DNA from: Bacillus sp. J37
GTDB lineage: Bacteria; Bacillota; Bacilli; Bacillales; Bacillaceae
Direction of reading: 5' to 3'
Length of the DNA: 43,647 nucleotides
Assembly (NCBI RefSeq): GCF_000518865.1
Contig: NZ_JAEK01000043.1
Span: forward strand, 1-43,647
Each line of letters opens with the position of its first letter. Positions within the stretch are counted from its first letter, which is position 1. Positions 1 to 43,647 of this stretch are shown piece by piece. Made by a program: the position numbers and the translations under genes. Below the pieces are notes generated by a model. It worked only from the letters and a program-made list of their open reading frames with translations. It searched no databases and was not told the origin of the DNA.

Positions 1-118
1 GTCAATCTCCACGACTGCACTTGCACGTCCTGTGCGATCTAAGGCTGGGCGCTGGAGCTGGATGTCGCACACTTATCCACAGTTAGAAGAATTTTATAGT
101 TTCCTAAGCAACAAAAAA
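1..118. repeat. Bacillus-type dispersed intergenic repeat (partial)
   Basis: Non-coding stretch at the left edge. On the minus strand it reads CTGTGGATAAGTGTGCGACA followed by CCAGCTCCAGCGCCCAGC. This resembles a dispersed intergenic repeat I recall from many Bacillus genomes (CCAGCTCCAGCGCCTAGC type). No open frame is supported. The copy may continue beyond the window. Assignment rests on recall of the motif, not on a search. Confidence 0.45.
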
Positions 119-138
119 ACTGCTGATTCAATCAGCAG
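113..138 (-). terminator. Intrinsic terminator, second copy, with T-run
   Basis: The stem-loop CTGCTGATTCAATCAGCAG at 120-138 is followed on the minus strand by seven T residues (113-119), a textbook intrinsic terminator. It is an exact copy of the hairpin at 300-318, which lies directly after the permease gene but lacks a T-run. This distal copy is probably the functional end of the transporter transcript. Confidence 0.75.
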
Positions 139-140
139 CT

Positions 141-299
141 AGTTTGTAGACAAAGTAAAACTCGCTAGCCTTTCAGACTGATTGCTAACGCTTGCGTATC
201 AAAGCACGAAGCCTTGTGAGGAGCGGAGTTACCGGTGTTGGTAATGAGCACCGCAGCAAGGTGAGTAACGAAGAAAGCGAGCGTTTGTCAACAGTCTGA
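141..299. repeat. About 160-bp repeat element between two copies of a terminator hairpin
   Basis: The segment is bounded by two identical copies of a hairpin (120-138 and 300-318). Inside are inverted segments: CAGACTG near 174-180 against CAGTCTG near 291-297, and GCTAACGCTTGCG against CGAGCGTT near the ends. It is locally G+C richer than its surroundings and has no open frame. It looks like a dispersed intergenic or MITE-like repeat that inserted in, or duplicated, the terminator of the adjacent operon. Confidence 0.5.
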
Positions 300-318
300 C
301 TGCTGATTCAATCAGCAG
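300..318 (-). terminator. Terminator hairpin, gene-proximal copy
   Basis: CTGCTGATTCAATCAGCAG forms an 8-9 bp stem immediately downstream of the permease stop. On the minus strand it is not followed by a T-run. Its identical copy at 120-138 has one. Confidence 0.5.
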
Positions 319-1317
319 CTATTTTTGCTTGTAGTAAGTAAGGGCAAGGGCAAACGCCAGAACCGTTCCTTTCACAATATCCATTGCAAAATAAGGTACG
401 GACATCATAACAAGTCCATTCTGTAATATACCAATTAAGACGGCACCGACAAATGTTCCAAAAGCATTTGGCTTACCTGCACCCAGCACAGAGAATCCAA
501 TAAATGCAGCGGCAACTGAATCCATTAAATAAGGTGCTCCAGCATTGATCTCTGCTGTCATCACTCTTGAAGCTAATACAATTCCTCCGATTGATGCAAA
601 AAGAGCAGATAAAAGATATGCGGCTACTTTATATTTATTAACAGGAATTCCAGATAATCTTGCCGCTTCAATATTCCCTCCGATTACATACATATATCGC
701 CCATGCTTTGTGTACGTTAAAAAGATATGAACAGCAATTACAACCATTACCATAATGATAATAATCCAAGGTACTTGTCCAATTTTCTCAAAAACTGGAC
801 TAATAAGACCTGTTGCAAATGTTCCGTCAGGCATGACCATATTTTGTGATACAGTTGCACCTTTCGTATATGTTAAAGCAATTCCCTGCACAATAAACAT
901 CGTTGCAAGAGTTATTAACATATCGGGAACTTTTAATTTTACTATGAAAAATGAATTTAGAACTCCAACTAATAATGAAGCTATTATAGCTGAGAATATG
1001 GCAATGAGTGTGTTCTGTGAGAACCAGACAAACATTGAAATAACAATCGCGTTTGATAATGAAGCAACAGACCCTACAGATAAGTCGAACCCATTCACAG
1101 AAAGTGAAATGGTAATACCGATTGCGATTATCGTTACTATAGATATTGATCGTAAAATATTAATAATATTATTCCCTTGAATAAAGGTTGGATTAGAAAC
1201 TGCAAACACGATGATAAGAATAAAGATCGTTAATATTGTTCCATATTTATACAAAAATTGAAACAAATCAAATGATCTTTTCCCTTTATTGGTTTGCACA
1301 GGATTTAATTCAGTCAT
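319..1317 (-). CDS. Ribose/galactose-class ABC transporter permease (candidate methylthioribose importer)
   Basis: 332-residue integral membrane protein of the RbsC/MglC type (BPD_transp_2). About eight to ten hydrophobic segments span the chain after a short charged N-terminus. The segment GFDLSVGSVASLSNAIV near residue 75 is typical of this family. It should form the membrane channel with the ATPase encoded just upstream; its ATG follows that gene's stop by one base, so translation is probably coupled. It is the last gene of a three-gene operon behind an S-box SAM riboswitch. Substrate is inferred from that control, not from the protein itself. Methylthioribose is most likely; another pentose-like methionine-salvage product or ribose is possible. 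Confidence 0.85.
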   Translation of the reverse strand: MTELNPVQTNKGKRSFDLFQFLYKYGTILTIFILIIVFAVSNPTFIQGNNIINILRSISIVTIIAIGITISLSVNGFDLSVGSVASLSNAIVISMFVWFSQNTLIAIFSAIIASLLVGVLNSFFIVKLKVPDMLITLATMFIVQGIALTYTKGATVSQNMVMPDGTFATGLISPVFEKIGQVPWIIIIMVMVVIAVHIFLTYTKHGRYMYVIGGNIEAARLSGIPVNKYKVAAYLLSALFASIGGIVLASRVMTAEINAGAPYLMDSVAAAFIGFSVLGAGKPNAFGTFVGAVLIGILQNGLVMMSVPYFAMDIVKGTVLAFALALTYYKQK

Positions 1318-1318
1318 C

Positions 1319-2824
1319 TTAGTTGCCTCCTGTTGAATAAAATAATAGGTCTTCTTCGTTTGTTATATCTGTATTTACTTCTTTAACAACCTTACCGTCA
1401 TACAAAACATATAAGCGATTTGTAATCCCGATGATTTCGGCTAATTCTGAAGAGGCATAAAGAATAGCCTTTCCTCTTTTCGCCAACTCACATATGAGTT
1501 CAAAAATATCCTTTTTCGCTCCCACATCTACTCCCTTTGTAGGTTCGTCAAAAATATAAACATCAGCATCTGTAATAAGCCATTTTCCTATTGCAATTTT
1601 CTGTTGATTTCCACCAGATAAATTTTTCACTTTCGTTTCATCTGATGGTGTTTTTATTCCAAGACTTTTAATGAGCTCAACAGCTTGTTGCTTTTCAGCT
1701 TTGCGTTTAACAAAGCTAAGTGCACTTGTGAAAGCTCCCAGGTTTGCAGCGGTTAAATTTGTTACAACCGACTCTTCTACCAAGATCCCTTCTTTTCGTC
1801 TTTCTTCAGGAACCAAGGCAATCCCCTGTTTAACTGCTTGATAAGGGCTGGTCATTTTTAGTTTTTTACCATGCAGCTTTATTTCTCCTGATGTAAGTTT
1901 CTTTTCACCAAACAAGGTTTTACATAGCTCTGTTTTACCTGCTCCTACTAAGCCTGCGATTCCGATAATTTCACCTTTTCTTACATGCAGGGAAACATCT
2001 GATAGTTTTTCATGATCATAAAGATGGTTGACCTCCAGGATCGTTTCACCAATTTTAAATATTCTCTCCGGAAACTGCTCTTCTAGCTCTCTGCCAAGCA
2101 TGTTTTCTATTACTTTATTAGGAGTTGTCTCACGAATAAGTTCATGTGTGACAAGCATTCCGTTTCTCATGATTGTAATCTCATCACAAATCTCAAATAT
2201 TTCAGGAAGACGGTGTGAAATAAAAATAATCCCGACATCTTTCTCTTTTAGATCACGAATAACCCTGAATAATTCCTTTGTCTCAGCATGACTTAATGGT
2301 GCAGTCGGCTCATCGAGGATAAGGAATTTACATTTTGACGAGACAGTTCTTGCAATCAGCACCATCTGTTTTTCTGCAAGAGTCAGTTCACTTACCAGCT
2401 TTTTAGATGACACCTTTATATTTAAGCTATTTAAAATTTCAGTTGCTTGTTGATGGATTTGCTTCCAGCGAATGAATTGCCTCTTTCCCATCTCACTCAC
2501 TGTTTTGGTGAGCATAATGTTCTCTCCTACTGTTAAATATGGGATAAGGGCTGTATCCACTTCCTGATGAACAATTTGAATACCTTGTACTTGTGCATCC
2601 CTAGGGTCTTTAATTAACACTTCTTTGCCGTCTATTTGAATTTGTCCTTTGTAATGATTGTAAGCACCTGATAAAACTTTCATTAGAGTCGATTTTCCGG
2701 CACCATTTGCTCCAATTAGTGCATGAGTCGTACCGCTTTTCATCGTAAAATCAACAGAGTCAAGTGCTTTTACTCCAGGAAACTCAATTGTAATTCCTCT
2801 CATATTTAATACTGATGTATTCAT
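1319..2824 (-). CDS. Sugar ABC transporter ATP-binding protein with two nucleotide-binding domains (RbsA/MglA class)
   Basis: 501 residues with two ABC ATPase domains in tandem, as in RbsA and MglA. The first has Walker A GANGAGKST at residues 38-46, a signature-like LTLAEKQM and Walker B ending LILDEPTAPLS. The second has GLVGAGKTE, signature LSGGNQQK and FDEPTKGVD. Length is normal for the family. It powers the adjacent permease. The gene follows the binding protein after a 140-bp spacer that holds a hairpin and precedes the permease by one base. A minus-strand AGGAAGGAAA serves as ribosome binding site. The operon is under the S-box riboswitch at 4226-4344. Confidence 0.9.
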   Translation of the reverse strand: MNTSVLNMRGITIEFPGVKALDSVDFTMKSGTTHALIGANGAGKSTLMKVLSGAYNHYKGQIQIDGKEVLIKDPRDAQVQGIQIVHQEVDTALIPYLTVGENIMLTKTVSEMGKRQFIRWKQIHQQATEILNSLNIKVSSKKLVSELTLAEKQMVLIARTVSSKCKFLILDEPTAPLSHAETKELFRVIRDLKEKDVGIIFISHRLPEIFEICDEITIMRNGMLVTHELIRETTPNKVIENMLGRELEEQFPERIFKIGETILEVNHLYDHEKLSDVSLHVRKGEIIGIAGLVGAGKTELCKTLFGEKKLTSGEIKLHGKKLKMTSPYQAVKQGIALVPEERRKEGILVEESVVTNLTAANLGAFTSALSFVKRKAEKQQAVELIKSLGIKTPSDETKVKNLSGGNQQKIAIGKWLITDADVYIFDEPTKGVDVGAKKDIFELICELAKRGKAILYASSELAEIIGITNRLYVLYDGKVVKEVNTDITNEEDLLFYSTGGN

Positions 2825-2905
2825 TTTCCTTCCTCCTTCCTTATTGATCTTTTCTTGGTTTTATTGGAATTCTTAATTGGAGGTTTATATAGAGGAAAAA
2901 AGGGA

Positions 2906-2954
2906 GAGAGACGGGTGTTTCGAGAGTAAGAACTAAGACTTCCACCCGTTCTCT
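2906..2954 (-). terminator. Intercistronic hairpin between binding protein and ATPase genes
   Basis: Arms AGAGAGACGGGTG-like (2906-2917) and CACCCGTTCTCT (2943-2954) pair over about 11 bp. On the minus strand the stem is followed by CTCCCTTTTTTCC. Such a leaky terminator or 3'-protecting hairpin commonly lets the binding protein be made in excess over the membrane parts. Confidence 0.55.
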
Positions 2955-2964
2955 GCTAGAGATA

Positions 2965-4092
2965 TTATTTCTTATAATATTCTTTTAATGTTTTCATCCA
3001 TTCTTCTTCAAATGCATCTGACTGACCCCAACCTTCCACAGTGTCAGCTAAATTCACCATATTAATAGGCTCATTCGATTGAAGTAATGCGTCTTGTGAA
3101 ATAAGTGATGCTTCAAGATTATATGTTTCAGGTGTTTCTTCATCAGCAAGTTTTTTTGCCAAAATTCTCATGTCCACTGCACCGATAAGCTTTGGATCAA
3201 CAGCTGCCGTGTATTTCCATGAGCTTGCTTCATTTTGCATTTCTTGTAGATCCGCATTCGAAACATCAATACCATAAATCTTAATTTCATCTCTTCCCGC
3301 TTCTTTAATGGCACGTGCTGCACCGATTGCAAATGCATCCCATGTTGCGAAAATTGCATCAATTTCACCTTTCGGGTGCTTATTAAGCATAGAAGCAACA
3401 GCATTTTGCGTTTGAACAGATGTATCTGCAGATGCAATACCAAAGCGCTCTACTTCTTTAATCCCCGGATTATTCTTTAAAACATCTTGGTAAACAGCGT
3501 TTCTTCTAACCATTGGAGGGAATCCGTCAACCCAAAGGTATACGATATTCGCTTCACCTTTTGTCTCTTTCACTAATTGATCTAAAGCTAATTTAGCCAG
3601 CGCTTCATCATCCTGTGAAGTTAATGTCACTCCATTAATTTTTGATAATCCATCAATCGAGTCAAATGTAACAACACTTTTACCTGCATCAACCAACTTT
3701 TGCACAGCATTAATTGTTGCTTCATCATCACCATGAGAAATGATAAATCCATCATAATCTTCTTCAAGTCCTTGTGCGATGGCATCATGGAATTTAGCTA
3801 TGTCACCATTTGCGGTGAACACATCAACTTGGAAGCCTAATGCTTCCCCTTCTTCTTTAGCTCCTGCTAGAAATTGAGCTGTATGATCATCCCCGCCAAT
3901 TTTGCGGATTACTTTAATTTTTACTTCTTCACCATCTTTAAATCTTTCAGGCACATTATCGAGTGACACGTCAGGATTCCCTTTTGATTTTGTCGACTCA
4001 TTCGTTCCACCATTACTGGATGAACACCCTGAAACAAATATGGATAATACCAATGTTAAAATAAATAATGTGTTAAATAGTTTGTTCTTCAT
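2965..4092 (-). CDS. Sugar ABC transporter substrate-binding lipoprotein (Peripla_BP_4 type)
   Basis: 375 residues. A signal peptide ends in lipobox VSGC (residues 20-23), so Cys23 should be lipidated and the protein anchored outside the membrane. A low-complexity Ser/Gly/Asn linker follows. The rest is a type I periplasmic-binding fold of the RbsB/MglB group, with recognisable segments KVIRKIGGDDHTAQFL, GFIISHGDD and AIFATWDAFAIGAARAIKEAG. It is the first gene of the operon, 84 bases below the S-box terminator. The natural ligand cannot be read from sequence; the SAM riboswitch suggests 5-methylthioribose. AGGGGAGCAATGCAGCTATG gives the ribosome binding site and start. Confidence 0.88.
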   Translation of the reverse strand: MKNKLFNTLFILTLVLSIFVSGCSSSNGGTNESTKSKGNPDVSLDNVPERFKDGEEVKIKVIRKIGGDDHTAQFLAGAKEEGEALGFQVDVFTANGDIAKFHDAIAQGLEEDYDGFIISHGDDEATINAVQKLVDAGKSVVTFDSIDGLSKINGVTLTSQDDEALAKLALDQLVKETKGEANIVYLWVDGFPPMVRRNAVYQDVLKNNPGIKEVERFGIASADTSVQTQNAVASMLNKHPKGEIDAIFATWDAFAIGAARAIKEAGRDEIKIYGIDVSNADLQEMQNEASSWKYTAAVDPKLIGAVDMRILAKKLADEETPETYNLEASLISQDALLQSNEPINMVNLADTVEGWGQSDAFEEEWMKTLKEYYKK

Positions 4093-4175
4093 AGCTGCAT
4101 TGCTCCCCTCAATTAATAGAATATGATTTACTCATGCCTTGAACTTGTTCTCTCTAATTTCACAAGTCCGGGCAA

Positions 4176-4206
4176 CACAAAAAACCTCTCTAAGACAGAG
4201 AGGTTT
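4176..4206 (-). terminator. S-box expression-platform terminator
   Basis: Perfect stem AAACCTCTCT / AGAGAGGTTT (4182-4206, loop AAGAC region) followed on the minus strand by TTTTTTGTG. It lies between the SAM aptamer and the binding-protein gene, so SAM binding would favour this terminator and stop transcription of the transporter. Confidence 0.88.
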
Positions 4207-4225
4207 CACCACAATAATAGGAGTC

Positions 4226-4344
4226 TCCTCTCTTATCTTTCAAAGCCATACAGCTTTGCAGGATTTAGCACCAATTCTATTCGGAAATAGAACGGTTGCC
4301 GGGCATCATCGGGCCAGTCCCTCTGCCACTCTTGATAAGAGATG
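4226..4344 (-). promoter_or_regulatory. SAM riboswitch (S-box, SAM-I)
   Basis: The minus strand carries the conserved S-box landmarks in order: P1 arm CTCTTATC, AAGAGTGGCAGAGGGACTGG, CCCGATGATGCCCGGCAACC, GGTGCTAAATCC, and the closing GATAAGAG that pairs with the first arm (4230-4237 with 4336-4343). A terminator follows at 4176-4206. In Bacillales S-boxes control methionine synthesis, transport and salvage. Here it controls a ribose-class ABC transporter. Confidence 0.95.
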
Positions 4345-4378
4345 TTTTTATGCGATTAAGTAAAATAACAATACATAT

Positions 4379-4407
4379 ACTTTAATCCGGTATAGAATGA
4401 ATGTCAA
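4379..4407 (-). promoter_or_regulatory. Sigma-A promoter of the riboswitch-controlled transporter operon
   Basis: Perfect -35 TTGACA (4402-4407), 17-bp spacer, -10 TAAAGT (4379-4384, four of six matches). Transcription would start near 4372, about 28 bases before the aptamer. Confidence 0.6.
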
Positions 4408-4477
4408 CCATTATTTGAATATTTATAATATCAGAATTTATTATATCTTTATAATAAAAGGCTTACATTTTTTCAAT

Positions 4478-4503
4478 ATAAAAGACAAGCATCCATGCTT
4501 GCC
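4478..4503 (-). terminator. Terminator of the 41-residue gene
   Basis: Stem CAAGCAT / ATGCTTG with flanking pairs, followed on the minus strand by TCTTTTATATT, 12 bases after the stop of the small gene. Confidence 0.65.
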
Positions 4504-4514
4504 CATGTGAATTA

Positions 4515-4640
4515 TTATTTTCTTTTCTGTGCTTTCATTTTGTTGTTAGCTAACTCTGCAGCATATTCTTCTTGAGATTTACCTTGTTTTTGACTTTCAG
4601 ATTCAATCTTTCTGAACTTATTATCGTTTCTATTTGGCAT
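4515..4640 (-). CDS. Small hydrophilic 41-residue protein, possibly a spore protein
   Basis: A short frame with ATG at 4638-4640, an excellent ribosome binding site AGGAGGTGAGAGT and a terminator 12 bases after its stop. The product begins MPNRNDNKFRK and ends KMKAQKRK. It is rich in Lys, Asn, Gln, Glu and Arg, with no hydrophobic stretch and no cysteine. Size and composition resemble minor small acid-soluble spore proteins, but I do not recognise a named family. An upstream GTATG - 17 bp - CAAAATA (4664-4692) resembles a sigma-G promoter, which would fit forespore expression. Ribosome binding site, terminator and codon use make it a real gene; function is unknown. Confidence 0.7.
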   Translation of the reverse strand: MPNRNDNKFRKIESESQKQGKSQEEYAAELANNKMKAQKRK

Positions 4641-4663
4641 ACTCTCACCTCCTACCAGACTTT

Positions 4664-4692
4664 TATTTTGTACAAATGGTCAAGATACATAC
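4664..4692 (-). promoter_or_regulatory. Possible sigma-G-type promoter for the 41-residue gene
   Basis: Minus-strand GTATG (4688-4692) and CAAAATA (4664-4670) with a 17-bp spacer match the sigma-G consensus GHATR / CATNMTA except at one -10 base. The predicted leader is about 20 bases. No good sigma-A promoter is seen here. Confidence 0.35.
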
Positions 4693-4883
4693 ACCTAACT
4701 TTCCTTTAGTTTTTTTGCGTACTATGTTTTTTAATAAAGTTACATGCAATATTTAGTCCGTTTCCAAACTAGGATCTAAATGAAATTCTTTCAGAAAACA
4801 GCTGATCTTTTCTTCAATTCTTGTATACACATTGATTCATGTAGCAATTATATATACTATTACAAATAAATACCGCAAGTAAA

Positions 4884-4912
4884 TTAACCTTTTTATTATC
4901 TATTGGTATAAT
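4884..4912 (+). promoter_or_regulatory. Sigma-A promoter of glnS
   Basis: -35 TTAACC (4884-4889), 17-bp spacer, perfect -10 TATAAT (4907-4912). The start point would be about 40 bases before the glnS TTG codon. The interval 4641-4959 otherwise shows only A+T-rich sequence, with no T-box leader. Confidence 0.65.
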
Positions 4913-4959
4913 GGAGGATAGAATTTATTCTTACATATAAAAGAAAGGTTTGATCTGAT

Positions 4960-6639
4960 TTGGAACACAATTCCTCAAACTTTATTAAAACAATTATTAA
5001 AGAGGACCTTGAGACAGGAAAACGGGATTATGTGTACACTCGCTTCCCGCCGGAACCAAATGGCTATCTTCATATTGGTCATGCAAAATCGATTGTTATT
5101 AACTTTGGATTAGCAGATGAATTTAATGGAAAAACAAATTTACGATTTGATGATACAAATCCATTAAAAGAGGATACAGAGTATGTAGAATCCATTAAAG
5201 AAGATGTAGCCTGGTTAGGCTACGACTGGGACGGTTTATTCTTTGCATCCGATTATTTTGAAGAAATGTACAATCGTGCCGTTCTCCTTATCAAAAAAGG
5301 AAAAGCCTATGTAGATGATTTAACAGCTGATGAAATTAGGGAATATCGTGGTACATTGACTGAGCCTGGTAAAGAAAGTCCATACCGAACTCGCTCTATT
5401 GAGGAAAACCTTGATTTATTTGAGCGTATGCGTAATGGAGAATTTGGCAATGGAGAAAAGGTTCTCCGCGCAAAAATTGATATGTCATCACCAAATATAA
5501 ATTTACGTGATCCTGTTATCTACCGTGTTTCACATGCTGCTCATCATAATACTGGCGATACATGGTGTATCTATCCAATGTATGCTTTTGCTCATCCACT
5601 CGAAGATGCAATCGAAGGCATTACACATTCCTTATGTACAACAGAGTTTGAGGACCAACGCCCTCTTTATAACTGGGTCATTGAAGAATGTGAAATGGAG
5701 CATAAACCACAACAAATAGAATTTGGTCGTTTAGGTATCACCAATACAGTAATGAGTAAGCGAAAATTAAAACAACTGGTTGATGAAAAGGTTGTTGATG
5801 GATGGGATGATCCACGTATGCCAACAATCTCCGGGCTACGTAGAAAAGGATATACGCCAAAAGCTATTCGTGAGTTTGTAAAAGAAACAGGTGTTTCTAA
5901 AGGATTTGCTACTGCAGACGAAGCAATGCTTGAGCATTTTGTCCGCGAAGACTTAAAACTTCAAGCTCCTCGAACAATGGGAATCTTGAAGCCTTTGAAA
6001 GTTGTCATTACAAATTATCCGGAAGATCAAGTTGAAATGCTTGATGCAGAGATTAACCCTGAAGTGCCTGAGATGGGAACAAGACAAATTCCATTTTCCC
6101 GTGAAATTTATATCGAGCAAGAGGACTTTATGGAAAACCCTCCAAAAAAATATTTCCGCCTGTTCCCTGGAAATGAAGTAAGATTAAAACATGCTTATTT
6201 CATTAAATGTGAAGAGGTTATTAAAGATGAAAATGGAAATGTGATGGAGATTCATTGTACCTACGATCCGGAAACAAAGAGTGGTACCGGCTTTACTGGT
6301 CGTAAAGTAAAAGGGACATTACACTGGGTTGATGCAAAACATGCATTGCCTGCGGAATTTCGTTTATATGAGCCACTTATCCTTGATAAGCAAAAAGACG
6401 AAGAAGTTGAAGATGAGGTTGAGTCTTCAGAAGAAAAAACGTTCCTTGATTATATAAATGAAAACTCTCTTGAAGTTTTACAAGGATTTATTGAACCGAA
6501 TATGAAGGATATTCAACCACAAGACAAATTTCAATTTTTCCGCCATGGATACTTTAATGTGGATCCTAAGCACACAACAGCAGAAAAAACGGTATTCAAT
6601 CGGATCGTGTCTCTGAAAAGTTCTTTTAAATTAAAATAA
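4960..6639 (+). CDS. glnS: Glutaminyl-tRNA synthetase
   Basis: 559-residue class I aminoacyl-tRNA synthetase that charges tRNA-Gln directly; E. coli GlnRS has a similar length. The Rossmann domain carries HIGH in [15 protein letters not shown] (residues 38-41) and the KMSKS-like loop VMSKRKL near residues 264-270, followed by [18 protein letters not shown], diagnostic of GlnRS against GluRS. The C-terminal anticodon-binding beta-barrels follow from about residue 335. Translation starts at TTG, preceded by AAAGAAAGG. Most Bacillus species lack GlnRS and use GluRS plus the GatCAB amidotransferase, so the gene is probably of transferred origin. It stands alone between a small gene and a converging kinase gene. 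Confidence 0.95.
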
Positions 6640-6649
6640 TGACTTTATT

Positions 6650-6745
6650 AGAAAGACTTGGCTTGTCGCCAAGTCCTAATGGCGAAAGCCTTAGTTTTTC
6701 TTATACTTTCATCCTTAAAATTTAAATACTTTCTGATAGTATAAA
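6650..6745. repeat. Hairpin-containing dispersed element, copy A; also glnS terminator region
   Basis: Contains the perfect hairpin GACTTGGC-TTGTC-GCCAAGTC, then GGCGAAAGCC with a T-run (TTAGTTTTTC), then the segment CTTATACTTTCATCCTTAAAA. The last segment recurs, nearly identical, at about 18875-18900 downstream of another hairpin. Read on the plus strand, the T-run after the hairpins can terminate glnS. Read on the minus strand, it is an AAGGATGAAAGT segment followed by the hairpin. Confidence 0.55.
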
Positions 6746-6746
6746 A

Positions 6747-6777
6747 AGAAGATGGCAATCGTAAGCCATCTTCTTTT
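6747..6777. terminator. Terminator between convergent glnS and kinase genes
   Basis: AGAAGATGGC / GCCATCTTCT, a 10-bp stem with an 8-base loop. T-rich sequence lies on the plus side (TTTTATAA) and on the minus side (TTTTTATAC). It ends the minus-strand kinase transcript. Confidence 0.7.
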
Positions 6778-8569
6778 ATAATGGAAGCTCTATTAAGAAA
6801 ATTGTACCGTATGAAGAGGTCTCGTGGACGGAAATATATCCATCATGGTTTTCAATAATTCTTTTTACAATCATTAACCCTAAGCCTGTTCCATCTTCTT
6901 TTGAGCTTGTGAACGGGTCAAAAACCTTTTCCTTTAGATCAGACGGTATTCCCGGACCATTATCCTTAACATAAATTTGAAAGTAATGATCGGACACTTG
7001 AGAATATATACGTATTTCTCCCTGGCCATCCATTGCTTCGATACTGTTGCGAACAAGATTATGAAAAACCTGCTTTATTTGCTTTGAATCAATTGGTACG
7101 GTTCTATGAATCAGGTTGATATGAATGGTAATATCTTCAGAAGAGTCAATAATTAACGGTAAAAACTCCTCCAATACACTTTGAAGACATACCTCTTTTT
7201 TAATTGGTGCTCCAGGCTTTGATAAAAGCAGCATTTCCTCAATGATACTGTTAATCCGTTCAAGTTCCTTCATCAGTAGAGACATATGATATTGGTTTTT
7301 CTCTTTATCCCCCAGTGATTGATTCATCAACGATAAGAAGCCTTGGACAACAGCCAAAGGATTCCGGATTTCATGTGCAGCACCTGCAGCTATTTCTCCA
7401 ACTATGGCTAACTTCTCAGATTGGTACATTCTTTTCTCTAGTTCTTCGGTTTCTGTCATATCAACAAAGTTAATCATTCTTCCAATAATTTGACACTGAT
7501 GATCGTGCATACCTGTTTGAGATACGAGCAAGACTTTGTTTTCTTTTGCCGTTTTATATGTAATTTTTCTATGATGAAAGTTTGAATCAAGAGTTATGAT
7601 ATTCCAAAACTGTTCGTTTTCATCATAAATCTGTTCATTCATAAACTTACTTATTCTGTCTTCGTTATATTGTAAAATATCCGCAGCTGCTCTATTAATT
7701 TTGAGCTCTGACAACTCATCATTTATTGTTATAATACCAATTGGCAAAGAATTCACGATTTGCTCACGATACATTTTATCATTCAAAATAGTTGTAAATG
7801 AATCTTTCAGACTCTTGGACATTTGATTTATGGAATTCGCCAATTCTTCAAATTCAACCTGTTTCAGGGGTGGCAGAGTAAGCCCGTACTGGCCTCTGGC
7901 AATTAGGTCAACTTTATCAACCATTGTTTCAATTGGCTTCGTCAAATTAGCACTTATCCGATACGCTGCTATAATAGACAAACAAATAGCCACTATTGTG
8001 ATACTAATGAGCAGCCAAAGTGCATTTGAGATAATACTCGAAAACTCGTTCGAATGTGCAGTGAACTTTGTAAAAACCAGTTCCTTCGCTTCATTTATTT
8101 CTTTCCGTAATTCTTCAAGTTGTGGCAGGTACACTGAATGTATATATGTACGGGCATCATCATACTCTTCATAGGCTATTAATCCTTGAATATTATTTAA
8201 GACCATAAAGTCTAGCAATTCTATATCTTTTTTTATACTAATTAAGGAAGAAGGAACAGCAGGAGGTTGATCAGACGTCTCATTTTCTTCTTCATCTTGA
8301 TAAGACTGATAGACCTCAACGAAATCACAGCATAAATTTTCTCCTAAATACTCTTTTACAACCAGTTCTCTAACGGCAAGATCTTTATCCCATTGTGTAA
8401 GCCAATAGACCTCAGGTACGTTCTTCTCCTCTATTTTGTTACTCACTTCTTTAACAGCTTCAATTGATTGTACCAAAATGTAGGAAAAACCACTTAACAG
8501 AAAAGTCAAAATGAGGAGGATTGAGAGAATTTTTGCTCGAAATGACATATGTTTCAATAATTTTCTCAA
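6776..8569 (-). CDS. Membrane sensor histidine kinase (sporulation-kinase-like, orphan)
   Basis: 597 residues. A first membrane helix spans about residues 12-34 and an extracellular region of about 145 residues follows. A second helix lies near residues 180-204, then HAMP, a PAS-like domain (about 265-365), HisKA with the phospho-acceptor in AAHEIRNPLAV, and HATPase with N box NLVRNSIEAMDGQG, DNGPGIP and a GTGLGL box. The HEIRNPL form and the absence of a response-regulator gene are typical of Bacillus kinases feeding the Spo0F phosphorelay. The ATG follows the stop of a Med-like binding protein by 11 bases, so the two form an operon; the binding protein may be its extracellular sensor partner. 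The extracellular domain contains a Cys-Cys pair. Signal unknown. Confidence 0.88.
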   Translation of the reverse strand: MRKLLKHMSFRAKILSILLILTFLLSGFSYILVQSIEAVKEVSNKIEEKNVPEVYWLTQWDKDLAVRELVVKEYLGENLCCDFVEVYQSYQDEEENETSDQPPAVPSSLISIKKDIELLDFMVLNNIQGLIAYEEYDDARTYIHSVYLPQLEELRKEINEAKELVFTKFTAHSNEFSSIISNALWLLISITIVAICLSIIAAYRISANLTKPIETMVDKVDLIARGQYGLTLPPLKQVEFEELANSINQMSKSLKDSFTTILNDKMYREQIVNSLPIGIITINDELSELKINRAAADILQYNEDRISKFMNEQIYDENEQFWNIITLDSNFHHRKITYKTAKENKVLLVSQTGMHDHQCQIIGRMINFVDMTETEELEKRMYQSEKLAIVGEIAAGAAHEIRNPLAVVQGFLSLMNQSLGDKEKNQYHMSLLMKELERINSIIEEMLLLSKPGAPIKKEVCLQSVLEEFLPLIIDSSEDITIHINLIHRTVPIDSKQIKQVFHNLVRNSIEAMDGQGEIRIYSQVSDHYFQIYVKDNGPGIPSDLKEKVFDPFTSSKEDGTGLGLMIVKRIIENHDGYISVHETSSYGTIFLIELPL

Positions 8570-8580
8570 CGTAATCCTCC

Positions 8581-9594
8581 TTACTTTAATGAAGGAAAGC
8601 TAATCTCTCCTTTATGGAATTTATTCATTTCATTTTCTATAAACTGTTTATCTTTATCAGACAACATCGGTCCAAACGGAGCTAGACTATACACACCATG
8701 CTCAGCGCTTAACATCACTTGTCCATGTGGAATTCCATCCTTACTAAAGTAATCTTCCATCATGACAACATATGCTTGTGATACATCATTTTTCACGCTT
8801 GTGATGACATGATCCTTCCCCATATACGATTGATCATCAAGATAGCCAATGACATATATTCCTGACTTTTTCGCCAAATCTATGACATCTCTATTGAAGG
8901 AGTTTCCTTTACTATAAACAACATCTACTCCCTCATCTATTAACTGTTGAAGTATTTTGGAAGCTTTTTTACCATCGTCTCTGCTATTAACATAACGATA
9001 ATAAAACTTTATCTCCGGTTTATAGTAGGCTAACCCTGATTCAAACTCCGGATTTTTGTTTCTTGCTTCATAAGAATCAATTACGCCAACTTTATTTGTT
9101 TCAGTCAATTTCGCTGCAGCAAGTGCAGCAAAGTATTCGACTTCCCCTTGATCAAATGTGTAAACAGATTGATTCGGATACTTTGAAGTACCATGCAGAG
9201 TGATAAAGTGAATATCTGAGTACTTTTTTGCTGATTCTGTAAATACGTCCGAAAACTCTCGACCATGACCGATAATCACTTGTGATTGGTTTTGAACTGC
9301 TTCATCAATTGTATCCTTTATTAGTTTGTTTGTATTAATTTCACTATATAGAGTTACGTCAACTGGAAAAAGCTCTTCCATTTTCAGTTTTCCTTTATAT
9401 GCTAAGCTCCCCCAACTTTGATCTACAATAACATCTGATGTTATGATTGTCACCTTTGTATTCCCGTTGGTTCCAGTTGAAACAGCTTCTGAGATGATAT
9501 CTTTCATCTTAAATCCAATTATACTAATAAAGATAATTCCAACAATCACTGCTATTATCCCAATAAATCTAAGTTGTGTCGATTGTTGCATCAT
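8581..9594 (-). CDS. Membrane-anchored BMP-family binding protein, Med-like
   Basis: 337 residues. One N-terminal membrane helix (about residues 8-28) has no lipobox, so the protein is anchored by an uncleaved helix with the rest outside. The body is a BMP/Bmp-type periplasmic-binding fold related to B. subtilis Med, a positive regulator of comK: DQSWGSLAYKG, IIGHGREFSDVF, ESGLAYYKPEIKF, VVYSKGNSFNRDVIDLAKKSGIYVIGYLDDQS. There are no ABC permease or ATPase genes nearby. Instead it is the first gene of an operon with a histidine kinase, which suggests ligand sensing rather than transport. Alternative: a plain Med paralogue. Ligand unknown; nucleosides are bound by several family members. Confidence 0.75.
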   Translation of the reverse strand: MMQQSTQLRFIGIIAVIVGIIFISIIGFKMKDIISEAVSTGTNGNTKVTIITSDVIVDQSWGSLAYKGKLKMEELFPVDVTLYSEINTNKLIKDTIDEAVQNQSQVIIGHGREFSDVFTESAKKYSDIHFITLHGTSKYPNQSVYTFDQGEVEYFAALAAAKLTETNKVGVIDSYEARNKNPEFESGLAYYKPEIKFYYRYVNSRDDGKKASKILQQLIDEGVDVVYSKGNSFNRDVIDLAKKSGIYVIGYLDDQSYMGKDHVITSVKNDVSQAYVVMMEDYFSKDGIPHGQVMLSAEHGVYSLAPFGPMLSDKDKQFIENEMNKFHKGEISFPSLK

Positions 9595-9632
9595 TCTTTT
9601 CTCTCCCTAAAGATTGTACAGTATCTGACATC

Positions 9633-9665
9633 ATTATAGCGAACAATCCAACCACATGCTATATA
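9633..9665 (-). promoter_or_regulatory. Candidate promoter of the Med-like/kinase operon
   Basis: Perfect -10 TATAAT (9633-9638) on the minus strand, about 40 bases before the start codon. The -35 region (TAGCAT) matches poorly, so the site may need an activator. Confidence 0.35.
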
Positions 9666-9782
9666 TTTATAAGAAATATCTACATTATTCGACAATCATA
9701 CAAATCGTCCATCTTTCTAAAATTTCCATTATAAAATTACATTTGCATCAGGAAGTCTAAATACGGAAAAACGTTCCCTACA

Positions 9783-9816
9783 AAGAACAAACTCAGTGCA
9801 TAATCCACACTGAGTT
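9783..9816 (-). terminator. Terminator of the alpha/beta hydrolase gene
   Basis: Perfect 9-bp stem AACTCAGTG / CACTGAGTT (9790-9798 and 9808-9816), followed on the minus strand by TGTTCTTTG, just below the hydrolase stop at 9826. Confidence 0.7.
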
Positions 9817-9825
9817 CCCTACACA

Positions 9826-10788
9826 TTAAAGATAATTTACGATCAGCCAATCCTTCAATTCTTCTTTAAGCTTATGATGAATCGGATCTTTCGCTTCCCT
9901 TTTGTATTGTTTTAAAAGGTTTAAGATTGTTCTTTCTCCATGAAATTCCTTTAGCATATGATCCATGTTTTCAACAACAATTGCAGTTGCGTTCGGTTTC
10001 TCCAGTTGCTCAATTTTTTTTACATTTTCCGGATTAGCCTGTACATCCTTATCACCTGTAATAGCCAATATCGGACATTGGGCATCTTTAAGGATATTAA
10101 TAATCATTTCTGTTGAAAAAGAATAATGTTCTCTAAACCATCTTACCGACATCTTTTTCAATTGATACCACATCGTATCACCTTGTGATTGCACGATTCT
10201 TCTTTTTAAATTAGCAGCTTGTTTTTCCACCTTCGATTCTGTAACAAGTTTTCTCAAGATCATACCTTTAATACCTTTTAACTGCTTTATTTCCTCTATA
10301 GCTTGTTGACTTTGATAGGCCATTGGCTCTTCAATATTACTTGCTGCCCCTGCAAGCAATATTAAACCGGCAACCGGTATTTGTTGATGTGCGACTGTTC
10401 CGATAATACATCCTTCACTATGACCTAATAGCAAAATCCTATCTTGATCTACTTTTGGATGATTCTTTAAATATTGAATGGTTTCTTGCACATCACGGAC
10501 CAAATCCAGCATGCCGGATTTGATCGGATCGCCTTCACTTTCCCCTACAGATCTTTTATCATATCTTAGCGTGATAAAACCTAATTCTGTTAAAAAATGA
10601 GCTAATTCTTTATATAAATCTGATTGAATAGCAGGTTTCTTCATATTTCCATCCCGATCTGAACTACCTGAGCCATTAATTAAGATTATAGCAGGGTGTT
10701 TTTCCGATTCTAAAGATGGAAAGGCCATTGTCCCCTTCAATGTTATATCATGCATGATTGAGACCTCTTCTTCACGAATTGTGCTCAT
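9826..10788 (-). CDS. Alpha/beta hydrolase (serine esterase/peptidase-like)
   Basis: 320 residues of the alpha/beta-hydrolase fold. HGG-equivalent oxyanion segment LINGSGSSDRDG is followed by LRYDKRSVGESEGDP, nucleophile elbow LLLGHSEGC, an acid region AITGDKDVQANP and a catalytic His candidate in VENMDHMLKEF. No signal peptide, so cytoplasmic. The order fits the dienelactone-hydrolase/YqjL-like esterases; the substrate cannot be told. The start is supported by AAGGGGATCAGTCTATG. A 24-bp palindrome resembling a Fur box overlaps the predicted -10, hinting at iron or metal control. Confidence 0.8.
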   Translation of the reverse strand: MSTIREEEVSIMHDITLKGTMAFPSLESEKHPAIILINGSGSSDRDGNMKKPAIQSDLYKELAHFLTELGFITLRYDKRSVGESEGDPIKSGMLDLVRDVQETIQYLKNHPKVDQDRILLLGHSEGCIIGTVAHQQIPVAGLILLAGAASNIEEPMAYQSQQAIEEIKQLKGIKGMILRKLVTESKVEKQAANLKRRIVQSQGDTMWYQLKKMSVRWFREHYSFSTEMIINILKDAQCPILAITGDKDVQANPENVKKIEQLEKPNATAIVVENMDHMLKEFHGERTILNLLKQYKREAKDPIHHKLKEELKDWLIVNYL

Positions 10789-10808
10789 AGACTGATCCCC
10801 TTTTTATT

Positions 10809-10832
10809 GTTATCATTATTGATAATGATAAC
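10809..10832. promoter_or_regulatory. Perfect palindrome resembling a Fur box, over the hydrolase -10
   Basis: Arms GTTATCATTA and TAATGATAAC flank a 4-base centre. Contained GATAATGATAAC matches two of the three GATAAT units of a Fur site. It covers the -10 box and lies 20 bases before the hydrolase ATG. PerR or another dimeric repressor is an alternative. Confidence 0.45.
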
Positions 10833-10853
10833 ATCTTTCCAGAGAATTGTCAT
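10825..10853 (-). promoter_or_regulatory. Sigma-A promoter of the alpha/beta hydrolase
   Basis: -35 ATGACA (10848-10853), 17-bp spacer, -10 TATCAT (10825-10830), each five of six matches to consensus. The -10 lies inside the palindrome. Confidence 0.6.
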
Positions 10854-10873
10854 TATCTTTTAAGTGAGAAAAA

Positions 10874-11104
10874 TTAGTCTTCGTCTTTTACGTCTATATC
10901 CTCAGGAATTGGTTCTTTCATATATTCTTCCACTACCTTTTTATATTTTTCCATTTGTTCGAGGTGGGTATTAAATTGTTCCTTATTAATTAAATATTGA
11001 TTTCCATCAAAGAGTGCTCTGATCTTTTTTTCAAGGACTAGTTTTTTAATTTGCTCTTCTGATAAAGACAGGTATTCTGCTGTTTCTTGAACTGTTAAAT
11101 ACAT
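10874..11104 (-). CDS. Small helix-turn-helix DNA-binding protein (excisionase-family fold)
   Basis: 76 residues when started at MYLTVQETAEYLSL, the start favoured by AAGGAGAATATCATG; an upstream ATG in frame would give 84. Residues 1-55 form an HTH_17/MerR-like winged helix (LTVQETAEYLSLSEEQIKKLV ... KIRALFDGNQYLINKEQF). The tail is acidic (EPIPEDIDVKDED). Such proteins occur singly in many Bacillus chromosomes and need not be phage excisionases; no integrase or attachment site is nearby. Target unknown. Confidence 0.75.
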   Translation of the reverse strand: MYLTVQETAEYLSLSEEQIKKLVLEKKIRALFDGNQYLINKEQFNTHLEQMEKYKKVVEEYMKEPIPEDIDVKDED

Positions 11105-11136
11105 GATATTCTCCTTCTCTTCCTTCATTCGTTACC

Positions 11137-11166
11137 ATCATAGTAGATTATACTCGTTTGTTACAA
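11137..11166 (-). promoter_or_regulatory. Candidate promoter of the small HTH gene
   Basis: -35 TTGTAA (11161-11166), 18-bp spacer, -10 TATGAT (11137-11142). A second TATAAT lies inside the spacer. Confidence 0.4.
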
Positions 11167-11167
11167 G

Positions 11168-11199
11168 TATAAACGCCAATTCACAACTGTGAATTGGCG
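11168..11199 (-). terminator. Hairpin terminator of the germination receptor operon
   Basis: Perfect 12-bp stem CGCCAATTCACA / TGTGAATTGGCG with a 2-base loop (11174-11199), followed on the minus strand by TTTATACTTG. It lies 15 bases after the last ger gene. Confidence 0.7.
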
Positions 11200-11214
11200 G
11201 TGTGATTACTATTA

Positions 11215-12441
11215 CTACTGATTTAATTCCTCTATATCTGCATTAAAGCTTTTATTTTTTATTCCTGCTCTTAATAGCTGAATATCAACCTCAACGTCCA
11301 GTTCAGCTTTTGCGAATTCTTTATCCCATCTGTTCTCCACTTCTTTGTACTTATTATGATCCTGTCTATTAAGAGCATCCCCAAATCCGAAGATGTCTAC
11401 TTCGTATTCTTTCTGGACCTTTTTAATTAGCTGGGATATTTCTGCTTTTACGAATTTTTCAACTAGTTTTTCCTGGTCTGAATAAACATTAATTTTTGTC
11501 AAATCTTTAGGACATTGTGTTCCTTGTATCTTAGCTTCCGCATTAATCTTCACTTTAATCTTCGGTCGATCATTTTCATATTTGGATTCTAAGTTCACCT
11601 TTGATCTTATGACTCGAACATCTAAATAAAACTCATCTTTATTTGTCGTATTAGCATCTTCTGAATCACATGCAATACTCAAACTCGTACTTCTTAACTC
11701 TTTCGTCCAAAGGTATCCCCTAGTTTCATTTAATGAAAGTTTTCCCACCATTTTATCACCTTTAAAAACAGCCATCCCATCAGCAAGAACCAATGCACCA
11801 GGATCAATTTCTTTATTATTATCTACAGATTGCCCTTTTTCAGGATCTCCTCGAATGGATATTATTCCGGCAACAGGATTAATTCCCTTTGAAATAAGGG
11901 ATGTAATGAAATCATATAACTGAACATCAGGGTTTCCACCCCACTCGTCCGTTAGCGTCGCAATTTGAGTACTAAGCTTCAATGAAGGACTTTTTTGCAC
12001 AGGATACGTGATCTTTGTGAAAGTTGAAGCAGGATAACCACTTGTGATAACAATACTAAAGTCATTTCGGAACTGTCCACTTCGATCAAGAAAATCTAAA
12101 AACCCAAATATTCCCTCTCTTGCCACTTCTTCACTAATATAAAGAACCCTTGTATGTGAAAATACGAGCTTACGGGTTAGCCCCACATTCATTTTATTTG
12201 ATAATTCCGAGAGAGAATTTCCTTCTAATGTGTAGATGTTTACAGGAGCATTTCCTTGTGCACTTTGTTTTCCAAATTCTGCAGAGTTAATAACCTCTAC
12301 TGTCATTCGATACTTTTTTTCTTCTCCTTTGTCCACTGCAATACCCGTGACAATCGCTATCTCATCAAGCTCTTCCCGGTCCCAACACCCTGTTAGAAAT
12401 AATAGTAGTGCAAAAAAAGGCAATAGGATTTTTTTAGTCAT
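11215..12441 (-). CDS. Spore germination receptor subunit C (GerAC/GerKC family lipoprotein)
   Basis: 408 residues. Signal peptide with lipobox LTGC (residues 16-19) followed by WDREELDEIAIVTGIAVDKG, the family hallmark. Length is normal for Ger(x)C proteins, which sit on the outer face of the spore inner membrane and complete the nutrient receptor. The ATG overlaps the 3' end of the A-subunit gene by 8 bases, implying coupled translation. It is the last gene of a D-B-A-C operon, expected to be made in the forespore under sigma-G. The germinant is unknown. Confidence 0.92.
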   Translation of the reverse strand: MTKKILLPFFALLLFLTGCWDREELDEIAIVTGIAVDKGEEKKYRMTVEVINSAEFGKQSAQGNAPVNIYTLEGNSLSELSNKMNVGLTRKLVFSHTRVLYISEEVAREGIFGFLDFLDRSGQFRNDFSIVITSGYPASTFTKITYPVQKSPSLKLSTQIATLTDEWGGNPDVQLYDFITSLISKGINPVAGIISIRGDPEKGQSVDNNKEIDPGALVLADGMAVFKGDKMVGKLSLNETRGYLWTKELRSTSLSIACDSEDANTTNKDEFYLDVRVIRSKVNLESKYENDRPKIKVKINAEAKIQGTQCPKDLTKINVYSDQEKLVEKFVKAEISQLIKKVQKEYEVDIFGFGDALNRQDHNKYKEVENRWDKEFAKAELDVEVDIQLLRAGIKNKSFNADIEELNQ

Positions 12442-14041
12442 TTCCCTTCTTACCCCCAGTGTTTTGATCTGGAGAAGATGGCCTAGAAATATCTTTATTT
12501 TTCACCGGTGCTTTAGTCATCAAATATGAAGGGCGATACCGGTCTCCCCAAATTGGAACACGGACAAACACATCTGTTTGATCTTTTAGTTTGAACGGAG
12601 CAACAGGAGTTAAATACGGGATTCCAAATGTTCTCAAACTTACTAAGTGAATAACCATAACAATAAGTGATAGAAGAATTCCATATAAACCTAATGATGC
12701 AGCCATAATAATCAGAATAAATCGAATCAACCTTGCTGCAATGGAAAAATTATAAATAGGCGACACAAAGCTTGCAATGGCAGAGAATGCAACAACGACA
12801 ACTAAAACATTCGAAACCAAACCGGCTTCGACAGCAGCTTGTCCGATAACTAGCGCACCTACAATAGATAATGTTTGGCCAACAGCCCGCGGCATTCTAA
12901 CTCCCGCTTCCCTTAATACTTCAAAGGTAAGCTCCATCATTAATATTTCAATAACTGCAGGAAATGGTACCCCTTCCCTCTGACTTTGTATATTTATTAA
13001 AAGCGGCGTAGGCATTAACTCATGATGATAAGTCGTAATCGCCACATATAGAGAGGGAAATGTTAGAGTAATCATAAAGGACACATATCGGATAATTCTT
13101 ATAAAGCTTGTCATAAAAAATGGTTGATAATAGTCCTCTGTAGACTGAAAGAAATCTGTAAAAACAGAGGGAACAATCAACACAAATGGTGAACCGTCAA
13201 GGAGAATGGCGATTTTCCCCTCCAAAATATTACCGCTAATGCTATCAGGTCGTTCACTGTTATAAACAAGAGGGAAAAAGGTTAAGGTTTCATCTGTAAT
13301 AAACTCCTCGACATTCCCAGTATCAAGGATACCTGAAGCATTTATCTTATTTATCCTTAGCTTTACCTCACTTAGAATATCTTCATTTACAATTCCCTTC
13401 ATATATCCAATCGATAGTTTTGTATTTGAGTCACTTCCAACTCTAAAATCTTCAAAAATCAATCGGGGACTTTTTATTTTTTTTCTAATTAGACCTATAT
13501 TCGTGTTAATATCTTCTATAAACCCTTCCTTTGGACCACGAATAATCGTCTGAGTACTCGGCTCTGAAATGGAACGTTTATCTGTTCCGCCTATGTTTAA
13601 CGCCAAGGCCTTACTATGCTCATCAATCATGACAACAGCATAACCGTTTAACATTTGCCAAACAAGCTGATGAAGTGTTTCGGAATATTCATAAGAAACC
13701 GCCGGGAAAAAGGCTTCTCTTAAAGAGTCTAAATCTCTGTGTGCATCTGTTTTCGGCTGCTTAAATGCGTCTCTCAGCGGTTCTAAAACCTGCATATTCA
13801 GCTCGCTTTTATTTAACATTGTACCTAAGTAACAAACACATCCCCTTAGATCTCCAACTTTAATATGGATTTCTTCATAATCAGTCGTTTGTTTAAATAA
13901 CTCTTGAATACTATATAAATTTCGATCCAGCTTACTGTCATAATGCTTTGGTATCCCCTCTTGATCATATATCTCTTTTTCAGAGGTTCTTCCCCTATTT
14001 TTGTTTTTTCTTCTTGTAAACAAAGATGAAAAACTACTCAT
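12434..14041 (-). CDS. Spore germination receptor subunit A (GerAA/GerKA family)
   Basis: 535 residues. A basic, hydrophilic N-terminal half (to about residue 300) includes EIHIKVGDLRGCVCYLGTML and IRGPKEGFIEDINTNIGLIRKKIKSP. A membrane half follows with the conserved LPSLYVAITTYHHELMPT and VEILMMELTFEVLREAGVR segments and about five helices. The C-terminus is hydrophilic and Ser/Pro-rich. It is the subunit with the nutrient-gated channel in Bacillus germinosomes. Its start overlaps the B-gene stop by four bases (ATGA). Confidence 0.93.
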   Translation of the reverse strand: MSSFSSLFTRRKNKNRGRTSEKEIYDQEGIPKHYDSKLDRNLYSIQELFKQTTDYEEIHIKVGDLRGCVCYLGTMLNKSELNMQVLEPLRDAFKQPKTDAHRDLDSLREAFFPAVSYEYSETLHQLVWQMLNGYAVVMIDEHSKALALNIGGTDKRSISEPSTQTIIRGPKEGFIEDINTNIGLIRKKIKSPRLIFEDFRVGSDSNTKLSIGYMKGIVNEDILSEVKLRINKINASGILDTGNVEEFITDETLTFFPLVYNSERPDSISGNILEGKIAILLDGSPFVLIVPSVFTDFFQSTEDYYQPFFMTSFIRIIRYVSFMITLTFPSLYVAITTYHHELMPTPLLINIQSQREGVPFPAVIEILMMELTFEVLREAGVRMPRAVGQTLSIVGALVIGQAAVEAGLVSNVLVVVVAFSAIASFVSPIYNFSIAARLIRFILIIMAASLGLYGILLSLIVMVIHLVSLRTFGIPYLTPVAPFKLKDQTDVFVRVPIWGDRYRPSYLMTKAPVKNKDISRPSSPDQNTGGKKGND

Positions 14042-15150
14042 GAGCTAGACTCCTTTTTTCTTTTCCTTGTTTTCCATAAAATAAAGGGCAGTAGAAGCAG
14101 AGGAATACCGAATTGAAAAGGGATATGCATAAAGAATGGCACAAACACTAACCCTTCCTTAAGATGTTCGACAAAGTTATGACTAATACCAGCTGAGAAA
14201 AAGGCAATGAGGGATCCCATTGGAAGTGTCATACTTCGATATGGTTTATTCGTAATTAGTTCTAGACCCTTTAAACCTCCGTAAAAAAAGATCCCCACCT
14301 TTACGATGATTCCGAACATAACGAAAAACACAATAATTAAATCTACTCGTTCAATAAAATTCAATAGGGATATTTCACGTGAAGCACTCAATAAAGGGAA
14401 GTTTGCACGTTCCTTTAAATCAACTCCTAAAGTTGATATTTGGATGATAGCTCCATATGCAAGTAATACACCACTGGTAAAAACACCCGCTGCACTCACC
14501 TTTTTTATATGTTTCTTTGTGCCAATATAGGCGCTTATGACCATAAAGGTTACCGCTTCTCCAAAAGGAAAAGTAATTAACTGCGGAAAAAGCGCGTTAA
14601 CAATAGGTTTAAATCCATCAGCTAAGATTGGCTGGATATTGCTCATTTCAAACTCACCCGAGAACCATATACCTAAACCTGTCATAACAATAAATGCTAC
14701 AACATATGGAAAGAATACTTCACTTGTTCTCCCCAGTACCTCTAAGCCGTGCTGAAAGATATAAACGATGACAAGCATCATCGTGATAGAGATAACTTCT
14801 AATGGTGTTACCTCAAAAATTGTAGAAACTAAGAGTTCACAAAAATCCCGTAACACCCTGGCAGATACATAAAAGAAATAGATAACATATATTAATGTGA
14901 AAAATTTACCGATGTATTTTCCAAAACAAAAGACAAATAGCTCAAATAAGTTCTTACCAGGTACTTTTGAAAGGAGAAACAAATAATAAAGCATAATAGC
15001 CATCCCAAAAAAAGTTCCAATGATCACAGCAATCCAAGCATCCTGCTTTGCTTCATTTCCTATTCCTACTAAAGCAGCACTACCAATTTGAAAACAAACA
15101 ATTAGGATATAAAGCTGCCAGAGTGAAATTTTCTCTATCAGTTGCTTCAT
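14038..15150 (-). CDS. Spore germination receptor subunit B (GerAB family permease-like)
   Basis: 370 residues with about ten membrane helices, of the APC-superfamily spore-permease group. ISLWQLYILIVCFQIGSAALVGIG at the N-terminus and FVFCFGKYIGKFFTLIYVIYFFY are typical. The B subunit binds the nutrient in known receptors. It precedes the A gene here, whereas most Bacillus operons run A-B-C or A-C-B. It starts 4 bases after the stop of the small D gene. Confidence 0.92.
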   Translation of the reverse strand: MKQLIEKISLWQLYILIVCFQIGSAALVGIGNEAKQDAWIAVIIGTFFGMAIMLYYLFLLSKVPGKNLFELFVFCFGKYIGKFFTLIYVIYFFYVSARVLRDFCELLVSTIFEVTPLEVISITMMLVIVYIFQHGLEVLGRTSEVFFPYVVAFIVMTGLGIWFSGEFEMSNIQPILADGFKPIVNALFPQLITFPFGEAVTFMVISAYIGTKKHIKKVSAAGVFTSGVLLAYGAIIQISTLGVDLKERANFPLLSASREISLLNFIERVDLIIVFFVMFGIIVKVGIFFYGGLKGLELITNKPYRSMTLPMGSLIAFFSAGISHNFVEHLKEGLVFVPFFMHIPFQFGIPLLLLPFILWKTRKRKKESSS

Positions 15151-15154
15151 TACT

Positions 15155-15388
15155 CTACTTACTTCCTATGTTTTTTAGCTTTTGCAATTTTTCTTTCACA
15201 CTTTTCCCTACCGAATAAAGAAACCCAACTAGTAGAAAAACATAGATCATCCATTTATTAGATCCCGGATCCATCGCTAAAAGTGTTTTATATTGGTTAA
15301 TTAAATTACTGCTATAGAGATACGCATCAATCTGAGCAATCAATAAGCTAAGCAGGATAAAAATTGTAAGAAACATAACAGCTCTCAT
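15155..15388 (-). CDS. Small two-helix membrane protein, germination receptor D subunit
   Basis: 77 residues with two hydrophobic helices (about 3-20 and 48-62) and a basic C-terminal tail ending KLQKLKNIGSK. Size, topology and position in a ger operon fit the D proteins described with B. subtilis GerK and B. megaterium receptors, which tune the response to germinants. It is the first gene of the operon, with ribosome binding site AAGGTG. Upstream, CATAATA on the minus strand (near 15471-15477) matches a sigma-G -10, but no convincing -35 lies at proper spacing. The rest of 15389-15688 is A+T-rich with no other gene. Confidence 0.75.
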   Translation of the reverse strand: MRAVMFLTIFILLSLLIAQIDAYLYSSNLINQYKTLLAMDPGSNKWMIYVFLLVGFLYSVGKSVKEKLQKLKNIGSK

Positions 15389-15609
15389 TGGCTACACACC
15401 TTAACCATATTTGAAATGATAAAACGAACTACTAATTAACCACCAAACTTACTCCTTCTAATATATGGTTTATTATGGACAAATGTGTTTTTTTTAGTAT
15501 GAAAGAACCAAAATCTTTCTGTGTTTATTTTTGAACACTCAAACGATCAGTGCATATATAGATAAATTATGTCTAAACAATAAAAATTTTGTCTATTTGA
15601 TAGAAGGAT

Positions 15610-15616
15610 TGTCGAA
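15610..15616 (+). promoter_or_regulatory. Possible Spo0A box upstream of the Spo0E-like gene
   Basis: TGTCGAA matches the 0A-box TGNCGAA exactly, about 73 bases before the start codon. A single 7-base match can occur by chance. Confidence 0.25.
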
Positions 15617-15688
15617 GCCATTCCAAAATGGGAAAAAATCAATAATAATAGGTATATACGATCTGTTAAGTATAGGGAGAAATGAAAA

Positions 15689-15859
15689 ATGATGAATAAT
15701 GTGAACCAAGATCTGGGTCATAAAATAGATTTAGTGAGAAGATTAATGATCGCTACTGCCCAGGCAAAAGGAATGAACAATCCTGAAACAATAAAGTACA
15801 GCGAGGAATTAGACAGACTTATACTAGAAACACAGTTACTTTTAAAGTCATGTAGTTAA
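15689..15859 (+). CDS. Spo0E-family aspartyl-phosphate phosphatase
   Basis: 56 residues. The chain has the Spo0E-like two-helix pattern: DLVRRLMIATAQAKGMNNPE, then YSEELDRLILETQLLL, with the S-x-E-L-D signature. These proteins remove phosphate from Spo0A~P and delay sporulation. GGGAGA at 15675-15680 is the ribosome binding site; two adjacent ATGs (15689, 15692) are possible starts. It stands alone, divergent from the ger operon and convergent with methionine gamma-lyase. Two orphan sporulation-type kinases in the same window make a phosphorelay role sensible. Confidence 0.85.
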   Translation: MMNNVNQDLGHKIDLVRRLMIATAQAKGMNNPETIKYSEELDRLILETQLLLKSCS

Positions 15860-15990
15860 TTTATAGGACAGATCCTCTATGAGCAAGCGTCAATCAAGAA
15901 CACCCTGTCCTTCTATTTACTTATGGATGCATAAGTATGTGCCTATAAGTCCTAAAATCTTTCCTATTCTATCTTGTTGTTTTTTCTAAT

Positions 15991-16023
15991 AAACGAGAAA
16001 AACTAGTAGCATGATGCCACTAG
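15991..16023 (-). terminator. Terminator of the methionine gamma-lyase gene
   Basis: Stem CTAGTGGCA / TGCTACTAG (16003-16023, one G-U pair, 3-base loop) followed on the minus strand by TTTTTCTCG, directly after the stop codon. Confidence 0.75.
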
Positions 16024-17208
16024 CTATATATGATTTAATGCTGATTGTATGTCTTCCCAAATATCCTCCCAGGCTTCAAGACCTACAGAGAGTCGCAGCA
16101 ACATATCTGATATCCCCATTTCCTTCCTTATTTGTGCAGGGACAACAGCATGGGTCATTGAAGCAGGATGTTGAATTAATGTTTCTGCATCACCTAGGCT
16201 TACAGCAATGGGTATTAACTTTAAGTGATTCACAAATTTTACAGCATCCTCAAATGTGCCTTTTACTTCGAATGATAGTAAGCCTCCGCCATTTTTCATT
16301 TGTCTTTTCATGATTTGATATTGATAATGATCAGGATCCTTTGGATAATAAATAGCTTTAACCTTTGGATGCTCTTTTAGTTTTATCGCAATTTTTTCTG
16401 CATTCTCACAATGACGATCCATTCTAACAGCCAATGTTTTCAAACCTCTAAGTAGTAACCAGGCATCAAATGGAGAGATAACTCCACCTATATCCTTTTG
16501 TGTAGTCTTTTTTAAGGAATCAATCGTAATTTTGTCCCCTACTACCAGGCCCGCAATAACATCTCCGTGACCACCGATATATTTTGTTCCACTATGGATA
16601 ACCAGATCACATCCAAGCGTAATAGGTGTTTGTAGATATGGAGAACAAAACGTATTATCTACAAACACCTTGATGTTTCGTTCCTTGGCAACCGAGACAA
16701 CCTTTTCTAAATCAATTAAGTTCATTGTAGGGTTCATAGGAGTTTCAATAAATATGCAGCTTGTCGTTTCTTTTATTTGTGAAAGAATATCTTCCTCTGA
16801 AGTTAGCTCAGAAAATGTATGGTCAATTTTGTACTTTTCCTTTAAGAGCTGTAATAAACCGAACGTACATCCATAAATCCCTTTTGAACAAATGATGTGA
16901 TCATTTGCTTTTGTTATGCCGATAAGAACAGCTGAAATAGCAGCCATTCCTGATGAAAACGCCAGGGCAGCTTCTCCACCTTCCAATTGTGCGATTCGTT
17001 CTTCTAATACTGTCACCGTTGGATTACCTAATCTTGAGTAAATATACCCCTCTTCCATGCCTGCAAATCTGTTTGCCCCATGCTCCACTGTGGGAAAGGT
17101 AAATGTTGATGTTTGGTAGATTGGCGGGGTTAAGCTATTTTGATGCTCATTTGGATCATAGCCTGCATGAATTGCCTTAGTGGCAAATCGGTATTCCTTT
17201 TCTTTCAT
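16024..17208 (-). CDS. mgl: Methionine gamma-lyase (Cys/Met metabolism PLP enzyme)
   Basis: 394 residues, the usual length. It cleaves methionine to methanethiol, 2-oxobutyrate and ammonia. The PLP lysine is Lys209 in HSGTKYIGGHGD; phosphate and ring contacts include SSGMAA (85-90) and Asp184 in VDNTFCSPYLQ. IYGCTFG (111-117) has the active-site Cys114 that marks methionine gamma-lyases (Cys116 in Pseudomonas) and is absent from most cystathionine synthases and lyases. It lies 88 bases below the Fpg-like gene on the same strand. Ribosome binding site GGGGGGAAATCCTATG. No S-box lies directly upstream. A broader homocysteine/cystathionine gamma-lyase activity is possible. Confidence 0.85.
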   Translation of the reverse strand: MKEKEYRFATKAIHAGYDPNEHQNSLTPPIYQTSTFTFPTVEHGANRFAGMEEGYIYSRLGNPTVTVLEERIAQLEGGEAALAFSSGMAAISAVLIGITKANDHIICSKGIYGCTFGLLQLLKEKYKIDHTFSELTSEEDILSQIKETTSCIFIETPMNPTMNLIDLEKVVSVAKERNIKVFVDNTFCSPYLQTPITLGCDLVIHSGTKYIGGHGDVIAGLVVGDKITIDSLKKTTQKDIGGVISPFDAWLLLRGLKTLAVRMDRHCENAEKIAIKLKEHPKVKAIYYPKDPDHYQYQIMKRQMKNGGGLLSFEVKGTFEDAVKFVNHLKLIPIAVSLGDAETLIQHPASMTHAVVPAQIRKEMGISDMLLRLSVGLEAWEDIWEDIQSALNHI

Positions 17209-17296
17209 AGGATTTCCCCCCTCTATATAGGATATTGGGAAATGTCCGTATTGGTTCCTATGGTTTATCCCTTAAGGGGTGACGATTTGTTTTCGA

Positions 17297-18106
17297 TCAT
17301 TTTTGACAATGAGGACAGTAAAATGATTTTTTCGAGGAAATCTCTTCTCTAACAATAGTAGAGCTACAGCGAGGACACCGCTCACCTTCCCGATCATAAA
17401 CATAACAATGCTCATTATACTTCCCTGTTAACTCGTCTCCATTAAACACAGGCATTTCGATATATCCGCCATATGTCAAACCTCTATTTAATATCGTTTG
17501 GATCGCATGGAATAGTGAAGCTCTTTCCCTCGATGAAAGTTCATCTCCTGTTCTCATAGGTAACAATTTTGCTTCAAAACAGATTTCATCAGAGTAATGA
17601 TTACCAATACCAGCAATAAACTTTTGATTAACAAGTGTCGACTTTAATGTCCCGCGTTTCTTCTTAAGCTGTTCATCAAATTCTGATAATTGAAAACCCG
17701 GATCAAGGGGTTCAGGACCTAAATCAAGAAATTCCTGTTCAACCTCTTGAGCAGTAAGAAGATGAAGGTACCCTAATCTTAGCCCAATAAAAAACAATTG
17801 GCAGTCGTCAAAGGTGAGGGTGACCTGTTTTGTTCTATCAGGACTGTCATGCTCATTTCCGATATATATGAGCCCTCCCAGCATAAGATGCAGCAATAAA
17901 TGACCACCCGAGTCCAATTTAAAAACCAAATGTTTTGCCCGTCTCTCAACTGCAACTAGCTTTTTCCCTTTTACTTCATCTATAAAAGCAGGAACCGCTT
18001 TATTGATCGACTTCTCTCTCGTCACTTCTACTGACTGAATGGTTTTTCCGACAAGCTTTTTTTCAAAAATCCGTTTATAATTTTCCATCTCAGGTAATTC
18101 AGGCAC
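17297..18106 (-). CDS. Divergent Fpg/Nei-family DNA glycosylase
   Basis: 269 residues of the formamidopyrimidine-DNA glycosylase/endonuclease VIII fold. N-terminal PELPE carries the catalytic Pro2 and Glu3, beta-hairpin Lys is kept in RRAKHLVF, the H2TH region has KFIAGIGNHYSDEIC, and a zinc finger CPRCS ... YCPHCQK closes the chain. Differences from MutM are clear: the DxRRFG loop reads GLRLGYL, HLxMxG reads HLMLGG, and the zinc-finger Arg is Lys. It starts at GTG with AGGGATG upstream. It is probably a second Fpg-like enzyme with changed lesion preference rather than the housekeeping mutM. It is upstream of mgl on the same strand. Confidence 0.82.
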   Translation of the reverse strand: MPELPEMENYKRIFEKKLVGKTIQSVEVTREKSINKAVPAFIDEVKGKKLVAVERRAKHLVFKLDSGGHLLLHLMLGGLIYIGNEHDSPDRTKQVTLTFDDCQLFFIGLRLGYLHLLTAQEVEQEFLDLGPEPLDPGFQLSEFDEQLKKKRGTLKSTLVNQKFIAGIGNHYSDEICFEAKLLPMRTGDELSSRERASLFHAIQTILNRGLTYGGYIEMPVFNGDELTGKYNEHCYVYDREGERCPRCSSTIVREEISSKKSFYCPHCQK

Positions 18107-18178
18107 AAAAACACATCCCTAATACAAAATTTTTTGTTAGTATTTCATATTAAAGATGTAAACATGTACCAAGACTTC

Positions 18179-18796
18179 TTATACTTCATACCTTTCTAAT
18201 TGATAAATTAAAAACCTCTCATTGGCGTTATGCTCATATAGTCCATTTATTTTCACTTCTTCTTTTAATACGAAAGAAGTTTGGTTGTCCAAATAATAAA
18301 GATAGTCTTCTGCTGCATAATATAAAATCAATTCGACTTTACGGTTTCTCTTTTCAACCGATTTTAGAATGTTACGGACTACTTTCATAAAGATTTGAAC
18401 GGAAAAAGGATTAAAAAAATAAAAACGATTGTCTGCTTGGTTTATTGGATATTCCTCTGCTAAACAATGATGAAAAATGATCTGATTGCCATTCCGCTTT
18501 GTTTTCGTGATATAACGGGTACGGTTCTTTACAGCATTTTCATAAAAAAGATGATCCATTTCAACTCCTACAACAGGTGTGTGAAATAAGTAATGGGCAA
18601 ATATCGGTAACCTCCCTTTACCACAACCAAAATCAACTAGGCGATCGCTTTCTGTCAGCTTATAGTGCTGAAATAATTGTTCCAGTCCTTGATATGGAGT
18701 AGGTTCATACCGGTGATAATGAAAGGATTTATGAAATCCTTTTTGTTCATCATCTGTATCAATGTTAAGTAACCTGTCATATGTCCTTTCTGACAT
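18179..18796 (-). CDS. Class I SAM-dependent methyltransferase
   Basis: 205 residues when started at MSERTYD, the ATG placed 7 bases after AAAGGAG; an in-frame TTG 18 bases earlier falls inside the ribosome binding site and is unlikely. SAM-binding motif I is RLVDFGCGKGRLP, followed by acidic VVGVEMD and a late motif FYFFNPFS, which resembles the NPP(Y/F) loop of methyltransferases acting on a planar nitrogen but with NPF. The substrate is not recognisable. It is divergent from the ReoY-like gene; its 5' leader contains copy B of the hairpin element. Confidence 0.75.
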   Translation of the reverse strand: MSERTYDRLLNIDTDDEQKGFHKSFHYHRYEPTPYQGLEQLFQHYKLTESDRLVDFGCGKGRLPIFAHYLFHTPVVGVEMDHLFYENAVKNRTRYITKTKRNGNQIIFHHCLAEEYPINQADNRFYFFNPFSVQIFMKVVRNILKSVEKRNRKVELILYYAAEDYLYYLDNQTSFVLKEEVKINGLYEHNANERFLIYQLERYEV

Positions 18797-18831
18797 TCGT
18801 TTTCTCCTTTCCAACAGTATGTTATGATTAG

Positions 18832-18920
18832 AAAAACAAGACTTTCCGCCAAGAATGGCAGATGTCGACGTCTTTTCTTAAACTTTCATCCTTTAAACTT
18901 AGTTAATGTATAAAAAAAAG
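18832..18920. repeat. Hairpin-containing dispersed element, copy B
   Basis: AAGAC ... GCCA-AGAA-TGGC ... GTCTT nested pairing at about 18839-18876 is followed by TTTTCTTAAACTTTCATCC and TTTAAACTTA, closely matching the segment after the hairpin of copy A (6650-6745). On the minus strand the hairpin is followed by GTTTTTC and lies just upstream of the methyltransferase ribosome binding site, so it could act as a leader terminator there. Confidence 0.5.
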
Positions 18921-18942
18921 ATTGATAGTTAGGTGGGCTATA

Positions 18943-19464
18943 ATGAATTGGATATCAACCACTAAAAAAGGTGAATTTCTAAAATGGTTTTTAGACCATC
19001 ATCAATTAAAAAACAAGGAAGCGCGGAGACTCATTGAATATATTCAAAAGAATCATCATCTCCTCAAGAATCTATCTTTTACCGAAACAGTACACCCTAA
19101 AGAACGCACTATCATGATCTCCAGTATTAGTTCTGATGAACCCGGCTTCCACTACTATTCCAATGGCTTCAAAACCGATGATGTTTCAAGAGCTTTTGGT
19201 TCGTTAATGAATAACCCGGCAGATAAGATATATTTCATTCTTCACTATTTTGGGAAACATACTGACCATCGTTATACACAACTTGTTGAAACACATCGCA
19301 TTCATTCTATCAAACAATTTGAGCAATCTGAAAAAGACGCAAAAGCTACCGATCTGGTTGTTGAAATTGCTTTACTAAAAAGTCAAATTAATAAGGCACT
19401 TGATGATCGGAACGAAGAGCTTTTCCATGAGTTAGTAAAAAAACTGAAGGAGATACAAAAATAA
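18943..19464 (+). CDS. ReoY/YpiB-like protein (UPF0302 plus IDEAL domain)
   Basis: 173 residues when started at MNWIS, the ATG after AGGTGG. The N-terminal part (to about 125) resembles UPF0302 (FLKWFLDHHQLKNKEARRLIEYI). The C-terminal part (about 135-173) looks like an IDEAL domain: LLKSQINKALDDRNEELFHELVKKLKEI. YpiB/ReoY in Firmicutes helps ClpCP degrade MurA and so tunes peptidoglycan synthesis. The neighbours differ from the usual ypiB locus, so this may be a paralogue rather than ReoY itself. A bidirectional terminator follows at once. Confidence 0.7.
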   Translation: MNWISTTKKGEFLKWFLDHHQLKNKEARRLIEYIQKNHHLLKNLSFTETVHPKERTIMISSISSDEPGFHYYSNGFKTDDVSRAFGSLMNNPADKIYFILHYFGKHTDHRYTQLVETHRIHSIKQFEQSEKDAKATDLVVEIALLKSQINKALDDRNEELFHELVKKLKEIQK

Positions 19465-19492
19465 CCGCATAGATTCTTATCTATGCGGTTAT
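19461..19492. terminator. Bidirectional terminator between convergent genes
   Basis: 12-bp stem ATAACCGCATAG / CTATGCGGTTAT, loop ATTCTTAT, with T residues on both strands. It overlaps the stop of the ReoY-like gene and abuts the kinase stop at 19494. Confidence 0.88.
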
Positions 19493-19493
19493 T

Positions 19494-20729
19494 TTATACA
19501 AATTCCCTTTTTAATAACGGTTGTGTCATTGTAGGGATCACGATTTCTATTGTTGTGCCTTTGTTTACTTCACTATGTATCGATAACTGTCCCTTATGTG
19601 ATTCAATGATCTTATAACAGGTCATGAGTCCTAAACCGGTTCCTTTTTCTTTCGTGGTATAAAATGGTTCACCTAGTGTAGGAATTCGCTCAGGAGAAAT
19701 ACCTACTCCCTCATCAATTACCTGAATAACAATGGTACCTTTTTCATTTCCCTTCATCTTCAGATAGATATTTCCTCCATCAGGCATCGCTTCAATTGCA
19801 TTTTTAAACAGATTTAAAAATACCTGCTTTAATTGTGCTTCTTCACAACAAATCATAGGTAAATCCGAGTCAGCCTCTGAAAAGATTTGCACATTATTTA
19901 ATATGGATTGTGTACTCATTAATGTAATCACATCTTTAATTAACTCATTAAGATCCTTTTCAACGAAAATGGAGGCACTTGGTTTGGAAAGGACAAGGAA
20001 TTCGCCGACTATTGCATTAATACGATCAAGCTCTGACAACACAATATTATAATATTCTTCTTGTAGATGGTTTGATTTAAACAATTGAATAAATCCCTTT
20101 ATGGATGTAAGCGGATTTCGTATTTCATGAGCAATTCCAGCTGCCATTTGACCTAACAACGCCAGTTTTTCAGACTTTAGCAACAGCTTTTCTGTTTGTT
20201 CCTTCTTTTCTGTAATATCCTTACCAATTGTTAAGATTGCTTCACTTTTTCCATACGAGATGTTCATCGATGAACCTACAAAGAAAAATGTTGTTCCATC
20301 CCCTCGCATTAATTCATATTCAATGCAACTCAATGGAGAATTTTTCTTTTTAATCATTTTGATTCTTTCTTCAGCACGTCCTGTGTACTTTGGAACTATG
20401 AAATCCAGGATTGAACGATAAATCAAATCTTCTCTACTTCCAGCCCCTATCATCTTCACAGCTGCATAGTTCACATAACAAATTTTAAAATTGTCATGAA
20501 TAATAATCGATTCTGGAAATGAATCGATCAGCTTTTTATAACTTTCATCCTTTAGCTTTGCTTTTTTTGCATAAAATCTCGCTAAGTCATACTGTCTTCC
20601 TACGAAAAATGCAATAATTGTAAACATAAAAAAATCCACTGTAAAAAATGGTTCCTGTTCCATAACTGTTTGATAGGCTGTAAACAATATCGATATTAAC
20701 ACCAGAATTATTTGTCCTGATCGATTCAT
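19494..20729 (-). CDS. PAS-domain sensor histidine kinase (sporulation-kinase-like, orphan)
   Basis: 411 residues. Two N-terminal membrane helices (about 5-22 and 30-47) with a very short outer loop come first. A PAS domain (about 62-175) begins SFPESIIIHDNFKICYVNYAAV. HisKA carries AAGIAHEIRNPLTSIKGFIQL, and HATPase has NLFKNAIEAMPDGG, DEGVGISPERI and GTGLGL. No response-regulator gene is adjacent. The layout resembles KinB/KinE-type kinases that phosphorylate Spo0F, and the PAS suggests an internal signal. A minus-strand extended -10 TGCTATGAT at 20762-20770 is a plausible promoter. Confidence 0.88.
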   Translation of the reverse strand: MNRSGQIILVLISILFTAYQTVMEQEPFFTVDFFMFTIIAFFVGRQYDLARFYAKKAKLKDESYKKLIDSFPESIIIHDNFKICYVNYAAVKMIGAGSREDLIYRSILDFIVPKYTGRAEERIKMIKKKNSPLSCIEYELMRGDGTTFFFVGSSMNISYGKSEAILTIGKDITEKKEQTEKLLLKSEKLALLGQMAAGIAHEIRNPLTSIKGFIQLFKSNHLQEEYYNIVLSELDRINAIVGEFLVLSKPSASIFVEKDLNELIKDVITLMSTQSILNNVQIFSEADSDLPMICCEEAQLKQVFLNLFKNAIEAMPDGGNIYLKMKGNEKGTIVIQVIDEGVGISPERIPTLGEPFYTTKEKGTGLGLMTCYKIIESHKGQLSIHSEVNKGTTIEIVIPTMTQPLLKREFV

Positions 20730-20907
20730 CCCGTTATCCTCTTCACCTAGATTTTTCTTTCATCATAGCATATTTGAACTAGAATTTTATCCCAAATGGA
20801 AAAATTTAATAAACTCTATGTGAGAGTATCTACCTATCTATTAATTGACAGGATTAAGGGTATTAGCTGCCGGTGGATTCTTCTTTATTAAAGTCAAATA
20901 ATTGCTA

Positions 20908-20940
20908 AAAGGGCTGTCACACATGTGTGACAGCCTTTTA
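20908..20940 (-). terminator. Terminator of ganB
   Basis: 24-bp perfect palindrome with arms GGCTGTCACACA (20912-20923) and TGTGTGACAGCC (20924-20935), flanked by AAAAG and CTTTTA. It is located 13 bases after the galactanase stop and could work in both directions. Confidence 0.75.
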
Positions 20941-20952
20941 AGTACCTACTCT

Positions 20953-23700
<2,748 letters not shown>

Positions 23701-23728
23701 TCATCTCCCTAGTAAACTATCAGTTAAT

Positions 23729-23742
23729 AGTAAGCGCTTCCT
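23729..23742 (-). promoter_or_regulatory. cre-like site upstream of ganB
   Basis: AGTAAGCGCTTCCT contains the cre core AAGCGCTT, 35 bases before the ganB start. Binding by CcpA would allow separate glucose repression of the galactanase. Confidence 0.5.
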
Positions 23743-23783
23743 CGAATGTGCTCAACACTGATGAAATTAAGGCATAGAGAAGG

Positions 23784-23808
23784 ACGAGAATGATCAAGTC
23801 ATTCTCGT
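23784..23808. terminator. Hairpin between ganA and ganB
   Basis: Perfect 10-bp stem ACGAGAATGA / TCATTCTCGT with loop TCAAG. The T-run on the minus side (CCTTCTC) is weak, so it may be partial termination or mRNA protection after ganA. Confidence 0.5.
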
Positions 23809-23832
23809 TCTCTTTTGTTGTTTCATTTCGTT

Positions 23833-25893
23833 TTACTTAGATTTTTCCAGAATTCTTACTTCATATACATCCAGTGTCAGATCCCCTGTGACTTCTTCAC
23901 CACTCACCAAGTCCTTAACCTTATAATCAAGACTGATAGGTTGTTTCTCCTCAGTAAAGTTCATCACAAACAGGTAATCACTTTCAGGTGCCTGCCTCAC
24001 TTGCACAGATACACCTTTACCATGTTTTACTGTATGAACAGGTTTAAGCTGAAGCTCATCTATTAGCTCTTGGTAAAAGTCATGATGGAATTGTTCATTT
24101 AAACGGCCGCCAATATAGTAGGATGCACCGTTACCAAAGTTGTTGCTCGTTACAGCAGGTGTCGTTGCATAGAAATCTTCTTCATATGTTCCATCAACAG
24201 TTGCCGTATTCACATCAATGACAGTTGCATAATCCTTCAATTCGTAGGATTGATTACGATACATGACACGGTTACGATTCTTCGGATATAATGTGTCTGT
24301 TTCAACAGGCTTTATTCCAAATACCTCTTGTAAATCTTTGTGCCATCCACCTAAGTATGTGAGATCATGCTCATTCACAATACCACTGATATAGGTCATG
24401 ACTAATTTTCCGCCATGTTGTACAAAAGTTTTCAAACGAGCAATCGTTTCTTCACTTACTAAATAGAGCATCGGTACAATTAACAATTTATAATCAGCAA
24501 AATCCTGTTCCTTTGTAATAACATCCACAGGGATATCCTTTTCCCAGAATGGTCGATAATGCTGCTGTAATGTCTGTGGATACTGCTTTGTTTTTAAACC
24601 ATATCCCTGCGCATCGTTGATAGCCCAATTGCTTTCCCAATCATAAAGGATGGCAACATCTGCAGGACGATTTGTCCCCACAACATCAGATAACTTTTCT
24701 AACGTCTTCCCAACCTTCGCTACCTCTTTAAATACACGGTTTTCTGAGCTATTGTCATGATCAACAACAGCACCGTGGAATTTCTCCGATGATCCGCGTG
24801 ACTTTCTCCATTGGAAATACAATATACTATCAGAGCCATGTGAAATCATTTGCATTGAGGAAAGCAAATGCATTCCCGGACGTTTTGCTTTATTCACTTC
24901 ATGCCAGTTCACACCACTTGGCGTTGATTCCATTAATAAGAACGGTTGTTGCTTTAGGCTTCTGTATAAATCATTAATAAAGCCTACTTTCATTGCTAAA
25001 TCTGCTGTGCTTTCCCAATCATTATGCCAAGCAGGATAGGCATCCCAACTAATGACATCCAGATGTTTAGCGAACTTACTATAATCAAGTGACTGAAATG
25101 GAATCAGGTCAAATGTATCTGCCATAAAGTTTGTTGTGATCGGAATTTGCGGTGTTAATTCTCTTAACGGCACAATTTCATTTTTATAAAAATCAATGGT
25201 TTGATCTGTTACAAATCGACGCCAATCTAAATTCAAGCCATGCACAGCACTTTCACCAATAGGAGATGGTGATTCAATTTGTGACCAATCACTGTACGTA
25301 TGACTCCAGAACGGGCCCCACCATGCATCGTTTAATGCTTTAAGGTCATTGTTATATTTTTCTTTTAGCCAATGGCGAAAAGCGCGTTGACACTTATGAC
25401 AATGACATTCCCCACCATATTCATTCGAGATATGCCACATCAACAATCCTGGATGATTTCCATACCTTTCAGCTAACAGACGATTCATTTGCCCAGTTTT
25501 CTCACGATAAACTTCAGAGGTAAAACAGTGATTATGTCTTCCACCGTGAAGCTGTTTCACTCTGCTGCCATTCACACGTAGAACTTCAGGATATTTCTGA
25601 GACATCCATGCAGGACGGGCACCACTCGGAGTAGCTAAGATGACACGGCCTCCAATTCCATGGATGTTTTCAAAAATTTGATCTAACCACTCAAAGTTAT
25701 AAACTCCTTCTTCCGGTTCAAGTGCACTCCATGCAAAGATACCGACAGAAAACGTATTTGTATGTGAAAGCTTCATCAACTCAATATCATCTGCTAAGAT
25801 GTCGGGTCTATCTAACCACTGATCAGGGTTATAGTCTCCGCCGTGAAGCATAAAGTTTGCTTTTGTTGTATAAGTCTTTTCAATCTTTGACAT
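23833..25893 (-). CDS. ganA: Intracellular beta-galactosidase GH42, galacto-oligosaccharide hydrolase
   Basis: 686 residues, normal for GH42. Acid/base Glu158 sits in WHISNEYGG and nucleophile Glu322 in LLMESTPSG. Zinc-cluster cysteines Cys123, Cys163, Cys165 and Cys168 (GECHCHKC) are present. There is no signal peptide, so it acts in the cytoplasm on the galacto-oligosaccharides imported by GanSPQ. Ribosome binding site GAGGGAGAG. It lies 27 bases after ganQ in the same operon. The order ganS-P-Q-A-B is as in B. subtilis. Confidence 0.94.
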   Translation of the reverse strand: MSKIEKTYTTKANFMLHGGDYNPDQWLDRPDILADDIELMKLSHTNTFSVGIFAWSALEPEEGVYNFEWLDQIFENIHGIGGRVILATPSGARPAWMSQKYPEVLRVNGSRVKQLHGGRHNHCFTSEVYREKTGQMNRLLAERYGNHPGLLMWHISNEYGGECHCHKCQRAFRHWLKEKYNNDLKALNDAWWGPFWSHTYSDWSQIESPSPIGESAVHGLNLDWRRFVTDQTIDFYKNEIVPLRELTPQIPITTNFMADTFDLIPFQSLDYSKFAKHLDVISWDAYPAWHNDWESTADLAMKVGFINDLYRSLKQQPFLLMESTPSGVNWHEVNKAKRPGMHLLSSMQMISHGSDSILYFQWRKSRGSSEKFHGAVVDHDNSSENRVFKEVAKVGKTLEKLSDVVGTNRPADVAILYDWESNWAINDAQGYGLKTKQYPQTLQQHYRPFWEKDIPVDVITKEQDFADYKLLIVPMLYLVSEETIARLKTFVQHGGKLVMTYISGIVNEHDLTYLGGWHKDLQEVFGIKPVETDTLYPKNRNRVMYRNQSYELKDYATVIDVNTATVDGTYEEDFYATTPAVTSNNFGNGASYYIGGRLNEQFHHDFYQELIDELQLKPVHTVKHGKGVSVQVRQAPESDYLFVMNFTEEKQPISLDYKVKDLVSGEEVTGDLTLDVYEVRILEKSK

Positions 25894-25920
25894 AATTCTC
25901 TCCCTCTAAAAAGAAATTCC

Positions 25921-26772
25921 TTATCCTTTTGTTCCACCTGCTGTTAAACCTGATACAAAGTTCTTTTGTAAAAGAATAAAGATAATGGCGATTGGAATAC
26001 TAATTAAAATGGCTCCTGCCGCAAACGTCGTATAGCTTGCTCCCATTACATCGTTAACTAAGTTATATAAACCGATTGGTAATGTATAAGCTTCAGGAGA
26101 TCTCAAAATGGTAGAAGAAAGCACAAAATCTCCTAATGGACCAGTAAATCCATTCATCGCAACTACTGCTATCATTGGTCTTGATAATGGCATAATAATT
26201 TGCCAGAAAATTCTTGTATTGCTTGCCCCATCAATCATGGCACTTTCATCCAAATCTCTTGGAATCGAATCCATATAGCCCTTCATCAAATACGTATTCA
26301 TTGGGATTTGCCCACCGATATAAAGAAGAATTAATAACCAATGGCTATTCATCATTCCTAAAATCTGCGCAAGGACAAATAACGCAATTAACGCTGAAAA
26401 TTGTGGAATCATTTGCAACAATAAAAATAGTGTTAAGGCGTTTTTTCTTCCTTTAAAACGGAAGCGTGAAAAGGCATATGCAGTAAATGAAACACTTAGA
26501 ATCGTTCCAATCATTGTAAAGACACTAATTTTCAAGGAATTTAAATACCACTGTCCATATTGCAAGCTTTCTTTTCCTGCAAACAATTCCTTATAGTGAT
26601 CCAGAGTTGGATTTTCCGGTATAATTGATGTACTAATTAAACTATTACCTGGATTGAAGCTTGCACCAACTGTCCAAAGTAAGGGATAAATGATGATAAC
26701 AGTCATAAACGCTAAAATTGTGTAAGAAATTAGGAGACTGATCAATTTTTTTCTCTTCATGTTTGTCAACAT
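25921..26772 (-). CDS. ganQ: Galacto-oligosaccharide ABC transporter permease GanQ
   Basis: 283 residues started at the ATG of MLTNMKRKK (a GTG one codon earlier is also possible). Six membrane helices of the MalG class; the EAA loop is DLDESAMIDGASNTRIFWQIIMPLSRP, which contacts the ATPase. The C-terminus NFVSGLTAGGTKG is typical of MalG-type permeases. The start directly follows the ganP stop. No ATPase gene occurs in the cluster; in B. subtilis MsmX energises this system. Confidence 0.92.
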   Translation of the reverse strand: MLTNMKRKKLISLLISYTILAFMTVIIIYPLLWTVGASFNPGNSLISTSIIPENPTLDHYKELFAGKESLQYGQWYLNSLKISVFTMIGTILSVSFTAYAFSRFRFKGRKNALTLFLLLQMIPQFSALIALFVLAQILGMMNSHWLLILLYIGGQIPMNTYLMKGYMDSIPRDLDESAMIDGASNTRIFWQIIMPLSRPMIAVVAMNGFTGPLGDFVLSSTILRSPEAYTLPIGLYNLVNDVMGASYTTFAAGAILISIPIAIIFILLQKNFVSGLTAGGTKG

Positions 26773-26775
26773 CAC

Positions 26776-28032
26776 TTAAGCCCCCTCTTTAAATGAATTG
26801 GTTCTTCTGAATTGCCATAGTGCAATCGCAATGACAAAGACTGATAAAAGAATTGTTAATGCTGCTGCCAAAGAATATTGACTTGACTGCATGGTCAATT
26901 TGTAAATCCAAGAAACTAATATATCTGTTCCACCAGCTGTTGATCCAGGAACCGCAGGACCTCCGCCATTGAATAGATAAATAATATTGAAGTTATTAAA
27001 GTTAAAGGTATATTGCGTAATAATAATTGGTGCCATAGCGATTAAAATCATTGGCAATGTAATATTTTTGAATTTCGCGAACATTGATGCTCCATCAATT
27101 GTTGCCGCCTCATATAAATCATCAGGGATTGATTGAAGGACACCAGTTGTTACGATAAATATATAAGGGAAACCCAACCATCCCTGCATTAAGATCAGGG
27201 CTACTCTTGACCAGTTTGCATCTGTTAACCATGGAATTGCATCGATTCCAAATGCAGCAAGAATGTCGTTATTCACCGCACCAAAGCTATCATTAAATAA
27301 ACCGGCAAAAATTAAGATGGTTACAAATCCAGGTACTGCCCAAGGCAACACTAAGATTGTACGGAAGAACCTTTTAAAACGAATTTCTTTTTGATTCACT
27401 AATACTGCCAGGAAAATACCTAAGCTAACCTGAAGTGTAGAAGCTACCAGCGTCCAAATAACCGTCCATGCTAATACATCAAAGAACGTTGCACGCCAAA
27501 TATCAACTGTGAAAATTTCAGCAAAGGTTTGTAAGCCTACCCAATCAGCTAGATTAGCAGGTGGAGAGTGATATAAGTCGTAGTTTGTAAATGCTAATGC
27601 AAAACTAAATAGAATAGGGAAAATAACCGCAAAGATTAAGATAAACAAAGATGGACCACTAATCACATAAGGATATCCTTGTGAAATCAGATTATGGTAC
27701 TGCTCTTTCAAAGAACTTAAACCTTTGTTTTCATCACGTAATTTACCATTTCTAAATGCGTCACGTAAGTTAAGATAATAAACAGCTAGACCAAAGCATG
27801 TAACAATCAATGCGATAATCCCCTCTGCCAAAAGAAACACAGAGTTATCACGCGGTACCTCTGTACCTAACGTAAATAAGCCCCAAAATCCCATATTCAA
27901 CAGATCTCCGAATACAACAAAGAACGACACCCCAAGAATAAGGAACATAAGACCTTTTATCCATTGCTTATTATAGAATTGGCCAAGGCCCGGAATGATT
28001 GATAATAGTAAGGCTATTCTACGATGTTGCAC
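26776..28032 (-). CDS. ganP: Galacto-oligosaccharide ABC transporter permease GanP
   Basis: 418 residues from a GTG start (MQHRRIALL), chosen because AGAGGTG lies 6 bases before it; a longer frame from 28077 lacks a ribosome binding site. N-terminal soluble and membrane segments (LLSIIPGLGQFYNKQW) are characteristic of GanP/MdxF-type proteins. The MalF-type core follows, with EAA loop DDLYEAATIDGASMFAKFKNITLPM. It lies between ganS (110 bases upstream) and ganQ. Confidence 0.92.
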   Translation of the reverse strand: MQHRRIALLLSIIPGLGQFYNKQWIKGLMFLILGVSFFVVFGDLLNMGFWGLFTLGTEVPRDNSVFLLAEGIIALIVTCFGLAVYYLNLRDAFRNGKLRDENKGLSSLKEQYHNLISQGYPYVISGPSLFILIFAVIFPILFSFALAFTNYDLYHSPPANLADWVGLQTFAEIFTVDIWRATFFDVLAWTVIWTLVASTLQVSLGIFLAVLVNQKEIRFKRFFRTILVLPWAVPGFVTILIFAGLFNDSFGAVNNDILAAFGIDAIPWLTDANWSRVALILMQGWLGFPYIFIVTTGVLQSIPDDLYEAATIDGASMFAKFKNITLPMILIAMAPIIITQYTFNFNNFNIIYLFNGGGPAVPGSTAGGTDILVSWIYKLTMQSSQYSLAAALTILLSVFVIAIALWQFRRTNSFKEGA

Positions 28033-28141
28033 TATTTTCACCTCTTTATAAGAACGGACATCAACTCGTTTCACCAAACTGTGCCCTTATAGTAAATGGT
28101 GTCAAACATAACCATTGTTTGACACCATTATTCATTTCTAC

Positions 28142-29425
28142 TTATTTACCGCCATGTTTGGCTTGGATTTGCCCTTGAATCGTTTCAACCGCTTGGTCTA
28201 ATGCTTCTTTCGGCTCAGCTTTGCCAGTTGCAATTGTTTGTAATGCCGCATCTGCAGGTGTCCAAACTTCATTCATTTCAGGGATGTTTGGTGTTAATTC
28301 TGCAAATTGCGACTGTTCTGCAACAGCTTGAGCTGCTTCACTTTCAGCTACAACCGGATCATCAGCTAAAGCTTGTACAGCTGGAACTTCTTTTGTTACT
28401 TCAAACCTTGTTTTAGAGTTTTCTTCATTTGCAACGAATTCTACAAATTCTTCAGCAAGCTCGGCATTCTTTGAGTAACTGCTTACATTGTAGCTTTTTA
28501 CTCCAACAAATGAACTCATGTTTTCACCGTTGGCTAACTCTGGTAATTTCGCTACACCAAAGTTTACTCCAGCCTTTGTGAATGGATCGATATTCCATGG
28601 ACCAGAAATAATCGCAGCAGCTTTACCTTCTGTGAACAATGACTCTAACACGTTGATTCCCTGCTCACCGATGATACCTGCCGGGAATAAACCTTCTTTA
28701 TAGAACTTCTGAATATATTGAGCACCTTCAACAGATCCTTCATTATTTAAACCAATGTCTGAACCATTAAATCCGCCGTTTTCATCAGTACCAAAAATGT
28801 ATCCGCCATATCCACTCAAAATACTTTGTGCGTAATAAATTTGATCGAATAATGCCAGGAATCCGTATTTTTCTCCATCTGTCATTTCTTTAGAAAGTTC
28901 GTACCACTCGTCTAAAGTTGTTGGCAATTCTTCCTCTGATACAAGATCTTTATTATAATAAAGCATTGTTGTTTCTACTGCTTTCGGTAATCCATAAACC
29001 TTGTTGTCTACTTTTTGTGATTGCATAGCAACTTCTGTATAAATAGATTGAACATCCTCAGAAACGTCCAGTTCTTTAATTAATCCTTCTGTTACTGCTG
29101 TCCCAATTTGGTCACCAGGCATTGTTAATACATCCGGACCTGTTCCGGCAGGACCATCTAACCGTAGATCCTCGATTTGTTGGGCATATGCTTTTTCCAC
29201 AACTTTTACTGTTACATCATGTTCTTCTTCAAACTTCGCAACAGCATCTTCAATCCCGCCTGCTTTTTCAATATCTTCCCAAACTAGTAAATCGTATTCT
29301 TTGTTTTTATTTGCTTCATTTGAACCTGAACCTTCTTCACTGCTTTCCTGAGGTCCACAAGCAACTAAAGCTAAACTTAGTGCGATAGTACTAAAAATAC
29401 CAGCATATTTTTTATAACTCTTCAT
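28142..29425 (-). CDS. ganS: Galacto-oligosaccharide-binding lipoprotein GanS
   Basis: 427 residues. Signal peptide with lipobox LVAC (20-23) and an acidic/Ser linker precede a CUT1 binding-protein fold (SBP_bac_1): YDLLVWEDIEKAGGIEDAVAKFEEEH, GTGPDVLTMPGDQIG and AAAIISGPWNIDPF. Transcription starts under a promoter carrying a GanR palindrome, a second partial site and a perfect cre. First gene of the gan operon. Ribosome binding site GAAAGGATG. Confidence 0.92.
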   Translation of the reverse strand: MKSYKKYAGIFSTIALSLALVACGPQESSEEGSGSNEANKNKEYDLLVWEDIEKAGGIEDAVAKFEEEHDVTVKVVEKAYAQQIEDLRLDGPAGTGPDVLTMPGDQIGTAVTEGLIKELDVSEDVQSIYTEVAMQSQKVDNKVYGLPKAVETTMLYYNKDLVSEEELPTTLDEWYELSKEMTDGEKYGFLALFDQIYYAQSILSGYGGYIFGTDENGGFNGSDIGLNNEGSVEGAQYIQKFYKEGLFPAGIIGEQGINVLESLFTEGKAAAIISGPWNIDPFTKAGVNFGVAKLPELANGENMSSFVGVKSYNVSSYSKNAELAEEFVEFVANEENSKTRFEVTKEVPAVQALADDPVVAESEAAQAVAEQSQFAELTPNIPEMNEVWTPADAALQTIATGKAEPKEALDQAVETIQGQIQAKHGGK

Positions 29426-29463
29426 TGAAAATCATCCTTTCAAGTAAGTTTCAAACATTCTAG

Positions 29464-29478
29464 GTGAAAGCGTTTCAC
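29464..29478 (-). promoter_or_regulatory. cre site at the ganS start point
   Basis: GTGAAAGCGTTTCAC matches the CcpA consensus fully and overlaps the predicted +1 of ganS, where CcpA blocks initiation. Confidence 0.85.
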
Positions 29479-29484
29479 AAGATT

Positions 29485-29513
29485 AATATATCACCGTTTA
29501 GGAAATATGTAAA
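29485..29513 (-). promoter_or_regulatory. Sigma-A promoter of the gan operon
   Basis: -35 TTTACA (29508-29513), 17-bp spacer, -10 TATATT (29485-29490), each five of six matches. The -35 overlaps a partial GanR half-site (29509-29525). Confidence 0.72.
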
Positions 29514-29534
29514 TAAATATTTTACTGTTAATAG

Positions 29535-29548
29535 GTAAAATATTTTAC
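29535..29548. promoter_or_regulatory. GanR operator (predicted) upstream of ganS
   Basis: GTAAAATATTTTAC is a perfect palindrome, also present in the ganR promoter. An imperfect second copy (29509-29525) overlaps the ganS -35, so repressor could bridge both. Confidence 0.7.
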
Positions 29549-29608
29549 GAAAACAACAAAACCTATTACTTTTCTACTAACCACAATGTTGAAAGCTATT
29601 AAATGACA

Positions 29609-29648
29609 AAAAGAGCAATCCCCACTAATACATGGTAGATCGCCCTTT
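29609..29648 (-). terminator. Terminator of ganR
   Basis: Arms AAAGGGCGATC and GATTGCTCTTTTT (with G-U pairs) fold on the minus strand 14 bases after the ganR stop and end in T residues. Confidence 0.7.
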
Positions 29649-29661
29649 AAACTTCATATTA

Positions 29662-30654
29662 TCAGTTTGTACTTTTTCTAATGATTAACTCCGAACCAAT
29701 ATACAACGTTTTCACAATCTTCCGTTTCTCCAATACTCTTTCCAGCAGAAACTCAATAGCATTCTTGCATATCTCCTTCATATCGATATCGAACGTAGTT
29801 AAAGGAGGAGATAAATACTTCGCAACGCTAATATTATTAATACTTACAACACTTACACGATTCGGAATTGCAATCCCTTGTTCATTCAATGCCTGCAGGC
29901 AACCTACAGCAATTGGATCACCAGCAACAAAAAACGCCGTTGGCAACTTACCATCAAGTTTTTCAATTGCCTGACTCATTAAATTATAGCCGTTATCAAC
30001 CGAAAACCCGCGGTGACAATAAATATAATGTTCCTGCAGCAAACCCTTCTCCTGCATATATTGCCGGAATGTTCTCTCACGTATATCCATTTCATCTTCA
30101 TCAGTATTCGGATTATGGTAGGTGCCGCCTACAAAGCCGATATTTTCATGACCTTTTTCAATTAAAAAGTCGACTGTTTTCATTGTGATTTGAGCTAAGT
30201 CAGGTCTCACAGAATCATAGTGATTCGGATCCGGCGTTGTATCAATAAAGACTCCATTCGGTGTCAGCCCTCTCAGATACGCCAGTTCTTTATCAGAAAA
30301 AGTCCCTACCGCTAAAAAACCTTCTATGTTTTCAGGTATAGCATTAATTCCGTCAGTAATTTTGTAAGTTGTTAACTCAATATTATGTTTTTTCGCATAC
30401 TTCTCTATTTCCAGCCTCATCGATTTAAAATACACATCTTCAAGTTCTTCTTTATCTGTTAACCAGTATAAAAAAGCAATATTTTTCACTATTGGCCTTA
30501 CTGTTTTTTTACGATAATTTAATTTTTCTGCCGCTTCAAAGATCTTTTCACGCGTTTCATCCGGTACAGAAAGGCTTTGGTCATTATTAAGCACACGGGA
30601 AACTGTAGAAATCGAAAACCCTGTTTCTTCAGCAACATCTTTTATTTTCGCCAT
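29662..30654 (-). CDS. ganR: LacI-family repressor GanR
   Basis: 330 residues when started at MAKIKD, the ATG with AAGGGGTGG upstream (GTG three codons earlier is also open). HTH and hinge IKDVAEETGFSISTVSRVLNN come first, then a sugar-binding domain with FVAGDPIAVGCLQALNE and VVSINNISVAKYLSPPLTTFDID. It lies directly upstream of the gan operon on the same strand, as in B. subtilis. It is expected to repress ganSPQAB until galactobiose-type sugars appear. Its own promoter carries the same palindrome as ganS, so it is probably autoregulated. Confidence 0.88.
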   Translation of the reverse strand: MAKIKDVAEETGFSISTVSRVLNNDQSLSVPDETREKIFEAAEKLNYRKKTVRPIVKNIAFLYWLTDKEELEDVYFKSMRLEIEKYAKKHNIELTTYKITDGINAIPENIEGFLAVGTFSDKELAYLRGLTPNGVFIDTTPDPNHYDSVRPDLAQITMKTVDFLIEKGHENIGFVGGTYHNPNTDEDEMDIRERTFRQYMQEKGLLQEHYIYCHRGFSVDNGYNLMSQAIEKLDGKLPTAFFVAGDPIAVGCLQALNEQGIAIPNRVSVVSINNISVAKYLSPPLTTFDIDMKEICKNAIEFLLERVLEKRKIVKTLYIGSELIIRKSTN

Positions 30655-30722
30655 TCCAACCACCCCTTTTCACTTCAAAACAAAGTAGATGTTATATAAA
30701 CCCAAATGAGATATATTCATTT

Positions 30723-30738
30723 AGTAAAATATTTTACT
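30723..30738. promoter_or_regulatory. GanR operator (predicted) at the ganR start point
   Basis: AGTAAAATATTTTACT is a 16-bp perfect palindrome containing the same 14-bp core as 29535-29548. It lies four bases below the predicted ganR -10. Confidence 0.7.
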
Positions 30739-30741
30739 TAA

Positions 30742-30769
30742 TTTTTACCTATTTTCCTTCAAAAGTCAA
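30742..30769 (-). promoter_or_regulatory. Candidate promoter of ganR
   Basis: -35 TTGACT (30764-30769), 16-bp spacer, -10 TAAAAA (30742-30747). The remaining upstream interval to 31014 is A+T-rich with no gene, apart from a weak cre-like TGATAGCGCTTTAT at 30866-30879. Confidence 0.4.
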
Positions 30770-30977
30770 GGGGATATCATTAATATTTTCTTTTATACTT
30801 TAAACAACATGATAATGATTAAGACCTATATATAAAACGTTATCCCGAAAATAAATTCTTATAAATGATAGCGCTTTATCTATTTTCTATTATTATAATA
30901 GAAAAGTTTGATTTCAATCTATATAAATTTTTAATAAAAACTTACATATTTTAAAGAATTCCATTTTTGTATCAACC

Positions 30978-31010
30978 AAAAAGGCCAGCAAAAAAAGCTA
31001 CCGGCCCAAG
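30978..31010 (-). terminator. Terminator of the HAD phosphatase gene
   Basis: GGCC-GGT-AGC ... GCT-GGCC pairing on the minus strand with a T-rich loop, followed by TTTTTGG, just after the stop at 31015. Confidence 0.6.
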
Positions 31011-31014
31011 GTTA

Positions 31015-31866
31015 TTATGTAAAACACTTACAAAGATAATGATAAACCCCATCTTCGTCACAAGTGAAATCCGTCACATCACTAACCATCTTCTTTATCC
31101 GATCAGGGGCATTTTTCATTGCTACCGGGTAACCAACAGATTGAAGCATTTGGATATCATTATCACTGTCACCAATAGCCATTACTTCTTCTATCTTTAC
31201 ATTAAAAGACTTTATCATCTGTTGAATGCCAGTTGCTTTATTCACATTTGCTACCATAACTTCTACATTATGTTCTGAGGATACTGACATAGTAAACTCA
31301 ATTTCTCTCTTTAATTGTTCAAGCTCTTCTTTCCAATGATGAATATGTTCCTTTGTTCTGGCAAAAAAATAAAATTTCGAAAACTTATCCCCCGACACTT
31401 CTGTTTCCCAGGATATTTCTTCCTTAATGGCTTTTTTACGAGATAACCATTCATTAATTCCAACACTATCAGGCTTTGGATCTTGAATTTCATCAAGCAT
31501 ATATCGTTGATCCTGCATTAAAGATATTCGTGCTGCCCGATAAGGAAAAAGCTCATAGTATACCTTGTTAACCCTAGCTCTTTCAATAAGAATATCAACT
31601 AACTCCCGGGATAACGAATGTTCAAAAACAGCTTTATCATCTATATAACCCGCCATCCCATTCGAAGATATCACACCATCAACTTTAAATCCTTCAGGAA
31701 CTATTTCCTCTATTTCATCATGTGCTCTACCGGTTGCAATGAAAACATATATTCCTTTCGCCCTTAATTTATCGATTATTTCTTTTGTTAAAATACTTAC
31801 TTTATTTTGGTGATTTAATATCGTTCCATCCATATCTAAAAATATGGCTTTAGGGTTTTGTTGCAA
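31015..31866 (-). CDS. Cof-type HAD-superfamily phosphatase
   Basis: 283 residues. Motif I FLDMDGTIL has nucleophile Asp11 and Asp13; motif II is VFIATGRAHDEI; motif III/IV lies in MAIGDSDNDIQML followed by VAMKNAPDRIKKM. A C2 cap occupies about residues 85-190. Members dephosphorylate sugar phosphates, FMN or PLP in the cytoplasm; the substrate here is not evident. It lies 161 bases below the alpha-glucosidase gene, separated by a terminator-like hairpin, so co-transcription is uncertain. Confidence 0.88.
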   Translation of the reverse strand: MQQNPKAIFLDMDGTILNHQNKVSILTKEIIDKLRAKGIYVFIATGRAHDEIEEIVPEGFKVDGVISSNGMAGYIDDKAVFEHSLSRELVDILIERARVNKVYYELFPYRAARISLMQDQRYMLDEIQDPKPDSVGINEWLSRKKAIKEEISWETEVSGDKFSKFYFFARTKEHIHHWKEELEQLKREIEFTMSVSSEHNVEVMVANVNKATGIQQMIKSFNVKIEEVMAIGDSDNDIQMLQSVGYPVAMKNAPDRIKKMVSDVTDFTCDEDGVYHYLCKCFT

Positions 31867-31957
31867 AGAAAATTCCTCCTAATAAGATTCTACTAATCAA
31901 GTATATCGTTTAGTGAATGAATTAGGAAATCCCCGTCTATCTCTCCCTAATAATAAG

Positions 31958-32005
31958 AAAAGGCACAAGTTCTATAACGATTATCTCCTTACTTGTACCT
32001 TTCCC
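31958..32005 (-). terminator. Terminator of the alpha-glucosidase gene
   Basis: AAAGGTACAAGT pairs with ACTTGTGCCTTTT on the minus strand, followed by CTTATT, 22 bases after the stop. Confidence 0.6.
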
Positions 32006-32027
32006 TTTCTTCATTCATTTCATTAGA

Positions 32028-33698
32028 TTAAACTCGATAAACTCTCGCTTCAAAAGGCATTAACGAGAATCGGTCAACTTCCCCATGATTCTCAACCTTA
32101 TAGTTTGACAGCAGTAATTCCTTACTGGAAACAGAGATTGGAAACTCTCCTGTTTCCGCCGTTTCATCTGTAAGATTTGAGATAATGACTACCTTTTCAT
32201 CGTCCAACGTGCGAGTATAAGCATATATTTGAGGATGATTCTCTAAGAGTAAATCATACACCCCATACGTAAAAACATCATGACTCTTCTTAAGCTTAAT
32301 CATGTTCTTATAAAAATTTAAAATCGATCCCTTATCTTTCAGCTGATTCTCTACATTGATTTTTTGATAATTAGCATTTAATCCAAGCCATGGTGTTCCT
32401 GAAGTGAAACCAGCATTTTTTTCTGAAGACCATTGCATCGGAGTTCTTGAGTTATCACGACTTGAAGCCCATATAATGGACATGATGTCTTCATGTGATA
32501 TACCTTCTTCACGTTTATAGCGATACATATTCTTATCTGCCACATCGTTGTACTCATCTATAGAAGCAAATTTCACATTCGTCATTCCTATTTCCTGACC
32601 TTGATAGATGAATGGTGTTCCCTGCATCAAAAAGTACATTGTGGCTAATGCTGTTGCACTTTCATACCAATATTCCTTATCATTTCCCCAAGTCGAAACC
32701 CTGCGCGGCTGATCATGGTTTTCAATAAACAAGGCATTCCATCCTTTATTTTCAAGAGCCTTTTGCCATTTTGTCAGGGCTGTTTTTAAGCCCACGATAT
32801 CGAGCTTTTTCTTTTTTTCAGCACTCCATAGACTTAAATGCTCAAATTGGAAAACCATATTAAACTTTCCTTTTTCTTCTCCAATCCATTCTTCTAAATC
32901 TTTTTCATTCTCTACTTTGACTCCATTCGCTTCACCGACTGTCATAATATCGTACTTCGCAAAGGTTTCTTCCTTTAATTCCTTTAAATAAGTATGGATA
33001 CCTTCAACATTCATATGTTTATCGAAAGACGGAACATACTTTAATCCTTTTGGATTGGGCATATCCTCGAGTCCCTCTTCTTTATTAATATGACTAATGG
33101 CATCGACTCGGAAACCATCAATACCTTTATCAAGCCACCAATTGATCATATTGTATAATGCATGACGAACCTCTGGATTTTTCCAATTGAGATCAGGTTG
33201 TTTCGTTGAAAAAATATGCATATAATACTGTTTTGTTTCCTCATCAAATTCCCATGCAGATCCGCTGAAAATACTTTCCCAGTTATTCGGTTCTTTACCA
33301 TTTTTTCCATCTCTCCATATATACCAATCACGCTTTGGATTGTCCTTAGAAGAGCGGGACTCAACAAACCAGGGATGTTCATCACTTGTATGATTTATAA
33401 CTAAGTCGATAATCAGTTTCATCCCTCTGTTATGCACTTCTTTTAATAATTGATCAAAATCAGCCATTGTCCCGAATTCATCCATTATGTCCTGATAATC
33501 ACTAATATCATAGCCATTGTCATCATTAGGAGATTTGTACATCGGACAGATCCAAATCACATCAATTCCTAAGTCCTTTATATAGTCAAGCTTAGAGATA
33601 ATTCCTTGTAAATCACCAATTCCATCACCATTTGTATCCATAAAGCTTCTTGGGTATATCTGATAGGCTACTGCTTCTTTCCACCAATGTTTCTTCAT
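32028..33698 (-). CDS. GH13 alpha-glucosidase (oligo-1,6-glucosidase/maltase type)
   Basis: 556 residues from the ATG of MKKHWW, which has GAGGTC upstream; an extended 573-residue frame lacks a site. GH13 signatures are complete: DLVINHTSDEHPWF, GFRVDAISHI with nucleophile Asp199, VGEANG with Glu256, and ENHDQPR. QPDLNW is typical of the alpha-glucosidase branch. The residue after Asp199 is Ala; B. cereus oligo-1,6-glucosidase has Val there, and Ala has been linked to alpha-1,4 preference. Cytoplasmic. It probably splits imported sucrose-like, maltose-like or isomaltose sugars. A 271-bp interval with a hairpin repeat separates it from the fructoside operon above. Confidence 0.88.
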   Translation of the reverse strand: MKKHWWKEAVAYQIYPRSFMDTNGDGIGDLQGIISKLDYIKDLGIDVIWICPMYKSPNDDNGYDISDYQDIMDEFGTMADFDQLLKEVHNRGMKLIIDLVINHTSDEHPWFVESRSSKDNPKRDWYIWRDGKNGKEPNNWESIFSGSAWEFDEETKQYYMHIFSTKQPDLNWKNPEVRHALYNMINWWLDKGIDGFRVDAISHINKEEGLEDMPNPKGLKYVPSFDKHMNVEGIHTYLKELKEETFAKYDIMTVGEANGVKVENEKDLEEWIGEEKGKFNMVFQFEHLSLWSAEKKKKLDIVGLKTALTKWQKALENKGWNALFIENHDQPRRVSTWGNDKEYWYESATALATMYFLMQGTPFIYQGQEIGMTNVKFASIDEYNDVADKNMYRYKREEGISHEDIMSIIWASSRDNSRTPMQWSSEKNAGFTSGTPWLGLNANYQKINVENQLKDKGSILNFYKNMIKLKKSHDVFTYGVYDLLLENHPQIYAYTRTLDDEKVVIISNLTDETAETGEFPISVSSKELLLSNYKVENHGEVDRFSLMPFEARVYRV

Positions 33699-33831
33699 GA
33701 TGATTGACCTCACTTTTTCAAATTTATAATAAAATTTCAATATTATCACTTAAAAATTAAAGTGATCTTTGCATACATTGTTATTATTTAATCTATTAAA
33801 GTTGAAAATTTAGTTCGTTCCATTGCGCTCC

Positions 33832-33894
33832 AGACACAAGATTCTCCTGCGGGGTCTCAGCCTTTCCACTACTTCTCGCAGGAGTCAAGTGTCT
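33832..33894. repeat. Bacillus intergenic hairpin repeat
   Basis: AGACAC (33832-33837) pairs with GTGTCT (33889-33894), and inside them CTCCTGCG (33844-33851) pairs with CGCAGGAG (33877-33884). The core matches hairpin repeats common between Bacillus genes (GACACTTG...CCTGCG type). It may also end the upstream operon. The remaining interval 33699-33969 is A+T-rich with no gene. Confidence 0.65.
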
Positions 33895-33969
33895 TCCGCT
33901 CCATTTCACTATAGAGTAATACTATTACTCATGTGCAATAATCTTCGCGAAACCAACCAAGATAAAAAT

Positions 33970-35001
33970 TTAGATATTATGAGTTCCTCTTTGCGCACAA
34001 GATTTTCGTTCAATAAACTTTGTGGGGATCGTAATTCTTTTGGCCAGCACGCTTGGTTCCTTAATTTTTTCAATTAAGCAATTTGCAGCATGGTATCCCA
34101 GCTCATAAGTAGATGTATCAACAGACGTTAGCGGCGGTCTCGAGTGCTCTGATAACATTAAATTATTGAACCCAACAATTGAAATATCATTAGGAACAAG
34201 AAGGCCAAGCTTTTCTAAATGACTAGTAGTCTCATATGCAACCATATCATCCATTGTTACAATTCCAGTTGGGGGTGATGGCAGCCCCATTAGCGATGTA
34301 ACAGCTGTTTTAATACTCTTCTTGGTTGAATCTTCATGGACAATAAATTCAGGGCGAAAAGGGATACCAGCTTCTTCTAACGCTTTTTTATATCCATTAA
34401 TACGATCAAGAGTAACGACAAACTCTTTACTGCCACCTATAATCGCAACATTCCTATGTCCTAATTGAATAAGATAATTTGTCACTTGCTTTGTTATATA
34501 AATATTGTCGTTATCCACAAATGTCACTCTATCCTCATTTTCATAAGGCCTTCCTACAACAGTAAATGGAAATTGACAGTCATGTAAGTATCTCATTGAT
34601 TGATCATTCACTCGTGAATACAACATGACAATACCATCTACTCGTCTCCCTTGAACCATTGAAACAATTTCTTCATGAATCTCCTCTTCCGTAGAACCTG
34701 TGGATAGATATATGCCGAATAGGTTTTCGTGAGCATTCATACTGATCCCTCTTAAAACCTCCGGGAAAAATGGGTTTTGAAAGGCATGATATGTAGAATT
34801 TGGCATAATGACACCTATTGATTTTGAGCTCTTTGATGCTAAGTTTCTCGCCTGAAAGTTAGGGTGGTACCCTAATTCCTCCATAACTTCCCGAACGCGC
34901 CTTTTTGTTTTTTCACTAATTCTTGGATTATTCGCAATCACCCTAGAAACAGTAGATGGTGCAACATTTGCCAACTTTGCCACATCTTTAATCGTAACCA
35001 T
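33970..35001 (-). CDS. LacI-family regulator, MalR type
   Basis: 343 residues. HTH is TIKDVAKLANVAPSTVSRVIANN, then GYHPNFQARNLASKSSKSIGVIMPNSTYHAFQNPFFPEVLRGIS, which closely follows MalR-type maltose repressors of Firmicutes. The C-terminus includes VGFNNLMLSEHSRPPLTSVDTS. It is the last gene of the fructoside operon, 31 bases after the GH32 gene, and precedes the alpha-glucosidase gene. It may control the glucosidase, the operon, or a distant maltose system. Ribosome binding site AGGAGG. Confidence 0.85.
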   Translation of the reverse strand: MVTIKDVAKLANVAPSTVSRVIANNPRISEKTKRRVREVMEELGYHPNFQARNLASKSSKSIGVIMPNSTYHAFQNPFFPEVLRGISMNAHENLFGIYLSTGSTEEEIHEEIVSMVQGRRVDGIVMLYSRVNDQSMRYLHDCQFPFTVVGRPYENEDRVTFVDNDNIYITKQVTNYLIQLGHRNVAIIGGSKEFVVTLDRINGYKKALEEAGIPFRPEFIVHEDSTKKSIKTAVTSLMGLPSPPTGIVTMDDMVAYETTSHLEKLGLLVPNDISIVGFNNLMLSEHSRPPLTSVDTSTYELGYHAANCLIEKIKEPSVLAKRITIPTKFIERKSCAQRGTHNI

Positions 35002-35032
35002 ATCAAAACCTCCTTTCCAAAAAGTATAAGAA

Positions 35033-36517
35033 TCAGGAAATACTTCTTCTTAACGACCATTTATCAAGCTTGAGAAGTTCGACTTCTCCATCTGAAAAAA
35101 ATTCAATTCCCTTTGAATGTTCATCAGGATAAATTCTTGCCGTCATGACTTTCTCTCCATTTTGGATAAAAACCTCTAGTGATGATTTATCCAAAAACAA
35201 TGTAAGCTGTAATTTCCCTTTATTTAGTTCAACTGGTGCTTTTCGTTCACCACCAGGTCCTTTTCCAGAGTAATCACGGTTAAGAGTCAATTTTTGATTT
35301 TGACAGTCAAACGTTAACACTGTTTTTTCGGTACTTGCTGTGTCCATACGAAGATTGATCCCGAATTGCGATGCTTGCTTCATATCAAGTAATACATTCA
35401 ACTCTAAACAATCTCCATCAACACCTTCAAAAATTCTGCTTCCATCCATTAACACATTAGAATACGAAACCTGATTAAAACGCAGAGTTTCCAATTCCGG
35501 AGCAGGAACACATTTCACACGATGCTCTTCAATAGACATGATACGCGGGATCGTAATAGCTCCTGCCCAATCATGCTCTTGTTCCGGCATCTCACTTTCC
35601 CACATTGCCATCCAACCAACTAAAACCCTTCTTCCAAGATGATCTACTGTTGTCTGTGGTGCATAAAAATCAAACCCGTAGTCTAAGAGCTGAAACTGAT
35701 CAAATTGGAATTTCCCCTGTTGCAAATCCAACTTCCCCAACACATAAACCGATTGATGCAAATTGTGATATATATCCCCCTCGGGTTTCACCCCCTGTGG
35801 TGACATGACTAACACATCCTGCCCAGATAGAGAAAACAAATCAGGACACTCCCACATATAGCCCATATTCCCAGTTCCTCTTGCCATCACATTAACAAAT
35901 TCCCATTTTAATAAATCTGGTGAACGATAAAGCAATGCCTGCCCAATTCGCTCTTTTGTTTGTGAACCTAACACACAGTAGTAATAATCTCCTTCTTTCC
36001 AAACCTTTGGATCTCTAAAATGAAATGGATGTATATCACCAGAAGGTGCTGCTTCTATCACAGGATTTTCCGCAATTTTTTCAAAATGAATACCATCGTC
36101 ACTAACAGCCAGACATTGGACTTGTTTCAAATCCTTGTCCTGGTCAGGGCCTGTCCACCTATTCCCTGTATAAAACAGAAATAATTTTTCATCTTTTTCA
36201 ATCGCACTCCCTGAAAAACACCCATCAATATCATACGGCTCACTTGGAGCTAAAGCGATCGGGAGGTGTTCCCAATGAACCAAATCCTTGCTTTTAACAT
36301 GTCCCCAGTACATCGGACCCCATTCAGGTGAATATGGGTGATGCTGATAAAACAGATGGTACTCCCCATTAAACATTGAAAATCCATTTGGATCATTCAT
36401 CCAGTTTGCTTGCGGCATAACATGATATTGCAAACTCCACTCATGATCAGACACACTTTTCTTATACTTGTTCAGTTCTTCATGCGCTTTCTCTATCATT
36501 TCTTGGTGCTTGTTCAT
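35033..36517 (-). CDS. GH32 beta-fructofuranosidase (sucrase/fructo-oligosaccharide hydrolase)
   Basis: 494 residues. The five-blade propeller motifs are present: WMNDPNG (39-45, nucleophile Asp42), FRDPK (167-171, transition-state Asp169) and WECPDLF (222-228, acid/base Glu224). A C-terminal beta-sandwich follows from about 345. No signal peptide, so cytoplasmic. Sequence type matches sucrose-6-phosphate hydrolases, but the operon encodes an ABC importer and no PTS permease, so the substrate is likely unphosphorylated sucrose or short fructans. It lies 30 bases after the YesL-like gene. Confidence 0.9.
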   Translation of the reverse strand: MNKHQEMIEKAHEELNKYKKSVSDHEWSLQYHVMPQANWMNDPNGFSMFNGEYHLFYQHHPYSPEWGPMYWGHVKSKDLVHWEHLPIALAPSEPYDIDGCFSGSAIEKDEKLFLFYTGNRWTGPDQDKDLKQVQCLAVSDDGIHFEKIAENPVIEAAPSGDIHPFHFRDPKVWKEGDYYYCVLGSQTKERIGQALLYRSPDLLKWEFVNVMARGTGNMGYMWECPDLFSLSGQDVLVMSPQGVKPEGDIYHNLHQSVYVLGKLDLQQGKFQFDQFQLLDYGFDFYAPQTTVDHLGRRVLVGWMAMWESEMPEQEHDWAGAITIPRIMSIEEHRVKCVPAPELETLRFNQVSYSNVLMDGSRIFEGVDGDCLELNVLLDMKQASQFGINLRMDTASTEKTVLTFDCQNQKLTLNRDYSGKGPGGERKAPVELNKGKLQLTLFLDKSSLEVFIQNGEKVMTARIYPDEHSKGIEFFSDGEVELLKLDKWSLRRSIS

Positions 36518-36546
36518 GATTCACACTCTCCCATCGATATGACCCT

Positions 36547-37236
36547 TTACGATAATGCTTGCTTGACCTTCAAATAGTAACTATAGAAGGAAGAAAAGGA
36601 GATAAATGCAATGAGAGACATCGAAAAGAAAGGAATTAATGGAGGTACCTTAACTAAACTTGTATATCCGATTAACAAACTACTTAATACAATAATAACC
36701 GTTAAAATAGGCCTTCCTACAGTTAAAATAAGGGCATTTTTCAATGTACCTAGTACAGTCATATTATAGTGAGCATTCACAGAAAAATAGTTAATCGTTA
36801 CAACAAACAACATGATTCCCATCATAAGAAATACCATGAACAGAATGACATTTTTTTGACTGAAATAATAATAATCGACCAACCATATCATCCAGAGTAA
36901 AGACATGATACATCCTGCCACAAAGCTTTTCTTATAATTCTCTTTATAAAATCTTATAAAACCACTAAATAACGGAGGTTGATCTTCTTTCATGACCAGC
37001 CACTCTCTAACGGAAGAAAAAAGTGCAGCTGTTGAAGGGAATAACATAATCGGAGCGAGTATAAATAGAAGCAAACATAAGACCAGAACAACACCCATAT
37101 CTTCTGCAAATAGTAGAATAAAGCTAATGATCATGATTGGGAGATTACTTAGAAACCATAAGATATTTATCATTCCCAGCCTCATGATCCATACACTAAG
37201 ATAATGAAGACCACCCACAATTCCGGATTCTCTCAA
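36547..37236 (-). CDS. YesL-family (DUF624) membrane protein
   Basis: 229 residues from a TTG start that lies 8 bases after GGAGG; a longer frame to 37281 would place the ribosome binding site inside the gene. About five hydrophobic helices and a basic C-terminus. YesL-like proteins accompany CUT1 sugar transporters in many Bacilli; their role is unknown, perhaps assembly of the permeases. It lies between the permease and hydrolase genes of the operon. Confidence 0.78.
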   Translation of the reverse strand: MRESGIVGGLHYLSVWIMRLGMINILWFLSNLPIMIISFILLFAEDMGVVLVLCLLLFILAPIMLFPSTAALFSSVREWLVMKEDQPPLFSGFIRFYKENYKKSFVAGCIMSLLWMIWLVDYYYFSQKNVILFMVFLMMGIMLFVVTINYFSVNAHYNMTVLGTLKNALILTVGRPILTVIIVLSSLLIGYTSLVKVPPLIPFFSMSLIAFISFSSFYSYYLKVKQALS

Positions 37237-37343
37237 TTCATTCACCTCCAAGAAAAAGATATACAGGTTTACAAACTCCAAGTACCATTCTTTAGCACCT
37301 AAAGGATGTAAACCTTGTAATCAACTAAAACGTCATTTCTTTA

Positions 37344-38162
37344 CTACTTAACGGCCCCTTCTGCCACACCTTTAATAATTTGCTTTTGCGCAAAGAAATA
37401 ACCAATAATAACCGGAATAATCGCCAATGTTAAACCGGCTAAAGCCAAATGCCATTGTTTTGTATACTGTCCAAAGAAAAAGAACATTTTCAAAGGAATC
37501 GTAGCACTTGATTCACCTAAAATTAACGATGGCAATAAGTAATCATTCCAAATCCAAATGACATTAAGGATTGCAACAGTAACTGAGATTGGTTTTAGCA
37601 ATGGAAAAATGATAAACCAAAAGACTTGAAACTTATTTGCTCCATCCACGATAGCAGCTTCATCAAGAGATTTTGAGATCCCTGTCATTGCTCCGTGGTA
37701 TAGGAAGATTGATAAGCTGCAACCAAAGCCCAAATACATAAAGATTAGGCCGGCTTGATTCAACATATTTGCACTACCGAATAGTGACACAAGCGGGATC
37801 ATGACAGATTGGAAAGGAATAAGCATTGCAGCCACAAACACTAATAGCAAGACTGAACTAAGCTTACTTTTATTACGGGCTAAAGCATATCCTGCCATTG
37901 AAGAGAAAATGACAATAACAGCGATACTACAAACCGAAATGATCAAAGAGTTCACAAGTGAATTAACAAAATCCAAATCATCAAATGCACGAACAAAGTT
38001 TTCTGTTGCTAATGCTTCAGGGAAACTGAGAACACTCATAAAGATTTCTTTCTTCGTTTTAAAAGCATTAACAAGCATTAAGTAAAACGGTGAGAGCCAT
38101 AGTAGTCCGAGCAAGAGACCAACTATTTCAATTAAAAATAAATTACGTTTATTGCTCTTCAT
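37344..38162 (-). CDS. CUT1 sugar ABC transporter permease (MalG class)
   Basis: 272 residues, six membrane helices, EAA loop KSLDEAAIVDGANKFQVFWFIIFPLLKP. Its C-terminus (IIKGVAEGAVK) is typical of MalG-class permeases. Its ATG overlaps the stop of the partner permease by one base (TAATG), so translation is coupled. It pairs with the MalF-class permease to import sucrose-like or fructo-oligosaccharides. No ATPase gene is nearby. Confidence 0.9.
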   Translation of the reverse strand: MKSNKRNLFLIEIVGLLLGLLWLSPFYLMLVNAFKTKKEIFMSVLSFPEALATENFVRAFDDLDFVNSLVNSLIISVCSIAVIVIFSSMAGYALARNKSKLSSVLLLVFVAAMLIPFQSVMIPLVSLFGSANMLNQAGLIFMYLGFGCSLSIFLYHGAMTGISKSLDEAAIVDGANKFQVFWFIIFPLLKPISVTVAILNVIWIWNDYLLPSLILGESSATIPLKMFFFFGQYTKQWHLALAGLTLAIIPVIIGYFFAQKQIIKGVAEGAVK

Positions 38163-39022
38163 TACATGTCAACCTCCCGTTTCTTGTTGTAATAAACCTG
38201 TGTAATAGCAATTAATGCAACAATAACAAAGAACACAACAGCCTTTGCTTGACCTAAAGCCATCTCATTACTAGTAAAAGCCGTCTTTACGATATCCATC
38301 GCCACCATTTGCGTTGAATCAAATGGACCACCATTTGTTAATGATAAGTTCTGATCATAAATCTTAAATGAGTTTGATAATGTTAAAAACATACTAACTG
38401 TAAAAGCAGGTGCAACAAGCGGGAACGTAATGTTTTTAAATCGTTGCAAACTGTTCGCTCCATCAATTTGCGCTGCTTCAATTAAATCATGTGGAATACT
38501 TTCTAAATAGGCGATATAAATTATCATGATATAACCGGCCATTTGCCAGCATGTTAAAATAACCAATCCCCAGAAACCTGTATTTGTTGTTGACAGCCAA
38601 CCACTTAATGCTTCTATTCCAAGGGCCTTTCCAATGTCATCAAACACACTTATAAAAATAAACTGCCAAATGAATCCAAGAATTAACCCACCGATTAAGT
38701 TAGGCATAAAGAACACTGTACGCAAGAAATTATTCGATTTTATATTTCTAGTAACTAATATCGCTAGACCTAAACCTAGTGCATTTAACAATATAACAGT
38801 TACGACTGAAAACTTAATAGTAAACCATAAGGCTGACCGAAAACTCTCGTCCTGGAATACTCTAATGTAATTTTCAAATCCTAAAAACTGAGATGCATTT
38901 AGTCCATTCCAGTCTGTAAACGAATAGTAAATTCCAATGATTAATGGCACAATAACAACCAGCCCTAAACCTAGTAATACCGGTGACAAAAATAACCAGA
39001 ATGATAAATCTCGATTTCGCAT
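38162..39022 (-). CDS. CUT1 sugar ABC transporter permease (MalF class)
   Basis: 286 residues, six membrane helices, EAA loop HDLIEAAQIDGANSLQRFKNITFPLVAP, and the TNGGPFDSTQM segment usual in MalF-class permeases of this group (compare MsmF). It starts 151 bases after the binding-protein gene; the gap holds a strong hairpin. Ribosome binding site GGAGGGATTAGC before ATG. Confidence 0.9.
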   Translation of the reverse strand: MRNRDLSFWLFLSPVLLGLGLVVIVPLIIGIYYSFTDWNGLNASQFLGFENYIRVFQDESFRSALWFTIKFSVVTVILLNALGLGLAILVTRNIKSNNFLRTVFFMPNLIGGLILGFIWQFIFISVFDDIGKALGIEALSGWLSTTNTGFWGLVILTCWQMAGYIMIIYIAYLESIPHDLIEAAQIDGANSLQRFKNITFPLVAPAFTVSMFLTLSNSFKIYDQNLSLTNGGPFDSTQMVAMDIVKTAFTSNEMALGQAKAVVFFVIVALIAITQVYYNKKREVDM

Positions 39023-39126
39023 GCTAATCCCTCCAAAATTGTTTCTACATAAGACTTCACTACAAGATAGCTTCTCAGGGATTTTTAAAACCTAAATAAT
39101 AAACGGGTATCTACTATTTGAAATAA

Positions 39127-39160
39127 CAGCTAACAAAGCACTCACACGCTTTGCTAGCTG
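39127..39160 (-). terminator. Intercistronic hairpin after the binding-protein gene
   Basis: Near-perfect 13-bp stem CAGCTAACAAAGC / GCTTTGCTAGCTG with a short loop. The minus-strand tail TTATTTC is a weak T-run, so partial termination or 3' protection of the binding-protein message is likely. Confidence 0.6.
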
Positions 39161-39173
39161 CTTTTAGCTTTTA

Positions 39174-40469
39174 TTATTTTCGTTTTTCTTCCCATTTCTT
39201 AATTGAATTCGTTTCAAGTTCTTCCCAAGTCATTTCACCACTAAGGTATTTTTGCATGTTAGCTCCAAGATCATCTCCCCAAGCACTAGGGTAGCCTAGG
39301 AACACCCATCCAATTGTTTTCCCTGCTGATGCATACTCATAAATCTCTTTTGAAATAGGATCTGAAATTTTTGATGTATCATACCCTTCATATGCAGGGA
39401 TAAATTTAAAGTCGTTCAATACTGCTTCTTTACCAGTGTCAGATGTGTACAACCAATCTAAGAAATCTTTAGAAGCTTGTACGGTTTTTTCATCACTGTT
39501 GCTATTTACAGCCCAATAGTTAGGGATACCTACTGGAAGGCTGCCTTCAAATCCTTCAACCGGAATTGGTAAAATGCCGACATTGTTCTCTGCAAATTCA
39601 GAGTCCATTTCGTAAACTGATGGATAGATCCAGTTTCCTTGTTGAATGATTGCCACTTGCTCTAAAGAGAAGTACTCTTCAACTTGTTGTGAATAATCAA
39701 GACTTAATGAAGGCTGAACAGAGTATTTGTTCTGTAAATCAAGCATTTTTTGCATTTCAGAGCCTTTTTCAAAACCTACTGTTTCAGCATTGAATGCTTC
39801 TAAAACGTCATGATTAAATTCCGGAGCGAAGTATACATTTGCAAGGTGGTTACCGACTACCCACTTTTCTTTAGCAGGTAATGCAAATACAGCTTCAATA
39901 CCTAAATCATCTTTTTTGCTATCTAATGTTTTTACTGCTTTTTCTAAATCTTCATATGTTAAAATTTCTTCCGGATTAATTCCCGCTTTTTCAAACATAG
40001 CTTTGTTATAGATAAGACCATAACCCTCTTGGTTAAATGGTAATCCTAATACTTTCTCACCTTCAGTTACGGCAGTTAAGGTACCTTCTAGAGCTGCTTC
40101 AGCAGATTTTGTATCCGATAAATCCGTTAGATACTCTTTAAATTGATCTGCCTCAGAAGGACCGGCAATACTGAAGATTTCTGGTTCTTCACCTGATGAA
40201 AATTGAGATTTTAATGAACTAATATAATCTGTTCCACCACCAACACTTGTGATGTTAATGTTCACGCCAGGATTTTCTTCTTCATACTTCTCTGCTAATG
40301 CATTGAATTGTTCATTAAACTCGACTTTCCCTTGGAAAATATCAATTGTGATTTGATCCTCTGAAGCTGCACCGTTACCAGCGTCCCCACCAGATCCACA
40401 ACCAGCCAAAAGTAATCCAGATACCGCTAAAGTTGAAACTAATTTAGAATATAACTTTTTACTCTTCAT
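39174..40469 (-). CDS. CUT1 sugar-binding lipoprotein, first gene of the fructoside operon
   Basis: 431 residues from the ATG of MKSKKLYSK, which follows AGGAGTG; the in-frame extension upstream lacks a site. Lipobox LAGC (21-24) is followed by a Gly/Ala/Asn linker and an SBP_bac_1 fold: ITIDIFQGKVEFNEQFNALAEKYEEEN, PFNQEGYGLIYNKAMFEKAG, QQGNWIYPSVYEMD. It captures the sugar imported by the two permeases. The GH32 gene below suggests sucrose or fructo-oligosaccharides. Expression starts at 40649-40677 with cre and operator-like sites. Confidence 0.9.
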   Translation of the reverse strand: MKSKKLYSKLVSTLAVSGLLLAGCGSGGDAGNGAASEDQITIDIFQGKVEFNEQFNALAEKYEEENPGVNINITSVGGGTDYISSLKSQFSSGEEPEIFSIAGPSEADQFKEYLTDLSDTKSAEAALEGTLTAVTEGEKVLGLPFNQEGYGLIYNKAMFEKAGINPEEILTYEDLEKAVKTLDSKKDDLGIEAVFALPAKEKWVVGNHLANVYFAPEFNHDVLEAFNAETVGFEKGSEMQKMLDLQNKYSVQPSLSLDYSQQVEEYFSLEQVAIIQQGNWIYPSVYEMDSEFAENNVGILPIPVEGFEGSLPVGIPNYWAVNSNSDEKTVQASKDFLDWLYTSDTGKEAVLNDFKFIPAYEGYDTSKISDPISKEIYEYASAGKTIGWVFLGYPSAWGDDLGANMQKYLSGEMTWEELETNSIKKWEEKRK

Positions 40470-40614
40470 CCTGTTCACTCCTATAAAGTAGATAAAATTT
40501 GATGCAACCGCTTGCCTAAACTGATGAAAAATGTTGTAATAATAATAACTTGCAGCATTTGGCTCATTTATATACATGTTATTTTCTTCTGTTAGTCTTT
40601 TTTTCTATCAATTT

Positions 40615-40629
40615 TAGAAAGCGTTTAAT
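40615..40629. promoter_or_regulatory. cre site in the leader of the fructoside operon
   Basis: TAGAAAGCGTTTAAT has the cre core AAAGCGTTT and lies about 20 bases below the predicted start point, where CcpA blocks elongation. Confidence 0.6.
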
Positions 40630-40648
40630 GTAAATGCTTACAGAGGTT

Positions 40649-40677
40649 ATTGTACTACCTCCCTATAATTGTGTCAA
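40649..40677 (-). promoter_or_regulatory. Sigma-A promoter of the fructoside operon
   Basis: Perfect -35 TTGACA (40672-40677), 17-bp spacer, -10 TACAAT (40649-40654, five of six). Confidence 0.82.
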
Positions 40678-40687
40678 ACGTTTTCAT
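40672..40687 (-). promoter_or_regulatory. LacI-type operator over the -35 of the fructoside operon
   Basis: Minus strand ATGAAAACGTTTGACA merges an AAAACGTTT operator core with the -35 TTGACA. The same arrangement with one base changed covers the -35 of the divergent regulator gene. Confidence 0.6.
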
Positions 40688-40751
40688 AAAGTTTTTTTCA
40701 AATTCTTTTCTAAAAACCCCCTACATCTCTTATATATCTAATCCTCTCTTT

Positions 40752-40797
40752 AATCGTTTTTATATAAATTTTCATTTTTATATGAAAACGATTGACA
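40752..40797. promoter_or_regulatory. Paired LacI-type operators at the divergent regulator promoter
   Basis: AATCGTTTT (40752-40760) and its exact inverse AAAACGATT (40785-40793) have centres 34 bp apart, about three helix turns. The right copy reads ATGAAAACGATTGACA and includes the -35 of the plus-strand regulator gene, mirroring the site at 40672-40687. Confidence 0.6.
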
Positions 40798-40821
40798 TAT
40801 TTTCTTTCTATATGATATGTT
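40792..40821 (+). promoter_or_regulatory. Promoter of the divergent LacI regulator gene
   Basis: Perfect -35 TTGACA (40792-40797), 18-bp spacer, -10 TATGTT (40816-40821). Confidence 0.6.
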
Positions 40822-40870
40822 TCCAATAATTATTTTATAGCTTTTAAAAAAAGTTATAGGTAAAACATTT

Positions 40871-40887
40871 TTGCAATCGCTTTCTAA
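40871..40887. promoter_or_regulatory. cre-like site in the regulator leader
   Basis: TTGCAATCGCTTTCTAA; its complement AGAAAGCGATTGCA fits the cre consensus well. It lies below the predicted start of the regulator gene. Confidence 0.45.
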
Positions 40888-40958
40888 TTTACATTTACAA
40901 GTTACAGTATATTCGATATAAATAATGTAGGGATTTCATTTTAAAGGGGTTTAAAAAG

Positions 40959-41948
40959 ATGGCAAGCATCAAAGATGTAGCAGAGCTGGCTGGGGTTTCC
41001 ATTACAACCGTCTCACGAGTACTAAATAGCAGAGGATATATCGGGAGCGAGACTCGTCAGAAGGTTGAAAAGGCAATGGAACAATTAGATTACCATCCAA
41101 ATCAAATAGCTCGAGCACTATTAAAAAATCAATCTTATTTAATCGGCGTCATTGTACCAGATCTAAGTCATCCACTATTTTCAGAATTAATTAATTGGAT
41201 TGAGGCGTACGCCAATGAAAGAAATTACAAAATTCTTGTTTGCAACTCTCTACAAGATTCAGATAAAGAAGCAAATTATATTAGTATGCTTAGACAAAAC
41301 AGGGTTGATGGCATTATCATGTGCAGCCATTCTCTAGAAATTGAATCTTATTTGAAAGTATCTATGCCAATCGTTTCATTTGATCGAATTATTTCATCTT
41401 CCATTTCCTATGTTGCAGGTGATAATTACAAAGGTGGAGAAATTGCAACTAAACACTTAATTGAAAACGGATGCAAAAACCTGCTTCACATTTCAGGTCC
41501 CCTGAAATACGACTTGTTGCCAAATAGGAGAAGCGATGCTTTTCAATTGACATGCATGAAAAACAATATTCATTTCACTATTATCGAAGGCGCTCACATT
41601 AAAGCTGCATTCCAGGATAATTGGGATTTTATTGAACAGGTAATATCACCACAGTTAGGAAATTATGATGGTGTTTTTTGCAGTAACGATATCATGGCAT
41701 ATACCCTCTATGTATACGCCACAAGAAATGGAATAAAAGTACCTGAACAACTAAAAATAATAGGCTACGATTATCATAGTTTTACACGTCTAATGCAGCA
41801 CCCGAAACTTACAACAGTTAAACAGCCTTTGGATCGCATTGGTAAAGCCCTTTGTTCTGCATTAATTGATCAGATTGAAAGCAAAAAAACAGATTTTGTC
41901 AACAACACTGTTGTTGATGTTGAATTGATTCACGGCGATACAACATAA
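40959..41948 (+). CDS. LacI-family regulator of the fructoside operon (ScrR/SacR-like)
   Basis: 329 residues. HTH is SIKDVAELAGVSITTVSRVLNSRGYIG, with hinge HPNQIARALLKNQS; the effector domain has VAGDNYKGGEIATKHLIENGC and GVFCSNDIMAYTLYVYATRNG. This combination resembles sucrose and fructo-oligosaccharide operon repressors. It is transcribed divergently from the binding-protein gene, and shared operator-like sequences on both -35 boxes predict control of both promoters. Ribosome binding site AAAGGGG, followed by ATG 10 bases later. Confidence 0.87.
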   Translation: MASIKDVAELAGVSITTVSRVLNSRGYIGSETRQKVEKAMEQLDYHPNQIARALLKNQSYLIGVIVPDLSHPLFSELINWIEAYANERNYKILVCNSLQDSDKEANYISMLRQNRVDGIIMCSHSLEIESYLKVSMPIVSFDRIISSSISYVAGDNYKGGEIATKHLIENGCKNLLHISGPLKYDLLPNRRSDAFQLTCMKNNIHFTIIEGAHIKAAFQDNWDFIEQVISPQLGNYDGVFCSNDIMAYTLYVYATRNGIKVPEQLKIIGYDYHSFTRLMQHPKLTTVKQPLDRIGKALCSALIDQIESKKTDFVNNTVVDVELIHGDTT

Positions 41949-41956
41949 CTTACATG

Positions 41957-41984
41957 AGGTTGACAAAATGGGTCGGCCTTTTTT
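41957..41984 (+). terminator. Terminator of the divergent regulator gene
   Basis: Stem AGGTTGAC / GTCGGCCT (two G-U pairs) followed by TTTTTT, nine bases after the stop. Confidence 0.75.
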
Positions 41985-42038
41985 GGTTTAATCCTCTACT
42001 TCCCTTCTGAACCCATGTAATAACTCCCCTACCTCCTT

Positions 42039-42046
42039 CATATATT
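42039..42046 (+). promoter_or_regulatory. Possible sigma-K -10 element
   Basis: CATATATT fits the sigma-K -10 pattern CATANNNT about 40 bases before the DUF2642 gene, but no -35 AC at ideal spacing is clear. Confidence 0.2.
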
Positions 42047-42086
42047 GAACTGTTCAAATAGTCAACAAAGGAGTGAAATCATCATC

Positions 42087-42305
42087 ATGAATCAACAAAC
42101 CCCTTCTTTTGTTAGTCACGTCGATCCGTATGTGTATCAAACTCTTCAAGGTATCACAGGTGCTTTCGTTGTTGTCCAAACAATCCGCGGATCAGTTTCC
42201 GGTAAGCTTAAAACGGTTATGCCTGACCATATTGTTGTCGAATCCGGAGGTTCTCCTTTCTATATTCGTACTCAACAAATTATCTGGGTTATCCCAAAAG
42301 GGTAA
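42087..42305 (+). CDS. DUF2642 family protein (YuzF-like)
   Basis: 72 residues from ATG at 42087; AAGGAG lies 13 bases upstream, somewhat far, but no nearer start exists in frame. The chain is a single small beta-rich domain: LQGITGAFVVVQTIRGSVSGKLKTVMPDHIVVES, then FYIRTQQIIWVIPKG. DUF2642 proteins occur in spore-formers and several sit beside coat genes. It ends 12 bases before the manganese catalase start, so the two form an operon, which suggests a spore-coat or oxidative-defence role. Function is not established. Confidence 0.75.
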   Translation: MNQQTPSFVSHVDPYVYQTLQGITGAFVVVQTIRGSVSGKLKTVMPDHIVVESGGSPFYIRTQQIIWVIPKG

Positions 42306-42317
42306 AGGAGGAGTACG

Positions 42318-43214
42318 ATGTTTAAACGTGAAAACAAAATGCTGATTGCCCTGCCTGTCCCCGAACACGGAGATCCTAATGCAGCTGCTGCCGTACAGGA
42401 GCTGTTAGGTGGGAAATTCGGTGAAATGTCCACACTTAACAACTATATGTATCAATCTTTTAATTTCCGGAGAAAAGATAAGCTAAAACCATTTTATGAC
42501 CTTGTAGCCAGTATTACAGCAGAAGAATTTGGTCATGTTGAACTTGTTTCCAACACGATCAATCTCTTATCAAAGGGTAACACCTTTTATACAGGAGACC
42601 CTGATGTCACTCCTTTACGAGAAGGAAAAGACAGCAGAAACACTCTTCACTTTATCGCTACAGCTCAAACCGCCTTAGCCGCTGATTCAATGGGGCGCCC
42701 ATGGAATGGTGACTATGTTTTTAGTAGCGGAAACCTGGTACTTGACTTACTTCATAACTTCTTCCTTGAAGTAGGTGCAAGAACTCATAAAATGAGAGTC
42801 TATGAAATGACCGAGCATGAAACAGCCAGAGAAATGATTGGATACTTGCTAGTCCGCGGCGGTACACATGTTTTAGCCTATGCCAAGGCGCTGGAAATCG
42901 CAACCGGCGTAGATGTCAAAAAGATGGTCCCGATCCCTGATCTATCCAACCGAAAATTTGATCATGCCCGCAAGTTTGAGGATCAAGGACTGGGTAATAT
43001 CCTTTATACATGGAATGATGTAGGGGATTATGCTGATATAAGACAAATTTGGAAAGGCACGAATCCTGAAAGCGGAGATCGACTCACTGTAAAAGAGGGA
43101 GCTCCAAAAGGGGCACCAATTCCGAACTTAGAAGAATTACCTGAGGAATTTGCACCTGGAATTGACCGGGATGATTATGAAAAAATCGCGAAGCGACTAA
43201 TGGAAAATCTTTAG
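42318..43214 (+). CDS. Manganese (non-haem) catalase
   Basis: 298 residues of the ferritin-like four-helix fold. It disproportionates hydrogen peroxide at a dimanganese centre. Expected ligands are all present: Glu36, Glu70 and His73 (EEFGHVE), Glu151 (FFLEVGARTHK) and His184 (RGGTHVLAYAKAL), with spacing equal to that of the Lactobacillus enzyme. B. subtilis relatives YdbD and YjqC are associated with sporulation; a spore-coat location is likely. Ribosome binding site AAAGGAGG. Downstream 43215-43340 is very A+T-rich, with no gene and no clear terminator, and then the group II intron begins. Confidence 0.93.
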   Translation: MFKRENKMLIALPVPEHGDPNAAAAVQELLGGKFGEMSTLNNYMYQSFNFRRKDKLKPFYDLVASITAEEFGHVELVSNTINLLSKGNTFYTGDPDVTPLREGKDSRNTLHFIATAQTALAADSMGRPWNGDYVFSSGNLVLDLLHNFFLEVGARTHKMRVYEMTEHETAREMIGYLLVRGGTHVLAYAKALEIATGVDVKKMVPIPDLSNRKFDHARKFEDQGLGNILYTWNDVGDYADIRQIWKGTNPESGDRLTVKEGAPKGAPIPNLEELPEEFAPGIDRDDYEKIAKRLMENL

Positions 43215-43339
43215 GTTGAGCTTTTATTTACTATTTTTCTATTTTATTTTCTATTATTTGAATTTATTTATTGTTCCATCTCATTTATTTTCGATTTTCC
43301 AGATTTATTCACTTTTCGGGAATTTCCGACAAAATTTGA

Positions 43340-43422
43340 TGATCGAGTAGAGGGAAAATAATCTAATTATTTTCGCCCCTCTCACACCACCGTACGTACG
43401 GTTCCGTATACGGCGGTTCAAT
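43340..43422 (-). mobile_element. Group II intron 3' end (domains V-VI)
   Basis: Minus strand after the maturase stop reads GAACCGCCGTATACGGAACC, then GTACGTACGGTGGTGTGAGA, then a hairpin GGGCGAAAATAAT / ATTATTTTCCCTC (domain VI), ending CTACTCGAT. This arrangement is that of bacterial group II introns. The exon junction is near 43345. Confidence 0.8.
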
Positions 43423-43647
43423 TTATATTACAGTGTGTACTTTTAGATAATGATCTAAAGCAGAGGGAAGACCCCTCTGCTTTAGTCTTTTGTTTGAGAT
43501 TGCTCTTTGAACAACTTTCGATAAACCGATGTATCGATAACCTCTTCGACAGAAGGTTAATCCCTTCGCCTCTCCCTCAGGGATTCCTAATTGGATAAGC
43601 GATTTGATTCGTTTCTTCGATACCTTCCATTGCTTCCATATGATGAC
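43423..43647 (-). CDS. Group II intron reverse transcriptase/maturase, C-terminal part (runs off the window)
   Basis: 75 in-frame codons read from the right edge to the stop at 43423-43425. The peptide begins VIIWKQWKVSKKRIKSLIQ, continues LGIPEGEAKGLTFCRRGYRYI and GLSKVVQRAISNKRLKQRGL, and ends near LDHYLKVHTVI. It matches the C-terminal maturase region of LtrA-type proteins (WKQWK..KKR...L..LGI). The N-terminal polymerase domain lies outside, so activity of the whole element cannot be judged. Confidence 0.88.
   Translation of the reverse strand, partial: VIIWKQWKVSKKRIKSLIQLGIPEGEAKGLTFCRRGYRYIGLSKVVQRAISNKRLKQRGLPSALDHYLKVHTVI

Follow-up and report, generated by a model that had tools for sequence, protein, structure and literature searches.

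Comparative genomics has predicted an importer for 5-methylthioribose (MTR). In the passages of PMC3228920 (2011) on this importer, it is named MtrACB, is placed in Bacillus cereus and enterobacteria, is credited to Rodionov 2004, and is called probable and not functionally characterised; the control there is by an S-box in B. cereus and by met boxes in gammaproteobacteria. The gene names differ between papers, mtrACB in those passages and mtnXYZ in the corresponding part of PMC4239095. The initial annotation of the locus studied here had called the predicted importer MtnABC; the prediction is in print, but that name was not found in those passages. Among open-licensed papers, without their supplements, we found no test of an ABC-type MTR importer.

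Other systems are related by task or by gene content. For example, B. subtilis is reported, in the part of PMC5743806 on this subject, to import MTR by YfnA/MtrA. This is the task proposed here for the importer of Bacillus sp. J37, so MTR uptake does not need that importer. YfnA/MtrA is not known to be an ABC importer. The drdK-drdI-drdA clusters, some of which contain putative sugar transporter genes according to the relevant passages of PMC6079011, are of interest because the importer of several relatives adjoins such genes; unlike these clusters, the host genome is without a close drdA and its importer is controlled by an S-box.

In this study, a stretch of 43,647 nucleotides of Bacillus sp. 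J37 (contig NZ_JAEK01000043.1, positions 1 to 43,647, forward strand; hereafter the window) was analysed. Judging from the sequence, we believe that an operon in it very probably encodes an ABC importer for MTR that would be made when SAM is scarce, and we infer MTR as the substrate from regulation, gene linkage and co-occurrence. Like MtrACB, the host system is a three-part sugar-type ABC importer with predicted SAM-dependent control and co-occurrence with mtn genes; unlike MtrACB, it stands alone, away from the mtn clusters. The host importer is a further member of the predicted MtrACB family, with stronger context evidence, and not a new kind.

The operon and its leader RNA

The binding protein, ATPase and permease are encoded in one operon, which with its leader runs from 4407 to 319 on the minus strand (Table 1). 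The span 2965..4407 given at first holds the leader and the binding-protein gene, but the operon extends to 319. The description of a complete S-box with terminator and promoter before a three-gene importer of the RbsABC class was borne out by the RF00162 score, the terminator stem and the Pfam domains, while the promoter-like site is weak evidence, with 4 such consensus matches in the region against 1.6 expected.

Table 1. Features of the importer operon and its surroundings in the window
Feature	Position	Strand	Evidence
Promoter-like site TTGACA-17-TAAAGT	4379..4407	-	10/12 consensus positions
SAM-I riboswitch aptamer (S-box)	4230..4341	-	RF00162, 96.1 bits, E 4.7e-22
Possible antiterminator	4193..4238	-	P1 3' strand pairs with terminator 5' arm; prediction
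Intrinsic terminator	4181..4207	-	12-pair stem, loop 3, T-rich tail
Substrate-binding protein gene (MtrB-type; group A)	2965..4092	-	375 aa; Peripla_BP_4, 123.7 bits
Gap with predicted stem-loop between binding protein and ATPase genes	2825..2964	-	Fold -29.2 kcal/mol
ATPase gene, two ABC domains (MtrA-type)	1319..2824	-	501 aa; ABC_tran, 2 stretches
Permease gene (MtrC-type)	319..1317	-	332 aa; BPD_transp_2, 129 bits
Long inverted repeat downstream of operon	113..325		42-nt arms 113-154 and 284-325, 81% complementary

The S-box match spans model positions 1-108 of 108, the gathering score of RF00162 being 44.4. A chance S-box was ruled out by this score and by the conservation in relatives. 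The terminator search gave 1 site against 0.1 expected. By structure prediction, the terminator and the antiterminator downstream of the S-box would be mutually exclusive, and the predicted antiterminator stretch (4193-4245) folded in isolation at -15.1 kcal/mol against -14.8 for the terminator alone; P1 was absent from the predicted best fold in two of four truncated transcripts, so these energies are not proof of a switch. The leader from 4345 to 4170 had a predicted fold of -56.6 kcal/mol, whereas its shuffles averaged -44.4 (z -3.1); it was more stable than 199 of 200 of them.

The leader thus appears to have the usual off-switch anatomy of SAM-I riboswitches. When SAM is bound, P1 would form and its 3' strand would become unavailable to the 5' arm of the terminator; the terminator would then fold, and transcription would stop before the binding-protein gene. 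In this sequence of events the anatomy is seen in the leader, and the action is deduced from it. Without SAM, the antiterminator would form and the three genes would be transcribed. The binding protein would capture MTR released by other cells, the importer would carry it into the cell, and MTR would be converted to methionine by the Mtn enzymes, whose genes lie in S-box clusters elsewhere in the genome. The predicted stem-loop between the first two genes may raise the output of the binding protein over that of the ATPase. The arms of the downstream inverted repeat lie 129 nt apart, and direct repeats of 27 nt were found at positions 119 and 299; the element is possibly an operon terminator or a small mobile element.

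Two other features were recorded in the window. A glutaminyl-tRNA synthetase gene lies at 4960-6639 on the plus strand (742.7 bits, cut-off 425.8), and such a gene also lies near the importer in the related loci L012-L018, L029 and L060; to our knowledge, this enzyme is unusual in Bacillaceae. A group II intron match was found at 43342-43418 on the minus strand (46 bits, gathering score 40).

Conservation of the S-box and linkage with mtn genes

Eighty loci, kept of 199, were fetched by binding-protein similarity alone (best segments 69-99% identical) and scanned with a model built from six host S-boxes, including that of the importer itself. An S-box was found in 71 of the 80 loci: 70 within 600 bp upstream of the binding-protein gene and one, in L091, 3.2 kb upstream at the head of the operon. 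Loci from the order sample gave 26 of 29, and among 20 more divergent group A loci 12 had an S-box and 8 did not; the fetched stretches of three of these eight (L143, L154 and L156) contained no mtn genes. The locus sets overlap in part, identical proteins occurring in some loci. In an alignment of 58 distinct group A S-boxes, which was fitted to the model and leans towards the structure, 99.6% of the pair cells were standard, and two-sided changes occurred in 4 of 26 pairs, a level reached by 4 of 500 shuffles. Rescanning the nine S-box-free loci of the 80 with Rfam at the gathering score gained no S-box. One of them, L090, lies on a contig that ends just upstream of an mtnB-like gene, and its S-box may lie beyond the contig end. 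The others (L019, L020, L023, L039, L054, L057, L058 and L061) are not cut short just upstream.

The search was also extended to 397 genomes of the order Bacillales, in which the matches to the binding protein fell into three bands: group A, that of the host, with at least 63% identity (62 genomes); group B, with 36-47% (84 genomes); and a band of weak matches. One genome fell in both groups, and B. cereus MtrACB may belong to either. MtnK scored above its cut-off in 223 of the 397 genomes. It was present in all 62 group A genomes against 161 of the 335 others, and in all 84 group B genomes; 78 of the 252 genomes with neither group also had it. The Fisher p value for group A and MtnK was 4e-18, which is too small owing to kinship, the 62 genomes representing 26 genera and not 62 independent events.

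Linkage to mtn genes was seen in relatives. Genes like mtnK-mtnA followed the permease gene in 10 of the 80 loci and, among the more divergent group A loci, in 12 of 20, and in group B the importer lay beside mtnK-mtnA in 15 of 20 fetched loci. Eighteen of these 20 had an upstream S-box on the same strand as the importer genes; of these S-boxes, those of L126 and L138 lay 0.7-0.8 kb before mtnK and that of L141 before mtnW. In L091, a single S-box heads the series mtnW-mtnX-mtnB-mtnD-binding protein-ATPase-permease-mtnK-mtnA, where we presume the names of mtnX, mtnB and mtnD from likeness. This fused operon is the strongest single argument for MTR. In another reading, the importer would carry MTA or another SAM-derived nucleoside instead of a free sugar. 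S-box control would fit such a substrate equally well, but the linked genes start with the MTR kinase, which takes the free sugar, and the protein class binds sugars according to Pfam; we consider this reading extremely improbable.

The host genome itself contained ten S-box matches, nine of them above the cut-off. Their neighbours were this importer, metE, a yoaD-like gene, metN, a metE-like gene, mtnK-mtnA, mtnW, a metB/C-type gene and yitJ, most of these names being presumed from the sequences; the tenth match, below the cut-off, adjoins metK. The host MtnK scored 542.7 bits (cut-off 275), and MtnA, MtnB and MtnX scored 463.8 (279), 209.5 (137.05) and 350.9 (303.2) bits against curated cut-offs. 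MtnW, MtnD, MtnE and MtnU were presumptively named by position and likeness; for the presumed MtnD, a 185-aa protein, NCBIfam gave no match at 1e-10. The host mtn genes lie in clusters with S-boxes, on another contig than the importer. Because MtnK, MtnA, MtnB and MtnX are all above their cut-offs, the host should manage the use of MTR once it is inside the cell. The suggested check for mtnK and mtnA elsewhere in the genome was thus positive, and the proposal of a candidate MTR importer gained support from the S-box-bearing mtn clusters, from the constant presence of MtnK in group A and from the mtn linkage in relatives.

Another of the host S-boxes (G000:C94:168342-168432) precedes genes for a hydroxyacid dehydrogenase, an FGGY kinase and a transporter of the RbtT/DalT/CsbX type (L170:1749-5493). 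The best model for the kinase was AI-2 kinase, far under the cut-off. This gene group presumably resembles yoaDCB of B. subtilis.

Comparison with named sugar importers

The best NCBIfam matches of the three proteins were RbsB, RbsA and ribose permease. The ribose cut-offs of RbsABC were not reached by the binding protein (46.6 of 337 bits), the ATPase (507 of 745) or the permease (190.2 of 398), nor were the AI-2 cut-offs of LsrB (26 of 384), LsrA (379.6 of 586), LsrC (103.7 of 388) and LsrD (97.1 of 500). The ATPase was under every curated NCBIfam cut-off among the best 25 of 193 rows. Ribose, galactose, allose, AI-2 and galactofuranose importers were rejected, with no curated cut-off reached (for the ATPase, among its best 25 of 193 rows).

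The shared protein class and these best matches could also mean that an S-box has come by chance to stand before an ordinary importer of ribose, galactose or AI-2. The scores under the curated cut-offs argue against it, as do the S-box in 71 of 80 loci, MtnK in 62 of 62 genomes, and the mtnK-mtnA genes downstream of the permease gene (10 of 80 loci and 12 of 20 further ones), and we regard it as highly improbable.

The structure model of the binding protein had a mean pLDDT of 87.9. The best solved relatives were 5ulb_A, a putative sugar ABC transporter protein (E 4.8e-98, host residues 52-369), and 4ry8_A, homologous over 329 residues (E 6.9e-50), which we take to be an MTR-bound binding protein. 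5ulb_A is at most 53% identical to any row of the tree set, and 4ry8_A, which is distant, at most 42%. Their placing is unsure in the binding-protein tree, which was built by FastTree and carried a long-branch warning. The S-box-free rows were scattered among the S-box rows in this tree. The closest named relatives by binding protein, both 99% identical, were Metabacillus niabensis and M. halosaccharovorans.

Aldolase clusters, split loci and the possible range of substrates

The main substrate could instead be 5-deoxyribose, a by-product of radical SAM enzymes, with MTR secondary or not taken. Orthologues of the importer in L020, L023, L039, L054, L057, L061 and L074 adjoin genes for a DeoR regulator and a DrdA-like class II aldolase, which directly follow the importer, kinase and isomerase genes. 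L074 has a weaker S-box (73.3 bits) and an aldolase 74% identical to that of L163. In all of these clusters but L039 (6/7), genes for an aldehyde dehydrogenase, microcompartment shell proteins and a PduL-type enzyme come next; L163-L168 are the continuations of L020, L023, L074, L057, L054 and L061, and Pfam confirmed these domains for L164. The aldolase and shell genes also lie together in the L058 genome.

The genomes were surveyed for an aldolase with 74% or more identity to the L163 enzyme. It was present, in fact at 79% or more, in all eight genomes whose fetched locus is free of an S-box and not cut short, and was absent from that of L090; it was present in 8 of the 56 S-box loci covered by the survey (L026, L032, L038, L040, L043, L046, L051 and L074), 15 further S-box loci lying outside it. 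In the L019 genome the gene is divided between two contigs. Another 12 matches were to aldolases of lower identity (46-51%). The aldolase clusters without an S-box point to 5-deoxyribose, and their pathway corresponds to the one that Beaudoin 2018 describes for this sugar in passages of PMC6079011, where DrdK also has similar kcat/Km values for MTR and 5-deoxyribose. We speculated that L163-L168 possibly encode a microcompartment for the breakdown of 5-deoxyribose or MTR. The word "microcompartment" is absent from the text of PMC6079011, the main text of the microcompartment catalogue PMC8217296 gave no match for methylthio, kinase or Bacillus, and open-licensed papers, without supplements, yielded none that joins microcompartments and 5-deoxyribose. 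A passage of PMC7593272 mentions an MTR kinase gene of Acetobacterium woodii beside a shell gene, and calls it unrelated to microcompartment function.

The importer proteins do not decide the matter. At 73-79% identity, the binding proteins of the aldolase clusters are no further from that of the host than many binding proteins under an S-box, so MTR and 5-deoxyribose cannot be told apart from sequence alone. Kinases encoded next to group A importers share 61-100% identity with the L023 kinase and 41-46% with the host MtnK, both where mtnWXBD adjoin and where drdA does. In L019, L023 and L039, a single ATPase gene follows a tandem pair of binding-protein genes (62-67% and 76-79% identity to that of the host).

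The host genome and the SAM control are more informative. No close DrdA was found in the host genome, the best match having 29% identity and 53.7 bits against 449 bits or more in eight genomes with an unbroken match, and no microcompartment genes were found there either. A DHAP shunt in the host was ruled out on these two grounds. A SAM riboswitch precedes the importer genes, as it does the mtn genes; 5-deoxyribose is free of sulfur; and the operon fused with mtnWXBD exists in L091. We therefore favour MTR in the host, since the genome has no close aldolase and the control is by SAM, and 5-deoxyribose as its main substrate seems unlikely. The substrate proposed at first is supported, but the relatives in 5-deoxyribose-type clusters suggest that MTR is perhaps not the sole one. 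The importer may take both MTR and 5-deoxyribose, and the riboswitch would then mark its use in sulfur salvage.

Six of the S-box loci with an aldolase (L026, L032, L038, L040, L046 and L051), from Neobacillus-type genomes, had no ATPase or permease gene after the binding-protein gene; the genes were listed individually for three of the six. The aldolase is present in all six genomes, at 78-82% identity. When the whole genomes were searched, each had a single close binding protein (74-75% identity, next match at most 47.2 bits) and a single close permease (79-80%, next at most 172 bits). The two genes are on separate contigs, except in the L046 genome, whose single chromosome carries them 0.42 million bases apart. 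The permease regions were read in five of the six (L171-L174 and L176, L172 beginning inside the ATPase gene) and had the order ATPase-permease-kinase-isomerase, with the aldolase 0.4-9.7 kb further; neither a binding protein nor an S-box was found in these stretches. As a control, the L043 genome has the aldolase, with the binding protein and permease side by side. The lone S-box binding protein may serve the distant permease; no other close partner was found in the whole-genome searches.

Taken together, we give about an even chance to the view that importer, kinase and isomerase form a movable cassette that takes up and activates 5-substituted pentoses, both MTR and 5-deoxyribose. In some genomes it would be connected with sulfur salvage and controlled by a SAM riboswitch; in others it would be connected with an aldolase pathway next to a DeoR regulator, with the aldehyde handled in a microcompartment. 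It would be split in the six Neobacillus-type genomes, where SAM would control the receptor alone.

These results strengthen the 2004 prediction of this importer for much of the Bacillaceae and name a clean test protein. The versions that are split or linked to a microcompartment suggest how one importer family is shared by a SAM sensor and a carbon pathway. An exchange of MTR between species would be a sulfur-sharing route.
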